A DNA stretch of 39,843 bases from a virus. Below the pieces are notes generated by a model. The model ran no database searches, was not told the origin of the DNA, and saw only the letters and a program-made list of their open reading frames with translations. Location of the stretch: IMG/VR virus record IMGVR_UViG_3300023276_000002, positions 1-39,843 of that record; one strand, written 5' to 3'. Of the stretch, positions 1 to 39,843 are shown piece after piece. Within the stretch, counting starts at the first letter, position 1; each line of letters starts with the position of its first letter. A program made the position numbers and the translations under genes.

Positions 1-35
1 AGCAGTCAACTGGTATTATGCACGCGACCGTCTAG
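1..35 (+). CDS. Major capsid protein, 3' end (duplicate of the copy ending at 39751)
   Basis: This is the C-terminal tail of the capsid gene that begins at 38639, repeated here because of the terminal overlap. It ends with a TAG at 33-35 followed directly by TAA. It is partial only because the circular genome was cut inside the gene. Confidence 0.9.
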   Translation, partial: QSTGIMHATV

Positions 36-58
36 TAATTAGATGGCCAATAATAAAC

Positions 59-79
59 GCCGCTTAATTGCGGCTTTTT
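59..79 (+). terminator. Intrinsic terminator after the capsid gene
   Basis: A GCCGC stem, a TTAATT loop and a GCGGC arm are followed at once by five T. It separates the capsid transcript from the connector and tail genes. Repeated at 39775-39795 by the terminal overlap. Confidence 0.8.
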
Positions 80-112
80 GGTAGAAGAGTTTAATTAATT
101 GGATTGATAATC

Positions 113-283
113 ATGGCTAAATACACTGTAATTGCAAAGCACACGCTAGATCATAAAGTTGGTGATATTATTGAATTAACTGATTTGCAGGCTAAAAATT
201 TAGCTAATAAAGTTGAGCTATTGCCTGTAGAAGAAAAGCCAGTTAAAAAAGAGCCAAAGAAAATCAAAAAGAGCGCTAAATAA
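113..283 (+). CDS. Small lysine-rich protein downstream of the capsid gene
   Basis: 56 residues starting at the ATG at 113. The C-terminal third is mostly Lys, Glu and Pro (a run like KPVKKEPKKIKKSAK), the N-terminal part is mixed and probably folded. The TAA stop overlaps the ATG of the next gene (TAATG at 281-285), so the two are translationally coupled. Short basic proteins between the capsid and head-tail connector genes are common in siphophages; a role in head completion is a guess from position only. The start codon also appears at the very end of the contig because of the overlap. Confidence 0.75.
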   Translation: MAKYTVIAKHTLDHKVGDIIELTDLQAKNLANKVELLPVEEKPVKKEPKKIKKSAK

Positions 284-651
284 TGAGCCGCGTAACTCCT
301 GCTGAAGTAACGGCGATCGTAGCTACTGATCTTGATGATGCCACAATTCAAATATGGATTGATGGCTCTAGTGCTATTGTTGATTCAAACGCCGCTTGTA
401 TTGGCGGTGATGAAGCTCTGTTAACAAAAGTAGAGCTTTATCTATCTGCGCACAATGTAACGCTACAGGATCCAGCGAACAAAGGTCCAGTTACAAAAGA
501 AAAGCTTGATGTATTGGAAACGACTTACGCGTCGGCTCCATTGGTTAAAAATAGCATTGAAAGCACCCCTTATGGCGTAATGGCTAATCAGCTTGCTGGT
601 GGTTGCTTGGATGATTACAAGAAAGATTGCGCAACGGTTGAGTTTTACTAA
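283..651 (+). CDS. Head-tail connector (adaptor-like, first after capsid)
   Basis: 122 residues. The position (first conserved gene after capsid, before a stopper-sized gene and an HK97 gp10-like gene) and the mostly helical, acidic composition fit the head-tail adaptor that binds the portal ring (HK97 gp6 / DUF4054-like group). The N-terminus begins with a helix-like VTPAEVTAIVATDLDD segment, as in many such adaptors that start by a short index helix. Stop and the next ATG share 651 (TAATG). The family assignment is from size, order and pattern; no catalytic motif exists to confirm it. Confidence 0.55.
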   Translation: MSRVTPAEVTAIVATDLDDATIQIWIDGSSAIVDSNAACIGGDEALLTKVELYLSAHNVTLQDPANKGPVTKEKLDVLETTYASAPLVKNSIESTPYGVMANQLAGGCLDDYKKDCATVEFY

Positions 652-1016
652 TGGCCTTTGATTACGAAGCGGCGAGATTAACCGCTGAATCTATAATCGC
701 AAACTTTGGCGAGACTGGTACTGTAACCAAAAAAGGCGCGACTGGTGGAACTGATGCTTTTGGTGATCCAAAGCCTGATGAGCCTGATATTGTGATCGAT
801 GGAATTATAACGCCACTGCTCAGATATAAATCAGGCGAGATTGACGGCGAAAGAATTATAATGGGTGATGCATACGTATTTTTTTCAAGTGAAACATCAC
901 CAGAAATAGGAATGCAAACCGATGTAAACGGCATAACAATGACCATTAAAGATATCACCGATTTAAGTTCTGCTGCTGGTGTTAATATATTTAGAAAGCT
1001 TCAATTAAGGAAATAG
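651..1016 (+). CDS. Head-tail joining (stopper-like) protein
   Basis: 121 residues, predicted mostly beta, with an N-terminal helix then repeated short strands (for example DAYVFFSS, ITMTIKDI). Size, fold pattern and place between an adaptor-like and a gp10-like gene fit the stopper / head-closure protein that seals the filled head. It starts in a TAATG overlap with the gene before it and ends 1 base before the next ATG. The function is inferred from gene order. Confidence 0.5.
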   Translation: MAFDYEAARLTAESIIANFGETGTVTKKGATGGTDAFGDPKPDEPDIVIDGIITPLLRYKSGEIDGERIIMGDAYVFFSSETSPEIGMQTDVNGITMTIKDITDLSSAAGVNIFRKLQLRK

Positions 1017-1017
1017 G

Positions 1018-1428
1018 ATGACTATTAAAATTGTTTTACCTGATGAAGATGGAGTTAAAACTTGCAACGGGACTAAGGTCTTTGGTGACAAAGGCAATGA
1101 AATAAGCGGCGTTGAATCTATTAAAATCCACATGCAATCAGGCTCGATGTTAACGGCAGAGGTAGGGGTTTATATCGGTTCAATAGATAATATGGATAAT
1201 ATCCACGCATTGCTTTGCACTGAAACTCTAGAGCAGGTTGCAGCGCTTCACGGCAAAAAACTTATTGATATCGATGGTAGCTCACTAGCCGCTATTGATT
1301 TTAAAGTTGACTTCAAGCAGGTTGATGGGTTCAAGCAAATTCTTGAAACGATAGCAAAGTACAACGATCAATTGCCAGATGGAATGCAGGAAGATTTGAA
1401 AGCTGCATTTAATATCATAAATGGCTAA
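1018..1428 (+). CDS. Hypothetical structural-cluster protein
   Basis: 136 residues starting one base after the stop of the previous gene; its end overlaps the next start by 8 bases. The N-terminal half looks beta-rich (TIKIVLPDEDG, SGSMLTAEVGVYIG), the C-terminal half helical (VDGFKQILETIAKYNDQL). I do not recognise the family. It sits inside the connector cassette between stopper-like and gp10-like genes, so a virion or assembly role is likely but unproven. It could be an extra connector component that is not found in the classic HK97 order. Confidence 0.6.
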   Translation: MTIKIVLPDEDGVKTCNGTKVFGDKGNEISGVESIKIHMQSGSMLTAEVGVYIGSIDNMDNIHALLCTETLEQVAALHGKKLIDIDGSSLAAIDFKVDFKQVDGFKQILETIAKYNDQLPDGMQEDLKAAFNIING

Positions 1429-1825
1429 CCAATGGCAAAAGATAAATAAGCGAAACAAAGAGCGATTAAGGCTAGTCGCTCAAGAGTCCTATACTGAAAC
1501 TGCATCAAAGGTTATAGTCTCATCTCCAGTTGATGAGGGATTATTCCGCAATAATTGGATGTCTGGATTAAATGAGCCGAACACAAGCACGACAACGGCA
1601 ACGGCTAAAAAAGGTTTTGGAGCAAAAGGCGGCGCAAGGTTTACAGAGTTTTTGCATTTAAGCACTCAATTTAAGCTCGGTGATCAGATGTTTTTAACTA
1701 ACTCATTGCCTTACGCAAGACGCTTAGAATACGGTCACTCATCAATGGCACCCCAAGGGATGGTGAGAATAGCAGCGGCTCAATGGCCTCTTGTAGTTGA
1801 ACGAATAGCGAAGAAGATACGATGA
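1421..1825 (+). CDS. HK97 gp10-like tail/connector protein
   Basis: 134 residues. The C-terminal half carries the pattern typical of HK97 gp10-like phage proteins: LPYARRLEYG, then a short segment and APQGMVR, at about residues 104-119. The N-terminus is strongly basic. Proteins of this family act at the head-tail junction or in tail completion. It overlaps the upstream gene by 8 bases and the downstream gene by 4 (ATGA), consistent with one polycistronic message. Confidence 0.75.
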   Translation: MANQWQKINKRNKERLRLVAQESYTETASKVIVSSPVDEGLFRNNWMSGLNEPNTSTTTATAKKGFGAKGGARFTEFLHLSTQFKLGDQMFLTNSLPYARRLEYGHSSMAPQGMVRIAAAQWPLVVERIAKKIR

Positions 1826-2238
1826 TAAGTAAAAACGACTTAGCGAAAGCATTATTGAATCAGGCTAGAGTTATATCTACAGCCAATAGTTACCTGTTAA
1901 TTCCTAACGGTGCGACTTATGAGCCTGATCCCAACACTACATACATTCAAGAGTTTATGATTTATGGCGATGATAACAGCATTGGAATGGCGGACTGCTC
2001 AAGCGACATTCAGCTAGGAATTTACCAGATCAACATAAACACGCCAAAATCACTAGAAGGTGCAAAATGGTTAGGGCTGAAAATTGCAGATATATTTCAA
2101 GCTGGATTTGCTAGAGGAACACAGCTTACCTATAACGGGCAAATGGTAAGAACAAAGAATTCATCTATTCAACCGATGGATGGCGATGATACGCACGAAA
2201 TTCATATTTTAAGCGTGTCGTATAGCGTGATAAACTAA
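1822..2238 (+). CDS. Tail terminator protein
   Basis: 138 residues. It lies exactly where lambda gpU-like / DUF4128 tail terminators lie, between the gp10-like gene and the tail tube gene. The sequence shows a helix, then the beta pattern ending in HEIHILSVSYSVIN, which is how many tail terminators finish. The protein would cap the growing tail tube when the tape measure length is reached and then bind the head. Start overlaps the preceding stop (ATGA). No invariant motif exists, so the call rests on order and overall pattern. Confidence 0.6.
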   Translation: MISKNDLAKALLNQARVISTANSYLLIPNGATYEPDPNTTYIQEFMIYGDDNSIGMADCSSDIQLGIYQININTPKSLEGAKWLGLKIADIFQAGFARGTQLTYNGQMVRTKNSSIQPMDGDDTHEIHILSVSYSVIN

Positions 2239-2296
2239 CACTAGCGTAACCGCTAATCAGTTACGTGATAACTTTAAACTAAATAAGGGCTTAATT

Positions 2297-2749
2297 ATGT
2301 CTTGTGATACAGATATTCAAACAACGGCGGGATCGGTTATTGCAATCGGCCCCGCACCTGCAACTTTCGATCTAGCTGGTTATGACGCCGTTAGTGTTGA
2401 GGATATTGGCGAAGTCACCGACATTGGTGATATTGGCAAGCTATTCAATACAGCCACTCATACGCCGCTTGCTGGGCGCCAAGTTGTTGAGAAGAAAACA
2501 TCATACAACTTACAGCACCCATCGTTAACACTTGCTATTGCCGACTCTAATCAGGGGCAGATTGACGCTAAAGCGGCGCTTGAAAGTGATGATTGCTACA
2601 CGATTAAAATAACGCGACAGGACTTGTCTGTAATTTATTTTTCAGCGCAAGTATCAGGTTTTGTTGTTTCTTTCACTACGGACGCATTTGAAAACGGATC
2701 TATTTCGTTATTAAGTCAAACTGCTCCACTACCTAAACCAGCACCATAA
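2297..2749 (+). CDS. Major tail tube protein
   Basis: 150 residues, following the tail terminator gene and preceding the tail chaperones, the usual place of the tube protein. The pattern fits tube proteins: an N-terminal strand region, EDIGEVTDIGDIGKLFN near residues 36-52, a conserved-looking loop (TPLAGRQVVEKKTSYN), an acidic central helix and a final beta strand (FENGSISLLSQTAP). It would form stacked hexamer rings. AAGGG lies upstream of the ATG. A 58-base gap before it contains a CGTAAC/GTTACG inverted repeat, which may set expression of this abundant protein. Confidence 0.75.
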   Translation: MSCDTDIQTTAGSVIAIGPAPATFDLAGYDAVSVEDIGEVTDIGDIGKLFNTATHTPLAGRQVVEKKTSYNLQHPSLTLAIADSNQGQIDAKAALESDDCYTIKITRQDLSVIYFSAQVSGFVVSFTTDAFENGSISLLSQTAPLPKPAP

Positions 2750-2759
2750 GGGGTGAATC

Positions 2760-3113
2760 ATGGCAGAAATTACTAAAACTTTAGTTGCTGGCTCTGTTCC
2801 TGTTGTAGTTAGCGTAACCACTTTGGGTGCATCTGACACGATAGACTTCAAAGCTGGCGTGAGTGCAACGCTTATTCTCAATAATGTAACGGCTGGCGCT
2901 CTAACTCCTACAATTACAGGTGCCGATTCGGTAACGTATCCAGCTACCGCACTAGGCAATATCGATACATCTGGCGGATTTGTGTTCCCTGCTGTTGTTG
3001 GCGTAGGTGAAGTGCAATCAATTAAGCTTGATAATATCAGCGGTTGGCTACAGGGGGTTATCACTGTAACTGGTGCAGACGGCATTGAAGCTCAATTAAT
3101 TGAGTATGCATAG
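2760..3113 (+). CDS. Small beta-rich virion-like protein after the tail tube gene
   Basis: 117 residues, starting 10 bases after the tube gene with an AAGGGG ribosome site. The composition (many Val, Thr, Ala, Gly, almost no Cys or Trp) and alternating hydrophobic pattern indicate an all-beta fold, as in decoration or Ig-like modules. I do not recognise a named family. Its place between tube and chaperones suggests a tail-surface decoration or minor tube component; this is inference. Confidence 0.6.
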   Translation: MAEITKTLVAGSVPVVVSVTTLGASDTIDFKAGVSATLILNNVTAGALTPTITGADSVTYPATALGNIDTSGGFVFPAVVGVGEVQSIKLDNISGWLQGVITVTGADGIEAQLIEYA

Positions 3114-3150
3114 AGTTATCTGATACAATTATTTTTACATTGAAAGTTTT

Positions 3151-3212
3151 ACGGTAAAAGACGGCAGTCCGGCGACCCCATCCACCGCCACCGTAATTTT
3201 AAATTTTGGATG
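3151..3212 (+). other. GC-rich structured element, possible H-type pseudoknot
   Basis: This 118-base gap before the chaperone gene holds an island much richer in G+C than its surroundings. ACGGT (3151-3155) pairs with ACCGT (3190-3194), GGC (3163-3165) with GCC (3187-3189), and CATCCA in the loop (3179-3184) is complementary to TGGATG just downstream (3207-3212). Together these make an H-type pseudoknot. There is no T-run for termination. A role as leader or processing signal for the chaperone and tape measure message is inference; folding was done by eye. Confidence 0.4.
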
Positions 3213-3231
3213 ATAATACAAGGCATGAATT

Positions 3232-3654
3232 ATGGACTTAAATAAACTAGCAGTATCACAAAAATCTTACACTTTAGAGCTAAAGGCACCATTGTCAATT
3301 AAGGCTGAGGGCGTAATTGCAGGCGAGTCAATCAGCGATGGTAAAGGCGGCTTTTTATCAATTGATATTTTATCTAGTGATACAAATATCATGAAGAAAG
3401 CGCTGTCTGAAGCAATGCGCGATGCTCGTAAGGCGTTAAAAGGTTCTGACGAAATCACAGAGCGTGAATCATATTTAATTCAGTGTCGAGCTTTGGCAAA
3501 GGCAACAACTGGCTGTAACTTAATCTCGGACGGCAAGGCAGTTGTTCATTCAGAGGATTACATTTTTGAGCTGATCTCTCTTCCTGATTTTACATGGATT
3601 AAAGAGCAGTTAACTCGCGAAATGGATAACCGCGCAAATTTTATCAAAAGCTAA
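3232..3654 (+). CDS. Tail assembly chaperone, short form (lambda gpG-like)
   Basis: 140 residues. It sits directly before a second frame-shifted open frame and the tape measure, the invariant arrangement of tail chaperone genes. It looks like a small alpha/beta protein with a C-terminal helix (FTWIKEQLTREMDNRA). The protein would coat the tape measure and recruit tube subunits, and is absent from mature virions. Near its end (3636-3642) it contains the canonical slippery heptamer A AAT TTT in the right frame, so a fraction of ribosomes should continue into the -1 frame and make the long form. Confidence 0.8.
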   Translation: MDLNKLAVSQKSYTLELKAPLSIKAEGVIAGESISDGKGGFLSIDILSSDTNIMKKALSEAMRDARKALKGSDEITERESYLIQCRALAKATTGCNLISDGKAVVHSEDYIFELISLPDFTWIKEQLTREMDNRANFIKS

Positions 3655-4088
3655 GCGAAAGCCTTAGCTTATACGCAAAACAATTGGCGTGGCTTTGCTC
3701 TACGCCAAAAAAAAACGAAAAAGACAAAAGTCCAAAAACAAGAATTAGCGGACTAAGAAAGGGTAGTTCGGCGCTATCAATGCCTGACGCCCCTAAATTT
3801 TTGGTTGAATGTTTTGACTTGCTTGGTAGGTGCATGAGCGGAAGCATGGGCAGGGCGCCGCTCACATGGTCTGAAGTTAAGTCCTTTTCAGATCAATCTG
3901 GTTACATGTTAAGCGGCTGGGAATCAGAGCAACTAATAAATATGAGCAGGGAGTATTGCTATATGGCGCACGATGCCGATGAGATCGACTGCCCCGCACC
4001 ATATAGAAGTGACATTAAAGATGATAATGATGCATTACAAAGAATGCGGGAAAATGTAGATAAACAGTTAGATCAGTTCTTTCTATGA
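3232..4088 (+). CDS. Tail assembly chaperone, long form made by -1 frameshift (lambda gpGT-like)
   Basis: Join of 3232-3642 and 3642-4088, predicted 285 residues: 137 of the short form, then 148 from the -1 frame. The -1 frame is open from the slippery site through to the TGA at 4088 with no stop. Between the frameshift and the first possible start (TTG at 3684) it reads a sensible helix-rich segment, and the TTG itself lacks a Shine-Dalgarno sequence, which argues that this frame is reached by shifting and not by its own start. The T part would bind tube protein while the G part coats the tape measure. It is followed by a terminator and the tape measure gene. Confidence 0.75.
3636..3670 (+). 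promoter_or_regulatory. Programmed -1 ribosomal frameshift signal
   Basis: Slippery heptamer A AAT TTT at 3636-3642, in phase with the upstream gene. A 5-nt spacer (3643-3647) is followed by a perfect 8-bp hairpin, AAGCTAAG (3648-3655) and CTTAGCTT (3663-3670), with a 7-nt loop. All three parts have the spacing known for bacterial -1 frameshift cassettes. The hairpin includes the short form's own stop codon (3652-3654). Confidence 0.8.
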
Positions 4089-4120
4089 TAAAAACAAAGT
4101 CTCTACGAGGCAGAATAAAT

Positions 4121-4144
4121 AGCCGCGTTAATTCGCGGCTGTTT
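4121..4144 (+). terminator. Intrinsic terminator between chaperones and tape measure
   Basis: AGCCGCG, TTAATT loop, CGCGGCT, then GTTTT. Same loop as at 59-79 and 26163-26184. The T-run is interrupted by one G, so termination may be partial and act to set the level of tape measure relative to tube protein. Confidence 0.65.
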
Positions 4145-4165
4145 TGTATATAAGGTGAAATAATT

Positions 4166-7100
4166 ATGGCGGCTGATATAGCAAAGCTAGGTTTCTCGGT
4201 TGACACCAAAGGCTTGGAAAAAGGAGAGAAATCTCTAAATAAATTTAGCAAAACTGGCGAAAAAACCGAGAGAAAAGTCGGTAAGCTTGAAAGTAAATTT
4301 AAGTCTTTTGGTAAAAATGCAAGCGCCGCTGTATCCGCTGTCGATGGTCCATTGGGCGGTATATCTTCAAGAATATCTGCATTAACTACCGTCGCAACTG
4401 CTGGAGGGGCGGCAATGACCGCTCTTGCTGTTGGCGTTACCGCTGCAACTTTTGCGATCTCGAAGGGTGTAAAGGAGCTTGATGAACTACAAGTATCCTT
4501 AGCGAAAACAGAGGCGATAATTAAAGCAACCGGAGGTGCGGCAGGCAAGACAGGCGAACAATTAGCATCTCAGGCTCAAGATATAGCATTCTCGACACTA
4601 GCAAGCGTTGAAGGTATATCAAAGGCTCAAGGCGTATTACTTACGTTTAAAGCTATTAGCTTAGATGTGTTCGATGATGCAATTAGACTATCGCAAGATA
4701 TGGCATCTGTTATGGGAGGTGATGCATCAACACAGGCGCTACGGCTTGGTAAGGCGTTAAATGCGCCAGCAGCAGGAATGGGCGCACTCGCTATAGCGGG
4801 GTTTAAATTTACAGAGCAGCAAAAAGCAAGCGCCAAGGCATTTGAAGAAAACGGTCAAATTCTAAAAGCGCAATCGATCATATTAGATGAAGTAAAAGGT
4901 CAGCTAGAGGGCGTGGCAGAAAACATAGCAGGTAAAACGCTATCAGGCTCACTTGATACAATGGGACAGGCGTTCGATAACTTCACTGTGCGAATTGCTA
5001 CAAATATAGGCGCCCTAGAAACATTTAAAGGATTTATTGATAAGTTAAATGTCGGGATAGTTGGTAGGACAAAAGAGTTATCACCAGACTCAGCAGCTCA
5101 AGCGGCAGATAAGGCTATGCAATTGGTGTGGGAGATTGCTGATGCAGAAGAAAAAGCTGCAAATATGGTGGGCGGGATTAGAAAAGATGCTCATTTGGCT
5201 AGAGTTGAGAATCTAAAGAAAGAGCGACAGTCCTATCTTGATTATGCATCGGCAGTATCGCAATCAGAAAATAAAATATTAACAGCTCGAAGCGATGCAG
5301 TATTAGCATCTGTTAAGCTTGCGGAAGAAAACAGAAAAGCAGCATTAGCAGCCAAAGCGATTGAAGATGCAAAACCATTTGAGAAGTGGAAAAAATCAAT
5401 AGAAGAGTTTCAAACTCCACTGCAAAAATTACAAGCCGAACTGACAAAAATAAACGAAGGCTTATCAAGCGGGAAACTTGAGGCTGGCTCTGGTGTTTCT
5501 GCTTACCTATCAGATCTAAAAGAAAAAATAGATAAAATAAACGAGTCTAGCGGTGATAGCTCATATCTAGAGTGGGTTGATTCAATTGCAAGCGAAACAA
5601 CGATCAGAAAACTGCAAAGCCTTAGCGATGAAATAACAGAAGTATGGCTTGCAATGGACGCTGGAGATATAAGCGAATCTGTCGGGATGCAGGCAATAGA
5701 TACGCTAGAAGATAAAATTAAAGGGCTTAAAACAACTGTTGATAAGACTGATATTTTTGGCGGAATGACTGACTCAATAGGCGAGTCACTAAAAGCAATG
5801 CAGGGCTTTACGGACACTGGCTCAAAAGAATACGAAAAACTAGGTGTTGCTATTCAAGCTGTAAATGCTATTCAAGCGATCGGTGCTGTTATTAACCAAG
5901 GGCAAGGCGATCCTTACTCTGCATTTGGTCGGATGGCCGCAATGGCCGCGTCTATGGCGGCGCTTGGGCAATCAATCGGTGGTCTTAGTAGCGGCTTTCA
6001 AGATCAATCAGCTGCAAATCAAGGCGCTCAAGGTCTTAACGTTTGGGGTGAAAAATCAGAATCAATTGCAAATAGCATAGATATAACAGCAGATGCAACC
6101 GACAGGCTAGTTGGTATAAATACTGGAATGCTAAAAGCTTTGCAGGCAATGCAGGCAGGCATAAGCGGTGCTTCTGGAATTGCGGCGCGTGGGGCGAGCG
6201 GTGCAGGATTTGGATATAGTCCTGATGTTACAAGCAATTTAGCAGGAAGCATGTTAGGCAAGACAACAGACTTCTTCGCTAACTATCTAGGCGATCAAAA
6301 CGAGTTTTTATCAAATGCATTTAATTTAATGTCTGGTGGGTTCTTAACCGACAAGATCGGGCGAATGCTTGGCGGCTCGTCTAGCGTGGTCGATTCTGGC
6401 ATTGAAATTCTTGGCGGTACTTTGTCAGATATTATAGATGGGGCGTCTGTATTTGCGTTTAGACAAACAGAGTCTAAAAAATATCGATGGTCAAGCACGA
6501 AAACACATAGAGAGCTGCAATTACTAGACGATGCAAGCACGCAGTTTACGCTTGTTTTCTCGTCACTTGCTGACGCTGTGTTTACTGGTGCAACCTCTTT
6601 GGGTATGGCTGGCTCGGATGTTGAAGAGGCGATAAATAATTTTCAAATAGCAACCACTAAAATATCACTAAAAGGATTAAGCCTAGAAAATCAGCAGAAA
6701 GAAATTGAAGCCGTATTTAGTCAGATGTTTGACAATCTTTCTGGTGCAGTTGTTCCGTTCCTTGCTGACTTCCAAAGAACAGGCGAAGGACTAGGCGAGA
6801 CACTTTCTAGACTATCGGTTGAAGTTGCAACGGCTGATTTTGCAGTTAAGAATCTAGGGATCAACCTTGGCGACAAGCTTGCCGATCCGCAAATGTACAC
6901 GCAAATCGCAGACAACCTAGCAATGATTACTGGAGGAATTGAAAGCTTCGCTAGCAAAACAGCTTCATTTATTGATACTTTTGCACCTGATTCAGTTAAG
7001 TTTGAAATGTACAGCGGCGCGCTTACTGAGCAACTTGCGGCTGTTGGACTTGCCGTTCCTGCCTCAGCAGATGCGTTTTTTGCTCTAATGCAATCATTAG

Positions 7101-7717
7101 ATGGCACAACTGAGGCTGGAAGAGGGCAAATCGCGGCCCTGCTAAACTCTCAAGAAGTAGCGAGCGGATATTATGACCAACTAGAAGAGCTGAACGGCTC
7201 GTTATCAAGCCTCGCAAAGTCTCTGCGGGGCACAATCGAGAGTATTTACGGCATTAGCTATACAACCTCGCAAATTACGCTAGAGGCCGCATTAAGCTCT
7301 GCTAAATTGGGGGATTTCAGTAAAGCACTAGAGCTTAATTTATCAAATGTAGCACCGTCTATTACTGATTTTAGCTCAATGGCTGATTACAAGTTTGCAC
7401 AGGCTGCGACTGCAAATAAACTTGAAGAGTTGGCGAGCCTTGCAGATGGAACGGCAACGGTTCAAGATATGACGCTCACAGCAAATCAAGAGCAAGTTGC
7501 ATTGCTAACAAGTATCAATCAAAACACTGCGAGCGCTTATGTGCCACAACAGACACAATCGCAAAACAATGATACAATGGTTTTAGAGTTGAAAGCGATA
7601 CGCGAGGAGTTAGAGTTGATTAAACATGCAGATACAGCAACAGCCAAATCAACAGCTAAATCAGCAAATCATTTGCAGAACATTGATTATGATGGCGTAG
7701 AGGTAATTAACGCGTGA
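4166..7717 (+). CDS. Tail tape measure protein
   Basis: 1183 residues, the longest gene. It has the expected features: a conserved start (IAKLGFSVDTKGLEKG, as in lambda gpH-like tape measures), long helical coiled-coil stretches rich in Ala, Lys, Glu and Gln, a hydrophobic segment near residues 85-110 (TVATAGGAAMTALAVG), and a glycine/alanine-rich central region. At the usual 0.15 nm per residue it would set a tail of about 175 nm. AAGGTG lies upstream of the ATG. The 3' end overlaps the next start as GTGA. No lytic domain (no lysozyme or peptidase motif) is visible by eye. Confidence 0.9.
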   Translation: MAADIAKLGFSVDTKGLEKGEKSLNKFSKTGEKTERKVGKLESKFKSFGKNASAAVSAVDGPLGGISSRISALTTVATAGGAAMTALAVGVTAATFAISKGVKELDELQVSLAKTEAIIKATGGAAGKTGEQLASQAQDIAFSTLASVEGISKAQGVLLTFKAISLDVFDDAIRLSQDMASVMGGDASTQALRLGKALNAPAAGMGALAIAGFKFTEQQKASAKAFEENGQILKAQSIILDEVKGQLEGVAENIAGKTLSGSLDTMGQAFDNFTVRIATNIGALETFKGFIDKLNVGIVGRTKELSPDSAAQAADKAMQLVWEIADAEEKAANMVGGIRKDAHLARVENLKKERQSYLDYASAVSQSENKILTARSDAVLASVKLAEENRKAALAAKAIEDAKPFEKWKKSIEEFQTPLQKLQAELTKINEGLSSGKLEAGSGVSAYLSDLKEKIDKINESSGDSSYLEWVDSIASETTIRKLQSLSDEITEVWLAMDAGDISESVGMQAIDTLEDKIKGLKTTVDKTDIFGGMTDSIGESLKAMQGFTDTGSKEYEKLGVAIQAVNAIQAIGAVINQGQGDPYSAFGRMAAMAASMAALGQSIGGLSSGFQDQSAANQGAQGLNVWGEKSESIANSIDITADATDRLVGINTGMLKALQAMQAGISGASGIAARGASGAGFGYSPDVTSNLAGSMLGKTTDFFANYLGDQNEFLSNAFNLMSGGFLTDKIGRMLGGSSSVVDSGIEILGGTLSDIIDGASVFAFRQTESKKYRWSSTKTHRELQLLDDASTQFTLVFSSLADAVFTGATSLGMAGSDVEEAINNFQIATTKISLKGLSLENQQKEIEAVFSQMFDNLSGAVVPFLADFQRTGEGLGETLSRLSVEVATADFAVKNLGINLGDKLADPQMYTQIADNLAMITGGIESFASKTASFIDTFAPDSVKFEMYSGALTEQLAAVGLAVPASADAFFALMQSLDGTTEAGRGQIAALLNSQEVASGYYDQLEELNGSLSSLAKSLRGTIESIYGISYTTSQITLEAALSSAKLGDFSKALELNLSNVAPSITDFSSMADYKFAQAATANKLEELASLADGTATVQDMTLTANQEQVALLTSINQNTASAYVPQQTQSQNNDTMVLELKAIREELELIKHADTATAKSTAKSANHLQNIDYDGVEVINA

Positions 7718-8625
7718 TAGTAATAAAACCGATAACCGCAACTACAGGTGTTTTATCTTCATCAACAATCCCCGAGCCTGACACGGCTCGAGGAGAAATT
7801 GAGTGGGTTGCTGGTACTTACAATGAAGGTGATGAGGTAATAAAATCATCTACGCATAGAAGATACAGAGCGGCGACAACCACTACTGACGATCCAGAAG
7901 TCGGTATATTAAAGTCTGTTCCAACATGGGTTATAGTCGGATCATCAAACAGGTATAAAATGTTTGATAGTGAATTCAGCGAAAGTTCGATTGCAACATC
8001 TCCGTTAGTTGTTGAAGTTGAGCCAAACGGTCTTCTTAATGCTGTTGCAGGGTTTGGCGTATTTGGCGCTGAAAATATAACCGTAACAGTAACAGACCCG
8101 ATTGATGGCGTTGTATATAATCACGATATAGCTATGCAAGATTACTCAAGCGTAACAGATTGGTACAACTACTTTTTTACACCTCTATCACTAATTAGTG
8201 AATTTGTGCTATTGGACTTGCCACCGTATGGCAACGCAACTGTTAAAGTTACAATGACAGGCGGTGGCGATATAACAATCGCAACACTTTTAGGTGGCCC
8301 ACAAATTAATATAGGCGTTGCAAATTACGGAACAAGCGTTCAATTAATAGATTACTCTAGAAGAGAGCCTGACGGATTCGGCGGATTTAAAATAGTTAAG
8401 CGAAGAACATCAAAGCTTGTTAACTTCGATGCGACAGTGCAAACGAACAATGTAAACTATGTATTCAAGCAGTTGCAAGATCTTTCTCAGGTTGCTGCTG
8501 TGTGGGTTGGATCTGAAGAGGTTGATGATCCGACGCTTGTTTACGGATATTACAAAGACTACACCAATAATATATCATCACCAACAATTACAGATGCAAC
8601 AATAACAGTCGAGGGTTTATCATAA
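7714..8625 (+). CDS. Tail tip / distal tail protein with N-terminal carbohydrate-binding-like module
   Basis: 303 residues from a GTG at 7714 that overlaps the tape measure stop. Residues about 26-75 read like a CBM5/12-type chitin-binding-like module (EWVAGTYNEGDEVIKSSTHRRYRA, split by Trp and aromatic residues, and a PTWVIVG ending); such small modules occur in tail-tip proteins of many phages. The rest is beta-rich. Being the first gene after the tape measure it should be the distal tail or hub-equivalent component. The last base is shared with the next ATG. Exact role is inferred from position. Confidence 0.6.
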   Translation: MIVIKPITATTGVLSSSTIPEPDTARGEIEWVAGTYNEGDEVIKSSTHRRYRAATTTTDDPEVGILKSVPTWVIVGSSNRYKMFDSEFSESSIATSPLVVEVEPNGLLNAVAGFGVFGAENITVTVTDPIDGVVYNHDIAMQDYSSVTDWYNYFFTPLSLISEFVLLDLPPYGNATVKVTMTGGGDITIATLLGGPQINIGVANYGTSVQLIDYSRREPDGFGGFKIVKRRTSKLVNFDATVQTNNVNYVFKQLQDLSQVAAVWVGSEEVDDPTLVYGYYKDYTNNISSPTITDATITVEGLS

Positions 8626-10106
8626 TGGCAATACCACTATTAACACCTTACGCAGGGGTTGCGCCCTCGCGTGTCGGTCAAACGCAGACAGAGTTCAGCA
8701 ATAACGGCGATGATATGAATTCATATTACGCAGTTATTGCAACTGAAATGAATTTAACAATTGAAGCAATGAATATAACGTCTGCTCAAGTTGACGCTGA
8801 CGCAGAGACAGCCAAAAGCTCAGCCGAGTCTGCCGCCTCTTCTGCTAACTTCAAAGGTAATTGGTCTGATTTGACAGGGCCTTTGAATATCCCGTCATCA
8901 GTTTTTCACAATGACGCATACTGGCAGCTAGTGACAAACCTTCCCGACGTGACACTAAGCGAACCTAGTAGCACGAATGCAAACTGGGCGGTTAGCTACT
9001 CAGAATTAAATGAGATAGCACGCATTAAAAACGTGCTTAATTCAGAGGTTATATCTAGCATTGATACAGTAACTCAGCTAGGGCCAGTTAAATTCATACT
9101 AGACTCCACCCAGCAGGTCACATTCAACAAGCCCATTGGCATTGGGCAAACAGAGACGATAGTAAGCATAGTATTAGACACGCTAACAACATCGGCCGGA
9201 TCATATCAATTGATAAGATCCTATGCTCCAATTGAAAATAGACTGCGTGGAAATCAAAATTTCAATGTGATCGGCGCCACAGGCTCCACGCTTCCTGACG
9301 CGACACCAAGAACATACGCGACAGGGACGTACATGTCTGCCGACTGGTTTATTGTGGCATCTGATGCGGAGCAAGTGACGCTCATTGATGGCGTGTTAAA
9401 AAGCGGAAATGGAACGGGCGTATTAAGGCGCACATATCCTAGAGATCCAGCGGATACGATTTCAGTCGCAAACCAATTTGCATCTGTAATCAAGCATGAT
9501 GAGTCGCAGGTATTTAACGATACACTAGCAACGACGGGCGTATTTTTAGATGAAGATACAAACAAACTTTATCTTGACGTTGCTCTCTCGAAGTTCCCAG
9601 ACGGGATTAAAATGATAACGCTTGGTGACGGGCCTGGTCGAGCCTCGTATATAAGCAATGAGGAGTCTGCTGACGAGTACAACAAAGGTTTAGTTATCTC
9701 TTCGACAGCGCAAGCGCAAGCTGGTGCTGATGATGAAACAGCAATTAGCCCATTAAAACTACGGGAAGCACTCAACGCCGCCGGTTCAGCTCCGGTATAT
9801 GCTTGCCGAACATGGGGTAATTTTAACGGGGAGGGCACAGTATCAATACGCGAAAGCGGAAATGTTAGTTCACTAGTTGATGCTGGACCTGGGCAGCTAA
9901 CGGTTAATTTTATAACGCCACTGCCAGATGCTAACTATGCACCGATAGTTGGCGGAGCAAGGCGGGCCACATACGTTAACGCCGATCAAATCGTTAGCAT
10001 TCGAGATACAGCAAGCGTGCTAACAACATCCATATCAATACTGACAGCAAATACAGCTGGCTCTGCATTTGATTTTAATACAGTGACGTTAGATATAACG
10101 AGATAA
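8625..10106 (+). CDS. Tail fibre / receptor-binding protein
   Basis: 493 residues. The N-terminal ~70 residues (helix-rich, QTEFSNNGDDMNSYYAVIATEM) look like a tail-attachment part followed by an Ala/Ser coiled coil (TAKSSAESAASSANFKGNW). The C-terminal ~100 residues match the tip domain seen on many phage fibres: CRTWGNFNGEGTVSIRESGN, then LTVNFITPLPDANY. Between them lies a SPLKLREAL helix that resembles the trimerising segments before such tips. It is the last large gene of the tail cluster, and it is likely to decide host range. Confidence 0.75.
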   Translation: MAIPLLTPYAGVAPSRVGQTQTEFSNNGDDMNSYYAVIATEMNLTIEAMNITSAQVDADAETAKSSAESAASSANFKGNWSDLTGPLNIPSSVFHNDAYWQLVTNLPDVTLSEPSSTNANWAVSYSELNEIARIKNVLNSEVISSIDTVTQLGPVKFILDSTQQVTFNKPIGIGQTETIVSIVLDTLTTSAGSYQLIRSYAPIENRLRGNQNFNVIGATGSTLPDATPRTYATGTYMSADWFIVASDAEQVTLIDGVLKSGNGTGVLRRTYPRDPADTISVANQFASVIKHDESQVFNDTLATTGVFLDEDTNKLYLDVALSKFPDGIKMITLGDGPGRASYISNEESADEYNKGLVISSTAQAQAGADDETAISPLKLREALNAAGSAPVYACRTWGNFNGEGTVSIRESGNVSSLVDAGPGQLTVNFITPLPDANYAPIVGGARRATYVNADQIVSIRDTASVLTTSISILTANTAGSAFDFNTVTLDITR

Positions 10107-10118
10107 TGAGGATTTAAA

Positions 10119-10394
10119 ATGAGAGTTGTATATAGAAACACGGATAACAGCGTTGGCGTTTTAATACCCGCGTCCGAGGCGCTTGAGTTTGCGACTATTG
10201 AACAGATAGCAGAAAAAGACGTGCCCTTTGAACTGGCCTACAAAATCGTAGATGATTCTGAGATACCAGCCGATCGATCTCAGCGCGAAATGTGGGAGTG
10301 GGATTCAAACATTGAACCTGATGGGTTCGGCGGCGAGTCTAACGAGTTTGATGAAGAGCTTTTAGCTGTTTATAACATGAGGATTAAAAAGTGA
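10119..10394 (+). CDS. Small acidic protein after the tail fibre
   Basis: 91 residues, AGGATTT ribosome site. The sequence is strongly acidic and contains Trp-rich MWEWDSNIEPDGFGG. Genes of this kind follow fibre genes in many phages and often help fibre folding or carry a chaperone-like role; that role here is inferred from position. Its stop overlaps the start of the next gene (GTGA). Confidence 0.65.
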   Translation: MRVVYRNTDNSVGVLIPASEALEFATIEQIAEKDVPFELAYKIVDDSEIPADRSQREMWEWDSNIEPDGFGGESNEFDEELLAVYNMRIKK

Positions 10395-10765
10395 TTATTG
10401 TAAATAAAACCAAAGAAATTGGCGATTGCAAATGCAAAAAAGCAACTGAAATTAGAAACGAGTGTCAAAGTAGAATAAACGCAGGGTTTATTGCTAGCGT
10501 TACGTTTCCAGATGCAAACTACAGAAACGACCGAGACCAGCAGCAAAAAATGAGAGAGGCTGCTGAATCTACTGGTGGCGGTTATATCTGGATGAATGAA
10601 GACTTCACCAAGCATACGCAAGCACAGTCGCAACAGGTCTATAGCTTGTCAAAGTTAGAAAAAGAGGCCCACTTTATTAGAAACGCACAAAAGCAAGAGT
10701 ATTTGCAAAACCCCGATTTAACAGTCGAGCAAATCAACGCCGTCACATGGGATAGCGTAGAGTAA
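10391..10765 (+). CDS. DUF4376-like fibre-associated protein
   Basis: 124 residues from a GTG in a GTGA overlap. The middle resembles DUF4376 proteins that lie downstream of fibre genes: a segment like FIASVTFPDANYRNDRDQQ, then YIWMNEDFTKHT and helices with QVYSLSKLEKEAHFIRNAQK. DUF4376 is of unknown biochemical function and is thought to be fibre-related. It is the last gene of the tail operon; a weak terminator follows. The N-terminus has CKCKKATEIRNEC, a Cys pair without a matching partner pair. Confidence 0.55.
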   Translation: MIIVNKTKEIGDCKCKKATEIRNECQSRINAGFIASVTFPDANYRNDRDQQQKMREAAESTGGGYIWMNEDFTKHTQAQSQQVYSLSKLEKEAHFIRNAQKQEYLQNPDLTVEQINAVTWDSVE

Positions 10766-10773
10766 CAAACCGA

Positions 10774-10801
10774 GCAGGCTTAACGGCTTGCGCGCTTCTA
10801 T
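10774..10801. terminator. Weak terminator between converging transcripts
   Basis: GCAGGC and GCTTGC flank TTAACG, with CTATTTTCGTTTT downstream on the plus strand. It is the only structure in the 43 bases separating the rightward tail operon from the leftward replication operon. One G-T pair and a broken T-run make it a weak call. Confidence 0.35.
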
Positions 10802-10808
10802 TTTCGTT

Positions 10809-11243
10809 TTATAGCCCTAAATATCCAAAATATGCAGCGCTTCTAGTGTCCTCATTGCTGCGACCTTTCCATCCTGTAACCAGCTCAAATTGCTTTTTGT
10901 CTTTTTTCCACATTTTACTTATTTTGTGTTTTACCACTTTTACATCTAGGTATTTAAAAAGCCTCTCAAGTTCAACTTGTGATTGCTGAACCATTCCAAG
11001 CCTACGTGCTATTGATTGCTGAACATTTTTATTATTTCCAGTTCTGAAAATTGCGTTATTTGCGCAAACATCCTCAATGTGAACCTCGGCACAATCAAGC
11101 CAAGGAGCTTCGTATTGATTTGTTAAAAAATCCATTAACTCTAATAGCGTCATGCACTTCAAAATAACAAGACCCCCACTCTCATAGATAGAAACTCCAT
11201 GCGCCTTGCTATCTGGATCAATTCCTATAATAATCTTACTCAT
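10809..11243 (-). CDS. RuvC-like Holliday junction resolvase
   Basis: 144 residues with an RNase H-like fold pattern: GIDPDSKAHGVS at residues 7-18 (catalytic Asp9), a VHIEDV strand with Glu57, and NEDTRSAA near residues 130-137 supplying the last acidic residue. These are the RuvC-type metal-binding positions. The protein is a little shorter than bacterial RuvC. It would resolve branched replication and recombination products before packaging. It overlaps the upstream gene (ATGA) and is the last gene of the leftward operon. Confidence 0.8.
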   Translation of the reverse strand: MSKIIIGIDPDSKAHGVSIYESGGLVILKCMTLLELMDFLTNQYEAPWLDCAEVHIEDVCANNAIFRTGNNKNVQQSIARRLGMVQQSQVELERLFKYLDVKVVKHKISKMWKKDKKQFELVTGWKGRSNEDTRSAAYFGYLGL

Positions 11244-11539
11244 GCTTTTAATAACCCCTCGTTAATCCAATATGCTTGCGTAGCTTCAAGCGCTCTAAGT
11301 AAATCCTCTTGTAAGTTTGGATTGGCTAGAGAGTTATAGCTCACACGCCCGTCAATAGCATCATGGCAAGAGCTACAAGCAAAGACCGCCATTGTATCAT
11401 TGCACTTGATTGCCGTGCCTCTGTCGCGCCCTATATGCGCTAAAACAGTTGTTTCGTTATTGCCGTTGCAAGTGCCGACAAGTCTCAATTCGCAATCACG
11501 GCCTCTTGCGCTTTCGCGTAGTTTTTTGCTTCTAATCAT
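11240..11539 (-). CDS. DUF1364 family protein (HNH-like, zinc-site)
   Basis: 99 residues matching the DUF1364 pattern: RDCELRLVGTCNGNNETTVLAH, then a gap and AVFACSSCHDAIDGR. Cys16, Cys24, His35, Cys55, Cys58 and His59 are arranged like a zinc-stabilised HNH-type endonuclease core. DUF1364 genes are common next to recombination genes of lambdoid phages, as here beside a RuvC-like gene. Nuclease activity is expected from the family but not proven. AAGGACG precedes the ATG. Confidence 0.75.
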   Translation of the reverse strand: MIRSKKLRESARGRDCELRLVGTCNGNNETTVLAHIGRDRGTAIKCNDTMAVFACSSCHDAIDGRVSYNSLANPNLQEDLLRALEATQAYWINEGLLKA

Positions 11540-11714
11540 TTTTACGTCCTTCGTTTATTTTCCGATACATTGCACTTACTTCATCACCAGCAATCCCACG
11601 CTTCAGAGCTGCATCACGAATCAGCCCTGCCTTATCAAACAAAACAACATCATTTAATTTGCTATTTAAAAATGCGGTGCATTGCTTCTCTAGCCACTGG
11701 TCATTATCACTCAT
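11532..11714 (-). CDS. Hypothetical protein
   Basis: 60 residues using the ATG at 11714, which has GAGG seven bases upstream; a longer form from a TTG at 11720 would lose that spacing. Mostly helical (QWLEKQCTAFLNSK, DKAGLIRDAALKRGI). No family recognised. It overlaps the next gene by 8 bases and lies in the recombination part of the leftward operon. Confidence 0.6.
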   Translation of the reverse strand: MSDNDQWLEKQCTAFLNSKLNDVVLFDKAGLIRDAALKRGIAGDEVSAMYRKINEGRKND

Positions 11715-11723
11715 GCGCAATCC

Positions 11724-12161
11724 TCAAAAAAACGATATTAATTTACTGTAAGTTTCTTGGTCAGTGTTTTTAAAAATGTGCTTCATGGCTGCATTAGTCA
11801 ATGCTATGTAACACTGCTCAAACTCCTCTTGACTCATGTTTGAATATGAGAGTGATTTAGCTTCAATTCGCACTGAACCGCTAATAGAATGATAGCTTTC
11901 GTAATAACCAGCAAGAACGGTTAAATGTTCTCTAAATACGTTAAATTGCTTTCGTTCGCTTTGAAATTCATTACCGCCCTTCCAGTGTGAAAAGCAAAAA
12001 TTAAAAAATGCAAACACCTTTCTGTGAAAAGACGGGTTGCGAGAAAGCTTGATATTAACCTCGTAAAGCTCACCAGTTTTAAATTTAGTGAGTTTGTCTG
12101 ATTCAAGGTCGCTTGCTGGCAGCAATGTGCCACCAGCGACTTTTATCATGTTAACTTTCAT
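11724..12161 (-). CDS. DUF1367 family protein
   Basis: 145 residues. I chose the ATG at 12161 because GGAGG sits 4-5 bases upstream; an upstream in-frame codon would add 12 residues but lacks a site. The core matches DUF1367: a KTGELYEVNIKLSRNPSFHRKVFAF motif (split over residues 28-52) and FSHW. A second block near the end (SMSQEEFEQCYIALTNAAMK in part) is also typical. DUF1367 proteins are found in nin-like regions of lambdoid phages and are thought to aid recombination; biochemistry unknown. Confidence 0.7.
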   Translation of the reverse strand: MKVNMIKVAGGTLLPASDLESDKLTKFKTGELYEVNIKLSRNPSFHRKVFAFFNFCFSHWKGGNEFQSERKQFNVFREHLTVLAGYYESYHSISGSVRIEAKSLSYSNMSQEEFEQCYIALTNAAMKHIFKNTDQETYSKLISFF

Positions 12162-12232
12162 TTCGCCTCCGCATAACACACGATTAAACGGGCGCAAAAA
12201 GACGCTCCGCTTAACACCAAATACTGCGCTTT

Positions 12233-12397
12233 TTAATCATCATCATAGTATTCATCATGCCCGCAGCGAGGGCAGACATGGATGTAAATTTTAAATCCCA
12301 GCTCCCCTGATTCTTTTTCGTCTAGCTTTTTTACAAGCTCGGAGCTATCACCTTTCCACTTGCATTTTCTAACTTTTGTGCATTTTATTTTGCTCAT
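12233..12397 (-). CDS. Small zinc-ribbon-like protein
   Basis: 54 residues, below the usual size cut-off but well supported: AAGGAA lies 5 bases before the ATG and codon use is like its neighbours. It has a CxxxxxC pair near residues 6-12 and CPRCGH near residues 42-47, so four cysteines could hold one zinc. It ends in an acidic tail (DEYYDDD). Such ribbons bind DNA, RNA or protein partners; the partner is unknown. It lies between the Dam methyltransferase and DUF1367 genes. Confidence 0.65.
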   Translation of the reverse strand: MSKIKCTKVRKCKWKGDSSELVKKLDEKESGELGFKIYIHVCPRCGHDEYYDDD

Positions 12398-12448
12398 TTC
12401 CATTCCTTATTTTATTTAAACGTTCAAACATAACAATTAATTAAAGCG

Positions 12449-12988
12449 CTACTTATAAAACCCAACTCTAAAATCATGATACATAAATCGCGTGCTAGCC
12501 TTTATTCCTATCGGCGTAAAGATCGCAACCAAGCAGCTAAACTTCGGGCTATTTTCAGTTCCTTTCGGAGATAAAAACTTTTCACCATTAGGGCGTAAAA
12601 ACTTCAATCTAAAAGGCATTTCAATAATAGTATCAGCCAACTCTTTAGCCTTGCGAACGTAAGCCGTTTCTGGATTGTTTGGTATAATCATAAAGGTTGA
12701 ATTGCCACGACTAGCCTCATAAGCTGACTTCTCGATAAACGGCGTAATATTTGTGAATGGTGGATTGCAAAAATTAAAGTCCAGCCAGTCTAATTTAAGC
12801 GCGTTTTCTTCGCGTTCATCAAGACTGTAATAAAGATCGGCTTTTGCAGTTGCCGCGTTCGCGCAAACATCGAGTTTAAATTCGCTTTTTCCAGTTAGAG
12901 CCAGAAGTGATTTCATAAACCACTTTGGAGTTTGAGCGCAATCTTTTTCACTTGCCGCTGTTGTACTGTTTTCGTTTGAGATTGACAT
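12449..12988 (-). CDS. DNA N6-adenine methyltransferase, Dam type (phage)
   Basis: 179 residues in the phage N6-adenine methyltransferase family (PF05869-like). NPPF at residues 75-78 is the D/N-PP-Y/F catalytic motif, preceded by DWLDFNFC and followed by a helix; LDVCANAATAKADLYYSL near residues 39-56 is the AdoMet/target region of the family. It probably methylates adenine in the phage DNA (GATC in characterised relatives) and so protects it from host restriction or marks it for packaging. GGAG precedes the ATG. Confidence 0.8.
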   Translation of the reverse strand: MSISNENSTTAASEKDCAQTPKWFMKSLLALTGKSEFKLDVCANAATAKADLYYSLDEREENALKLDWLDFNFCNPPFTNITPFIEKSAYEASRGNSTFMIIPNNPETAYVRKAKELADTIIEMPFRLKFLRPNGEKFLSPKGTENSPKFSCLVAIFTPIGIKASTRFMYHDFRVGFYK

Positions 12989-13006
12989 GGTGACTCCTAA
13001 ATAAAT

Positions 13007-13726
13007 TTAATTAACCAACTGCAACACCCTGCTTGTAAATTGGTACTTATCAGCTTTTGCAACACGGTCAAAGCTTGTTATAAAATCAATATGCTCATCT
13101 TCGAGCTTGAAATTATGTGATCGCGGCTGTGCAATCTCACCTTGCTTATTAACGCCGATAATTTTTAGGTTTCCGTTTGAGTCCATAATCACAAGATTAA
13201 CTTGCTTTTCAGCTTTGCCGTTTTCAACTATTTCTGTTTTAGATGGGAAAATTGTAAATGAATATTTACCGATTGTTTTCATGCCAGTTAAGCGCAGACG
13301 GGCAATGTCAGATTTATTTACGGCTATTTGCTCACGGTAATCTTTACAGTCTTTCGTTAGCGACTCGATTCTTGCCAGTTGCTTTTTAGATGATTGAGCA
13401 TGGTTTGCTTTTAGTTTTTTAAGCGACTTGTTTTCATTGCGCAACTGTTTGATGTCTTTATTATCGGCTTTCAGCGAAATATTTGCAGACTCTAGCGATT
13501 TTGCGTAATCAACGGCAATCAAGGCGTTTTTCTCAATCGTTACAATATTTGCTTCACGTTGTCGCGCATCGGCTTCAAGCTTGTTTATTTTAAGTTGGTT
13601 GGCGTCGTTGACGTCACAAGCTTCATTGTACTCATTAATCGACTCATCATTGAACTTAATAAGTTCTTCAATTAGATTTTTTTGGCTTAAATCGCCGGAT
13701 AAAATTTTATCTATTATTTTTTGCAT
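13007..13726 (-). CDS. Coiled-coil protein of unknown function
   Basis: 239 residues. About residues 15-150 form a long coiled coil dense in Lys, Asn, Glu and Leu (KDIKQLRNENKSLKKLKAN), and residues ~155-239 form a compact beta-rich C-terminal domain (KTIGKYSFTIFPSKTEIV). No signal peptide or membrane segment. Located between the RHH-like gene and the Dam gene in the leftward operon. The shape suggests a dimer that bridges partners, for example on DNA, but I do not recognise a family and no function is claimed. Confidence 0.65.
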   Translation of the reverse strand: MQKIIDKILSGDLSQKNLIEELIKFNDESINEYNEACDVNDANQLKINKLEADARQREANIVTIEKNALIAVDYAKSLESANISLKADNKDIKQLRNENKSLKKLKANHAQSSKKQLARIESLTKDCKDYREQIAVNKSDIARLRLTGMKTIGKYSFTIFPSKTEIVENGKAEKQVNLVIMDSNGNLKIIGVNKQGEIAQPRSHNFKLEDEHIDFITSFDRVAKADKYQFTSRVLQLVN

Positions 13727-13756
13727 GATAGTATTACCTTGTATGTAAGATTAATT

Positions 13757-13780
13757 GCCCTGTTGTCGCAGGGCTTTTTT
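13757..13780 (+). terminator. Plus-strand terminator inside the leftward operon
   Basis: GCCCTG, TTGTCG loop, CAGGGC and six T, all read on the plus strand. On the minus strand the T-run would precede the hairpin, so it should not stop the leftward operon. It points against the direction of the surrounding genes, as does the one at 18303-18330. Confidence 0.7.
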
Positions 13781-13782
13781 AT

Positions 13783-13923
13783 TTAAGATTCTCTTGAAAC
13801 CTTCTCGCGTATTGCATCAAGAATAAATCTACTGACGTTGTAGTTGTCTTTTATTTTCGCCCACAACTCAGGCGGTATTATGACCTCTTTGCGCTTAGAT
13901 TGCGGTTTTCCTTTCAACTGCAT
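13783..13923 (-). CDS. Small ribbon-helix-helix-like regulator
   Basis: 46 residues with GGAGG five bases before the ATG. A basic N-terminus is followed by KEVIIPPELW (strand), then two helices, NVSRFILDAIREKV. That order (strand, helix, helix ending in a hydrophobic turn) is the ribbon-helix-helix (Arc/CopG) layout, and the length is normal for it. As an RHH dimer it could repress one of the phage promoters. Family assignment is by pattern only. It is easily missed because it is so short. Confidence 0.6.
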   Translation of the reverse strand: MQLKGKPQSKRKEVIIPPELWAKIKDNYNVSRFILDAIREKVSRES

Positions 13924-13989
13924 AATGCCTCCTTCGGCTTAATTTACCCTGTAATCATACGTATATAATAACGGAACTGCAAGCGTTAT

Positions 13990-14181
13990 CTACAATTTAT
14001 TATTCAAATGATTCTTAGTTAACTTAATCGATGCCTCATCTTTAAGCGCGCAGCCTTTACAATCATTAAAGCAAGCGTGATATGCACCATCTTCGTGTAT
14101 TGCTGCGCATAGATTAGCTTTTAACTGCTCTGATTTGTTATCAGCTAGGTGATTAAATAAAAGTTTAATTGAACTGATCAT
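13990..14181 (-). CDS. Small Cys-rich hypothetical protein
   Basis: 63 residues, GGAG eight bases before the ATG. It has four cysteines, one near residue 25 and three close together in ACFNDCKGCALKD, with two or three histidines nearby. The spacing could fit a zinc site or an iron-sulfur cluster, but is not a known ribbon. It lies directly behind the cytosine methyltransferase gene (9 bases apart), perhaps co-acting with it. No function claimed. Confidence 0.6.
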   Translation of the reverse strand: MISSIKLLFNHLADNKSEQLKANLCAAIHEDGAYHACFNDCKGCALKDEASIKLTKNHLNNKL

Positions 14182-14190
14182 TGTGACTCC

Positions 14191-15081
14191 TTAGTTATTA
14201 AATAAACAGCTTAATATGTGAGCAATAACAAGCATTGTCCATCCGTTGCCGGTCATTTTATACAATTGTGTATTACTAATGCCGGCGTTTAATAGCGTGT
14301 CGATGTGACGCTCTGGTACTGTTTGAAGTCTCATGCATTCCAAAGGAGTTAGCATGGTTACCTTACCGTCGTCTCGTAGCACATACCATGCATCGCTAGG
14401 TTGTTTTGCATATAACGCAATTATCGTCCCGCACTTATCAGTTTCTCTTGTTACATATTTCCCCGCCCCGAACTTTGAATTCATAACCCTGTCAACTTTG
14501 CCAGGGCTTATTTGCTTTGCGTCAATGCTAAAATCCACATAATCAGCAATGCTTGTTTTTATTCTTTTCGGCTGACCAACTGGAAAACTTGTCCAATAAT
14601 ATCTATTGCGATTCTGAGCTGACACTAATGCGCTATTAATTAAAATCTTATGAACCTTCCATAATGCGTTTTCAGTGTGAGTTGTTATGTATTCCTCAAA
14701 CTCCTTTTTCATCTTCACATTTTCAATTAAAAAATCAGCTTTAGGGTTGTGACATCTAACGTGCTTCATGATATCAAGCATCGTCCAGAATAACATTCCG
14801 CGCTCGTCTTTATCGCCTAGTTGCTTACCAGCTATTGACCATGCCTGACAAGGGAAGCCACCTGTAACTAAATCAATACTTGACCAGTCAATAACCCACT
14901 CGCGCCAGCTTGTCACGTCGCCAAGCTGAATAGTGTCAGGATATAACGCTTGCGTTGCCTGGTTAGCATATTTGTCAATCTCGCTACTGTAATAATTTTC
15001 AACTTCAATTCCGCAATGCTCTAGCGCCATTGCACCAAAGCTCATTCCATTAAATAAACTTAACACGTTTAATTTCTTCAT
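14191..15081 (-). CDS. C5-cytosine DNA methyltransferase
   Basis: 296 residues with all key motifs of the family: SLFNGMSFG (motif I variant, residues 8-16), GFPCQAWS (motif IV with catalytic Cys78), IENVK (motif VI, about 119-123), QNRNR (motif VIII, 156-160) and TGNGW (motif X, about 277-281). The region between motifs VIII and IX is short, so the target domain is small. Likely role: methylate its own genome to escape host restriction. AGGAG precedes the ATG. Together with the Dam-type gene the phage has two modification enzymes. Confidence 0.9.
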   Translation of the reverse strand: MKKLNVLSLFNGMSFGAMALEHCGIEVENYYSSEIDKYANQATQALYPDTIQLGDVTSWREWVIDWSSIDLVTGGFPCQAWSIAGKQLGDKDERGMLFWTMLDIMKHVRCHNPKADFLIENVKMKKEFEEYITTHTENALWKVHKILINSALVSAQNRNRYYWTSFPVGQPKRIKTSIADYVDFSIDAKQISPGKVDRVMNSKFGAGKYVTRETDKCGTIIALYAKQPSDAWYVLRDDGKVTMLTPLECMRLQTVPERHIDTLLNAGISNTQLYKMTGNGWTMLVIAHILSCLFNN

Positions 15082-15150
15082 TTTCCCATCTCCTGGTTAT
15101 ACATCAAAATATATCTATCTCGTTCGCTATCGTAGTTATGAACGGTTATA

Positions 15151-16542
15151 TTAAAAGTTCTTCTTAACTGGCGACGAATTAACTCCAACACTACGGTAAG
15201 CATCAAGCTGATTTTTCAATAGGTCTTGCCTATCTTCTACAAAGTGACCATTAATAAATCGCTCATAGTAAATCGTGCCTTTTACGGCGTGGCGCGCTTT
15301 AGCGAAGATGGTCTCGGAAATATCTGGCGCTTTATCCTCATAAACTTTTTCGCGGTAACAAAGCAATATTAAATCTGCGTCATCTTCAATGCGCGAGCTG
15401 TCTTTAATATCTGACGCTCTTGGGTGGCGGTCTGCAAGTGGTCTTGCGTCAATGTTCTTGCTGTTCAACTGAGTTAGCAATATAAACGGCGTTTTTAGTT
15501 CTTTGGCTGCAAGTTTTAATTTACGGCTAACTTCACCCAGTGCTAAATCATGGCGTTTGCTTTGGTCTAGATCTAATAGGCCAGCATAATCCACGGCGAA
15601 TATCTTTGTATTTGGGTGGTCTTGCTTGTGTCGCGTTGCCATTGCAATAATATCGCTAACGTTTAAGCCTACTTGGTCAATCATGTAGAACTCACGGTTA
15701 ACCAAATCACCTAGCCCACGCTCAACTAAACCCCATCCGCTTGAGCTTAGTCCCTGCGGGTTTCTCAACGCGCTTACTGGTAGGTTAGCCGAGCCGCTAA
15801 TCGCACGTTCAACCAATTGCTTATTCGACATTTCAAGCGAGAACATTAACGCACCAGCGCCTTCTGTTTGTGTAACACCTTTGATAATACTTACAAGCTT
15901 TTCTGTTTTACCACTGCCAGGTGTGCCACCAATAATAATTAAATCAGTGTCGTTAAAGCCTCCAGTTAGATCATCAAACCCATCGATATTTGTCTTAATG
16001 ATAAACTCATCAACTTCGCCTTTAGCTTTAGATTGCAGCTCTTTAACGTAGTCTTTCGCAACTTCTTTGAACTTAACAGGCTTTTGGTCGTTTGTTTCAA
16101 GCATTAGCCCATTAAATATCTGCTCAATATCTGCGGCTAAATCACCAACTTTACTAATATCATTCAACCCAGCGATTAAATCATTAGCTTGCTGCACTCG
16201 GCTTTGTGCGTCACGAATGTAATAAGATTGTCTAACTCGTTTCGCGAACGCGATCAGACTAGCCTCACTACAAGAGCTTTCACCAACCATGTCGGCGATG
16301 TATAGCATGTTATTGTTGTCTGCGTCGTCATTGTGGCTCATTCTCTCAGATACGGCTATCGAGTCGATAATATCACCACTCTCTGATAACTCCTGTATCG
16401 CCTTGTAAGCTGTTTTATTGATTCGACTAGCAAACATATCAACTGTTAACTTGTTAATCACTGAGCGCGCTTTCTGGCTGTTTTTAGCCATGATTAGCGT
16501 CGCTAAAACGTCACGCTCGTAAAAGTTACTATCAATTGTCAT
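15151..16542 (-). CDS. Replicative DNA helicase, DnaB-like
   Basis: 463 residues. N-terminal DnaB domain (about 1-110), then a RecA-like domain with Walker A GGTPGSGKT (205-213), Walker B IFAVDYAGLL (314-323) and the family motif LLTQLN followed by RHPRASDIKDSSRIEDDAD (about 350-390). This is the classic phage DnaB. It would load at the origin with the initiator-like protein just upstream and use host primase and polymerase, since no polymerase or primase gene is seen. Its ATG overlaps the initiator stop (TAATG). Confidence 0.92.
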   Translation of the reverse strand: MTIDSNFYERDVLATLIMAKNSQKARSVINKLTVDMFASRINKTAYKAIQELSESGDIIDSIAVSERMSHNDDADNNNMLYIADMVGESSCSEASLIAFAKRVRQSYYIRDAQSRVQQANDLIAGLNDISKVGDLAADIEQIFNGLMLETNDQKPVKFKEVAKDYVKELQSKAKGEVDEFIIKTNIDGFDDLTGGFNDTDLIIIGGTPGSGKTEKLVSIIKGVTQTEGAGALMFSLEMSNKQLVERAISGSANLPVSALRNPQGLSSSGWGLVERGLGDLVNREFYMIDQVGLNVSDIIAMATRHKQDHPNTKIFAVDYAGLLDLDQSKRHDLALGEVSRKLKLAAKELKTPFILLTQLNSKNIDARPLADRHPRASDIKDSSRIEDDADLILLCYREKVYEDKAPDISETIFAKARHAVKGTIYYERFINGHFVEDRQDLLKNQLDAYRSVGVNSSPVKKNF

Positions 16543-17288
16543 TAGATCTCTTCCTTAGCTTTTAGATAGGTATCTTCTTTCATAAAATATTCAAACGAGC
16601 ATTCCTTGTAATTCACCCCGTTTGCCCCAGTTGATTTCTCAAACGCCCAATTCCATGATGGCGTCGAGTGGATGTAATTTAGATAACCCTCGAATCTATG
16701 CAAGTCAAACTCAGCGAATTTAAATAGGTTTCTAACAAGTCTTTTCCGCTTCTCATTTAACTTTAAAACTTTTGGGCTGCGAACCATTACACGGTTAAAG
16801 ATTTCTTTCACTGCTTCATAGTCGATCACTGGTGCGCGGTCGGACTTGTTCGACTTAACCTCTTTTTCTATTCTAGTGTTATCTAATGTAATCTGATCTT
16901 GCATGACTTTCCCTGATTTAGTCATGACGCCATCATGATTTTTAAAGCCATCAATGATAGTGCGCATCTCAGGGTTGCTCGTCATACTTTGAGTTAACCG
17001 TTTTGCTAGCTTAAAGCACGTAACAACTCCAGTTGAGTCCTCAAAAAGCCCCTCTTTCACAAAATAACGCATCATTTCTTCAACTTTTTGAGGTGTTGAC
17101 CCTGTATTTCTCGCGATTATTCTCGCATCATGCTCAAGCTCGAATGTGATATTATTCTTATCAATCTTACCTGCTATAAGCTCGATGCAGTACCAGTAAA
17201 GCCCGTAACCTTCAAGCCCATAATCTAGCAATACGTTTTGCAATTTCGCGTCTTGGTTCGCGTCTGTGTCGTGCTGTATCCATTTGAT
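16542..17288 (-). CDS. Replication initiator-like protein (DUF4373/Lin1244-like), probable ATC start
   Basis: 248 residues if translation starts at the ATC at 17288. The N-terminus then reads IKWIQHDTDANQDAKLQN, the usual start of this family of phage replication proteins (relatives begin with M-K-W-F/I-xHD). The only other in-frame start, TTG at 17243, would cut off these conserved residues. A Shine-Dalgarno GGAG at 17297-17300 lies eight bases upstream of the ATC, the proper spacing. The middle carries an acidic/basic linker and a C-terminal DnaD-like helical part. It would act with the DnaB-like helicase encoded next. An ATG at 17283 exists but is out of frame. Confidence 0.75.
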   Translation of the reverse strand: MKWIQHDTDANQDAKLQNVLLDYGLEGYGLYWYCIELIAGKIDKNNITFELEHDARIIARNTGSTPQKVEEMMRYFVKEGLFEDSTGVVTCFKLAKRLTQSMTSNPEMRTIIDGFKNHDGVMTKSGKVMQDQITLDNTRIEKEVKSNKSDRAPVIDYEAVKEIFNRVMVRSPKVLKLNEKRKRLVRNLFKFAEFDLHRFEGYLNYIHSTPSWNWAFEKSTGANGVNYKECSFEYFMKEDTYLKAKEEI

Positions 17289-17299
17289 AAGCCTTACTC

Positions 17300-17905
17300 C
17301 TACGATTTAAGTTTAGTTATTGCCAAGCGAACGGCTTGATCATTGTTATTCAATACATCAGAAAGCAAAGCAATATCGTTGTGCAACTTCTTGCGCATGT
17401 CTAGCTGCTGCTCCGTTGCTTGATTCCAATCTTCAACATGGCAAGCTAGCTTTATCTTTTTTGCTACATCTGAAATATACATAGGGAAATTTGTTTTTCT
17501 CGATGTTCTAACAAATAGTGAGCCACACATTTTTTTATAACTATCTCCTCCTTCATTTCTGAACTTAATTAAATTATCAAACATCCACTCGTAAACTTCT
17601 ATTTTCAATGTTGGGCTTATTGCAAGTGCCATATCAATAAATAGTAACGGGTGAAGCCAAGTGTGATTTCCTCTGCCTCTTGCCGGAATCTTAACTTTCC
17701 CATACTTCAGCTCAAGCTCTGCGATAAATTCCTCAGTCCCTTTGTTTTTAAACCACGCCTTTTCATTGAACTGAGAAAGGCCATTAATTATCCGCCATTT
17801 ATTCCCAGCCTTAACAAGATCTGTCGCGCTAAAATATTCGGTCTTGCTATTCTGCGCCACTGGCATTCCAAAAAGCTCTCGCTCCATAACTACTGCTGTT
17901 TTCAT
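17300..17905 (-). CDS. KilA-N domain protein
   Basis: 201 residues. Residues about 10-115 form a KilA-N domain: YFSATDLVKAGNK, the acidic centre, RGRGNHTWLHPLLFIDMALAISP and VYEWMFDNLIKFRNEGGDSYK, split over residues 23-125. The C-terminus is helical and basic. KilA-N proteins are DNA-binding, and many phage members act as antirepressors or transcription switches. It is the first gene of the leftward operon, behind a strong promoter (17937-17965). GGGGTT precedes the ATG. Its stop lies close to the initiator's ribosome site. Confidence 0.8.
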   Translation of the reverse strand: MKTAVVMERELFGMPVAQNSKTEYFSATDLVKAGNKWRIINGLSQFNEKAWFKNKGTEEFIAELELKYGKVKIPARGRGNHTWLHPLLFIDMALAISPTLKIEVYEWMFDNLIKFRNEGGDSYKKMCGSLFVRTSRKTNFPMYISDVAKKIKLACHVEDWNQATEQQLDMRKKLHNDIALLSDVLNNNDQAVRLAITKLKS

Positions 17906-17936
17906 ATCAACCCCTTATAGTGTAAGTATTTATCTA

Positions 17937-17965
17937 ATTATACAGGCACCTTTTAAATAGTGCAA
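17937..17965 (-). promoter_or_regulatory. Sigma-70 promoter of the leftward (KilA-N / replication) operon
   Basis: On the minus strand TTGCAC (17960-17965), a 17-base spacer and TATAAT (17937-17942): a near-consensus promoter reading into the KilA-N gene. The -35 box lies within the inverted repeat at 17956-17993, so it is very likely controlled by whatever binds there. Confidence 0.75.
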
Positions 17966-17993
17966 TAATTATTTAAAGAAAAGTTGCACTATT
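17956..17993. promoter_or_regulatory. Inverted-repeat operator at the leftward promoter
   Basis: Perfect 10-bp arms, AATAGTGCAA (17956-17965) and TTGCACTATT (17984-17993), 18 bases apart. One arm covers the -35 box of the promoter. A GCAC at 17946-17949 may be a third half-site. The core TTGCACTA recurs at 36802-36809 in another promoter. Binding protein unknown; the KilA-N, Cro-like and PapB-like products are candidates. Confidence 0.55.
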
Positions 17994-18015
17994 ATTTAAG
18001 CTTTCTTTCATGCAT

Positions 18016-18037
18016 AAAAAGCCCGACTTAACGGGCT
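18016..18037 (-). terminator. Intrinsic terminator of the Cro-like operon
   Basis: Read on the minus strand: AGCCCG, TTAAGT loop, CGGGCT followed by a T-run. It lies downstream of the DUF3310 gene and ends the leftward transcript from 18886, isolating it from the KilA-N operon promoter. Confidence 0.75.
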
Positions 18038-18054
18038 GGTGGGTTATTGGTTTG

Positions 18055-18282
18055 TTATTTACATAGATGCTTGTGTTGTTCGTACAGTTCTTTGTAAAAA
18101 TCAGCCTTTGCGATATCTTGCTCTAGCTTATCTTTGTTGCCAGCTCGCAATCTGTATTTGATAATATTGCCTATGCAAAAGCCCTTCCACGCCTCCAGTG
18201 TTAGTGAGCTTGCTATGATCGTTATTGATTCAAACCCATCTATTATTTGATAGTGCTTTGGGTTTTTTACTGCGTCATTCAT
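18055..18282 (-). CDS. DUF3310 family protein
   Basis: 75 residues matching DUF3310: NPKHYQIIDGFESI at the start, then FCIGNIIKYRLRAGNKDKLE and a C-terminal helix (DIAKADFYKELYEQ). DUF3310 is found in many phages and described as a possible nucleotide-kinase-like or metabolism-related small protein; its biochemical role here is not clear. It is the last gene of the Cro-like operon. AGAGAG precedes the ATG. Confidence 0.8.
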   Translation of the reverse strand: MNDAVKNPKHYQIIDGFESITIIASSLTLEAWKGFCIGNIIKYRLRAGNKDKLEQDIAKADFYKELYEQHKHLCK

Positions 18283-18302
18283 AATAATCTCTCTATGTAA
18301 TT

Positions 18303-18330
18303 GCCGCTTCCTGGTCGGGGCGGCTTTTTT
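18303..18330 (+). terminator. Plus-strand terminator inside the Cro-like operon
   Basis: GCCGC, a 12-base loop, GCGGC and six T on the plus strand, located between DUF3310 and YopX genes. It faces against the genes around it. The same arrangement and the same downstream ATTTAAG occur at 13757-13780. Confidence 0.6.
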
Positions 18331-18718
18331 ATTTAAGTAGATCGCTGTTTTGGTGAATATTGCCGATCACCTTCAGGCATCCGCACTTAACACCTTCAAT
18401 AAACGCATCTTGCTCGCCATCTCCGTTGTTAAACACGAACTTAGCTTTCTCGCTGCAATATGATATTTCCGCTATATCATCCCAATCAACATTGCTTCCG
18501 TAAAAATTACTACTAACAATATCACCCTCATAAATCTCAACGCCGTTTTTATCGGTTAAGCCAGTGAATTGGCGCTTTGCGATTACATCTGCGTTCTTAT
18601 AGTCGAAAGTATCAAGGCCATTGCACAATCTATCAACTGTAGTGTGGTGCTTGTGTATATCTCCGTTAAAGCATGAGTCGTGTATTTTAAATAAAACCTG
18701 AACTTTAATTTCTCGCAT
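18329..18718 (-). CDS. YopX family protein
   Basis: 129 residues of the YopX type (PF09643): RQFTGLTDKNGVEIYEGDIV near residues 49-68 is the family signature, followed by beta strands and a Cys/Gly-rich end (VKCGCLKVIGNIHQN). YopX proteins are small, beta-rich, of unknown function and common in phages and plasmids. It shares the message with the Cro-like gene upstream (2-base gap, AGGAG before the ATG). Confidence 0.8.
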   Translation of the reverse strand: MREIKVQVLFKIHDSCFNGDIHKHHTTVDRLCNGLDTFDYKNADVIAKRQFTGLTDKNGVEIYEGDIVSSNFYGSNVDWDDIAEISYCSEKAKFVFNNGDGEQDAFIEGVKCGCLKVIGNIHQNSDLLK

Positions 18719-18721
18719 TAT

Positions 18722-18886
18722 TTACACTCCTGGCAATTCAATTTTAATATCAACCAACTTCCCGTCGATAACTCTATAATCTTGCTTTATGTAGTGGGTA
18801 ACCATTTGAGGCGATCGCCCAATAGCTTCTGCAAAATCTTTCTGGCTGTTTCGATAGTGTTTATATATATAGTCTTTTAAAGTCAT
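18722..18886 (-). CDS. Cro-like helix-turn-helix repressor
   Basis: 54 residues. MTLKDYIYKHYRNSQKDFAEAIG begins like Cro (split: two helices, residues 2-22), then RSPQMVTHYIKQD as recognition helix region, then a beta-like end, DGKLVDIKIELPGV. Size and order fit lambda/P22 Cro or YdaS-type proteins. It lies at the head of the leftward message whose promoter (18917-18945) faces the rightward promoter (18992-19020), the Cro position of a genetic switch. No CI-type partner gene was found. Easy to miss because of its size. Confidence 0.7.
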   Translation of the reverse strand: MTLKDYIYKHYRNSQKDFAEAIGRSPQMVTHYIKQDYRVIDGKLVDIKIELPGV

Positions 18887-18916
18887 ATTTACCTCTGCAT
18901 TTATTGAATAACAAAA

Positions 18917-18945
18917 ATAGTAATACCTTTTCTTTAATAAAGCAA
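18917..18945 (-). promoter_or_regulatory. Sigma-70 promoter of the Cro-like operon
   Basis: On the minus strand TTGCTT (18940-18945), a 17-base spacer and TACTAT (18917-18922). It is 31 bases before the Cro-like ATG. The quasi-palindrome CTTTAATAAAG (18932-18942) covers the spacer and part of the -35 box, so it is a likely operator. Confidence 0.65.
18932..18942. promoter_or_regulatory. Quasi-palindromic operator O1 (CTTTAATAAAG)
   Basis: CTTTA and TAAAG arms around one A. Lies in the spacer of the leftward promoter. The same CTTTA...TAAAG arms recur further apart at 18966-18993. Confidence 0.4.
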
Positions 18946-18965
18946 TCTATTTAGTGATTTAAAAT

Positions 18966-18993
18966 AAACTTTAAAATAATACAAATAAAGTTT
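18966..18993. promoter_or_regulatory. Inverted-repeat operator O2 at the rightward promoter
   Basis: AAACTTT (18966-18972) and AAAGTTT (18987-18993), 14 bases apart, the right arm touching the -35 box (TTGACA from 18992). Together with O1 it could let the Cro-like protein control both divergent promoters. Confidence 0.45.
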
Positions 18994-19020
18994 GACATCA
19001 TAAAACAACAAGCCTACTAT
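18992..19020 (+). promoter_or_regulatory. Strong rightward early sigma-70 promoter
   Basis: TTGACA (18992-18997), a 17-base spacer, TACTAT (19015-19020). The -35 box is perfect. It drives the early plus-strand genes from 19056, and is the right-hand partner of the Cro-like promoter. Confidence 0.8.
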
Positions 19021-19055
19021 TCACTGCATCAACCAACCACTACTAAGGATTTAAA

Positions 19056-19223
19056 ATGAATAGCGAAATTAAAGAGCAATTATTAGATCAACTTAATGAA
19101 GCATTAAGCGGCATTACACTAAGTATTAAACGCGGCCCCATGCAACTAACACACAGCAAATTAAAAGCTATCGAGTCACAAGGTAAAATCAAAGAAGCAA
19201 TCGAAACATTAAGCGCGCTGTAA
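19056..19223 (+). CDS. First rightward early protein (hypothetical)
   Basis: 55 residues, AAGGAT upstream of the ATG, 36 bases after the -10 box. All helical and mixed charge (SEIKEQLLDQLNEALSG, GKIKEAIETLSAL). No family recognised. The first gene after a strong early promoter is often a regulator or host take-over factor; this is only a suggestion from position. The stop overlaps a possible ATG of the next frame (TAATG). Confidence 0.6.
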   Translation: MNSEIKEQLLDQLNEALSGITLSIKRGPMQLTHSKLKAIESQGKIKEAIETLSAL

Positions 19224-19249
19224 TGGTTAAATTTAACAAGGGGAAGGCA

Positions 19250-19495
19250 ATGAAATATTTACATAAACTTTTAAATAAACTAACCAACTCAAAAACGTTT
19301 GTTTATTTACAGGAAAAAGCAGCAGGTGCATTGTTGTTCATTACCGGGTTAATCAACGATGAGCTAAAAGCAAGCTTAAAATCTGAGTACAAAAAGAAAG
19401 GTTTTTTAACTCTGCTTGCTGAGTTCGTAACAATCGTTATTTTAATGCCATCTGTATTTATCTTATTATTAATTTTATCGGAGTACATGAAATGA
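19250..19495 (+). CDS. Small membrane protein (hypothetical)
   Basis: 81 residues from the ATG at 19250, which has AAGGGGAAGG directly upstream; a form starting at 19223 (TAATG overlap) would add nine residues. A long C-terminal membrane helix is clear (LLAEFVTIVILMPSVFILLL, about residues 57-76); the N-terminal part is amphipathic and basic. Likely anchored in the inner membrane with the N-terminus in the cytoplasm. No family recognised. Confidence 0.6.
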   Translation: MKYLHKLLNKLTNSKTFVYLQEKAAGALLFITGLINDELKASLKSEYKKKGFLTLLAEFVTIVILMPSVFILLLILSEYMK

Positions 19496-19830
19496 GCTGG
19501 GACGAGATTAAACTAAATAATCACATCGCTGATATTGAAAAAGATGAAGCGCGAGAAGCTGCGGTTGCTGAGTTATCTGAAAAGATAGCAAGCAAGCTGA
19601 AGCGTGAAAGTTTTTATCAGCCAAGCGGCGATATGAAGCAAGGCTGCCTGGACGCTTCAAAAACATACTGGAATATGGATGATTTTATAGCTGACGTTTG
19701 TATCGGTACAGCTGCAATGATCTCTATGATTGGCGGTGATTCATCGTTAATGCAAAAAGATATGGAAAGTAAATTCTACGAGTATTGTTTAGACATTGCT
19801 GAAAAATGTATTGATAAGGAGGGCGTGTAA
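19492..19830 (+). CDS. Hypothetical early protein
   Basis: 112 residues in an ATGA overlap with the membrane protein before it. Mostly helical, acidic N-terminal half (DEIKLNNHIADIEKDEAREA), two cysteines in the centre and end. No membrane segment. I do not recognise the family. The context is an early operon leading into a recombination module. Confidence 0.6.
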   Translation: MSWDEIKLNNHIADIEKDEAREAAVAELSEKIASKLKRESFYQPSGDMKQGCLDASKTYWNMDDFIADVCIGTAAMISMIGGDSSLMQKDMESKFYEYCLDIAEKCIDKEGV

Positions 19831-19831
19831 G

Positions 19832-19981
19832 ATGCTAACAAAAGAAGAGTACAAAGCAAAGCGCAAGGCGCGCATTGCAAAGGAGGCTATAAATCACAAG
19901 GCGAACATTGCACATATTGTCGCTAGTGCTACGCCAGATTGTAGTGAGTTCATTAAAGACGATGCGCCAGAGCCATTTTAA
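19832..19981 (+). CDS. Small basic hypothetical protein
   Basis: 49 residues from the ATG at 19832, which has GGAGGG nine bases upstream (start positions further upstream lack a site). Basic helix (TKEEYKAKRKARIAKEAI), then a hydrophobic stretch and an acidic tail. Sits directly before the annealing protein gene. Function unknown. Confidence 0.6.
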   Translation: MLTKEEYKAKRKARIAKEAINHKANIAHIVASATPDCSEFIKDDAPEPF

Positions 19982-19990
19982 GGGGGTGTT

Positions 19991-20566
19991 ATGAGCGATA
20001 ATTTAAAATTATGGGGCGCGGTAGAAAAGACAAACCCAGCATATACAAAGAAAGCTAACGTAAAAGGCAATAAGATCACATCCATTGCGCCACAGTACCA
20101 GGTCAAGAACGCAACCGAGCAGTTTGGTGCGTATGGAGAGAAATGGGGGTTTAAATCGATAGATCTTGACTACTCAATGCTAAGCATTGGACTTGTTATT
20201 TTTAAAGGCGTGTTCTTTTTCCCTGGTGGGGAATTCCCTATTATTAACTCGATAGGCGCTTACAAAGATAACGCAAAAACAAAGATAGATGATGACTTTG
20301 CAAAGAAAGTTGAAACGGACGCGCTAACTAAGGCGTTATCAAAGCTAGGGTTTAACGCTGATATCTTCATGGGGCTATTTGACGACACACGCTATGTCAA
20401 TGACATGATGGCAGAGTTTGCGCCTACTGATAGTGATATTGAAAGAATAAAAGATGCCGTTAAAAACGGAGATAGCAACTGGATTCAATCAAATTGGAGT
20501 GGTGTTATCTCTGAGAAATGGGCGCAATTAGGCGCAGATTTACAAAACAAACTACAAGGAAAATAA
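19991..20566 (+). CDS. Rad52-like single-strand annealing protein (SSAP)
   Basis: 191 residues. The pattern resembles phage Rad52/22-like (Sak-type) annealing proteins: LWGAVEKTNPAYTKK at the start, a central FGAYGEKWGF, then a conserved KKVETDALTKALSKLGF and FMGLFDDTRY near residues 103-133. Such proteins anneal complementary single strands and help recombination-linked replication. AAGGGGGTG precedes the ATG. The module continues with a coiled-coil protein and an SSB. No exonuclease partner is visible. Confidence 0.7.
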   Translation: MSDNLKLWGAVEKTNPAYTKKANVKGNKITSIAPQYQVKNATEQFGAYGEKWGFKSIDLDYSMLSIGLVIFKGVFFFPGGEFPIINSIGAYKDNAKTKIDDDFAKKVETDALTKALSKLGFNADIFMGLFDDTRYVNDMMAEFAPTDSDIERIKDAVKNGDSNWIQSNWSGVISEKWAQLGADLQNKLQGK

Positions 20567-20567
20567 T

Positions 20568-21323
20568 ATGCAAATTGCAATATTCAATGAAATAACAACA
20601 GAGGAGGCATTGCAGCAGTTGGAGCGATCCGCTGAAAAATACGACGGCCTTTATGTTGACATGAACAATAAAGACGAGCGCAAATTCGTAAAGGATAAAG
20701 CTTACGATATCCAGCAGCTACTAAAGGCCATTGATAGAAAACGTATTGACGAATCAAAGGAATACAAGACCAAAGTTGAGGCGGAGGCATCTGCAATAAA
20801 GCAGCGACTAGAGGATGCAAACTCTCCTTTTATGATTTTAATCAACAATCACAAGGAAGAGCGAGCAAAAATACTTTCAGAAGAAAAGGCAATAAAAGAA
20901 GCGGAAGAGTTGGCGATTCAGATTGAAATTGATCACGCCGATGCAATTATGTATAACAAGGTTTACGCAGCAGAGAAAGCCGAGTTATTAGCAGCGCAAA
21001 ATAAACGCGATGAAGATATTAAGGCTGAGGCGATTGAGCAAGCAACAGCAAAGGCGGAGCGTTATGCTGTAGAAGCAGAGGAAAAACGACTGCACGATGT
21101 TAAACAAGCCAAGCAAGAGCAAATAAACAAACAAAATGCAGAGCAGCAGCGCATTAAAGATGAAGAGTCTGCTAGATTGGCAAATCAAAGCTATGTCACA
21201 GCTACATGCAAGGCAGCAAAAGAGGCGCTAATACAGTTTGCAGGCCTAACAGAAGATCAAGCCGTGAGCGCTGTAAAAGCAATCAGAGACAATAAAATTT
21301 CAAACGTAACACTTAACTTTTAA
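20568..21323 (+). CDS. Coiled-coil recombination-associated protein (DUF1351-like)
   Basis: 251 residues: N-terminal domain (about 1-100; EALQQLERSAEKYDG), then a long charged coiled coil (residues 100-205, rich in Glu, Lys, Ala), then a small helical domain (AAKEALIQFAGLTEDQAVSAV). The layout matches proteins encoded between SSAP and SSB genes of many phages, some placed in DUF1351. It likely bridges the annealing protein and other replication factors. Starts one base after the SSAP stop. Confidence 0.6.
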   Translation: MQIAIFNEITTEEALQQLERSAEKYDGLYVDMNNKDERKFVKDKAYDIQQLLKAIDRKRIDESKEYKTKVEAEASAIKQRLEDANSPFMILINNHKEERAKILSEEKAIKEAEELAIQIEIDHADAIMYNKVYAAEKAELLAAQNKRDEDIKAEAIEQATAKAERYAVEAEEKRLHDVKQAKQEQINKQNAEQQRIKDEESARLANQSYVTATCKAAKEALIQFAGLTEDQAVSAVKAIRDNKISNVTLNF

Positions 21324-21341
21324 TCAACGGAGTAAATAAAC

Positions 21342-21764
21342 ATGTCACACACAGTAAGCGGTAAAATTACACGAGCGCCTAAAATCCAGCAAGGCCAAAA
21401 CGCAAACGGGCAATATACAGCTTTCTTTTTTGAGGTTAGCGAGTTTATTAAAGGGTATGGAGAGGAGCAAGACGGTTACACAAATTACAGCGTCGCTTTC
21501 TTCCCTAAAACACAAGGCGCAATTGATTTTCACACAAAAGCAATACAAGAAGGTGCGTTTGTAGTTGTTAGCTGTGAAAAGCTAAAGATAGATATTAGCA
21601 ATCCTGACTATCCAAAATTAAAAATGGATAACGCTAGATTGGAGAACTTCTTTAATCCAAATCAACAGGCTACGCAACAAGCGCCGCAATATCAGCAGCA
21701 ACAGGTACCACAGCAACAAGCGCCGCAATATCAACAACAGCAGCAGCAATATCAACAGCGATAG
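21342..21764 (+). CDS. Single-stranded DNA-binding protein (SSB-like)
   Basis: 140 residues. Residues 1-105 look like an OB-fold: TVSGKITRAPKIQQ, QYTAFFFEVSEF, NYSVAFF and FVVVSCEKLKI are the expected strands. The tail (residues ~110-140) is almost pure Gln with Pro, Tyr and Ala and includes an exact repeated block. Typical SSB ends in an acidic tip (DDDIPF-like); this one ends in QQYQQR instead, so contacts with host partners may differ. Last gene of the recombination module. Confidence 0.7.
   Translation: MSHTVSGKITRAPKIQQGQNANGQYTAFFFEVSEFIKGYGEEQDGYTNYSVAFFPKTQGAIDFHTKAIQEGAFVVVSCEKLKIDISNPDYPKLKMDNARLENFFNPNQQATQQAPQYQQQQVPQQQAPQYQQQQQQYQQR
21674..21733 (+). repeat. Direct repeat in the SSB tail
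   Basis: A 21-base block at 21674-21694 is repeated exactly at 21713-21733 (39-base period), encoding two copies of a QQAPQYQ-type peptide. It may expand or contract by slippage. Confidence 0.8.
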
Positions 21765-21805
21765 TAAAAGCCTATCAAACTGTAAATATCAATCAATTTA
21801 AACGA

Positions 21806-21839
21806 TTAGCAATAATAAGCAATCAGCCTATTATTGCTA
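21806..21839 (+). promoter_or_regulatory. Weak promoter within a perfect inverted repeat
   Basis: TAGCAATAATA (21807-21817) and TATTATTGCTA (21829-21839) form an 11-bp inverted repeat with 11 bases between. TTAGCA (21806-21811), 17 bases, and TATTAT (21829-21834) could be the promoter of the genes at 21866 onward. The symmetry suggests a repressor site. Confidence 0.45.
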
Positions 21840-21865
21840 TATCAACTAACTAATGGAGAAGTAAA

Positions 21866-22114
21866 ATGAGCATAAGCATTAATTTAAACGAAGCAACGGT
21901 AGCGCAGATCAAAGCGCGAGCATTAACAGCAACTGGCGGTATCGCAGTATTTGCAGAAATTGGCAAGTTAAAATCATGTTTTGCTAATACGGTTGAATGC
22001 ACAAAGGCGATTAAAAATAGAGATGTAAATTATCTATTTACTCTGCGCAAACAAATGAGCATCGACGAAATTGACGACAGATTGAAACGTGCAAGCAATG
22101 GCTGGGTGAATTAG
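21866..22114 (+). CDS. Hypothetical protein
   Basis: 82 residues with GGAG in front of the ATG. Mostly helical with two cysteines (SCFANTVECTKAIKN). No family recognised. It is the first gene after an inverted-repeat promoter and is followed at 2 bases by a PapB-like gene, so it may be an early regulator or its partner. Codon use is like its neighbours. Confidence 0.6.
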   Translation: MSISINLNEATVAQIKARALTATGGIAVFAEIGKLKSCFANTVECTKAIKNRDVNYLFTLRKQMSIDEIDDRLKRASNGWVN

Positions 22115-22116
22115 TT

Positions 22117-22386
22117 ATGGCTGCACAAATCGAAAATATATTATGCGCTGGAACTGAAAAAGCAGAAGGTGTAAAAATACTTTTAAGCCTTACTGATATG
22201 ACCAGCGAAAACATGGAAGGTGCATTGATTGATCACCTTGTAACTGGACACCCTGCAACCGTATCGTGCGCGTTAAATGGCGTAACCAAAAGCAACTTCA
22301 GCAGGGATTTAAAAACATTAAATAAAGTTGCAAATAAACTAGATAAATATTTCGAGCTTTACTACACTAAATCTGTAAACAGATAA
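22117..22386 (+). CDS. PapB/FocB-like winged helix regulator
   Basis: 89 residues. The core KILLSLTDMTSENMEGALIDHL, then GHPATVSCALNGVTKSNFSR and DLKTLNKV, follows the PapB/FocB adhesin-regulator pattern (paired helices with an HTH, where the second helix has the ...xYLS/NFSR... motif). Phage members of this family are probably transcription regulators of early or late genes. Starts two bases after the preceding stop. A role in controlling the TTGCACTA or 21807 repeat sites is a possible test. Confidence 0.55.
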   Translation: MAAQIENILCAGTEKAEGVKILLSLTDMTSENMEGALIDHLVTGHPATVSCALNGVTKSNFSRDLKTLNKVANKLDKYFELYYTKSVNR

Positions 22387-22416
22387 CTATTAATTAACTA
22401 AAATGGAGCGCTTAAA

Positions 22417-22548
22417 ATGAAACTTGCAAATCAATTCACAAAACACGAAGAAGCAGAAGAAGATTCAATGTATGCAATGCTGCATGATCACCAATGTATC
22501 GACAGCAGCAAGCCAAAAGGCGATGATAATGAAAAATCTAACAACTAA
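22417..22548 (+). CDS. Small acidic hypothetical protein
   Basis: 43 residues, GGAG upstream of the ATG. Charged and histidine-containing, with acidic blocks (EEAEED, GDDNEK) and no hydrophobic segment. It overlaps the start of the next small gene. Phage early operons contain many such small acidic proteins, often host or restriction modulators, but no function is claimed. Confidence 0.55.
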   Translation: MKLANQFTKHEEAEEDSMYAMLHDHQCIDSSKPKGDDNEKSNN

Positions 22549-22705
22549 GCAGCTTGCAATTTTAACGGAGTTAGCACTGTGCTTTTTTGCTGGCGTGGAC
22601 GCTTGGTCCATATTAACTAAGGGTAAATGCAATGAAAAAGATATCAAACCTTCACTCAGTCTCAATATTAATATTGGCATTAAGCACGGTAGTCTCATCG
22701 GTTAA
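22529..22705 (+). CDS. Small membrane-type protein (overlapping pair)
   Basis: 58 residues from the ATG at 22529, with AAGG eight bases upstream. One hydrophobic segment (LAILTELALCFFAGVDAWSIL). It starts inside the previous small gene and its 3' end overlaps the next gene by about 70 bases in another frame, where its own sequence becomes low-complexity. It may be real only in its first half, or the overlap may be genuine. Confidence 0.4.
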   Translation: MKNLTTKQLAILTELALCFFAGVDAWSILTKGKCNEKDIKPSLSLNINIGIKHGSLIG

Positions 22706-22820
22706 CATGTTTGAGTCAAAGGCCATTGCTAACGACTCAATAAGGGTAATAAATAAGCATTCCGAGACAATAAAAGTACTTAGAGAGCGAGTTTACGACT
22801 TAGAGCAATTACATATATAG
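22632..22820 (+). CDS. Small membrane-anchored coiled-coil protein
   Basis: 62 residues. N-terminal basic residues, a hydrophobic segment (SVSILILALSTVVSSV, residues 9-24) and then a soluble helix with a coiled-coil look (ETIKVLRERVYDLEQLHI). This is the layout of small type II membrane proteins such as i-spanin-like or regulatory peptides. It overlaps the preceding gene. Function unknown. Confidence 0.5.
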   Translation: MKKISNLHSVSILILALSTVVSSVNMFESKAIANDSIRVINKHSETIKVLRERVYDLEQLHI

Positions 22821-22840
22821 ATTAATTAAAGGGGTTCATT

Positions 22841-23023
22841 ATGTGCATATCTACAGGAAGTTACGTGCAAGTGATTAGATCGTGTAACTCGTTTGAAGCT
22901 GGATTAGTGGTTGAAGTTTTGCGGAAGGTTGGCGATAGGATATTTGTAAAGCATAGCGGGGTATCAAAAAGTATACTTGCTCATGATGCGCGCAAAATCG
23001 ATTCTGACGGCAAGCTGATTTAA
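22841..23023 (+). CDS. Hypothetical small beta-rich protein
   Basis: 60 residues, AAAGGGG upstream of the ATG. The pattern GSYVQVIRSCN, AGLVVEVLRKVGDRIFVKHSG and HDARKI resembles a small SH3- or KOW-like barrel. Its 3' end lies over the -35 box of the lysis promoter (23004-23032). Could be a nucleic-acid- or protein-binding module. No function claimed. Confidence 0.55.
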   Translation: MCISTGSYVQVIRSCNSFEAGLVVEVLRKVGDRIFVKHSGVSKSILAHDARKIDSDGKLI

Positions 23024-23032
23024 TGCTATAAT
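23004..23032 (+). promoter_or_regulatory. Promoter of the lysis cassette
   Basis: CTGACG (23004-23009), 17 bases and a perfect TATAAT (23027-23032). It lies just upstream of the lysis genes, in front of a structured leader of about 100 bases. Confidence 0.6.
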
Positions 23033-23048
23033 TATCACTCAAATTGTG

Positions 23049-23116
23049 AGCTACGCCATACGCATAATTTAACTATTAAGCACAATGTCTTGTGACTTTG
23101 TTTGGCGTGGTTCGCT
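23049..23116 (+). other. Structured leader RNA of the lysis transcript
   Basis: ACGCCA (23053-23058) pairs with TGGCGT (23103-23108), extended by AGC/GCT, and inside it CACAA-TGTC-TTGTG (23081-23094) makes a second helix. It begins about ten bases after the expected start and ends about 20 bases before the first ATG, so it may control lysis timing through RNA folding. By-eye folding only. Confidence 0.4.
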
Positions 23117-23137
23117 ACCAACTTAAAAGGATTTGCC

Positions 23138-23236
23138 ATGAAGCGCAGCGTAAAATCAGCATTTAGACGTAGAACATGGTTTTTAATTAAACACGAGGAA
23201 TGGCGCGAAATGACGCGATTTTCTGACGTATGGTAA
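23138..23236 (+). CDS. Short basic peptide before the lysis genes
   Basis: 32 residues: strongly basic N-terminus (KRSVKSAFRRR), then Trp-rich WFLIKHEEWREM. AAAGG lies nine bases upstream of the ATG. It overlaps the first bases of a longer upstream version of the next gene. It may be a leader peptide that couples translation or a small lysis factor. Only position, ribosome site and codon use support it. Confidence 0.4.
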   Translation: MKRSVKSAFRRRTWFLIKHEEWREMTRFSDVW

Positions 23237-23298
23237 TTGAATTTAAAACAATATTAACAAACCTTGAAAATCTAAAAATCGAGGCAAGGAAAGATAAA

Positions 23299-23691
23299 AT
23301 GAAACTTGAGATTTTGCGATTGCATGGCGATGAAAACAGAACGATTGGACAGTTAAGCTTTGGTAATTTTACTTGCTTTACACTTGAATTGCCGTGGTTA
23401 GATAACGCTCAAAACATTAGCTGCATACCTACTGGTGAGTACAATTGCAGAAAGATAAAAAGCCCATCTTTGGGTGATTGCATTGAGATTCAAGACGTTG
23501 AAGGTCGTAGCTTTGTTAGGGTTCACGCTGGAAACTTTACTAGACAAATCAAAGGGTGTATTCTTGTCGGTGACGCCCTAAAAGATATTGATGGGGATGG
23601 CAAGATTGATATCGCCAACTCTAAAAATACACTAAAAGCAATGCTATCACTCATTCCAGTTGATACGTTTAAACTAGTGATAGAGGAATAG
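23299..23691 (+). CDS. DUF5675 family protein, candidate lysis enzyme
   Basis: 130 residues from the ATG at 23299, which has AAGGAAAG nearby; an upstream ATG at 23230 would add 23 residues with no such site. The body matches DUF5675: ENRTIGQLSFGNFTCFTLELPW, then ISCIPTGEYNCRKI and FVRVHAGN, with a GCILVGDAL block (motifs given in pieces). DUF5675 proteins often lie beside holins. No classic endolysin (lysozyme, amidase, transglycosylase) occurs in this genome, so this is the best candidate for the cell-wall enzyme; activity is not established. Confidence 0.65.
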   Translation: MKLEILRLHGDENRTIGQLSFGNFTCFTLELPWLDNAQNISCIPTGEYNCRKIKSPSLGDCIEIQDVEGRSFVRVHAGNFTRQIKGCILVGDALKDIDGDGKIDIANSKNTLKAMLSLIPVDTFKLVIEE

Positions 23692-23693
23692 TT

Positions 23694-24104
23694 ATGGGTA
23701 TCATGACGGGAATCAAGGCTGTAATGGGCTTCACTGGCGTTTCAGATACGGTTAATGGCATAGTAAAAAAGATCGCCGGAACTGATATTCTCCCTTCAGA
23801 TGCGATGGACTTATTAATCAAGTACCAGGAAGCAACAAAACACCAATCGATACCGCGCAGATTTATTGCTGTTGTGATAACTCTTGCATGGGCTATGTTG
23901 GCTTTCTTCTGGTTGTTATTTAAAGTAATTGGGCGGTTATGCTTTGCCTTGGTTTACGACTCGAACGGAGATGAAGTTTTAAATCGAGTTGTGTTGCTGT
24001 CTAACGAGATATCGCAGTTTATGATCGATATTGTGAACACTCCGTTCGCTATTGTGATCGCGTTCTACTTTACAATGAAGATTGTTAATGGCGTAAAACG
24101 CTAA
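23694..24104 (+). CDS. Holin-like membrane protein (3-TM family)
   Basis: 136 residues. Two clear membrane helices, one near residues 60-80 (FIAVVITLAWAMLAFFWLLF) and one near 115-130 (FAIVIAFYFTMKIV), plus a hydrophobic N-terminal segment, fit the phage 3-TM holin family. A central polar segment lies between them. Starts two bases after the DUF5675 stop. It would form the membrane lesion that releases the lytic enzyme. Confidence 0.6.
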   Translation: MGIMTGIKAVMGFTGVSDTVNGIVKKIAGTDILPSDAMDLLIKYQEATKHQSIPRRFIAVVITLAWAMLAFFWLLFKVIGRLCFALVYDSNGDEVLNRVVLLSNEISQFMIDIVNTPFAIVIAFYFTMKIVNGVKR

Positions 24105-24165
24105 AGTGGAGTGATTAAAGTAAAACTGCTATGATTACATAATAAGCAGACCAGAGGAGCGTCGA

Positions 24166-24492
24166 ATGCTTGGTTATTTGGCGCGACATGGCGATAAAAT
24201 ACTTTATTTTTTTACATTAATAGCTATAAGTTACAACTGGATAATGCCACTTGTTAAATTTATGCTAAGGAAATTAAATGGCAATGCATCAACCGGCATC
24301 GAATGCCCTCACTGGCGTAACTCTGGCAGGGGCAGGGATGGGGTGGCTAGGCTGGATAGAGACAAATTCAGTGGCCCTAACTGTTATAATTGTATTCGCA
24401 ACGGGTGTGGGTTCGCTGGCTCTGAATTATTGGGGCAAACGGTGCGACATCAAGATAGCGAAAGAACGCAACGAGATAATGAGAAAGGCTAA
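24166..24492 (+). CDS. Small membrane protein, reading frame overlapped by the next gene
   Basis: 108 residues from an ATG with GAGGAG in front. The first 40 residues are convincing: short hydrophilic start, then ILYFFTLIAISYNWIMPLV. From 24278 on, the frame is overlapped for about 215 bases by the holin gene below, and its sequence becomes Gly/Arg/Cys-rich (WRNSGRGRDGVARLDRDKF). The product may be longer or shorter than the frame suggests. It could be a holin regulator (antiholin) by position. Confidence 0.45.
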   Translation: MLGYLARHGDKILYFFTLIAISYNWIMPLVKFMLRKLNGNASTGIECPHWRNSGRGRDGVARLDRDKFSGPNCYNCIRNGCGFAGSELLGQTVRHQDSERTQRDNEKG

Positions 24493-24508
24493 TGAGTCAA
24501 AAGATTAA
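24278..24508 (+). CDS. Class II holin (HP1-like)
   Basis: 76 residues, AAGGA in front of the ATG. One or two hydrophobic helices (LTGVTLAGAGMGWLGW and VALTVIIVFATGVGSLAL) followed by a basic C-terminal tail (CDIKIAKERNEIMRKANE). That is the layout of class II (HP1-type) phage holins. Its start lies inside the previous frame (+1), and its stop overlaps the next start. The lysis cassette has more than one holin-like gene, perhaps holin and antiholin. Confidence 0.6.
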   Translation: MAMHQPASNALTGVTLAGAGMGWLGWIETNSVALTVIIVFATGVGSLALNYWGKRCDIKIAKERNEIMRKANESKD

Positions 24509-24647
24509 AGACGCTATATTAATATTGCTGATTATTCTATGTGGAGTTGTATCTCTAAATGACGTATCAAGAATAAGTAATAGGCGCGCACAGCAACAAA
24601 GAATTAAAACAGTTAGACGACCAACAAACAGAGAGTTAAGCATTTAA
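24492..24647 (+). CDS. Small TM protein (possible spanin component)
   Basis: 51 residues; AAAGG before the ATG. N-terminal membrane helix (AILILLIILCGVVSL) then a basic tail (RRAQQQRIKTVRRPTNREL). The cysteine after LIIL is close to a lipobox but position -1 is Leu, so it does not fit the rule. Position at the end of the lysis genes suggests a spanin-like or lysis accessory protein; no paired outer-membrane spanin was seen. Confidence 0.5.
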   Translation: MSQKIKDAILILLIILCGVVSLNDVSRISNRRAQQQRIKTVRRPTNRELSI

Positions 24648-24847
24648 AAATTTCCACGCTATAACGTGCATATATAGCCAAATGACAGCCAGTGTAATTA
24701 GATAAACGGATTTATCGCTGTTGATGTACTTTTCAACGAGAAAACACTGGATGACTGTGAATGCAAAGTCGTATGTTCATTGGGAGGAATTGAAACCTCT
24801 GCGCAAATTCAATAGATAAGCCGTCGACCATACTAGACGGCTTTTTT
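24636..24847. other. Structured intergenic element with overlapping small reading frames, ending in a terminator
   Basis: No ordinary gene fills the 302-base gap 24648-24949. It holds a possible three-way junction: ACAG plus CCAGTGT (24685-24695) with ACACTGG and CTGT (24744-24758); GATAAA-CGGA-TTTATC (24701-24716); GTTGA-TCAAC (24720-24737). Coding is also possible: a plus-strand frame of about 40 codons (ATG at 24724) ends just before the terminator, and a minus-strand frame (24636-24776) reads like a membrane helix (YLITLAVIWLYMHVIAWKFL) but has no normal start. I cannot decide between RNA and coding. Confidence 0.4.
24819..24847 (+). terminator. Intrinsic terminator at the end of the lysis region
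   Basis: AGCCGTC (24819-24825), a 10-base loop, GACGGCT (24836-24842), then five T after the stem. Ends the lysis transcript. Confidence 0.8.
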
Positions 24848-24949
24848 ATGCCTGAAACTTATTGTTATAAGAACGAGCCTTTATATTCCAAAACGGTATT
24901 TAACTTTTACTGTTAGATAGCTGATAATAAAATCTAACCAGGAGGAAGT

Positions 24950-25318
24950 ATGAATAAAGAAGAATTAGAGCAGTTGAGTGATTTTGAGATTAACAGGCTA
25001 ATATGCGAAACGCTACCAGTTATTATAGAAGATAATCAGGATGTGAAGGATATAGATAGCGCCGTTATGGTTAACGATATAGTATCTATGTATCCGCTTG
25101 ATTTCTGCAACAACTGGTCAGATATGGGGCGTTTAGCGGTTAAGTCTGGAATCAGCTTTATAAATGATAATGTTTTTAATGGCGCATGTACCGACTATGA
25201 GAAACATAGACAAGCAGATAATCACAACGGCTCTGGGAATATCTCTGCTTACAACGAAAGTACACTACGCGCCGCCGCTATCGTTTGGCTGTTGATGCAA
25301 GGTGATGGCAATGAATAA
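24950..25318 (+). CDS. DUF2591 / NinX-like protein
   Basis: 122 residues; AGGAGG in front of the ATG. The ending STLRAAAIVWLLMQG and the central DFCNNWSDM / ISFINDN pattern fit the NinX / DUF2591 family of lambdoid phages. Function of the family is unknown. It is the first of a small set of accessory genes placed between the lysis genes and the terminase. The gene at 34904 may be related. Overlaps the next start by a few bases. Confidence 0.55.
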   Translation: MNKEELEQLSDFEINRLICETLPVIIEDNQDVKDIDSAVMVNDIVSMYPLDFCNNWSDMGRLAVKSGISFINDNVFNGACTDYEKHRQADNHNGSGNISAYNESTLRAAAIVWLLMQGDGNE

Positions 25319-25496
25319 ATACTTATCAGTAGAAGAAGCGGGGTTACCAACTGTAATTAAAAAGACTGTTAGCACTAGCATGGTGTTGTTCAATATAAGT
25401 CGAGATACCTATATGCCGCCTAAGCTAAGGTGTGGCGAATGGTTGTTTCATGTAGATGTGATAGCTCAGTTTAAAGAGCTTTATTTAAAAGGATAG
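25311..25496 (+). CDS. Small hypothetical protein (possible AlpA/excisionase-like)
   Basis: 61 residues from ATG 25311, with AAGGTG ahead. A pattern of LSVEEAG at the start and a C-terminal ...RCGEWLFHVDVIAQFKELY... helix is reminiscent of small excisionase-like winged helices, but key residues are not clear. Overlaps the DUF2591 gene by eight bases. Low-confidence family call. Confidence 0.5.
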   Translation: MNKYLSVEEAGLPTVIKKTVSTSMVLFNISRDTYMPPKLRCGEWLFHVDVIAQFKELYLKG

Positions 25497-25500
25497 GATA

Positions 25501-25701
25501 ATGGGCGAATCGATAAAAACAGCAACAATGCTTGGGGCCCAGTCTGCCAATGCGAAGAAAAGATGGCTTAGTATGAATGTTCATACACATGCTATCACAG
25601 ACAATCCATATGACAGAAAGCGAAGAAAGAAAGAGCATGTTGCATGGCATAATGCATTTTATGAAACAAGAAAGAGGGGCGCATACAAGCGACTGCTTTA
25701 G
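25501..25701 (+). CDS. Small basic hypothetical protein
   Basis: 66 residues, starts four bases after the previous stop with AGGA upstream. Very basic (YDRKRRKKEHVAWHN, TRKRGAYKRLL), mostly helical. Such proteins can bind nucleic acid. No family recognised. Confidence 0.55.
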   Translation: MGESIKTATMLGAQSANAKKRWLSMNVHTHAITDNPYDRKRRKKEHVAWHNAFYETRKRGAYKRLL

Positions 25702-25727
25702 CTGAAGTTGACTAGGGAGTAAACACG

Positions 25728-25823
25728 ATGACCGAAGATATAAAAATGCTACTTGTGGTGTTAATAATTCCAGCGTCACTGGTGGCCGCTTATGCTATTG
25801 GTGAGTTTTGTAGATTAAATTAG
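25728..25823 (+). CDS. Short single-TM peptide
   Basis: 31 residues, AGGGAG upstream of the ATG. One hydrophobic helix (MLLVVLIIPASLVAAYAIG) with an acidic N-terminus and short basic end. Typical of small membrane peptides in phages; function unknown. Below usual size cut-offs but with a good ribosome site. Confidence 0.45.
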   Translation: MTEDIKMLLVVLIIPASLVAAYAIGEFCRLN

Positions 25824-25832
25824 GGGCTAGTG

Positions 25833-26141
25833 ATGAGAGAAGGTGAGCAAACGCTAAATAACTTTGAAGAAGGCATGGTATGCCCTACGCATGGCGGTTA
25901 CGAGTTGTGGCAGAAAGTATGGCTTATGGAGCACAATAGGCCGATAGAGGTTAGAATTGTTGGTATAAATATAAAAGGCTTTAATAGATGCGGTTGGATG
26001 AACTTTGGCAATAAGAAGGAGATTATAATAGATTACAAGGTATCAAGAACAATCGGATATTTTGACCAATCAAGCGGCGAAGAGATTGACTCAGCAAAAC
26101 TATTTCCTACCAAGCAGTCGCTGCTTGAATCTAGGATGTAA
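25833..26141 (+). CDS. Hypothetical protein
   Basis: 102 residues from ATG 25833 (GGGG six bases before); a GTG at 25830 would add one residue. Mixed alpha/beta with several Trp and Lys (GYELWQKVWLMEHN, then VRIVGINIKGFNRCGW). No family recognised. Last gene before a strong terminator. Context is an accessory gene set between lysis and terminase. Confidence 0.55.
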   Translation: MREGEQTLNNFEEGMVCPTHGGYELWQKVWLMEHNRPIEVRIVGINIKGFNRCGWMNFGNKKEIIIDYKVSRTIGYFDQSSGEEIDSAKLFPTKQSLLESRM

Positions 26142-26162
26142 GTAAACTTACAAACCAACCAA

Positions 26163-26184
26163 AGCGACTTAATTGTCGCTTTTT
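26163..26184 (+). terminator. Intrinsic terminator before the terminase operon
   Basis: AGCGAC, TTAATT loop, GTCGCT, then four T. Third use of the TTAATT loop. It separates the accessory genes from the packaging genes. Confidence 0.8.
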
Positions 26185-26236
26185 GCGTTGTTGTGGTAAA
26201 ATAAATAATGCAATAGTAATTAAATATTCATAGATT

Positions 26237-26266
26237 TTGACTAGCAAATCATAATCATTGGAAAAT
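26237..26266 (+). promoter_or_regulatory. Possible weak promoter of the terminase/portal operon
   Basis: TTGACT at 26237-26242 with GAAAAT at 26261-26266 (18-base spacer). The -10 box is poor, so a phage-specific activator or a different promoter is possible. It lies between a terminator and the TerS start. Confidence 0.3.
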
Positions 26267-26318
26267 ACACGGCAATACACCATTAAAAGTGAATACAAAT
26301 TCAATAAGGGGGTAAGCG

Positions 26319-26906
26319 ATGTTTGAAATGGATGAAAATCAAAAATCGCTATTTGATAAATTAACAACTTTACAGCAAGAGATAGCGCTCAATTCTATAT
26401 CTGGAATGAATGATATTGATGCCTATAAGAATTCAAAAGGCAAGGCGAAGACTGATACGGCAATGAGAACAAGCGTAGGTCAAATCTTGATAAATCGTGA
26501 CGTAGTTGCTTTTATGGATTCAATGAAGCCAGTTGTCGTTAATGAGGCAATTATGAGCCGTGACGAGGCCATGACGATACTTTCTAAGAATGCGCGTGTA
26601 AAGATATCAGATATTGCAACGTTCTCTCAGGTTCGCGTAGGCGAGGACGAAGAGGGTAATGATATTATCGGCACAGTCTGGAAGATGAAGGATAGTGATG
26701 ATATTGACCCAGATGTAATGGCTTGCATTAAATCAGTAACAATGACAAAGAGCGGCCCTAAAATTGAGTTGCATGATCAGCAAGGCGCAATTAAACAGCT
26801 ATCAACAATGCAAGGGTGGGACTCAGCAAGCAAACTAGATTTAACTTCTAGCGATGGGACAATGACACCTAAAAACTTCAACGACTTTTACAGTGACGAA
26901 GAATGA
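26319..26906 (+). CDS. terS: Terminase small subunit (TerS)
   Basis: 195 residues. N-terminal helix-turn-helix region (FDKLTTLQQEIALNSISGMN, then DAYKNSKGKAKTDTAMR), a central oligomerisation helix and a C-terminal TerL-binding tail, as in Terminase_2-type small subunits. GGGGG precedes the ATG and the stop overlaps the TerL start. It would recognise the pac site; headful packaging is consistent with the circular assembly. Confidence 0.8.
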   Translation: MFEMDENQKSLFDKLTTLQQEIALNSISGMNDIDAYKNSKGKAKTDTAMRTSVGQILINRDVVAFMDSMKPVVVNEAIMSRDEAMTILSKNARVKISDIATFSQVRVGEDEEGNDIIGTVWKMKDSDDIDPDVMACIKSVTMTKSGPKIELHDQQGAIKQLSTMQGWDSASKLDLTSSDGTMTPKNFNDFYSDEE

Positions 26907-28309
26907 CGGCAACGCTCAACCCTAACCTTAAAAAGTTTTGGAAAACCAAAGCAGACACCAAGGTTTTAAAAGGCGGCAGGGCTTCGTCTAAAACATGGGA
27001 TTGCGCAGGCTTTGCCGTGTTCTTAGCTTCCAGGTATACAGTTAAATTCTTATGCATGAGGCAATTTCAAAATAAAATCAAAGAATCTGTTTATGCTATC
27101 TTGTGCATTCAGATAGAAAGATTCGGGCTTAAAGATCAATTCGACATATTAGCTTCAGAAATACGCCACAAGAAAACAGGCTCTAGCTTCCATTTTTACG
27201 GTATACATCGAGATATTGCAGAGATAAAAGGCTTTGAGGGTGCTGATATTGGCTGGATTGAAGAGGGTGAGGGTTTAACTAAGGACCAATGGAGTGTTAT
27301 CGAGCCGACAATAAGGTCGGAGGGTGCGGAATGCTGGATATTATACAACCCTCGACTTGTATCTGATTTCGTTGAAACATTTAGGCACGATCTAGATAAC
27401 GGCGTATTGGTCGAGCAAATTAACTATGACCGCAACCCGTTTTTGTCTAACTCAATGATAAGAAAAATAAACCGATTAAGAGATTCGGACTATGATGAGT
27501 TTGAGCATATTTATTTAGGTGTTCCGAAGAAAGATGATGATGACGTTGTTATTAAGCGCTCTTGGATAGAAGCGGCTATCGACGCTCACATTAAATTAGG
27601 CATTGAAGTTAAGGGCGACAGTCAAATTGGATATGATGTTGCAGACGGTGGCAAAGATTTAAACTCTCAGATACGGCGCAAAGGCATTGTTGCGGTATGG
27701 GGTGAGCACTGGAAAGCGAAAGAAGACGAGCTTTTAGATAGCTGCAAGCGCGTATATAGTGAGGCTGACAAGTACAAGGCAAAGATTAGATATGATTCTA
27801 TTGGCGTTGGTGCGACTTGTGGCGCAAAGTTTAAAGAAATAAACGAAGATGCAGAAGAGAGCGATCCAAGTCATATAGCCGTAAGATATGGTAAATTTAT
27901 AGCCAGTGGTAAAATAATAAACCCTGATGATTACTACATTGAACCAGATCCAAGCGACGAAGCAACAGAAGATGGTGTGACCAATAAAGATTTCTTCGAG
28001 AATTTAAAGGCGCAGGAGTGGTGGACGATAGCTGATAGGTTTAGAAATACCTATAATGCAGTTGTGAAAGGCTACGAGTTTAAAGAGCATGAGCTTATCA
28101 GTATTAGCTCTGATATGGCAAACCTTGCAAACCTAGTTACTGAATTGTCAACACCTCGACGTAAATTTAGCAAGAATGGCAAAGTAATGGTAGAATCAAA
28201 AGAAGATTTGAAAAAACGCGAAGTTGATTCCCCAAATGATGCCGATGCATTTATTGCGGCGTATGCTTCTGAAGCTGAACAGCAAGAATCAGGCGGCTGG
28301 GATTGGTAA
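26903..28309 (+). CDS. terL: Terminase large subunit (TerL)
   Basis: 468 residues. ATPase: Walker A GGRASSKT (24-31) with a lysine in the normal place, Walker B IGWIEEGE near 116-123. Nuclease: YDVADGG (about 244-250), RYDSIGVG in the middle, and SPNDADAFIAAYA near the end for the last metal ligand. This is the Terminase_3 / headful-type motor, which cleaves and pumps DNA into the prohead. Slight variation (GGRASSKT instead of GGRGSGKS) is common among such phages. Confidence 0.95.
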   Translation: MTATLNPNLKKFWKTKADTKVLKGGRASSKTWDCAGFAVFLASRYTVKFLCMRQFQNKIKESVYAILCIQIERFGLKDQFDILASEIRHKKTGSSFHFYGIHRDIAEIKGFEGADIGWIEEGEGLTKDQWSVIEPTIRSEGAECWILYNPRLVSDFVETFRHDLDNGVLVEQINYDRNPFLSNSMIRKINRLRDSDYDEFEHIYLGVPKKDDDDVVIKRSWIEAAIDAHIKLGIEVKGDSQIGYDVADGGKDLNSQIRRKGIVAVWGEHWKAKEDELLDSCKRVYSEADKYKAKIRYDSIGVGATCGAKFKEINEDAEESDPSHIAVRYGKFIASGKIINPDDYYIEPDPSDEATEDGVTNKDFFENLKAQEWWTIADRFRNTYNAVVKGYEFKEHELISISSDMANLANLVTELSTPRRKFSKNGKVMVESKEDLKKREVDSPNDADAFIAAYASEAEQQESGGWDW

Positions 28310-28324
28310 ACAACTGGTGAAAAT

Positions 28325-29725
28325 ATGAAATTCCCATTTACAAAGAAAAAAGAAAGCGTTATCGAGTACACTGCTAAAAATCAACAAGCTGATAACTATT
28401 TAGGGCAAGTTTTAAATGCCGTTAGCCAAATATTCACGCGCGGAAGTAGCGGCTCGTTTGGTGTTTCGCCAAATGGCAAGCGAAACTTCAATGAATTGTT
28501 TGGCTATGGAGACGTGCTTTGCTTTGATGACTTCAAGGGCATGTATAAGCGCGGCGGCATAGCTAACACTGTTGTTGCCAAGGTTGCTAAATCATGTTGG
28601 CGTGATATGCCAGAGATTAAAGTTAACAATGATCTAGTTTTGGTCGATCAACTAAACGCGCTTAAAAAGGCTAAATTTTTCCGTGCTTTCGAGCGTGTTG
28701 ATATTGCCAATAGAATTGGCAGCTTTTCAGTTTTATTTGTTGGCATACCTGATGGGCTAGATCCATCACTTCCAATCGGTTCAGCAAATAAAGATAATTT
28801 CAAAGGCTTGTACTTTAACGTTTACGAAGAGGACGGCATCGAGGTTGTGCAATGGGATACTGATCCAGCATCACCTCGTTACAATCTACCTGTTATGTAC
28901 ACGCTTCAATCTCGCGTTAACGGCTATAGTAAATTAGCCGCTAACGTTTCAGCTATCAGAGTGCATTATTCACGTGTAGTACATCTTGCAGAGGGTGCGC
29001 TATCAAATAGCCTAGAGGGTTGCAGTGCTTTAGAAGCTCCTTGGAATGCCGTAACAGATAAAGAAAAAGTGCGCGGCTCAAGTGGCGAATCCTACTATAG
29101 AAATTCCCGTCAAAAATTAGCGCTTGAAGCTGCTGACGGCTCGAAGGTATCAACAAACAAAGAGGCAAGGGAAGCATTAAAAGAAAACGTTGAAAACTTC
29201 CAGAACGGCCTCGAAGATACTTTGCGCTTAAACAACATGAAAGCCAACATGCTACAGCCTGCAATGTCTAGCCCTCGTGATGCGTTTGATATTGCAGTAG
29301 AAGAGATCGCCGGAACAACTGGAATACCTGTTCGAATACTTACAACTAAAGCTGGTGGGAGTGTTACAGGCTCAGAAGATAAAGCAACTTGGAACGCGTT
29401 AGTAAATGACCGCCAAGAGCAAGAGTGTACGCCGTGGCTATTAGATGCATTATCAATACTTGACGAAGCTGGTATTTTAGAGCTACCTGACAATGCGGAA
29501 GTAATCTGGCCTGTGCAATCATCGCTAAGCGAAAAAGAAGCAAGCGAGTCGATGAAAAACAAAGCTGATGCGTTTAAATCAGCAACTGAAGGGCTTTCTA
29601 CTATCGGAGCTGATGAAGTGATTGCAGAGTCGGTATTTAAGGCTGTAGGGCTGGATGAAATAGAAACAGACGATATCGATCTAAGTGTCGATGATGATGA
29701 TTTAAACGATTCAATTGAGGAATAA
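28325..29725 (+). CDS. Portal protein (DUF1073 family)
   Basis: 466 residues with the DUF1073 portal pattern: a Gly/Ser stretch at the start, FDDFKGMYKRGGIANTVVAKVAKSCWRD (in parts, residues ~60-90), ...VHYSRVVHLAEGA... and ...EEIAGTTGIPVRIL... , TKAGGSVTGSEDKATW (in parts). It forms the dodecameric ring at the head vertex through which TerL pumps DNA. Follows TerL by 15 bases. C-terminus is acidic. Confidence 0.85.
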   Translation: MKFPFTKKKESVIEYTAKNQQADNYLGQVLNAVSQIFTRGSSGSFGVSPNGKRNFNELFGYGDVLCFDDFKGMYKRGGIANTVVAKVAKSCWRDMPEIKVNNDLVLVDQLNALKKAKFFRAFERVDIANRIGSFSVLFVGIPDGLDPSLPIGSANKDNFKGLYFNVYEEDGIEVVQWDTDPASPRYNLPVMYTLQSRVNGYSKLAANVSAIRVHYSRVVHLAEGALSNSLEGCSALEAPWNAVTDKEKVRGSSGESYYRNSRQKLALEAADGSKVSTNKEAREALKENVENFQNGLEDTLRLNNMKANMLQPAMSSPRDAFDIAVEEIAGTTGIPVRILTTKAGGSVTGSEDKATWNALVNDRQEQECTPWLLDALSILDEAGILELPDNAEVIWPVQSSLSEKEASESMKNKADAFKSATEGLSTIGADEVIAESVFKAVGLDEIETDDIDLSVDDDDLNDSIEE

Positions 29726-29727
29726 TT

Positions 29728-30021
29728 ATGGCTGATACAATACCTAACATAGTAATACAACCCGATACCATTACAGATATTTACGCCGACCCTGGCGTTA
29801 TTGCTGCTGGCATATCGGTTGGCGATAAAATTAACGCTGGTATGATTGGACAGGGTGTAGCGTCTTTTTATGCTGGCGCAGTTGCACCGGCAAAGATTGA
29901 CACAGCATCAGGTTATCGAGATCTGAAAGCAAACAAAGAAATTGTAAACGAAACTGGAGATTTAGGCGCGTTTGTCTATTCGCTATTGGGCTGTGAAATC
30001 AACGTTAAGGCGGCTGTATGA
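29728..30021 (+). CDS. Conserved small virion-associated-like protein
   Basis: 97 residues, GAGGAAT upstream. Resembles small conserved phage proteins placed before fibre-type genes: ITDIYADPGVIAAGISVGDKIN and MIGQGVASFYAGAV (in parts), ending in GCEINVKAAV. No biochemical role is known. The stop overlaps the next ATG (ATGA), so it is coupled to the fibre-type gene below. Confidence 0.6.
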   Translation: MADTIPNIVIQPDTITDIYADPGVIAAGISVGDKINAGMIGQGVASFYAGAVAPAKIDTASGYRDLKANKEIVNETGDLGAFVYSLLGCEINVKAAV

Positions 30022-31727
30022 GTTGGAATGATGCGGAATCAAATGCTAGCGGCACAGGCGGAGTTCCATCCCCTGATTCTGGAGTGCTGGCTGACAATGA
30101 AATGGTAAAGGCTAATCCTGGCGGCACGGAACTAGTGGGCACTGGTGATACAAACAGCGATACAGTGGTAGACTTTGGAAGCAAGGATATAGTAACCACT
30201 GGACTAATGAACTCTGGAACTGGCACCTTTAGGCTTGGTGACGCTCATGATATATCTTCCGGCGGTGAGAATGTCATATTTACAAATCTTGTAGACAATC
30301 ACCACTTTAGCCCGACATGGATTGACAACCAGACAAACGAGTCAACATCAAGGTTTACTGTTGGAATTGAACAGGAGTCCAGTAGAGAGCTAAGCAAGGC
30401 AGATGTTCTTATAAACCCAACGTGGATTTCCAATCCAAATCAAGATTTGCGTATCGTGAAAGTAACACTTGAGGCGGACGTCACCATAACCAATGTGAAT
30501 GCGTCGGTGAAGCGTGACGGAAAAGACTTCTTCAGTGTTAAGCTAGGAACCCTTACTGCTGATGTTGAAACGGTTATAGACCTACAAAACACAGTAGGTA
30601 ATGTTCCTGTTGATGCTTTTGTAGGTGGGAACTATGAGTTTAGTGTTTCCAGTGCAGATGGCGATGTGCGTCTTAAGGGAAACTTAACAACTGGATTACC
30701 ATTCTTTAAGGTCGGATTCTTTGATTTTATAGACGACCCAGTAGTACAGAATCGAACCAACAGCACGTTAGGTATGAACTTTGTTATTGATGAAGATAAT
30801 ATGATTTCTGACTCACCAACTAAAATACCTACGCAGCAGTCGGTTAAAAAGTATGTCGATGACTCAGTTACGGCTCAATTGCAGTACAAGGGTGGTTATG
30901 ATGCATCAACAAACACGCCAAACCTTGAGACCGCGCCAACTGGAGTGATAACTGGATATTTTTATACGGTTACCGTTGCTGGCGACTTCTTTTCAGTGCC
31001 TGTATTGGTTGGCGATGCTTTGATTTCGGAAGTTGACGACCCACAAGTAGAGGGGGATTGGACAATACTCAACCGCAACCTTGACGCTGCAACAATTAAG
31101 GCGTTGTACGAATCAAATCCAGATACAAATGCATTTACTGATGCAGAGAAAACAAAAGTTAGTGAAATCACAAACACTGGCTCTGGGGTTGTCATGTCAA
31201 CTATAGAGCGAAGTAAGTTATCGGCGCTACCAACACTACTACAGATCAATAACACTAACGGTTATGAGATTTCAACAGATAGCTCTACAAAGACGGTTGA
31301 TGAAATAGCAGCGGCAGCCGGCGTCCAGACTAAAATAACAAACGATGGGCTTGGTGGTAACGAGTCTAATCTCCCGTCAACTGTGGTTGAATTTATTAAT
31401 CATCCAGATGGTGAAGCAATACTTGACCAGGAGGACGGCGTTTACAGCATAACATTGCGAATATTTACAAGGCCATCCGTTAGAGATAAACGCTATTTGA
31501 TTGAGTTTATAGCGCAGAACGGTGGATCACCAATATCTATATTCTCAAGAAATTTGAGATTTGCAAAAGACCTTGCAGACGAAGATGTGTCGATATCGTT
31601 TTCAATACCAGCAACAGCGGCTATTGTTGGGTTGCCTATTTCTGTTTACATGACACCAATAGGGGCTAGCGCAATAATTTGGGGTCAAACATTATCTGTT
31701 ATTAAAAATAACGCTCCAATCACGTAG
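30018..31727 (+). CDS. Second fibre-type / virion appendage protein
   Basis: 569 residues. A beta-rich, Gly/Ser/Thr-rich first half, then a fibre motif TKIPTQQSVKKYVDDSV near residues 270-286, followed by a beta-rich region resembling fibre shaft or head-fibre domains (YKGGYDAST, GDALISEVDDP), and a C-terminal domain (about 450-569). The gene is placed between portal and head morphogenesis genes, so it may be a head fibre or an extra receptor-binding protein. Distinct from the tail fibre at 8625. Confidence 0.6.
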   Translation: MSWNDAESNASGTGGVPSPDSGVLADNEMVKANPGGTELVGTGDTNSDTVVDFGSKDIVTTGLMNSGTGTFRLGDAHDISSGGENVIFTNLVDNHHFSPTWIDNQTNESTSRFTVGIEQESSRELSKADVLINPTWISNPNQDLRIVKVTLEADVTITNVNASVKRDGKDFFSVKLGTLTADVETVIDLQNTVGNVPVDAFVGGNYEFSVSSADGDVRLKGNLTTGLPFFKVGFFDFIDDPVVQNRTNSTLGMNFVIDEDNMISDSPTKIPTQQSVKKYVDDSVTAQLQYKGGYDASTNTPNLETAPTGVITGYFYTVTVAGDFFSVPVLVGDALISEVDDPQVEGDWTILNRNLDAATIKALYESNPDTNAFTDAEKTKVSEITNTGSGVVMSTIERSKLSALPTLLQINNTNGYEISTDSSTKTVDEIAAAAGVQTKITNDGLGGNESNLPSTVVEFINHPDGEAILDQEDGVYSITLRIFTRPSVRDKRYLIEFIAQNGGSPISIFSRNLRFAKDLADEDVSISFSIPATAAIVGLPISVYMTPIGASAIIWGQTLSVIKNNAPIT

Positions 31728-31742
31728 TAAAATTGCATGTAA

Positions 31743-31776
31743 CAAAAAGCCGCGCTTATGAGCGCGGCTAGTTTTT
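31743..31776. terminator. Bidirectional terminator
   Basis: AGCCGCGCT, loop TATG, AGCGCGGCT (31748-31769) with T-runs on both sides: GTTTTT on plus, and five T directly on minus. It ends both the portal/fibre operon and the converging leftward accessory gene. Confidence 0.85.
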
Positions 31777-31790
31777 AGTTTGCTATTTAG

Positions 31791-31991
31791 CTAGTCCCAG
31801 CAACTCAACTCCTCGTAAACAGCCTCTTCAGCATCTTCGCGTATAGTGCTCCATTCTGCACAGTCAAAGAAGTTATCAAACGAATCTGAATAATTCCAGC
31901 TCCAGCTCAATCCATACCCGTGATTGCGCATTGTTTTATAAAAGTAATACGCGACTATAATTCTAAACAACCACCATTTAATGCTGTTCAT
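31791..31991 (-). CDS. Small aromatic-rich hypothetical protein
   Basis: 66 residues; AAGGAG before the ATG. Aromatic and membrane-prone at the N-terminus (IKWWLFRIIVAYYFYKTM), then Trp/Asp-rich (SWSWNYSDSFDNFFDC). No family recognised. First gene of a leftward island between structural genes, hence probably accessory. Confidence 0.6.
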   Translation of the reverse strand: MNSIKWWLFRIIVAYYFYKTMRNHGYGLSWSWNYSDSFDNFFDCAEWSTIREDAEEAVYEELSCWD

Positions 31992-32021
31992 ATTTATCTC
32001 CTTAATCAGTTAACTGGTAAC

Positions 32022-32438
32022 TTACAGTTTAATTCCGGCAAGCATCCCGTGAGATTGCAGGCATTTAATCCAAATTGTGTCGTGACTCATTCCATTCTTG
32101 CTTAGCAGTTTCGACACCTCTTCAACCTGCTTTTCTTCGGCAATATCCAGCTCCGATTTAAAAGCGTGGAGCGCCACGAATTCAGACTTATCGATAGCCA
32201 AGCAATGCCCATCTTTATCTAAACCGCAGTATTCAAGCTCGGTTTCAAATTTAAGCGTAAATTCCGCAACTGTAAGGCCGTTTATATTGCACCGATACTC
32301 TATGCGGTATCTTTCGTCAACTGGTGGTGTGGCGCCTACGCCTTTGAAATTAACATCAGCTCCCTTTACTGGATAATCTTCACCCATTACCTTTGCAATC
32401 TCCTGTGAATCGGTGATAACTTGCTGTTCATTGTTCAT
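32022..32438 (-). CDS. Hypothetical accessory protein
   Basis: 138 residues; AAAGGAAAG before the ATG. Acidic, mixed alpha/beta with several Cys and a Lys-rich end. Sections such as YRIEYRCNINGLTVAEFTLKFE are strongly beta. I do not recognise the family. Located in a leftward island that interrupts the head operon, so it probably modifies host takeover or defence and not the virion. A short frame lies upstream (32477-32608). Confidence 0.55.
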   Translation of the reverse strand: MNNEQQVITDSQEIAKVMGEDYPVKGADVNFKGVGATPPVDERYRIEYRCNINGLTVAEFTLKFETELEYCGLDKDGHCLAIDKSEFVALHAFKSELDIAEEKQVEEVSKLLSKNGMSHDTIWIKCLQSHGMLAGIKL

Positions 32439-32476
32439 TTTGCTTTCCTTTTATTTAAACGTACCACATTATCAGC

Positions 32477-32608
32477 CTAAACTTTATTTAGTGCCAGACG
32501 GTAATATCTATCGGTTATTGGGTATTGATAGGTTTCATCTTCTTTCCTTCGTTGGTTAATTAATGCTCTTTGGTGAATTAAACTTACAATAAACCCTTTT
32601 TCCCCCAT
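32477..32608 (-). CDS. Short protein-like frame upstream of the accessory gene (possibly truncated)
   Basis: 43 residues from ATG 32608, with no clear ribosome site; the open frame extends upstream to 32653 without another start. The sequence is protein-like: MGEKGFIVSLIHQRALINQR, then acid/basic and PITDRYYRLALNKV (split here). It could be a real small gene, or the C-terminal piece of a decayed one. It overlaps no other called gene. Confidence 0.4.
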   Translation of the reverse strand: MGEKGFIVSLIHQRALINQRRKEDETYQYPITDRYYRLALNKV

Positions 32609-32941
32609 CTGATAACTATCTAAGCTTGAAGTAATTGCTTGTCTAGTGAGCTATAAAATAACTATATCTATCAAATTGGTCTAATTACTTAGACGGGTAC
32701 TAAACTTTCCCCCACCAGCTTTATTTCTAAAGCTTGTAACACGATAATTTGTGAAACCTGATCCGCAATACACGGCTCAAAATTGGGACTATGTTGCAAA
32801 GGGCAAGCAGAGCATAGATTTAATTACAATTCTGTTTGTATAGCAATATCGCAACAGCTTTGATGCTCAAACAAGGATTTAGTTTATCGTGGTAAACCGC
32901 TTTATAAAGACACGGTTAATTCATGCTGGAATGACAGATAT

Positions 32942-33009
32942 AAAAAAAGCTTAGAGAAAGCACCGTGGGGGAAACCAAATAAATTGGCGCGGTGTTTCGT
33001 CTAAGCTTT
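32942..33009 (-). terminator. Large hairpin terminator downstream of the 33078 gene
   Basis: On the minus strand AAAGCTTAGA pairs with TCTAAGCTTT (32946-32955, 33000-33009), extended by GAAA/TTTC and CACCG/CGGTG with one-base bulges on each side, then a T-run (32942-32948). The loop contains a further CCAA/TTGG stem and the GTGGGGGAAA repeat. Far longer than the other terminators here. Confidence 0.65.
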
Positions 33010-33077
33010 CTTGTTAATTCATTCCCCAACAAATCAACACAACAATATTAGCTCACATTGTCCATTATGTAAACCAA

Positions 33078-33392
33078 TTACCACTTACCATATAAACAAA
33101 GCTTTTCTATGTCGCATATACTGTCCATTCCGAAAGTTTTCTTTGCGCGCTTTTTTACTTCAAGTTTAGCCAGAGCGTTAAGCTGTGTTTTTGTTGCGTA
33201 AAAGTGACCATAATCTTTATGTCGAGTTATCATACTCTTGTTGAACAGTTGATTAATTCGAGATGCACAGGTTGCGGCCTTGACGTTGTAGCCTGCCGCA
33301 GTTAGTCGATTAAACAAGATGTCTTTATTAAATCGCTCCATAGGTCGTATAACCTTTGCGATTGCTTTGCCTGTAATTGTATCGGTAGTCAT
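33078..33392 (-). CDS. Hypothetical protein, winged-helix-like
   Basis: 104 residues. ILFNRLTAAGYNVKAATCASRINQLFNKSMITRH (in parts, residues ~25-58) looks like a winged helix with DNA-binding potential, followed by a basic helix and a short Cys-containing end. It is the only gene of the leftward transcript from the 33.4 kb intergenic region, whose TATTGATAGG-type repeats may be its operators. No named family. Confidence 0.5.
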   Translation of the reverse strand: MTTDTITGKAIAKVIRPMERFNKDILFNRLTAAGYNVKAATCASRINQLFNKSMITRHKDYGHFYATKTQLNALAKLEVKKRAKKTFGMDSICDIEKLCLYGKW

Positions 33393-33412
33393 TTTAAACC
33401 CCTGTTAAGTTG

Positions 33413-33475
33413 TTTTGATAGGCAAATAATAGCCTTATCAATAATTATTACCAATCGTTTATTCCTATCAATAAT
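33413..33475. promoter_or_regulatory. Cluster of TATTGATAGG-type repeats between divergent genes
   Basis: TTTTGATAGG (33413-33422), CCTTATCAATAAT (33433-33445) and CCTATCAATAAT (33464-33475) lie in the divergent region between the 33078 gene and the head morphogenesis gene. The same motif occurs at 32523-32532 and 34687-34697. Probably an operator set; protein unknown. Confidence 0.45.
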
Positions 33476-33522
33476 GAAATTAATAGCGAAATACTTTATA
33501 CTTGAGCGATACAAAAGGATGA

Positions 33523-34377
33523 ATGAAAATGTCAATTACATCTAACCCCAACAAATCCAAGACGATTGAGAAAGCATGGAACCGTGAAATATCACGTAAA
33601 TTCGCAGAGCTTAAAGCTTACATGATTACTATTCCGCTAACTTCGATTGTTACTAATGTAAACGCAGAGCAGCAAGCGCAGATTAACGCTTTCATGGCTA
33701 AGTTTGACGCTCGCGCAATTGGTATATTTTTAGATGAGCCTTGGCAATCAAAATACCAAACAGAAGCATATAAGCGCGGCATAGAACGAACTGACAGAGA
33801 AATTAAATCAATACTTACAGCGCAAGAAGCCGCAAAGCTACCCACTCTTGACGTTGGCGCTACGGCTCTAATTAACACCGCTGTGCATTCTAATGAATTG
33901 GATTTCCTGCACGACAGAGCCAATGTAAAGCTTAAAAAGTGGATAGATGAAATGCTATTCGACACGCGTAATATTTTACACGAGCAAATGGGTATTGTTT
34001 CAGTCGACGATATTCACGAAGCAATTACAGATAGAATAAACGTTACCACAAGCCGAGCAAGGGTGATTAATGTCACTGAGGTTGCGCAAGCCAGCCAAAG
34101 AAGTGTGATTAAAGAGGCGCAAGAAGTAAACGCGCAAACAGATCAAGATTTAGAAGTGCAATGGATCACCAAAAACGATTCTGTCGTCCGCCACTTACAC
34201 GCAAGGTGGCATAGGATAATAATGAGCCTAGAGCAAGCTGCGAGAAACGTTACAATCAGCCCTTGGAATTGCCGTTGTGGACTTAAAGTTGTTATTAGAG
34301 CAAGGCAGTCTAATCGTGTAACTAAGATTTACGCGCAACAAAGAAAAGTATTGATGCAGACTGAAAAGGCAGCTTAA
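33523..34377 (+). CDS. Head morphogenesis protein (SPP1 gp7 / Mu F-like)
   Basis: 284 residues; AAAAGGA before the ATG. The family pattern is present: an N-terminal helical half, then RVINVTEVAQASQRS and, near the end, RHLHARWHRI...SPWNCRCGL, with the Trp-x-Cys-x-Cys motif of the Mu gpF / SPP1 gp7 group. It would be a minor head protein needed for assembly. Unusually it lies about 3.8 kb after the portal gene, with a leftward island between them. A short plus-strand reading frame continues in the -1 frame after its stop. Confidence 0.75.
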   Translation: MKMSITSNPNKSKTIEKAWNREISRKFAELKAYMITIPLTSIVTNVNAEQQAQINAFMAKFDARAIGIFLDEPWQSKYQTEAYKRGIERTDREIKSILTAQEAAKLPTLDVGATALINTAVHSNELDFLHDRANVKLKKWIDEMLFDTRNILHEQMGIVSVDDIHEAITDRINVTTSRARVINVTEVAQASQRSVIKEAQEVNAQTDQDLEVQWITKNDSVVRHLHARWHRIIMSLEQAARNVTISPWNCRCGLKVVIRARQSNRVTKIYAQQRKVLMQTEKAA

Positions 34378-34417
34378 AAGCCCCTGCACGAACAGAGGCT
34401 AGATTTAAGGCTGAAAG

Positions 34418-34434
34418 AAAAGCGCTGTTAGCGC
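34418..34434 (-). terminator. Intrinsic terminator of the 34453 gene
   Basis: On the minus strand GCGCT, loop AAC, AGCGC followed by TTTTCTTT. Lies just past the stop of the small leftward gene. Confidence 0.65.
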
Positions 34435-34452
34435 AAGAGAATAAATAAACTG

Positions 34453-34599
34453 TTAAACCTGTCCCATAGTAACAACCTTTGCATCGCCTCGAGTGCTGGC
34501 AAGTTTGTCAGCATCTCCTCGACTAAGGTTACTACCAATCGTTGTATGGGTTGGATGTGCGCAATTACTGTTCGGATAAACTACTTTGTAAATATTCAT
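34453..34599 (-). CDS. Small hypothetical protein
   Basis: 48 residues; AGGAG eight bases before the ATG. Polar with a short repeat-like NLSRGDADKLASTRGDAK. No family recognised. It is a single-gene leftward unit with its own terminator (34418-34434), inside the second accessory island. Missed by normal size cut-offs. Confidence 0.6.
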   Translation of the reverse strand: MNIYKVVYPNSNCAHPTHTTIGSNLSRGDADKLASTRGDAKVVTMGQV

Positions 34600-34655
34600 A
34601 TTAACTCCTGTTGATTAACTTACCGTTACGTTAACAATAGCAACGGGTGATTATA

Positions 34656-34686
34656 GCGCCAATCGTTTGTTTCTATTGATTGGCGC
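34656..34686. promoter_or_regulatory. Perfect inverted repeat (possible operator)
   Basis: GCGCCAATC (34656-34664) and GATTGGCGC (34678-34686), 9-bp arms, 13 bases apart, with no T-run on either side. The inner bases resemble the 33451-33470 region (CCAATCGTTT plus CTAT). Directly before it is a TATAAT-like sequence on the minus strand, so it may sit at a promoter. Confidence 0.4.
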
Positions 34687-34697
34687 TTATTGATAGG

Positions 34698-34886
34698 TTA
34701 AATTTCTTCCATTTCAAAGCGAACAAGGTCGGTTCCCTCTATTCTATTTGCGCCAGTAATGCGCCATACTCTAGCTTCTAGCGCCCAATCTAGCCCTTTC
34801 TCTATATTGTCGATAATCGCTCTATATAGTGGTGTATTGATGCCTACCCGCATTGTGCGCGTTAGCTTTCCTGTTAGTTTAGCCAT
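34698..34886 (-). CDS. Small hypothetical protein
   Basis: 62 residues. Basic N-terminal part (KLTGKLTRTMRVGINTP), then alpha/beta and an acidic end (DLVRFEMEEI). No recognised family. Last gene of the leftward set 34698-35423. Its stop codon touches a TTATTGATAGG element at 34687-34697. Confidence 0.55.
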   Translation of the reverse strand: MAKLTGKLTRTMRVGINTPLYRAIIDNIEKGLDWALEARVWRITGANRIEGTDLVRFEMEEI

Positions 34887-34903
34887 TGCTTAATCCTTTT
34901 TGC

Positions 34904-35269
34904 TTAATTTGCTTTCAATATGCATTCAATAACAGCCTTTGGTATTAACGACTCATCAACATTAAATAACGAAACCTCATAATCGCCAGTTAACCCCATT
35001 ATAGATACTGTGCAACACGGTATGTCATGGCTTCCATTTCCATCCACGCCGCGATCAAATTGGTCGTAGTGATTAACGCTAACACGGTACTTATCACGAG
35101 CAGCGCAGTTTAAAGCTACGTCGGTGATTGGGTTGTATTTATCTGACAACACAGATGATAAAACATCTGCTGGCGAATCGCATATAAGCGCGCCATTTTG
35201 AATAACGACATCAACACCCTCCAGCTCTGCAAAAGCCTTGCTCAATTCCAAGTCTGTTTTATTTTTCAT
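34904..35269 (-). CDS. NinX/DUF2591-like protein (second copy type)
   Basis: 121 residues from ATG 35269; the TTG at 35275 is also possible. Core YNPITDVALNCAARDKYRVSVNH and the ending SLIPKAVIECILKAN (in pieces) follow the NinX / DUF2591-like phage pattern, also seen in a more diverged form at 24950. Function of the family is unknown. It overlaps the RHH-like small gene upstream (shared ATGAAAAATAA). Confidence 0.5.
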   Translation of the reverse strand: MKNKTDLELSKAFAELEGVDVVIQNGALICDSPADVLSSVLSDKYNPITDVALNCAARDKYRVSVNHYDQFDRGVDGNGSHDIPCCTVSIMGLTGDYEVSLFNVDESLIPKAVIECILKAN

Positions 35270-35423
35270 TGTCAATCTTCTCCTGTATTAGCGCACGAAT
35301 AACACCTGCCTTTGAACCACCTGTCTTTGCTGCTTGCCACACCAAGTAATTGTTTTGGGCTTCTGTTGCGTCAAAAGTCGCCACCTTAACCATAACTTTT
35401 TTAACTTGCTTTTTGTCTTTCAT
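35259..35423 (-). CDS. Small basic protein, possible DNA-binding
   Basis: 54 residues; GGAGG in front of the ATG. Basic N-terminus (KDKKQVKKVMVKVAT), then helices ending RALIQEKIDNEK, which resembles the second half of small ribbon-helix-helix proteins. First gene of the leftward unit behind the promoter at 35451-35479, so it could be its autoregulator. Its end overlaps the next gene. Not seen by size-limited calling. Confidence 0.5.
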   Translation of the reverse strand: MKDKKQVKKVMVKVATFDATEAQNNYLVWQAAKTGGSKAGVIRALIQEKIDNEK

Positions 35424-35450
35424 TTACGCCTCCGTTAATTTGGTTTATTA

Positions 35451-35479
35451 ACAATAGCACTATGCTCATATGAAAGCAA
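35451..35479 (-). promoter_or_regulatory. Promoter of the second leftward accessory island
   Basis: On the minus strand TTGCTT (35474-35479), 17-base spacer, TATTGT (35451-35456). It faces away from the strong plus promoter at 35504. Confidence 0.55.
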
Positions 35480-35503
35480 TGCGAAAGATATATGTAAATT
35501 ATA

Positions 35504-35532
35504 TTGACAGCATGTCCCATTAGGCATATATT
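35504..35532 (+). promoter_or_regulatory. Strong sigma-70 promoter before the 340-residue gene
   Basis: TTGACA (35504-35509), 17 bases, TATATT (35527-35532), followed within about 30 bases by GGGAAGG and the ATG at 35565. One of the strongest promoters seen here. Confidence 0.8.
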
Positions 35533-35564
35533 TAGCTCAACCAATAACCAAAGAGGGAAGGATT

Positions 35565-36587
35565 ATGATTGATTTGAAAGATACTTATATTGAGAATGAT
35601 AACAATGAGAAGCACGATTTATACATCGCAGAGTGCGAGAAGCAGGGTTTCTACCAAGGCATAAATCCAGCACTAACGCAAGAAAACGCAGATTACGTAC
35701 AGGTGTTTAATGGAGAGTGGATTTATACAAATTTCAATGACGATCACAAGCAAATAACCATAGCCGACCTAAAGCAAAAGACAGTGGTTGATGCGGTTAA
35801 TTATTTTAAAGGTGAATTTCCGCTGTATTGCAAAGACAGTCACGAGGACATGAGTCAAGTAATTGAGGCCATGAAGGGGTTTGATGGGTACTCAAAAGGT
35901 GAGTTAACAAATGGAAACTCAGTGCGTGATAATGAATATTGGAGCGTAATCTGTACCATCGAACAATTCAATCAATGTGTCAAAGAGATGAGTGAGATCG
36001 CAAGCGCTAACGATTTCGAGAAGTACACGGCAGCTAGAAGATTTATTGCCGCATCGAAACCAACCAAGCCGAAGCCGTTCCTGCAAACTGGTGAAGATTT
36101 CGAGCACACAAAAACACTTAACTTTATATTAGATCGCATGATTGAAGTTCACGGCGAGCACGAAAGTGTTGATTATATCCACAAACTAAGAAATGCCATT
36201 ATATTTGTAGAGAGCGCAGAAAGCCCAAAGCAGAAAGTAGAGCTTTCAAAGCCGCGCACTAAGGTTGAGTATGTGAGAGTCGCTGATTCTATTTTTGATT
36301 TAAAACAAGACTTTGAATGCGGAAAACTTTACTGTCAAGACGAAGAGTCGGAGGATTACTGTGTGTGCGGGTATGGGGAGCGAAACCTTATAGACGATTA
36401 TATTCATGACAACCTCTACCGCAAAGTAGAGCGCGAATATACATGGCGTGACGAACTGCAAGAGTTCTTGCTTGATAACGGAATGTCTGTTGGCGAAGGT
36501 AGCGTAAGAGTTGGCGGTTTTGATTTAACTGACGAAAGATTTTTAGAGCTATGCATTCGCATGGTTAACGCAACAAAAGGAGAGTGA
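35565..36587 (+). CDS. Hypothetical 340-residue protein under its own strong promoter
   Basis: 340 residues; GGGAAGGA before the ATG. Alpha-rich and acidic overall, with a Cys cluster near residues 260-280 (CGKLYCQDEESEDYCVCGYG) that could bind zinc or iron-sulfur. C-terminal ~60 residues have TWRDELQEFLLDNGMSVGEG. No family recognised. Because it has its own early-type promoter in the middle of structural genes it is probably a moron, host-takeover or anti-defence protein rather than a virion part. Confidence 0.55.
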   Translation: MIDLKDTYIENDNNEKHDLYIAECEKQGFYQGINPALTQENADYVQVFNGEWIYTNFNDDHKQITIADLKQKTVVDAVNYFKGEFPLYCKDSHEDMSQVIEAMKGFDGYSKGELTNGNSVRDNEYWSVICTIEQFNQCVKEMSEIASANDFEKYTAARRFIAASKPTKPKPFLQTGEDFEHTKTLNFILDRMIEVHGEHESVDYIHKLRNAIIFVESAESPKQKVELSKPRTKVEYVRVADSIFDLKQDFECGKLYCQDEESEDYCVCGYGERNLIDDYIHDNLYRKVEREYTWRDELQEFLLDNGMSVGEGSVRVGGFDLTDERFLELCIRMVNATKGE

Positions 36588-36589
36588 TT

Positions 36590-36775
36590 GTGAGCGGTTC
36601 ATTAATAACTTACAGCGTGTTTATGTACTTATTAACTCTAGGCATTGTATCGGCTAGGCTTTGGGATAAAGATATCGCGCTAGATATTGTGGAGTTAACG
36701 GGAATGGTTATACATTTTCTATTTGCTCCGTTGATCACGCCCATAGTGCTTGGGTGGTTGATTTACGAAAACTAA
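36590..36775 (+). CDS. Small membrane protein
   Basis: 61 residues from GTG 36590, seven bases after AAGGAG; another GTG at 36584 (overlapping the previous stop) has poorer spacing. Two membrane helices (SVFMYLLTLGIVSARLW and IHFLFAPLITPIVLGWLI). May interact with the preceding Cys-rich protein. Function unknown. Confidence 0.55.
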   Translation: MSGSLITYSVFMYLLTLGIVSARLWDKDIALDIVELTGMVIHFLFAPLITPIVLGWLIYEN

Positions 36776-36793
36776 CCAGCAAAACAGCCCTAT

Positions 36794-36822
36794 TTGTTTA
36801 ATTGCACTAAAAGGTATATTAT
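36794..36822 (+). promoter_or_regulatory. Promoter of the scaffold/capsid operon with TTGCACTA in the spacer
   Basis: TTGTTT (36794-36799), 17 bases, TATTAT (36817-36822). TTGCACTA at 36802-36809, also in the KilA-N promoter operator, sits in the spacer. TAATTGC/GCAATTA flank the -10 area as a further inverted repeat. Confidence 0.5.
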
Positions 36823-36848
36823 TAAGCAATTAGACAAAAGGGCTTATA

Positions 36849-38180
36849 ATGAAAAAGCAACTTAAACTTTTAATTAACTCCAAAACTAGCGGTAAATTCC
36901 ATCGTGAAGTTATTGATGGTAGATCGCACATTGTTACGCAGATGATGCCAATTAGGGGCGGAACTGCAATGAATAATATTTACTATCCAGATAAAGATGT
37001 AGAGTCAAGCTTTATGCAGCTCAACATGCTACCAACGCCACTAGGCCACCCTACTGTAAACGGCGTGAGCGTTTTAGCCTCACATCCTGTAGCGACAAAC
37101 AAGCAAAACATTGGCGGCTGGATGCGTAACCCTCGCAAAAAAGGCAAGCGTGTATTTGTTGATTTTATGCTGGACGAAGAGATCGCAAATAACTCAGAAG
37201 ATGGCAAAGAAACTATTCGCCGTATTGAAGCTGGTGAAAAAATCGGTGTATCCACTGGATTAGGCATTGCGCAAGTCATTAATAAAACTGGCTCAGACGA
37301 TTTTAACGTTAAATATACCCGCGTCGGTAGCGGTTTTAACTTTGATCATGTTGCAATTCTATTAAATGAAACTGCGGCAGGTGTTCACGCTGGTACTGAA
37401 TTAATCACCAACAGTGAAGATTGCGAAGTTATGCACTATAACGCTGAGTGGAAAGTTAACGAGCTATCTACATCTGATTTACACCAATCAGTCAGAGAGC
37501 TAATTAAAACTGGCACGAGCAACGCTTATGAGTGGATTCAAGATATTTATCCAGATAGCAAAAGCGTGATATACTCTGTCGAGCAAGAAGGTTTTACCAA
37601 GGTTACATATAAGCAAACTTATGCAGTTGATCAAAATGACGCTGTTACTTTGCTTGATGATAAAACTGAAGTTATAGAAAACCCTGAGAAATTCATTACT
37701 AAACCAACCACAACCAACAACCAAGAGGTAAGCGATATGGACAAGAATAAAATTGTCTTAGCTATCATCGGTAATAGTGCAAATAAATTTACTTTGGCAG
37801 ACGTTGACGCATTAAATGCAAAAACTGATGATCAGCTAAATTCAATTATCGCTACTAATTCACTCGATGAAAAGCAAGCAAAAGAGTTTTTAACTACTAA
37901 CAGCAAAATTGATTTTGATGCAGTAGCTGAATACCAAACAAACAAAGCAGACTTTGATGCGTTCAAAGCTGAAAAAGCAGAAAAGCAAAAAGCAGTGATT
38001 GATAATATCGTTGCAAATTCTGAATACACTAGCGAGTTACTAGCTGGCAAATCAGATTCTGAACTGGCATTAATCACAAACATGCTAACGCCAGAAAAAC
38101 AAGCCGTTCGCATTGGTGAGCAAGGTCAATTACAAACAAACGCGCAAACTGGTGACACTCCAGCTTGTGACTTTACTTAA
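36849..38180 (+). CDS. DUF2213 prohead protein (protease/scaffold precursor)
   Basis: 443 residues. Residues ~1-190 match DUF2213: MQLNMLPTPLGHPTVNGV, NIGGWMRNPRKK and VGSGFNFDHVAILLNETAAGVH (in parts). A His in FDHVAI and a candidate Ser are consistent with a capsid maturation protease, though not proven. The C-terminal part (from about 297) is a helical, acidic scaffold-like region with its own ribosome site and ATG, so one gene likely yields both protease-scaffold and free scaffold. Next are decoration and capsid genes. Confidence 0.7.
   Translation: MKKQLKLLINSKTSGKFHREVIDGRSHIVTQMMPIRGGTAMNNIYYPDKDVESSFMQLNMLPTPLGHPTVNGVSVLASHPVATNKQNIGGWMRNPRKKGKRVFVDFMLDEEIANNSEDGKETIRRIEAGEKIGVSTGLGIAQVINKTGSDDFNVKYTRVGSGFNFDHVAILLNETAAGVHAGTELITNSEDCEVMHYNAEWKVNELSTSDLHQSVRELIKTGTSNAYEWIQDIYPDSKSVIYSVEQEGFTKVTYKQTYAVDQNDAVTLLDDKTEVIENPEKFITKPTTTNNQEVSDMDKNKIVLAIIGNSANKFTLADVDALNAKTDDQLNSIIATNSLDEKQAKEFLTTNSKIDFDAVAEYQTNKADFDAFKAEKAEKQKAVIDNIVANSEYTSELLAGKSDSELALITNMLTPEKQAVRIGEQGQLQTNAQTGDTPACDFT
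37737..38180 (+). CDS. Nested scaffold protein (internal start)
   Basis: 147 residues, in frame with the DUF2213 gene. GAGGT at 37725-37729 is seven bases before an ATG at 37737, a canonical start signal inside a coding region. The product (MDKNKIVLAIIGNSANKFTL...) is helical, acidic and shaped like scaffolding proteins, as with lambda Nu3 inside gene C. It should assemble the prohead and then leave. Confidence 0.6.
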   Translation: MDKNKIVLAIIGNSANKFTLADVDALNAKTDDQLNSIIATNSLDEKQAKEFLTTNSKIDFDAVAEYQTNKADFDAFKAEKAEKQKAVIDNIVANSEYTSELLAGKSDSELALITNMLTPEKQAVRIGEQGQLQTNAQTGDTPACDFT

Positions 38181-38192
38181 TAGGGGGCAATC

Positions 38193-38627
38193 ATGTCTGA
38201 ACAAGTAATTTCTTTAAATGCTGGTGCGGCTGGTCAACCTTTGTTGACTGAACGCTTAGCAAATGCGGCTGGTATTATTCCTGGCCATTTGGTAATCGAA
38301 GCTCTAGGTAAGGTCGGCGTTAACGTAACCGCTGACGCACTGGCGCCTAAATTATTCGCGCAAACTAATCTTGCCATTGCTGGCGATATCGATACCGCTT
38401 ATGCTGATGGTGAAACTGTTAGTTATGGTGCATATCACGCAGGCCAAGAAGTAAACGCAATTGTAGCCGCTTCTGCTGCTGCTATCGCTGACGGTGCGCC
38501 GCTTGCTTCTGCTGGTGATGGTACGTTAAAAATCGGAACTGCTGCAACTGCTATTGCTTACGCGATGGAAGCGGTGGACAACTCAGGCGGTGCAACTGCT
38601 GTTCGTATTAAAGCGCGTGTAGCGTAG
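38193..38627 (+). CDS. Head decoration (cement) protein
   Basis: 144 residues; AGGGGG upstream. Ala- and Gly-rich beta protein (PLLTERLANAAGIIPGHLVIEAL, in parts) directly before the major capsid gene, the usual place for the decoration protein that stabilises the expanded head. Pattern fits the family of cement proteins with the signature ...LTERLANAAGI...GHLVE.... Function from position and pattern. Confidence 0.65.
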   Translation: MSEQVISLNAGAAGQPLLTERLANAAGIIPGHLVIEALGKVGVNVTADALAPKLFAQTNLAIAGDIDTAYADGETVSYGAYHAGQEVNAIVAASAAAIADGAPLASAGDGTLKIGTAATAIAYAMEAVDNSGGATAVRIKARVA

Positions 38628-38638
38628 GAGTAAAAATC

Positions 38639-39751
38639 ATGCAAAATCAAAATAGTGCAATTAGCTCATTTGGTGGTGGTCGCGCAGCTCATGCAGCGGC
38701 TATTGCAATGGCTGGCCAAGCTTGGGGCGATTACGCAACAAATCACGAAGCAATCTTCGCTGAAAACGGCTTAAACAAATATGTTCTTGTTGATAAAGAT
38801 AAAAACATTGTAGCGCGTAATTCAAAAACTGCTGAACTGGTCAAAAACAATCTTTACGTGACGAATGCCGCAACGCTTCGCCATGAAGATTTCATGATCA
38901 TTCAACAAGTGATCACAGAGATTCGCCGTCGTAAATTAAACGGTATCGCTGATTTGCAAGCTGCTGGTTTATCTTTCCCTGCTGACATTAGCACACAGAT
39001 TATCGGCACTGAAAATATCAGCGCATTCTCTGAAGCGGAGCAAGAGCAAAATCCAACTGGCTTTAACGGTGATGATCTTGTATTTGGTGAAATCTACGTA
39101 CCGAATCCAATTACGCACAAATCATTTACTGTGCCGTGGCGTCAACAGGGCTTTAGCTACAAAACGTCGTTAGGCTTGAGCGAGTCTGTACGCATGGTTG
39201 CTGAGCGATTGGAAGAAACATTGTTTAACGGTAACGCTGGCATTAAAGTTAACTTTAACGGTGCTTTACAGTCTATCTACGGCTATACAACGTTACCAAC
39301 TCGTGGTACGACCACTATTAGCGATTGGTCTGTTTCTACTAACTACGACAAAATTGTGAACGAAGTCATCTCTGCTGTTGGCAAGATGTTTGCGGAACAA
39401 GGTGGCGTTGAAGTGGGTAGTGTTGTAATGTACTTCCCTAAAAACTTCAAAGCAGCAATGGATCGTGATTACTCTTCGGTCAAAGGTGATAAAACAGTTG
39501 CACAGCGCATCATGGATATTCCTGAGATTAAAGACGTTAAATTTGCTGAGAAATTAGCAGATAGTAACGTTGTGTTTGTTGAAATGCTTGCTCGTACGGT
39601 TCAGTTGGGCGTTGCGTCTGACATAGTTTCCGTGCCGCATACGAAGACAAACCCGATGAGTTCGCAGGCAATGACCACATACGCAGCGATGGTACAAGTG
39701 CTGAAGTCTGACAGTGAGCAGTCAACTGGTATTATGCACGCGACCGTCTAG
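38639..39751 (+). CDS. Major capsid protein
   Basis: 370 residues, the expected size for an HK97-fold capsid protein. Located after the scaffold and decoration genes. Beta/alpha pattern with a long helical spine (RHEDFMIIQQVITEIRRRKL near residues 80-100) and a C-terminal A-domain-like part. The gene runs over the contig join: its last bases appear again at 1-35. It ends TAG then TAA. No proteolytic delta domain is obvious, so assembly probably depends on the separate scaffold. Confidence 0.85.
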   Translation: MQNQNSAISSFGGGRAAHAAAIAMAGQAWGDYATNHEAIFAENGLNKYVLVDKDKNIVARNSKTAELVKNNLYVTNAATLRHEDFMIIQQVITEIRRRKLNGIADLQAAGLSFPADISTQIIGTENISAFSEAEQEQNPTGFNGDDLVFGEIYVPNPITHKSFTVPWRQQGFSYKTSLGLSESVRMVAERLEETLFNGNAGIKVNFNGALQSIYGYTTLPTRGTTTISDWSVSTNYDKIVNEVISAVGKMFAEQGGVEVGSVVMYFPKNFKAAMDRDYSSVKGDKTVAQRIMDIPEIKDVKFAEKLADSNVVFVEMLARTVQLGVASDIVSVPHTKTNPMSSQAMTTYAAMVQVLKSDSEQSTGIMHATV

Positions 39752-39774
39752 TAATTAGATGGCCAATAATAAAC

Positions 39775-39795
39775 GCCGCTTAATTGCGGCTTTTT
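39775..39795 (+). terminator. Terminator after the capsid gene (overlap copy)
   Basis: Same hairpin as at 59-79, repeated by the terminal overlap. GCCGC, TTAATT, GCGGC and five T. Confidence 0.8.
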
Positions 39796-39828
39796 GGTAG
39801 AAGAGTTTAATTAATTGGATTGATAATC

Positions 39829-39843
39829 ATGGCTAAATACACT
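39829..39843 (+). CDS. Start of the small lysine-rich gene (overlap copy, partial)
   Basis: First five codons of the gene at 113-283, cut off by the contig end. Not a separate gene. Confidence 0.9.

Follow-up and report, generated by a model that had tools for sequence, protein, structure and literature searches.

The window analysed here, a DNA stretch of 39,843 nucleotides from a marine siphovirus-like phage (IMG/VR record IMGVR_UViG_3300023276_000002), carries two overlapping open reading frames between the gene for a major tail protein (plus strand, 2297-2749; phrog_158, E 1.2e-8) and that for a tail length tape measure protein (plus strand, 4166-7717; phrog_24709, E 1e-186). The question raised by this locus is whether the pair represents two independent genes or a single tail assembly chaperone gene read partly through a -1 ribosomal frameshift. 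The first frame, open at 3232-3654 on the plus strand, encodes a putative gpG-like tail assembly chaperone of 140 aa and ends in GCA AAT TTT ATC AAA AGC TAA. Within this 3' end lies the slippery heptamer A_AAT_TTT (3636-3642), of the form X_XXY_YYZ and correctly phased for a -1 shift. A spacer of 5 nt (3643-3647) separates it from a perfect 8-bp hairpin (H1), the arms of which lie at 3648-3655 and 3663-3670. The UAA stop codon of the short form (3652-3654) falls within the 5' arm. From 3630 onward the -1 frame contains no stop until 4088; the extension (3636-4088, plus strand), a candidate gpT-like domain, adds 148 residues after the slip to 137 residues read in the zero frame, for a shift product of 285 aa. 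The initial annotation had described each of these elements, from heptamer, phase, spacer and stem to the stop codon within the hairpin and the lengths of open frame and fusion, and the sequence bore out all of them. Its further remark, that an arriving ribosome would both melt the stem and uncover the stop, is a mechanistic guess. No Shine-Dalgarno-like stimulator was found upstream of the heptamer.

Very probably, the 140-aa chaperone and the 285-aa fusion are both made, the latter through a -1 ribosomal slip at AAATTTT. Most ribosomes would read ...Ala-Asn-Phe-Ile-Lys-Ser-stop and release the short chaperone. A smaller share would be held by the stem beginning 6 nt downstream while tRNA-Asn occupies AAU and tRNA-Phe occupies UUU; ribosomes so held would move one base back to AAA UUU, continue as ...Ala-Asn-Phe-Tyr-Gln-Lys..., and produce the fusion. 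If lambda gpG/gpGT is a guide, the N-terminal domain common to both products would bind the tape measure protein, and the C-terminal domain, the rarer of the two, would recruit the tail tube protein. We infer the slippage itself, its rate, and the functions of the proteins, whereas the anatomy of the site, its phase, the conservation of the frame, and the conserved downstream structures are observed.

Chance is a poor explanation for the coincidence of heptamer and stem. In-phase X_XXY_YYZ heptamers occur at 0.0059 per codon, and thus with a chance of about 4% across the 7 codons of the overlap. Distinct perfect 8-bp stems with loops of 3-10 nt number six in 39.8 kb, so that the chance of one falling 4-8 nt after the site is about 0.1%; the joint chance is of the order of 1e-5 to 1e-4. 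As a control, the whole window was searched, and 57 in-phase heptamers were found among its 11,224 plus-strand codons. Two of the 57 had a -1 frame open for at least 100 codons past the stop: the AAATTTT described here and a GGGTTTA near 8613. The latter (8611-8625) is in phase, with a -1 frame open for 492 codons, and was rejected as a second frameshift site because the next gene has an ordinary ATG of its own at 8625, which explains the overlap. It is a useful false-positive control: since an ordinary overlap gives the identical pattern, an open -1 frame by itself was rejected as evidence.

The identity of the products as chaperones is supported by the protein families of relatives and by position between the major tail protein and tape measure genes. 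Short forms of relatives matched phrog_313 ('Tail assembly chaperone') in 6 of 10 cases, with a best E value of 3e-11, and their extensions matched PF23812 (Phage_TAC_18) in 10 of 13, with a best of 1.2e-8. The window's own short form had no match in Pfam; its extension matched phrog_18915, a family of unknown function, at 1e-20, and PF23812 at 0.0029, below the curated cut-off. The short form as modelled by AlphaFold (pLDDT 75) resembled no solved structure in the PDB and gave weak-to-moderate matches to predicted phage proteins, some of them named tail assembly or tape-measure chaperones. The earlier proposal of a tail chaperone pair joined by a -1 frameshift therefore gains support from the families of relatives, from position, and from the invariant -1 relation described below. 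Two further features of this neighbourhood were observed. An ORF of 117 aa at 2760-3113, between the major tail protein and chaperone genes, has a weak match to the tail-protein family phrog_584 (E 0.044), and ORFs of like size and place occur in CGphi29 and L045. A terminator-like hairpin, AGCCGCG-TTAATT-CGCGGCT, lies at 4121-4140, past the end of the chaperone extension and ahead of the tape measure gene.

The extension protein matched 110 phage records, among them Vibrio phages, Salicola phage CGphi29, and Acinetobacter phage Effie; a scan of a genome collection for prophage relatives returned none. A readable junction was available at 89 loci, drawn from phage records and viral contigs and comprising 61 distinct junctions. 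The second frame was -1 relative to the short ORF at all 89 loci, with no +1 or gapped arrangement. Taken alone, a -1 relation can look like a single gene broken by sequencing error or mutation, but the same break in 89 loci, including independent genomes and isolated phages, refutes that account, and we regard its probability as negligible. The named phage records consulted annotate the two halves as separate, mostly hypothetical, proteins, and the paper describing phage ValSw3-3 does not mention frameshifting (PMC7199398).

Such annotations, which list two CDS with the second often starting shortly past the first stop, would suit an extension that is a gene in its own right, begun at its own start (a TTG codon in the annotations) through reinitiation or coupling once the short ORF has ended. 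Some ATG, GTG, or TTG does precede a conserved Trp of the extension in 22 of 59 distinct junctions (L019 and L021, with unclear slip sites, were left out of the motif counts), yet an ATG does so in only 1 of the 59. Homology begins at the slippery Phe codon, with tblastn alignments mostly starting from residue 1-2, and the conserved residues include F2 as well as the Trp, W19. The first possible -1-frame start in the window, a TTG at 3684, would lose 16 residues and has no Shine-Dalgarno sequence before it. An own start for the second ORF was rejected because homology reaches upstream of any start and a Shine-Dalgarno sequence is lacking; the constant -1 frame and the retention of slippery codons also count against a separate gene, which we consider highly improbable.

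A canonical in-phase heptamer was present in 44 of the 59 junctions, as TTTTTTG (30), AAATTTT (9), TTTTTTC (3), GGGAAAC (1), or AAAAAAG (1), although most TTTTTTG junctions are close kin and the 59 are thus not independent events. AAATTTT itself is identical in L006, L011, L023, L035, L036, L038, L040, and L045. The 15 junctions without a canonical heptamer carried GGCTTTT (7), AACTTTT (5), GAATTTT, GGCTTTA, or a sequence ending in CTTTTC. The P-site half of the heptamer is, judging from these junctions, dispensable in evolution. Runs of 6-7 T in L007, L009, L027, and the large TTTTTTG group might instead bring to mind slippage of the transcribing polymerase on the T-run, producing mRNAs with an extra base. 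The window's run is merely A3T4 and many relatives have just TTTT, and the conserved structures downstream fit ribosomal pausing better, such that transcriptional slippage is scarcely credible here.

H1 (3648-3670, plus strand), the putative stimulator, folds at -9.6 kcal/mol (z -3.4), a stability equalled by 2 of 200 dinucleotide shuffles; its loop is CGAAAGC, in which the fold places one more C-G pair around GAAA. The initial annotation had missed a further hairpin of equal strength, the 9-bp H2; its arms lie at 3684-3692 and 3700-3708 on the plus strand, 41 nt past the heptamer, and it folds at -12.2 kcal/mol. Sliding 34-nt folds were computed for 22 representative relatives, several of which are related and so do not constitute 22 independent tests; the mean z was about 0 upstream of the heptamer, lowest at +5 (-1.95), and -1.58 at +35. 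Against a null of synonymous codons, H1 gave p=0.036 in the window and a Fisher value of 4e-5 over the 22 relatives; the corresponding values for H2 were 0.0015 and 5e-8. With 14 less related sequences, the Fisher values under the same null were 1.5e-5 (H1) and 6e-8 (H2). H2 shows compensatory changes: four relatives, including L026, L006, and L045, have G-C in place of C-G, and L026 has A-U in place of G-C. Covariation was detected in alignments A5 and A6. H1 as a plus-strand terminator was rejected since it has no T-run, and a kissing pair between the loops of H1 and H2, noticed by eye (in the window, AAAGC against GCUUU), was rejected as inconsistent in relatives.

Whether close relatives had lost the heptamer or the stem was a point on which the initial annotation had staked its reading, and that reading held up under the comparison. 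Four of the nearest relatives (L035, L036, L038, and L040) keep the exact heptamer, while L026 and L034 retain only its TTTT/TTTA half. H1 is clear in the window, L034, L035, L038 (one position out of register), and L040, but weak or missing in L026, L027, L036, and L041. It is therefore not strictly conserved, and the relatives as a whole do not show covariation of H1 in strict register. Selection nonetheless acts on structure 5-8 nt past the heptamer, though that structure is weak in some relatives. The hairpins could be kept for mRNA stability, for control of the tape measure gene, or for coding, an alternative that concerns only the stimulator and not the slip. H2 invites it, being farther from the heptamer than a usual stimulator and strong in L026 and L027 despite a weak H1. 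H1, by contrast, lies at the usual distance, the strongest z-score falls exactly there, and H1 is most invariant in a group of Vibrio phages with the weakest slip motif. On balance, a role unrelated to frameshifting is unlikely, and a stimulatory role for H1 is the reading we retain.

The Vibrio phages in question (L008, L010, L012-L018, L022, L024, and L103) have no canonical heptamer and carry GGCTTTT or AACTTTT. In L015 and L024 the two frames overlap by only 16 nt (GCT TTT ACT ATC GCG TAG), and TTT would be the only codon in that overlap able to re-pair one base back. The group has a hairpin of 12 bp, starting 6 nt past the TTTT, in which 100% of the cells in the alignment pair and the upper part shows compensatory changes. 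Slippage in these phages apparently depends on a bare U_UUU together with this stronger hairpin. Measurements in E. coli place U_UU.U and U_UU.C among the tetramer motifs for which a strong stimulator is needed (PMC4066793); the coincidence of the most invariant H1 with the weakest slip motif is what would be expected if tetramers have this need. GGCTTTT and AACTTTT fit at least the name of the 'twoonefour' motif of PRFect (PMC10885494). That motif and 'twofour' derive from frameshifts annotated in SEA-PHAGES genomes, whereas the Vibrio phages considered here are annotated as having two hypothetical proteins.

A conserved -1 frameshift in the tail genes of long-tailed phages was reportedly described by Xu, Hendrix and Duda in 2004. 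As in lambda G/GT, two overlapping ORFs lie here between the major tail protein and the tape measure, and a -1 shift near the end of the first would give a short chaperone and a longer fusion. The lambda gpG/gpGT frameshift has conserved counterparts in long-tailed phages (PMC5009743), and the present arrangement is, we conclude, one of this known type. It departs from lambda in having a clear downstream hairpin and a second one beyond it, and in a comparison by protein family the phage proteins showed no match to lambda G or T. The heptamer A_AAU_UUU also differs, as had been pointed out, from the G_GGA_AAG of lambda, a difference that is unremarkable because A_AA.U_UU.U belongs to the H_HH.U_UU.Y motifs, a class that ranks with the most efficient ones measured in E. 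coli (PMC4066793). The phage heptamer thus falls in the shift-prone class measured among X_XXZ_ZZN and Z_ZZN motifs with downstream structures (Sharma et al. 2014, PMC4066793), in E. coli reporters with IS3/IS911 stimulators rather than in this phage or its host. Taken together, the frameshift cassette is real, conserved, and in all likelihood functional, though of a familiar kind.

A separate element on the same mRNA is the more novel and surprising of the two. The leader of the chaperone gene (3149-3212, plus strand) is structured and pseudoknotted, with covariation in 10 leaders, those of the window and nine relatives. The shared fold comprises P1 (3149-3155/3190-3196), a small P2 (3160-3162/3167-3169), and P3 (3171-3174/3186-3189) with the loop CATCC, which pairs with a downstream GGATG directly before the ribosome binding site. 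In the window the pseudoknot joins 3179-3184 (CATCCA) to 3207-3212 (TGGATG), and is followed by a Shine-Dalgarno-like AAGG at 3220 and the chaperone ATG at 3232, all on the plus strand. In alignment A8, 77% of leader cells pair, while slid versions reach 49% at most; for the pseudoknot helix the figure is 92%. Double-change cells, located in P1, P3, and the pseudoknot, numbered 14 as compared with 5.5 in shuffles (0/500). A model of the leader scored 71.8 bits at 3143-3234 in the window, itself a training sequence, and found no other convincing match elsewhere in the window; a DNA pattern scan returned chance matches only. In relatives a TATAAT-like box, judged by eye, often lies just upstream of the leader; the TG-TACAAT match ending at 3129 in the window is no more than chance expects.

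The leader resembles the Rfam family int-alpA (RF02996): the copies in G001 and G003 exceed its cut-off, and those in CGphi29, L027, and G002 match with lower scores. The likeness extends to the layout of P1, P2, and P3, to the sequences CUAG and CGAAAA in relatives, and to a possible loop-tail complementarity in the Rfam consensus (CCUU with AgGG). The leader differs in its location before a tail chaperone gene, in a 3' tail that pairs with the loop of P3 beside the ribosome binding site, and in that the window copy does not score: Rfam returned nothing at the gathering threshold in the window, and nothing at E<=5 in the stretch of the leader and junction. G001 has another copy above the cut-off, located before an HNH endonuclease gene, and NUMOD4/HNH genes follow the copies in Dulem virus 33 and Flyfo siphovirus. 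In other phages, int-alpA RNAs lie directly before HNH/NUMOD4 endonuclease genes at L106 (1501-1573), L126 (904-970), and L130 (901-970), where the complementarity of each loop to its own tail suggests a pseudoknot beside the ribosome binding site. Similarly arranged copies in L127, L128, L129, and L131 were retrieved through their resemblance to L106 and did not pass Rfam; the proteins downstream of them had no Pfam match. Across seven phage copies, the window, and L038, with loops and tails delimited by hand, P3 loops matched their own tails better than those of others (mean run 6.6 vs 4.0, permutation p 5e-5), and so the pseudoknot seems general to RNA of the int-alpA type. Tentatively, the chaperone mRNA may carry two conserved RNA devices, the frameshift signal with its two hairpins and the pseudoknotted leader of int-alpA type. 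The leader would be a mobile 5' element of free-standing homing endonuclease genes that was captured by this phage clade and governs initiation of its tail chaperone, with the pairing of P3 loop and tail as a switch close to the ribosome binding site.

The frameshift confirms a known rule in a phage group in which it had gone unannotated, and it would set right how the genes are modelled in the roughly 110 public phage records holding the extension. The slip site, the two hairpins, and the leader can be traced through distant, mostly unannotated relatives. Slip motifs within the family form a natural series, weakening from a heptamer down to a bare U_UUU, along which the hairpin becomes stronger and more conserved. 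If our reading of the leader is true, the orphan int-alpA RNA would gain both a fuller structure and a role.
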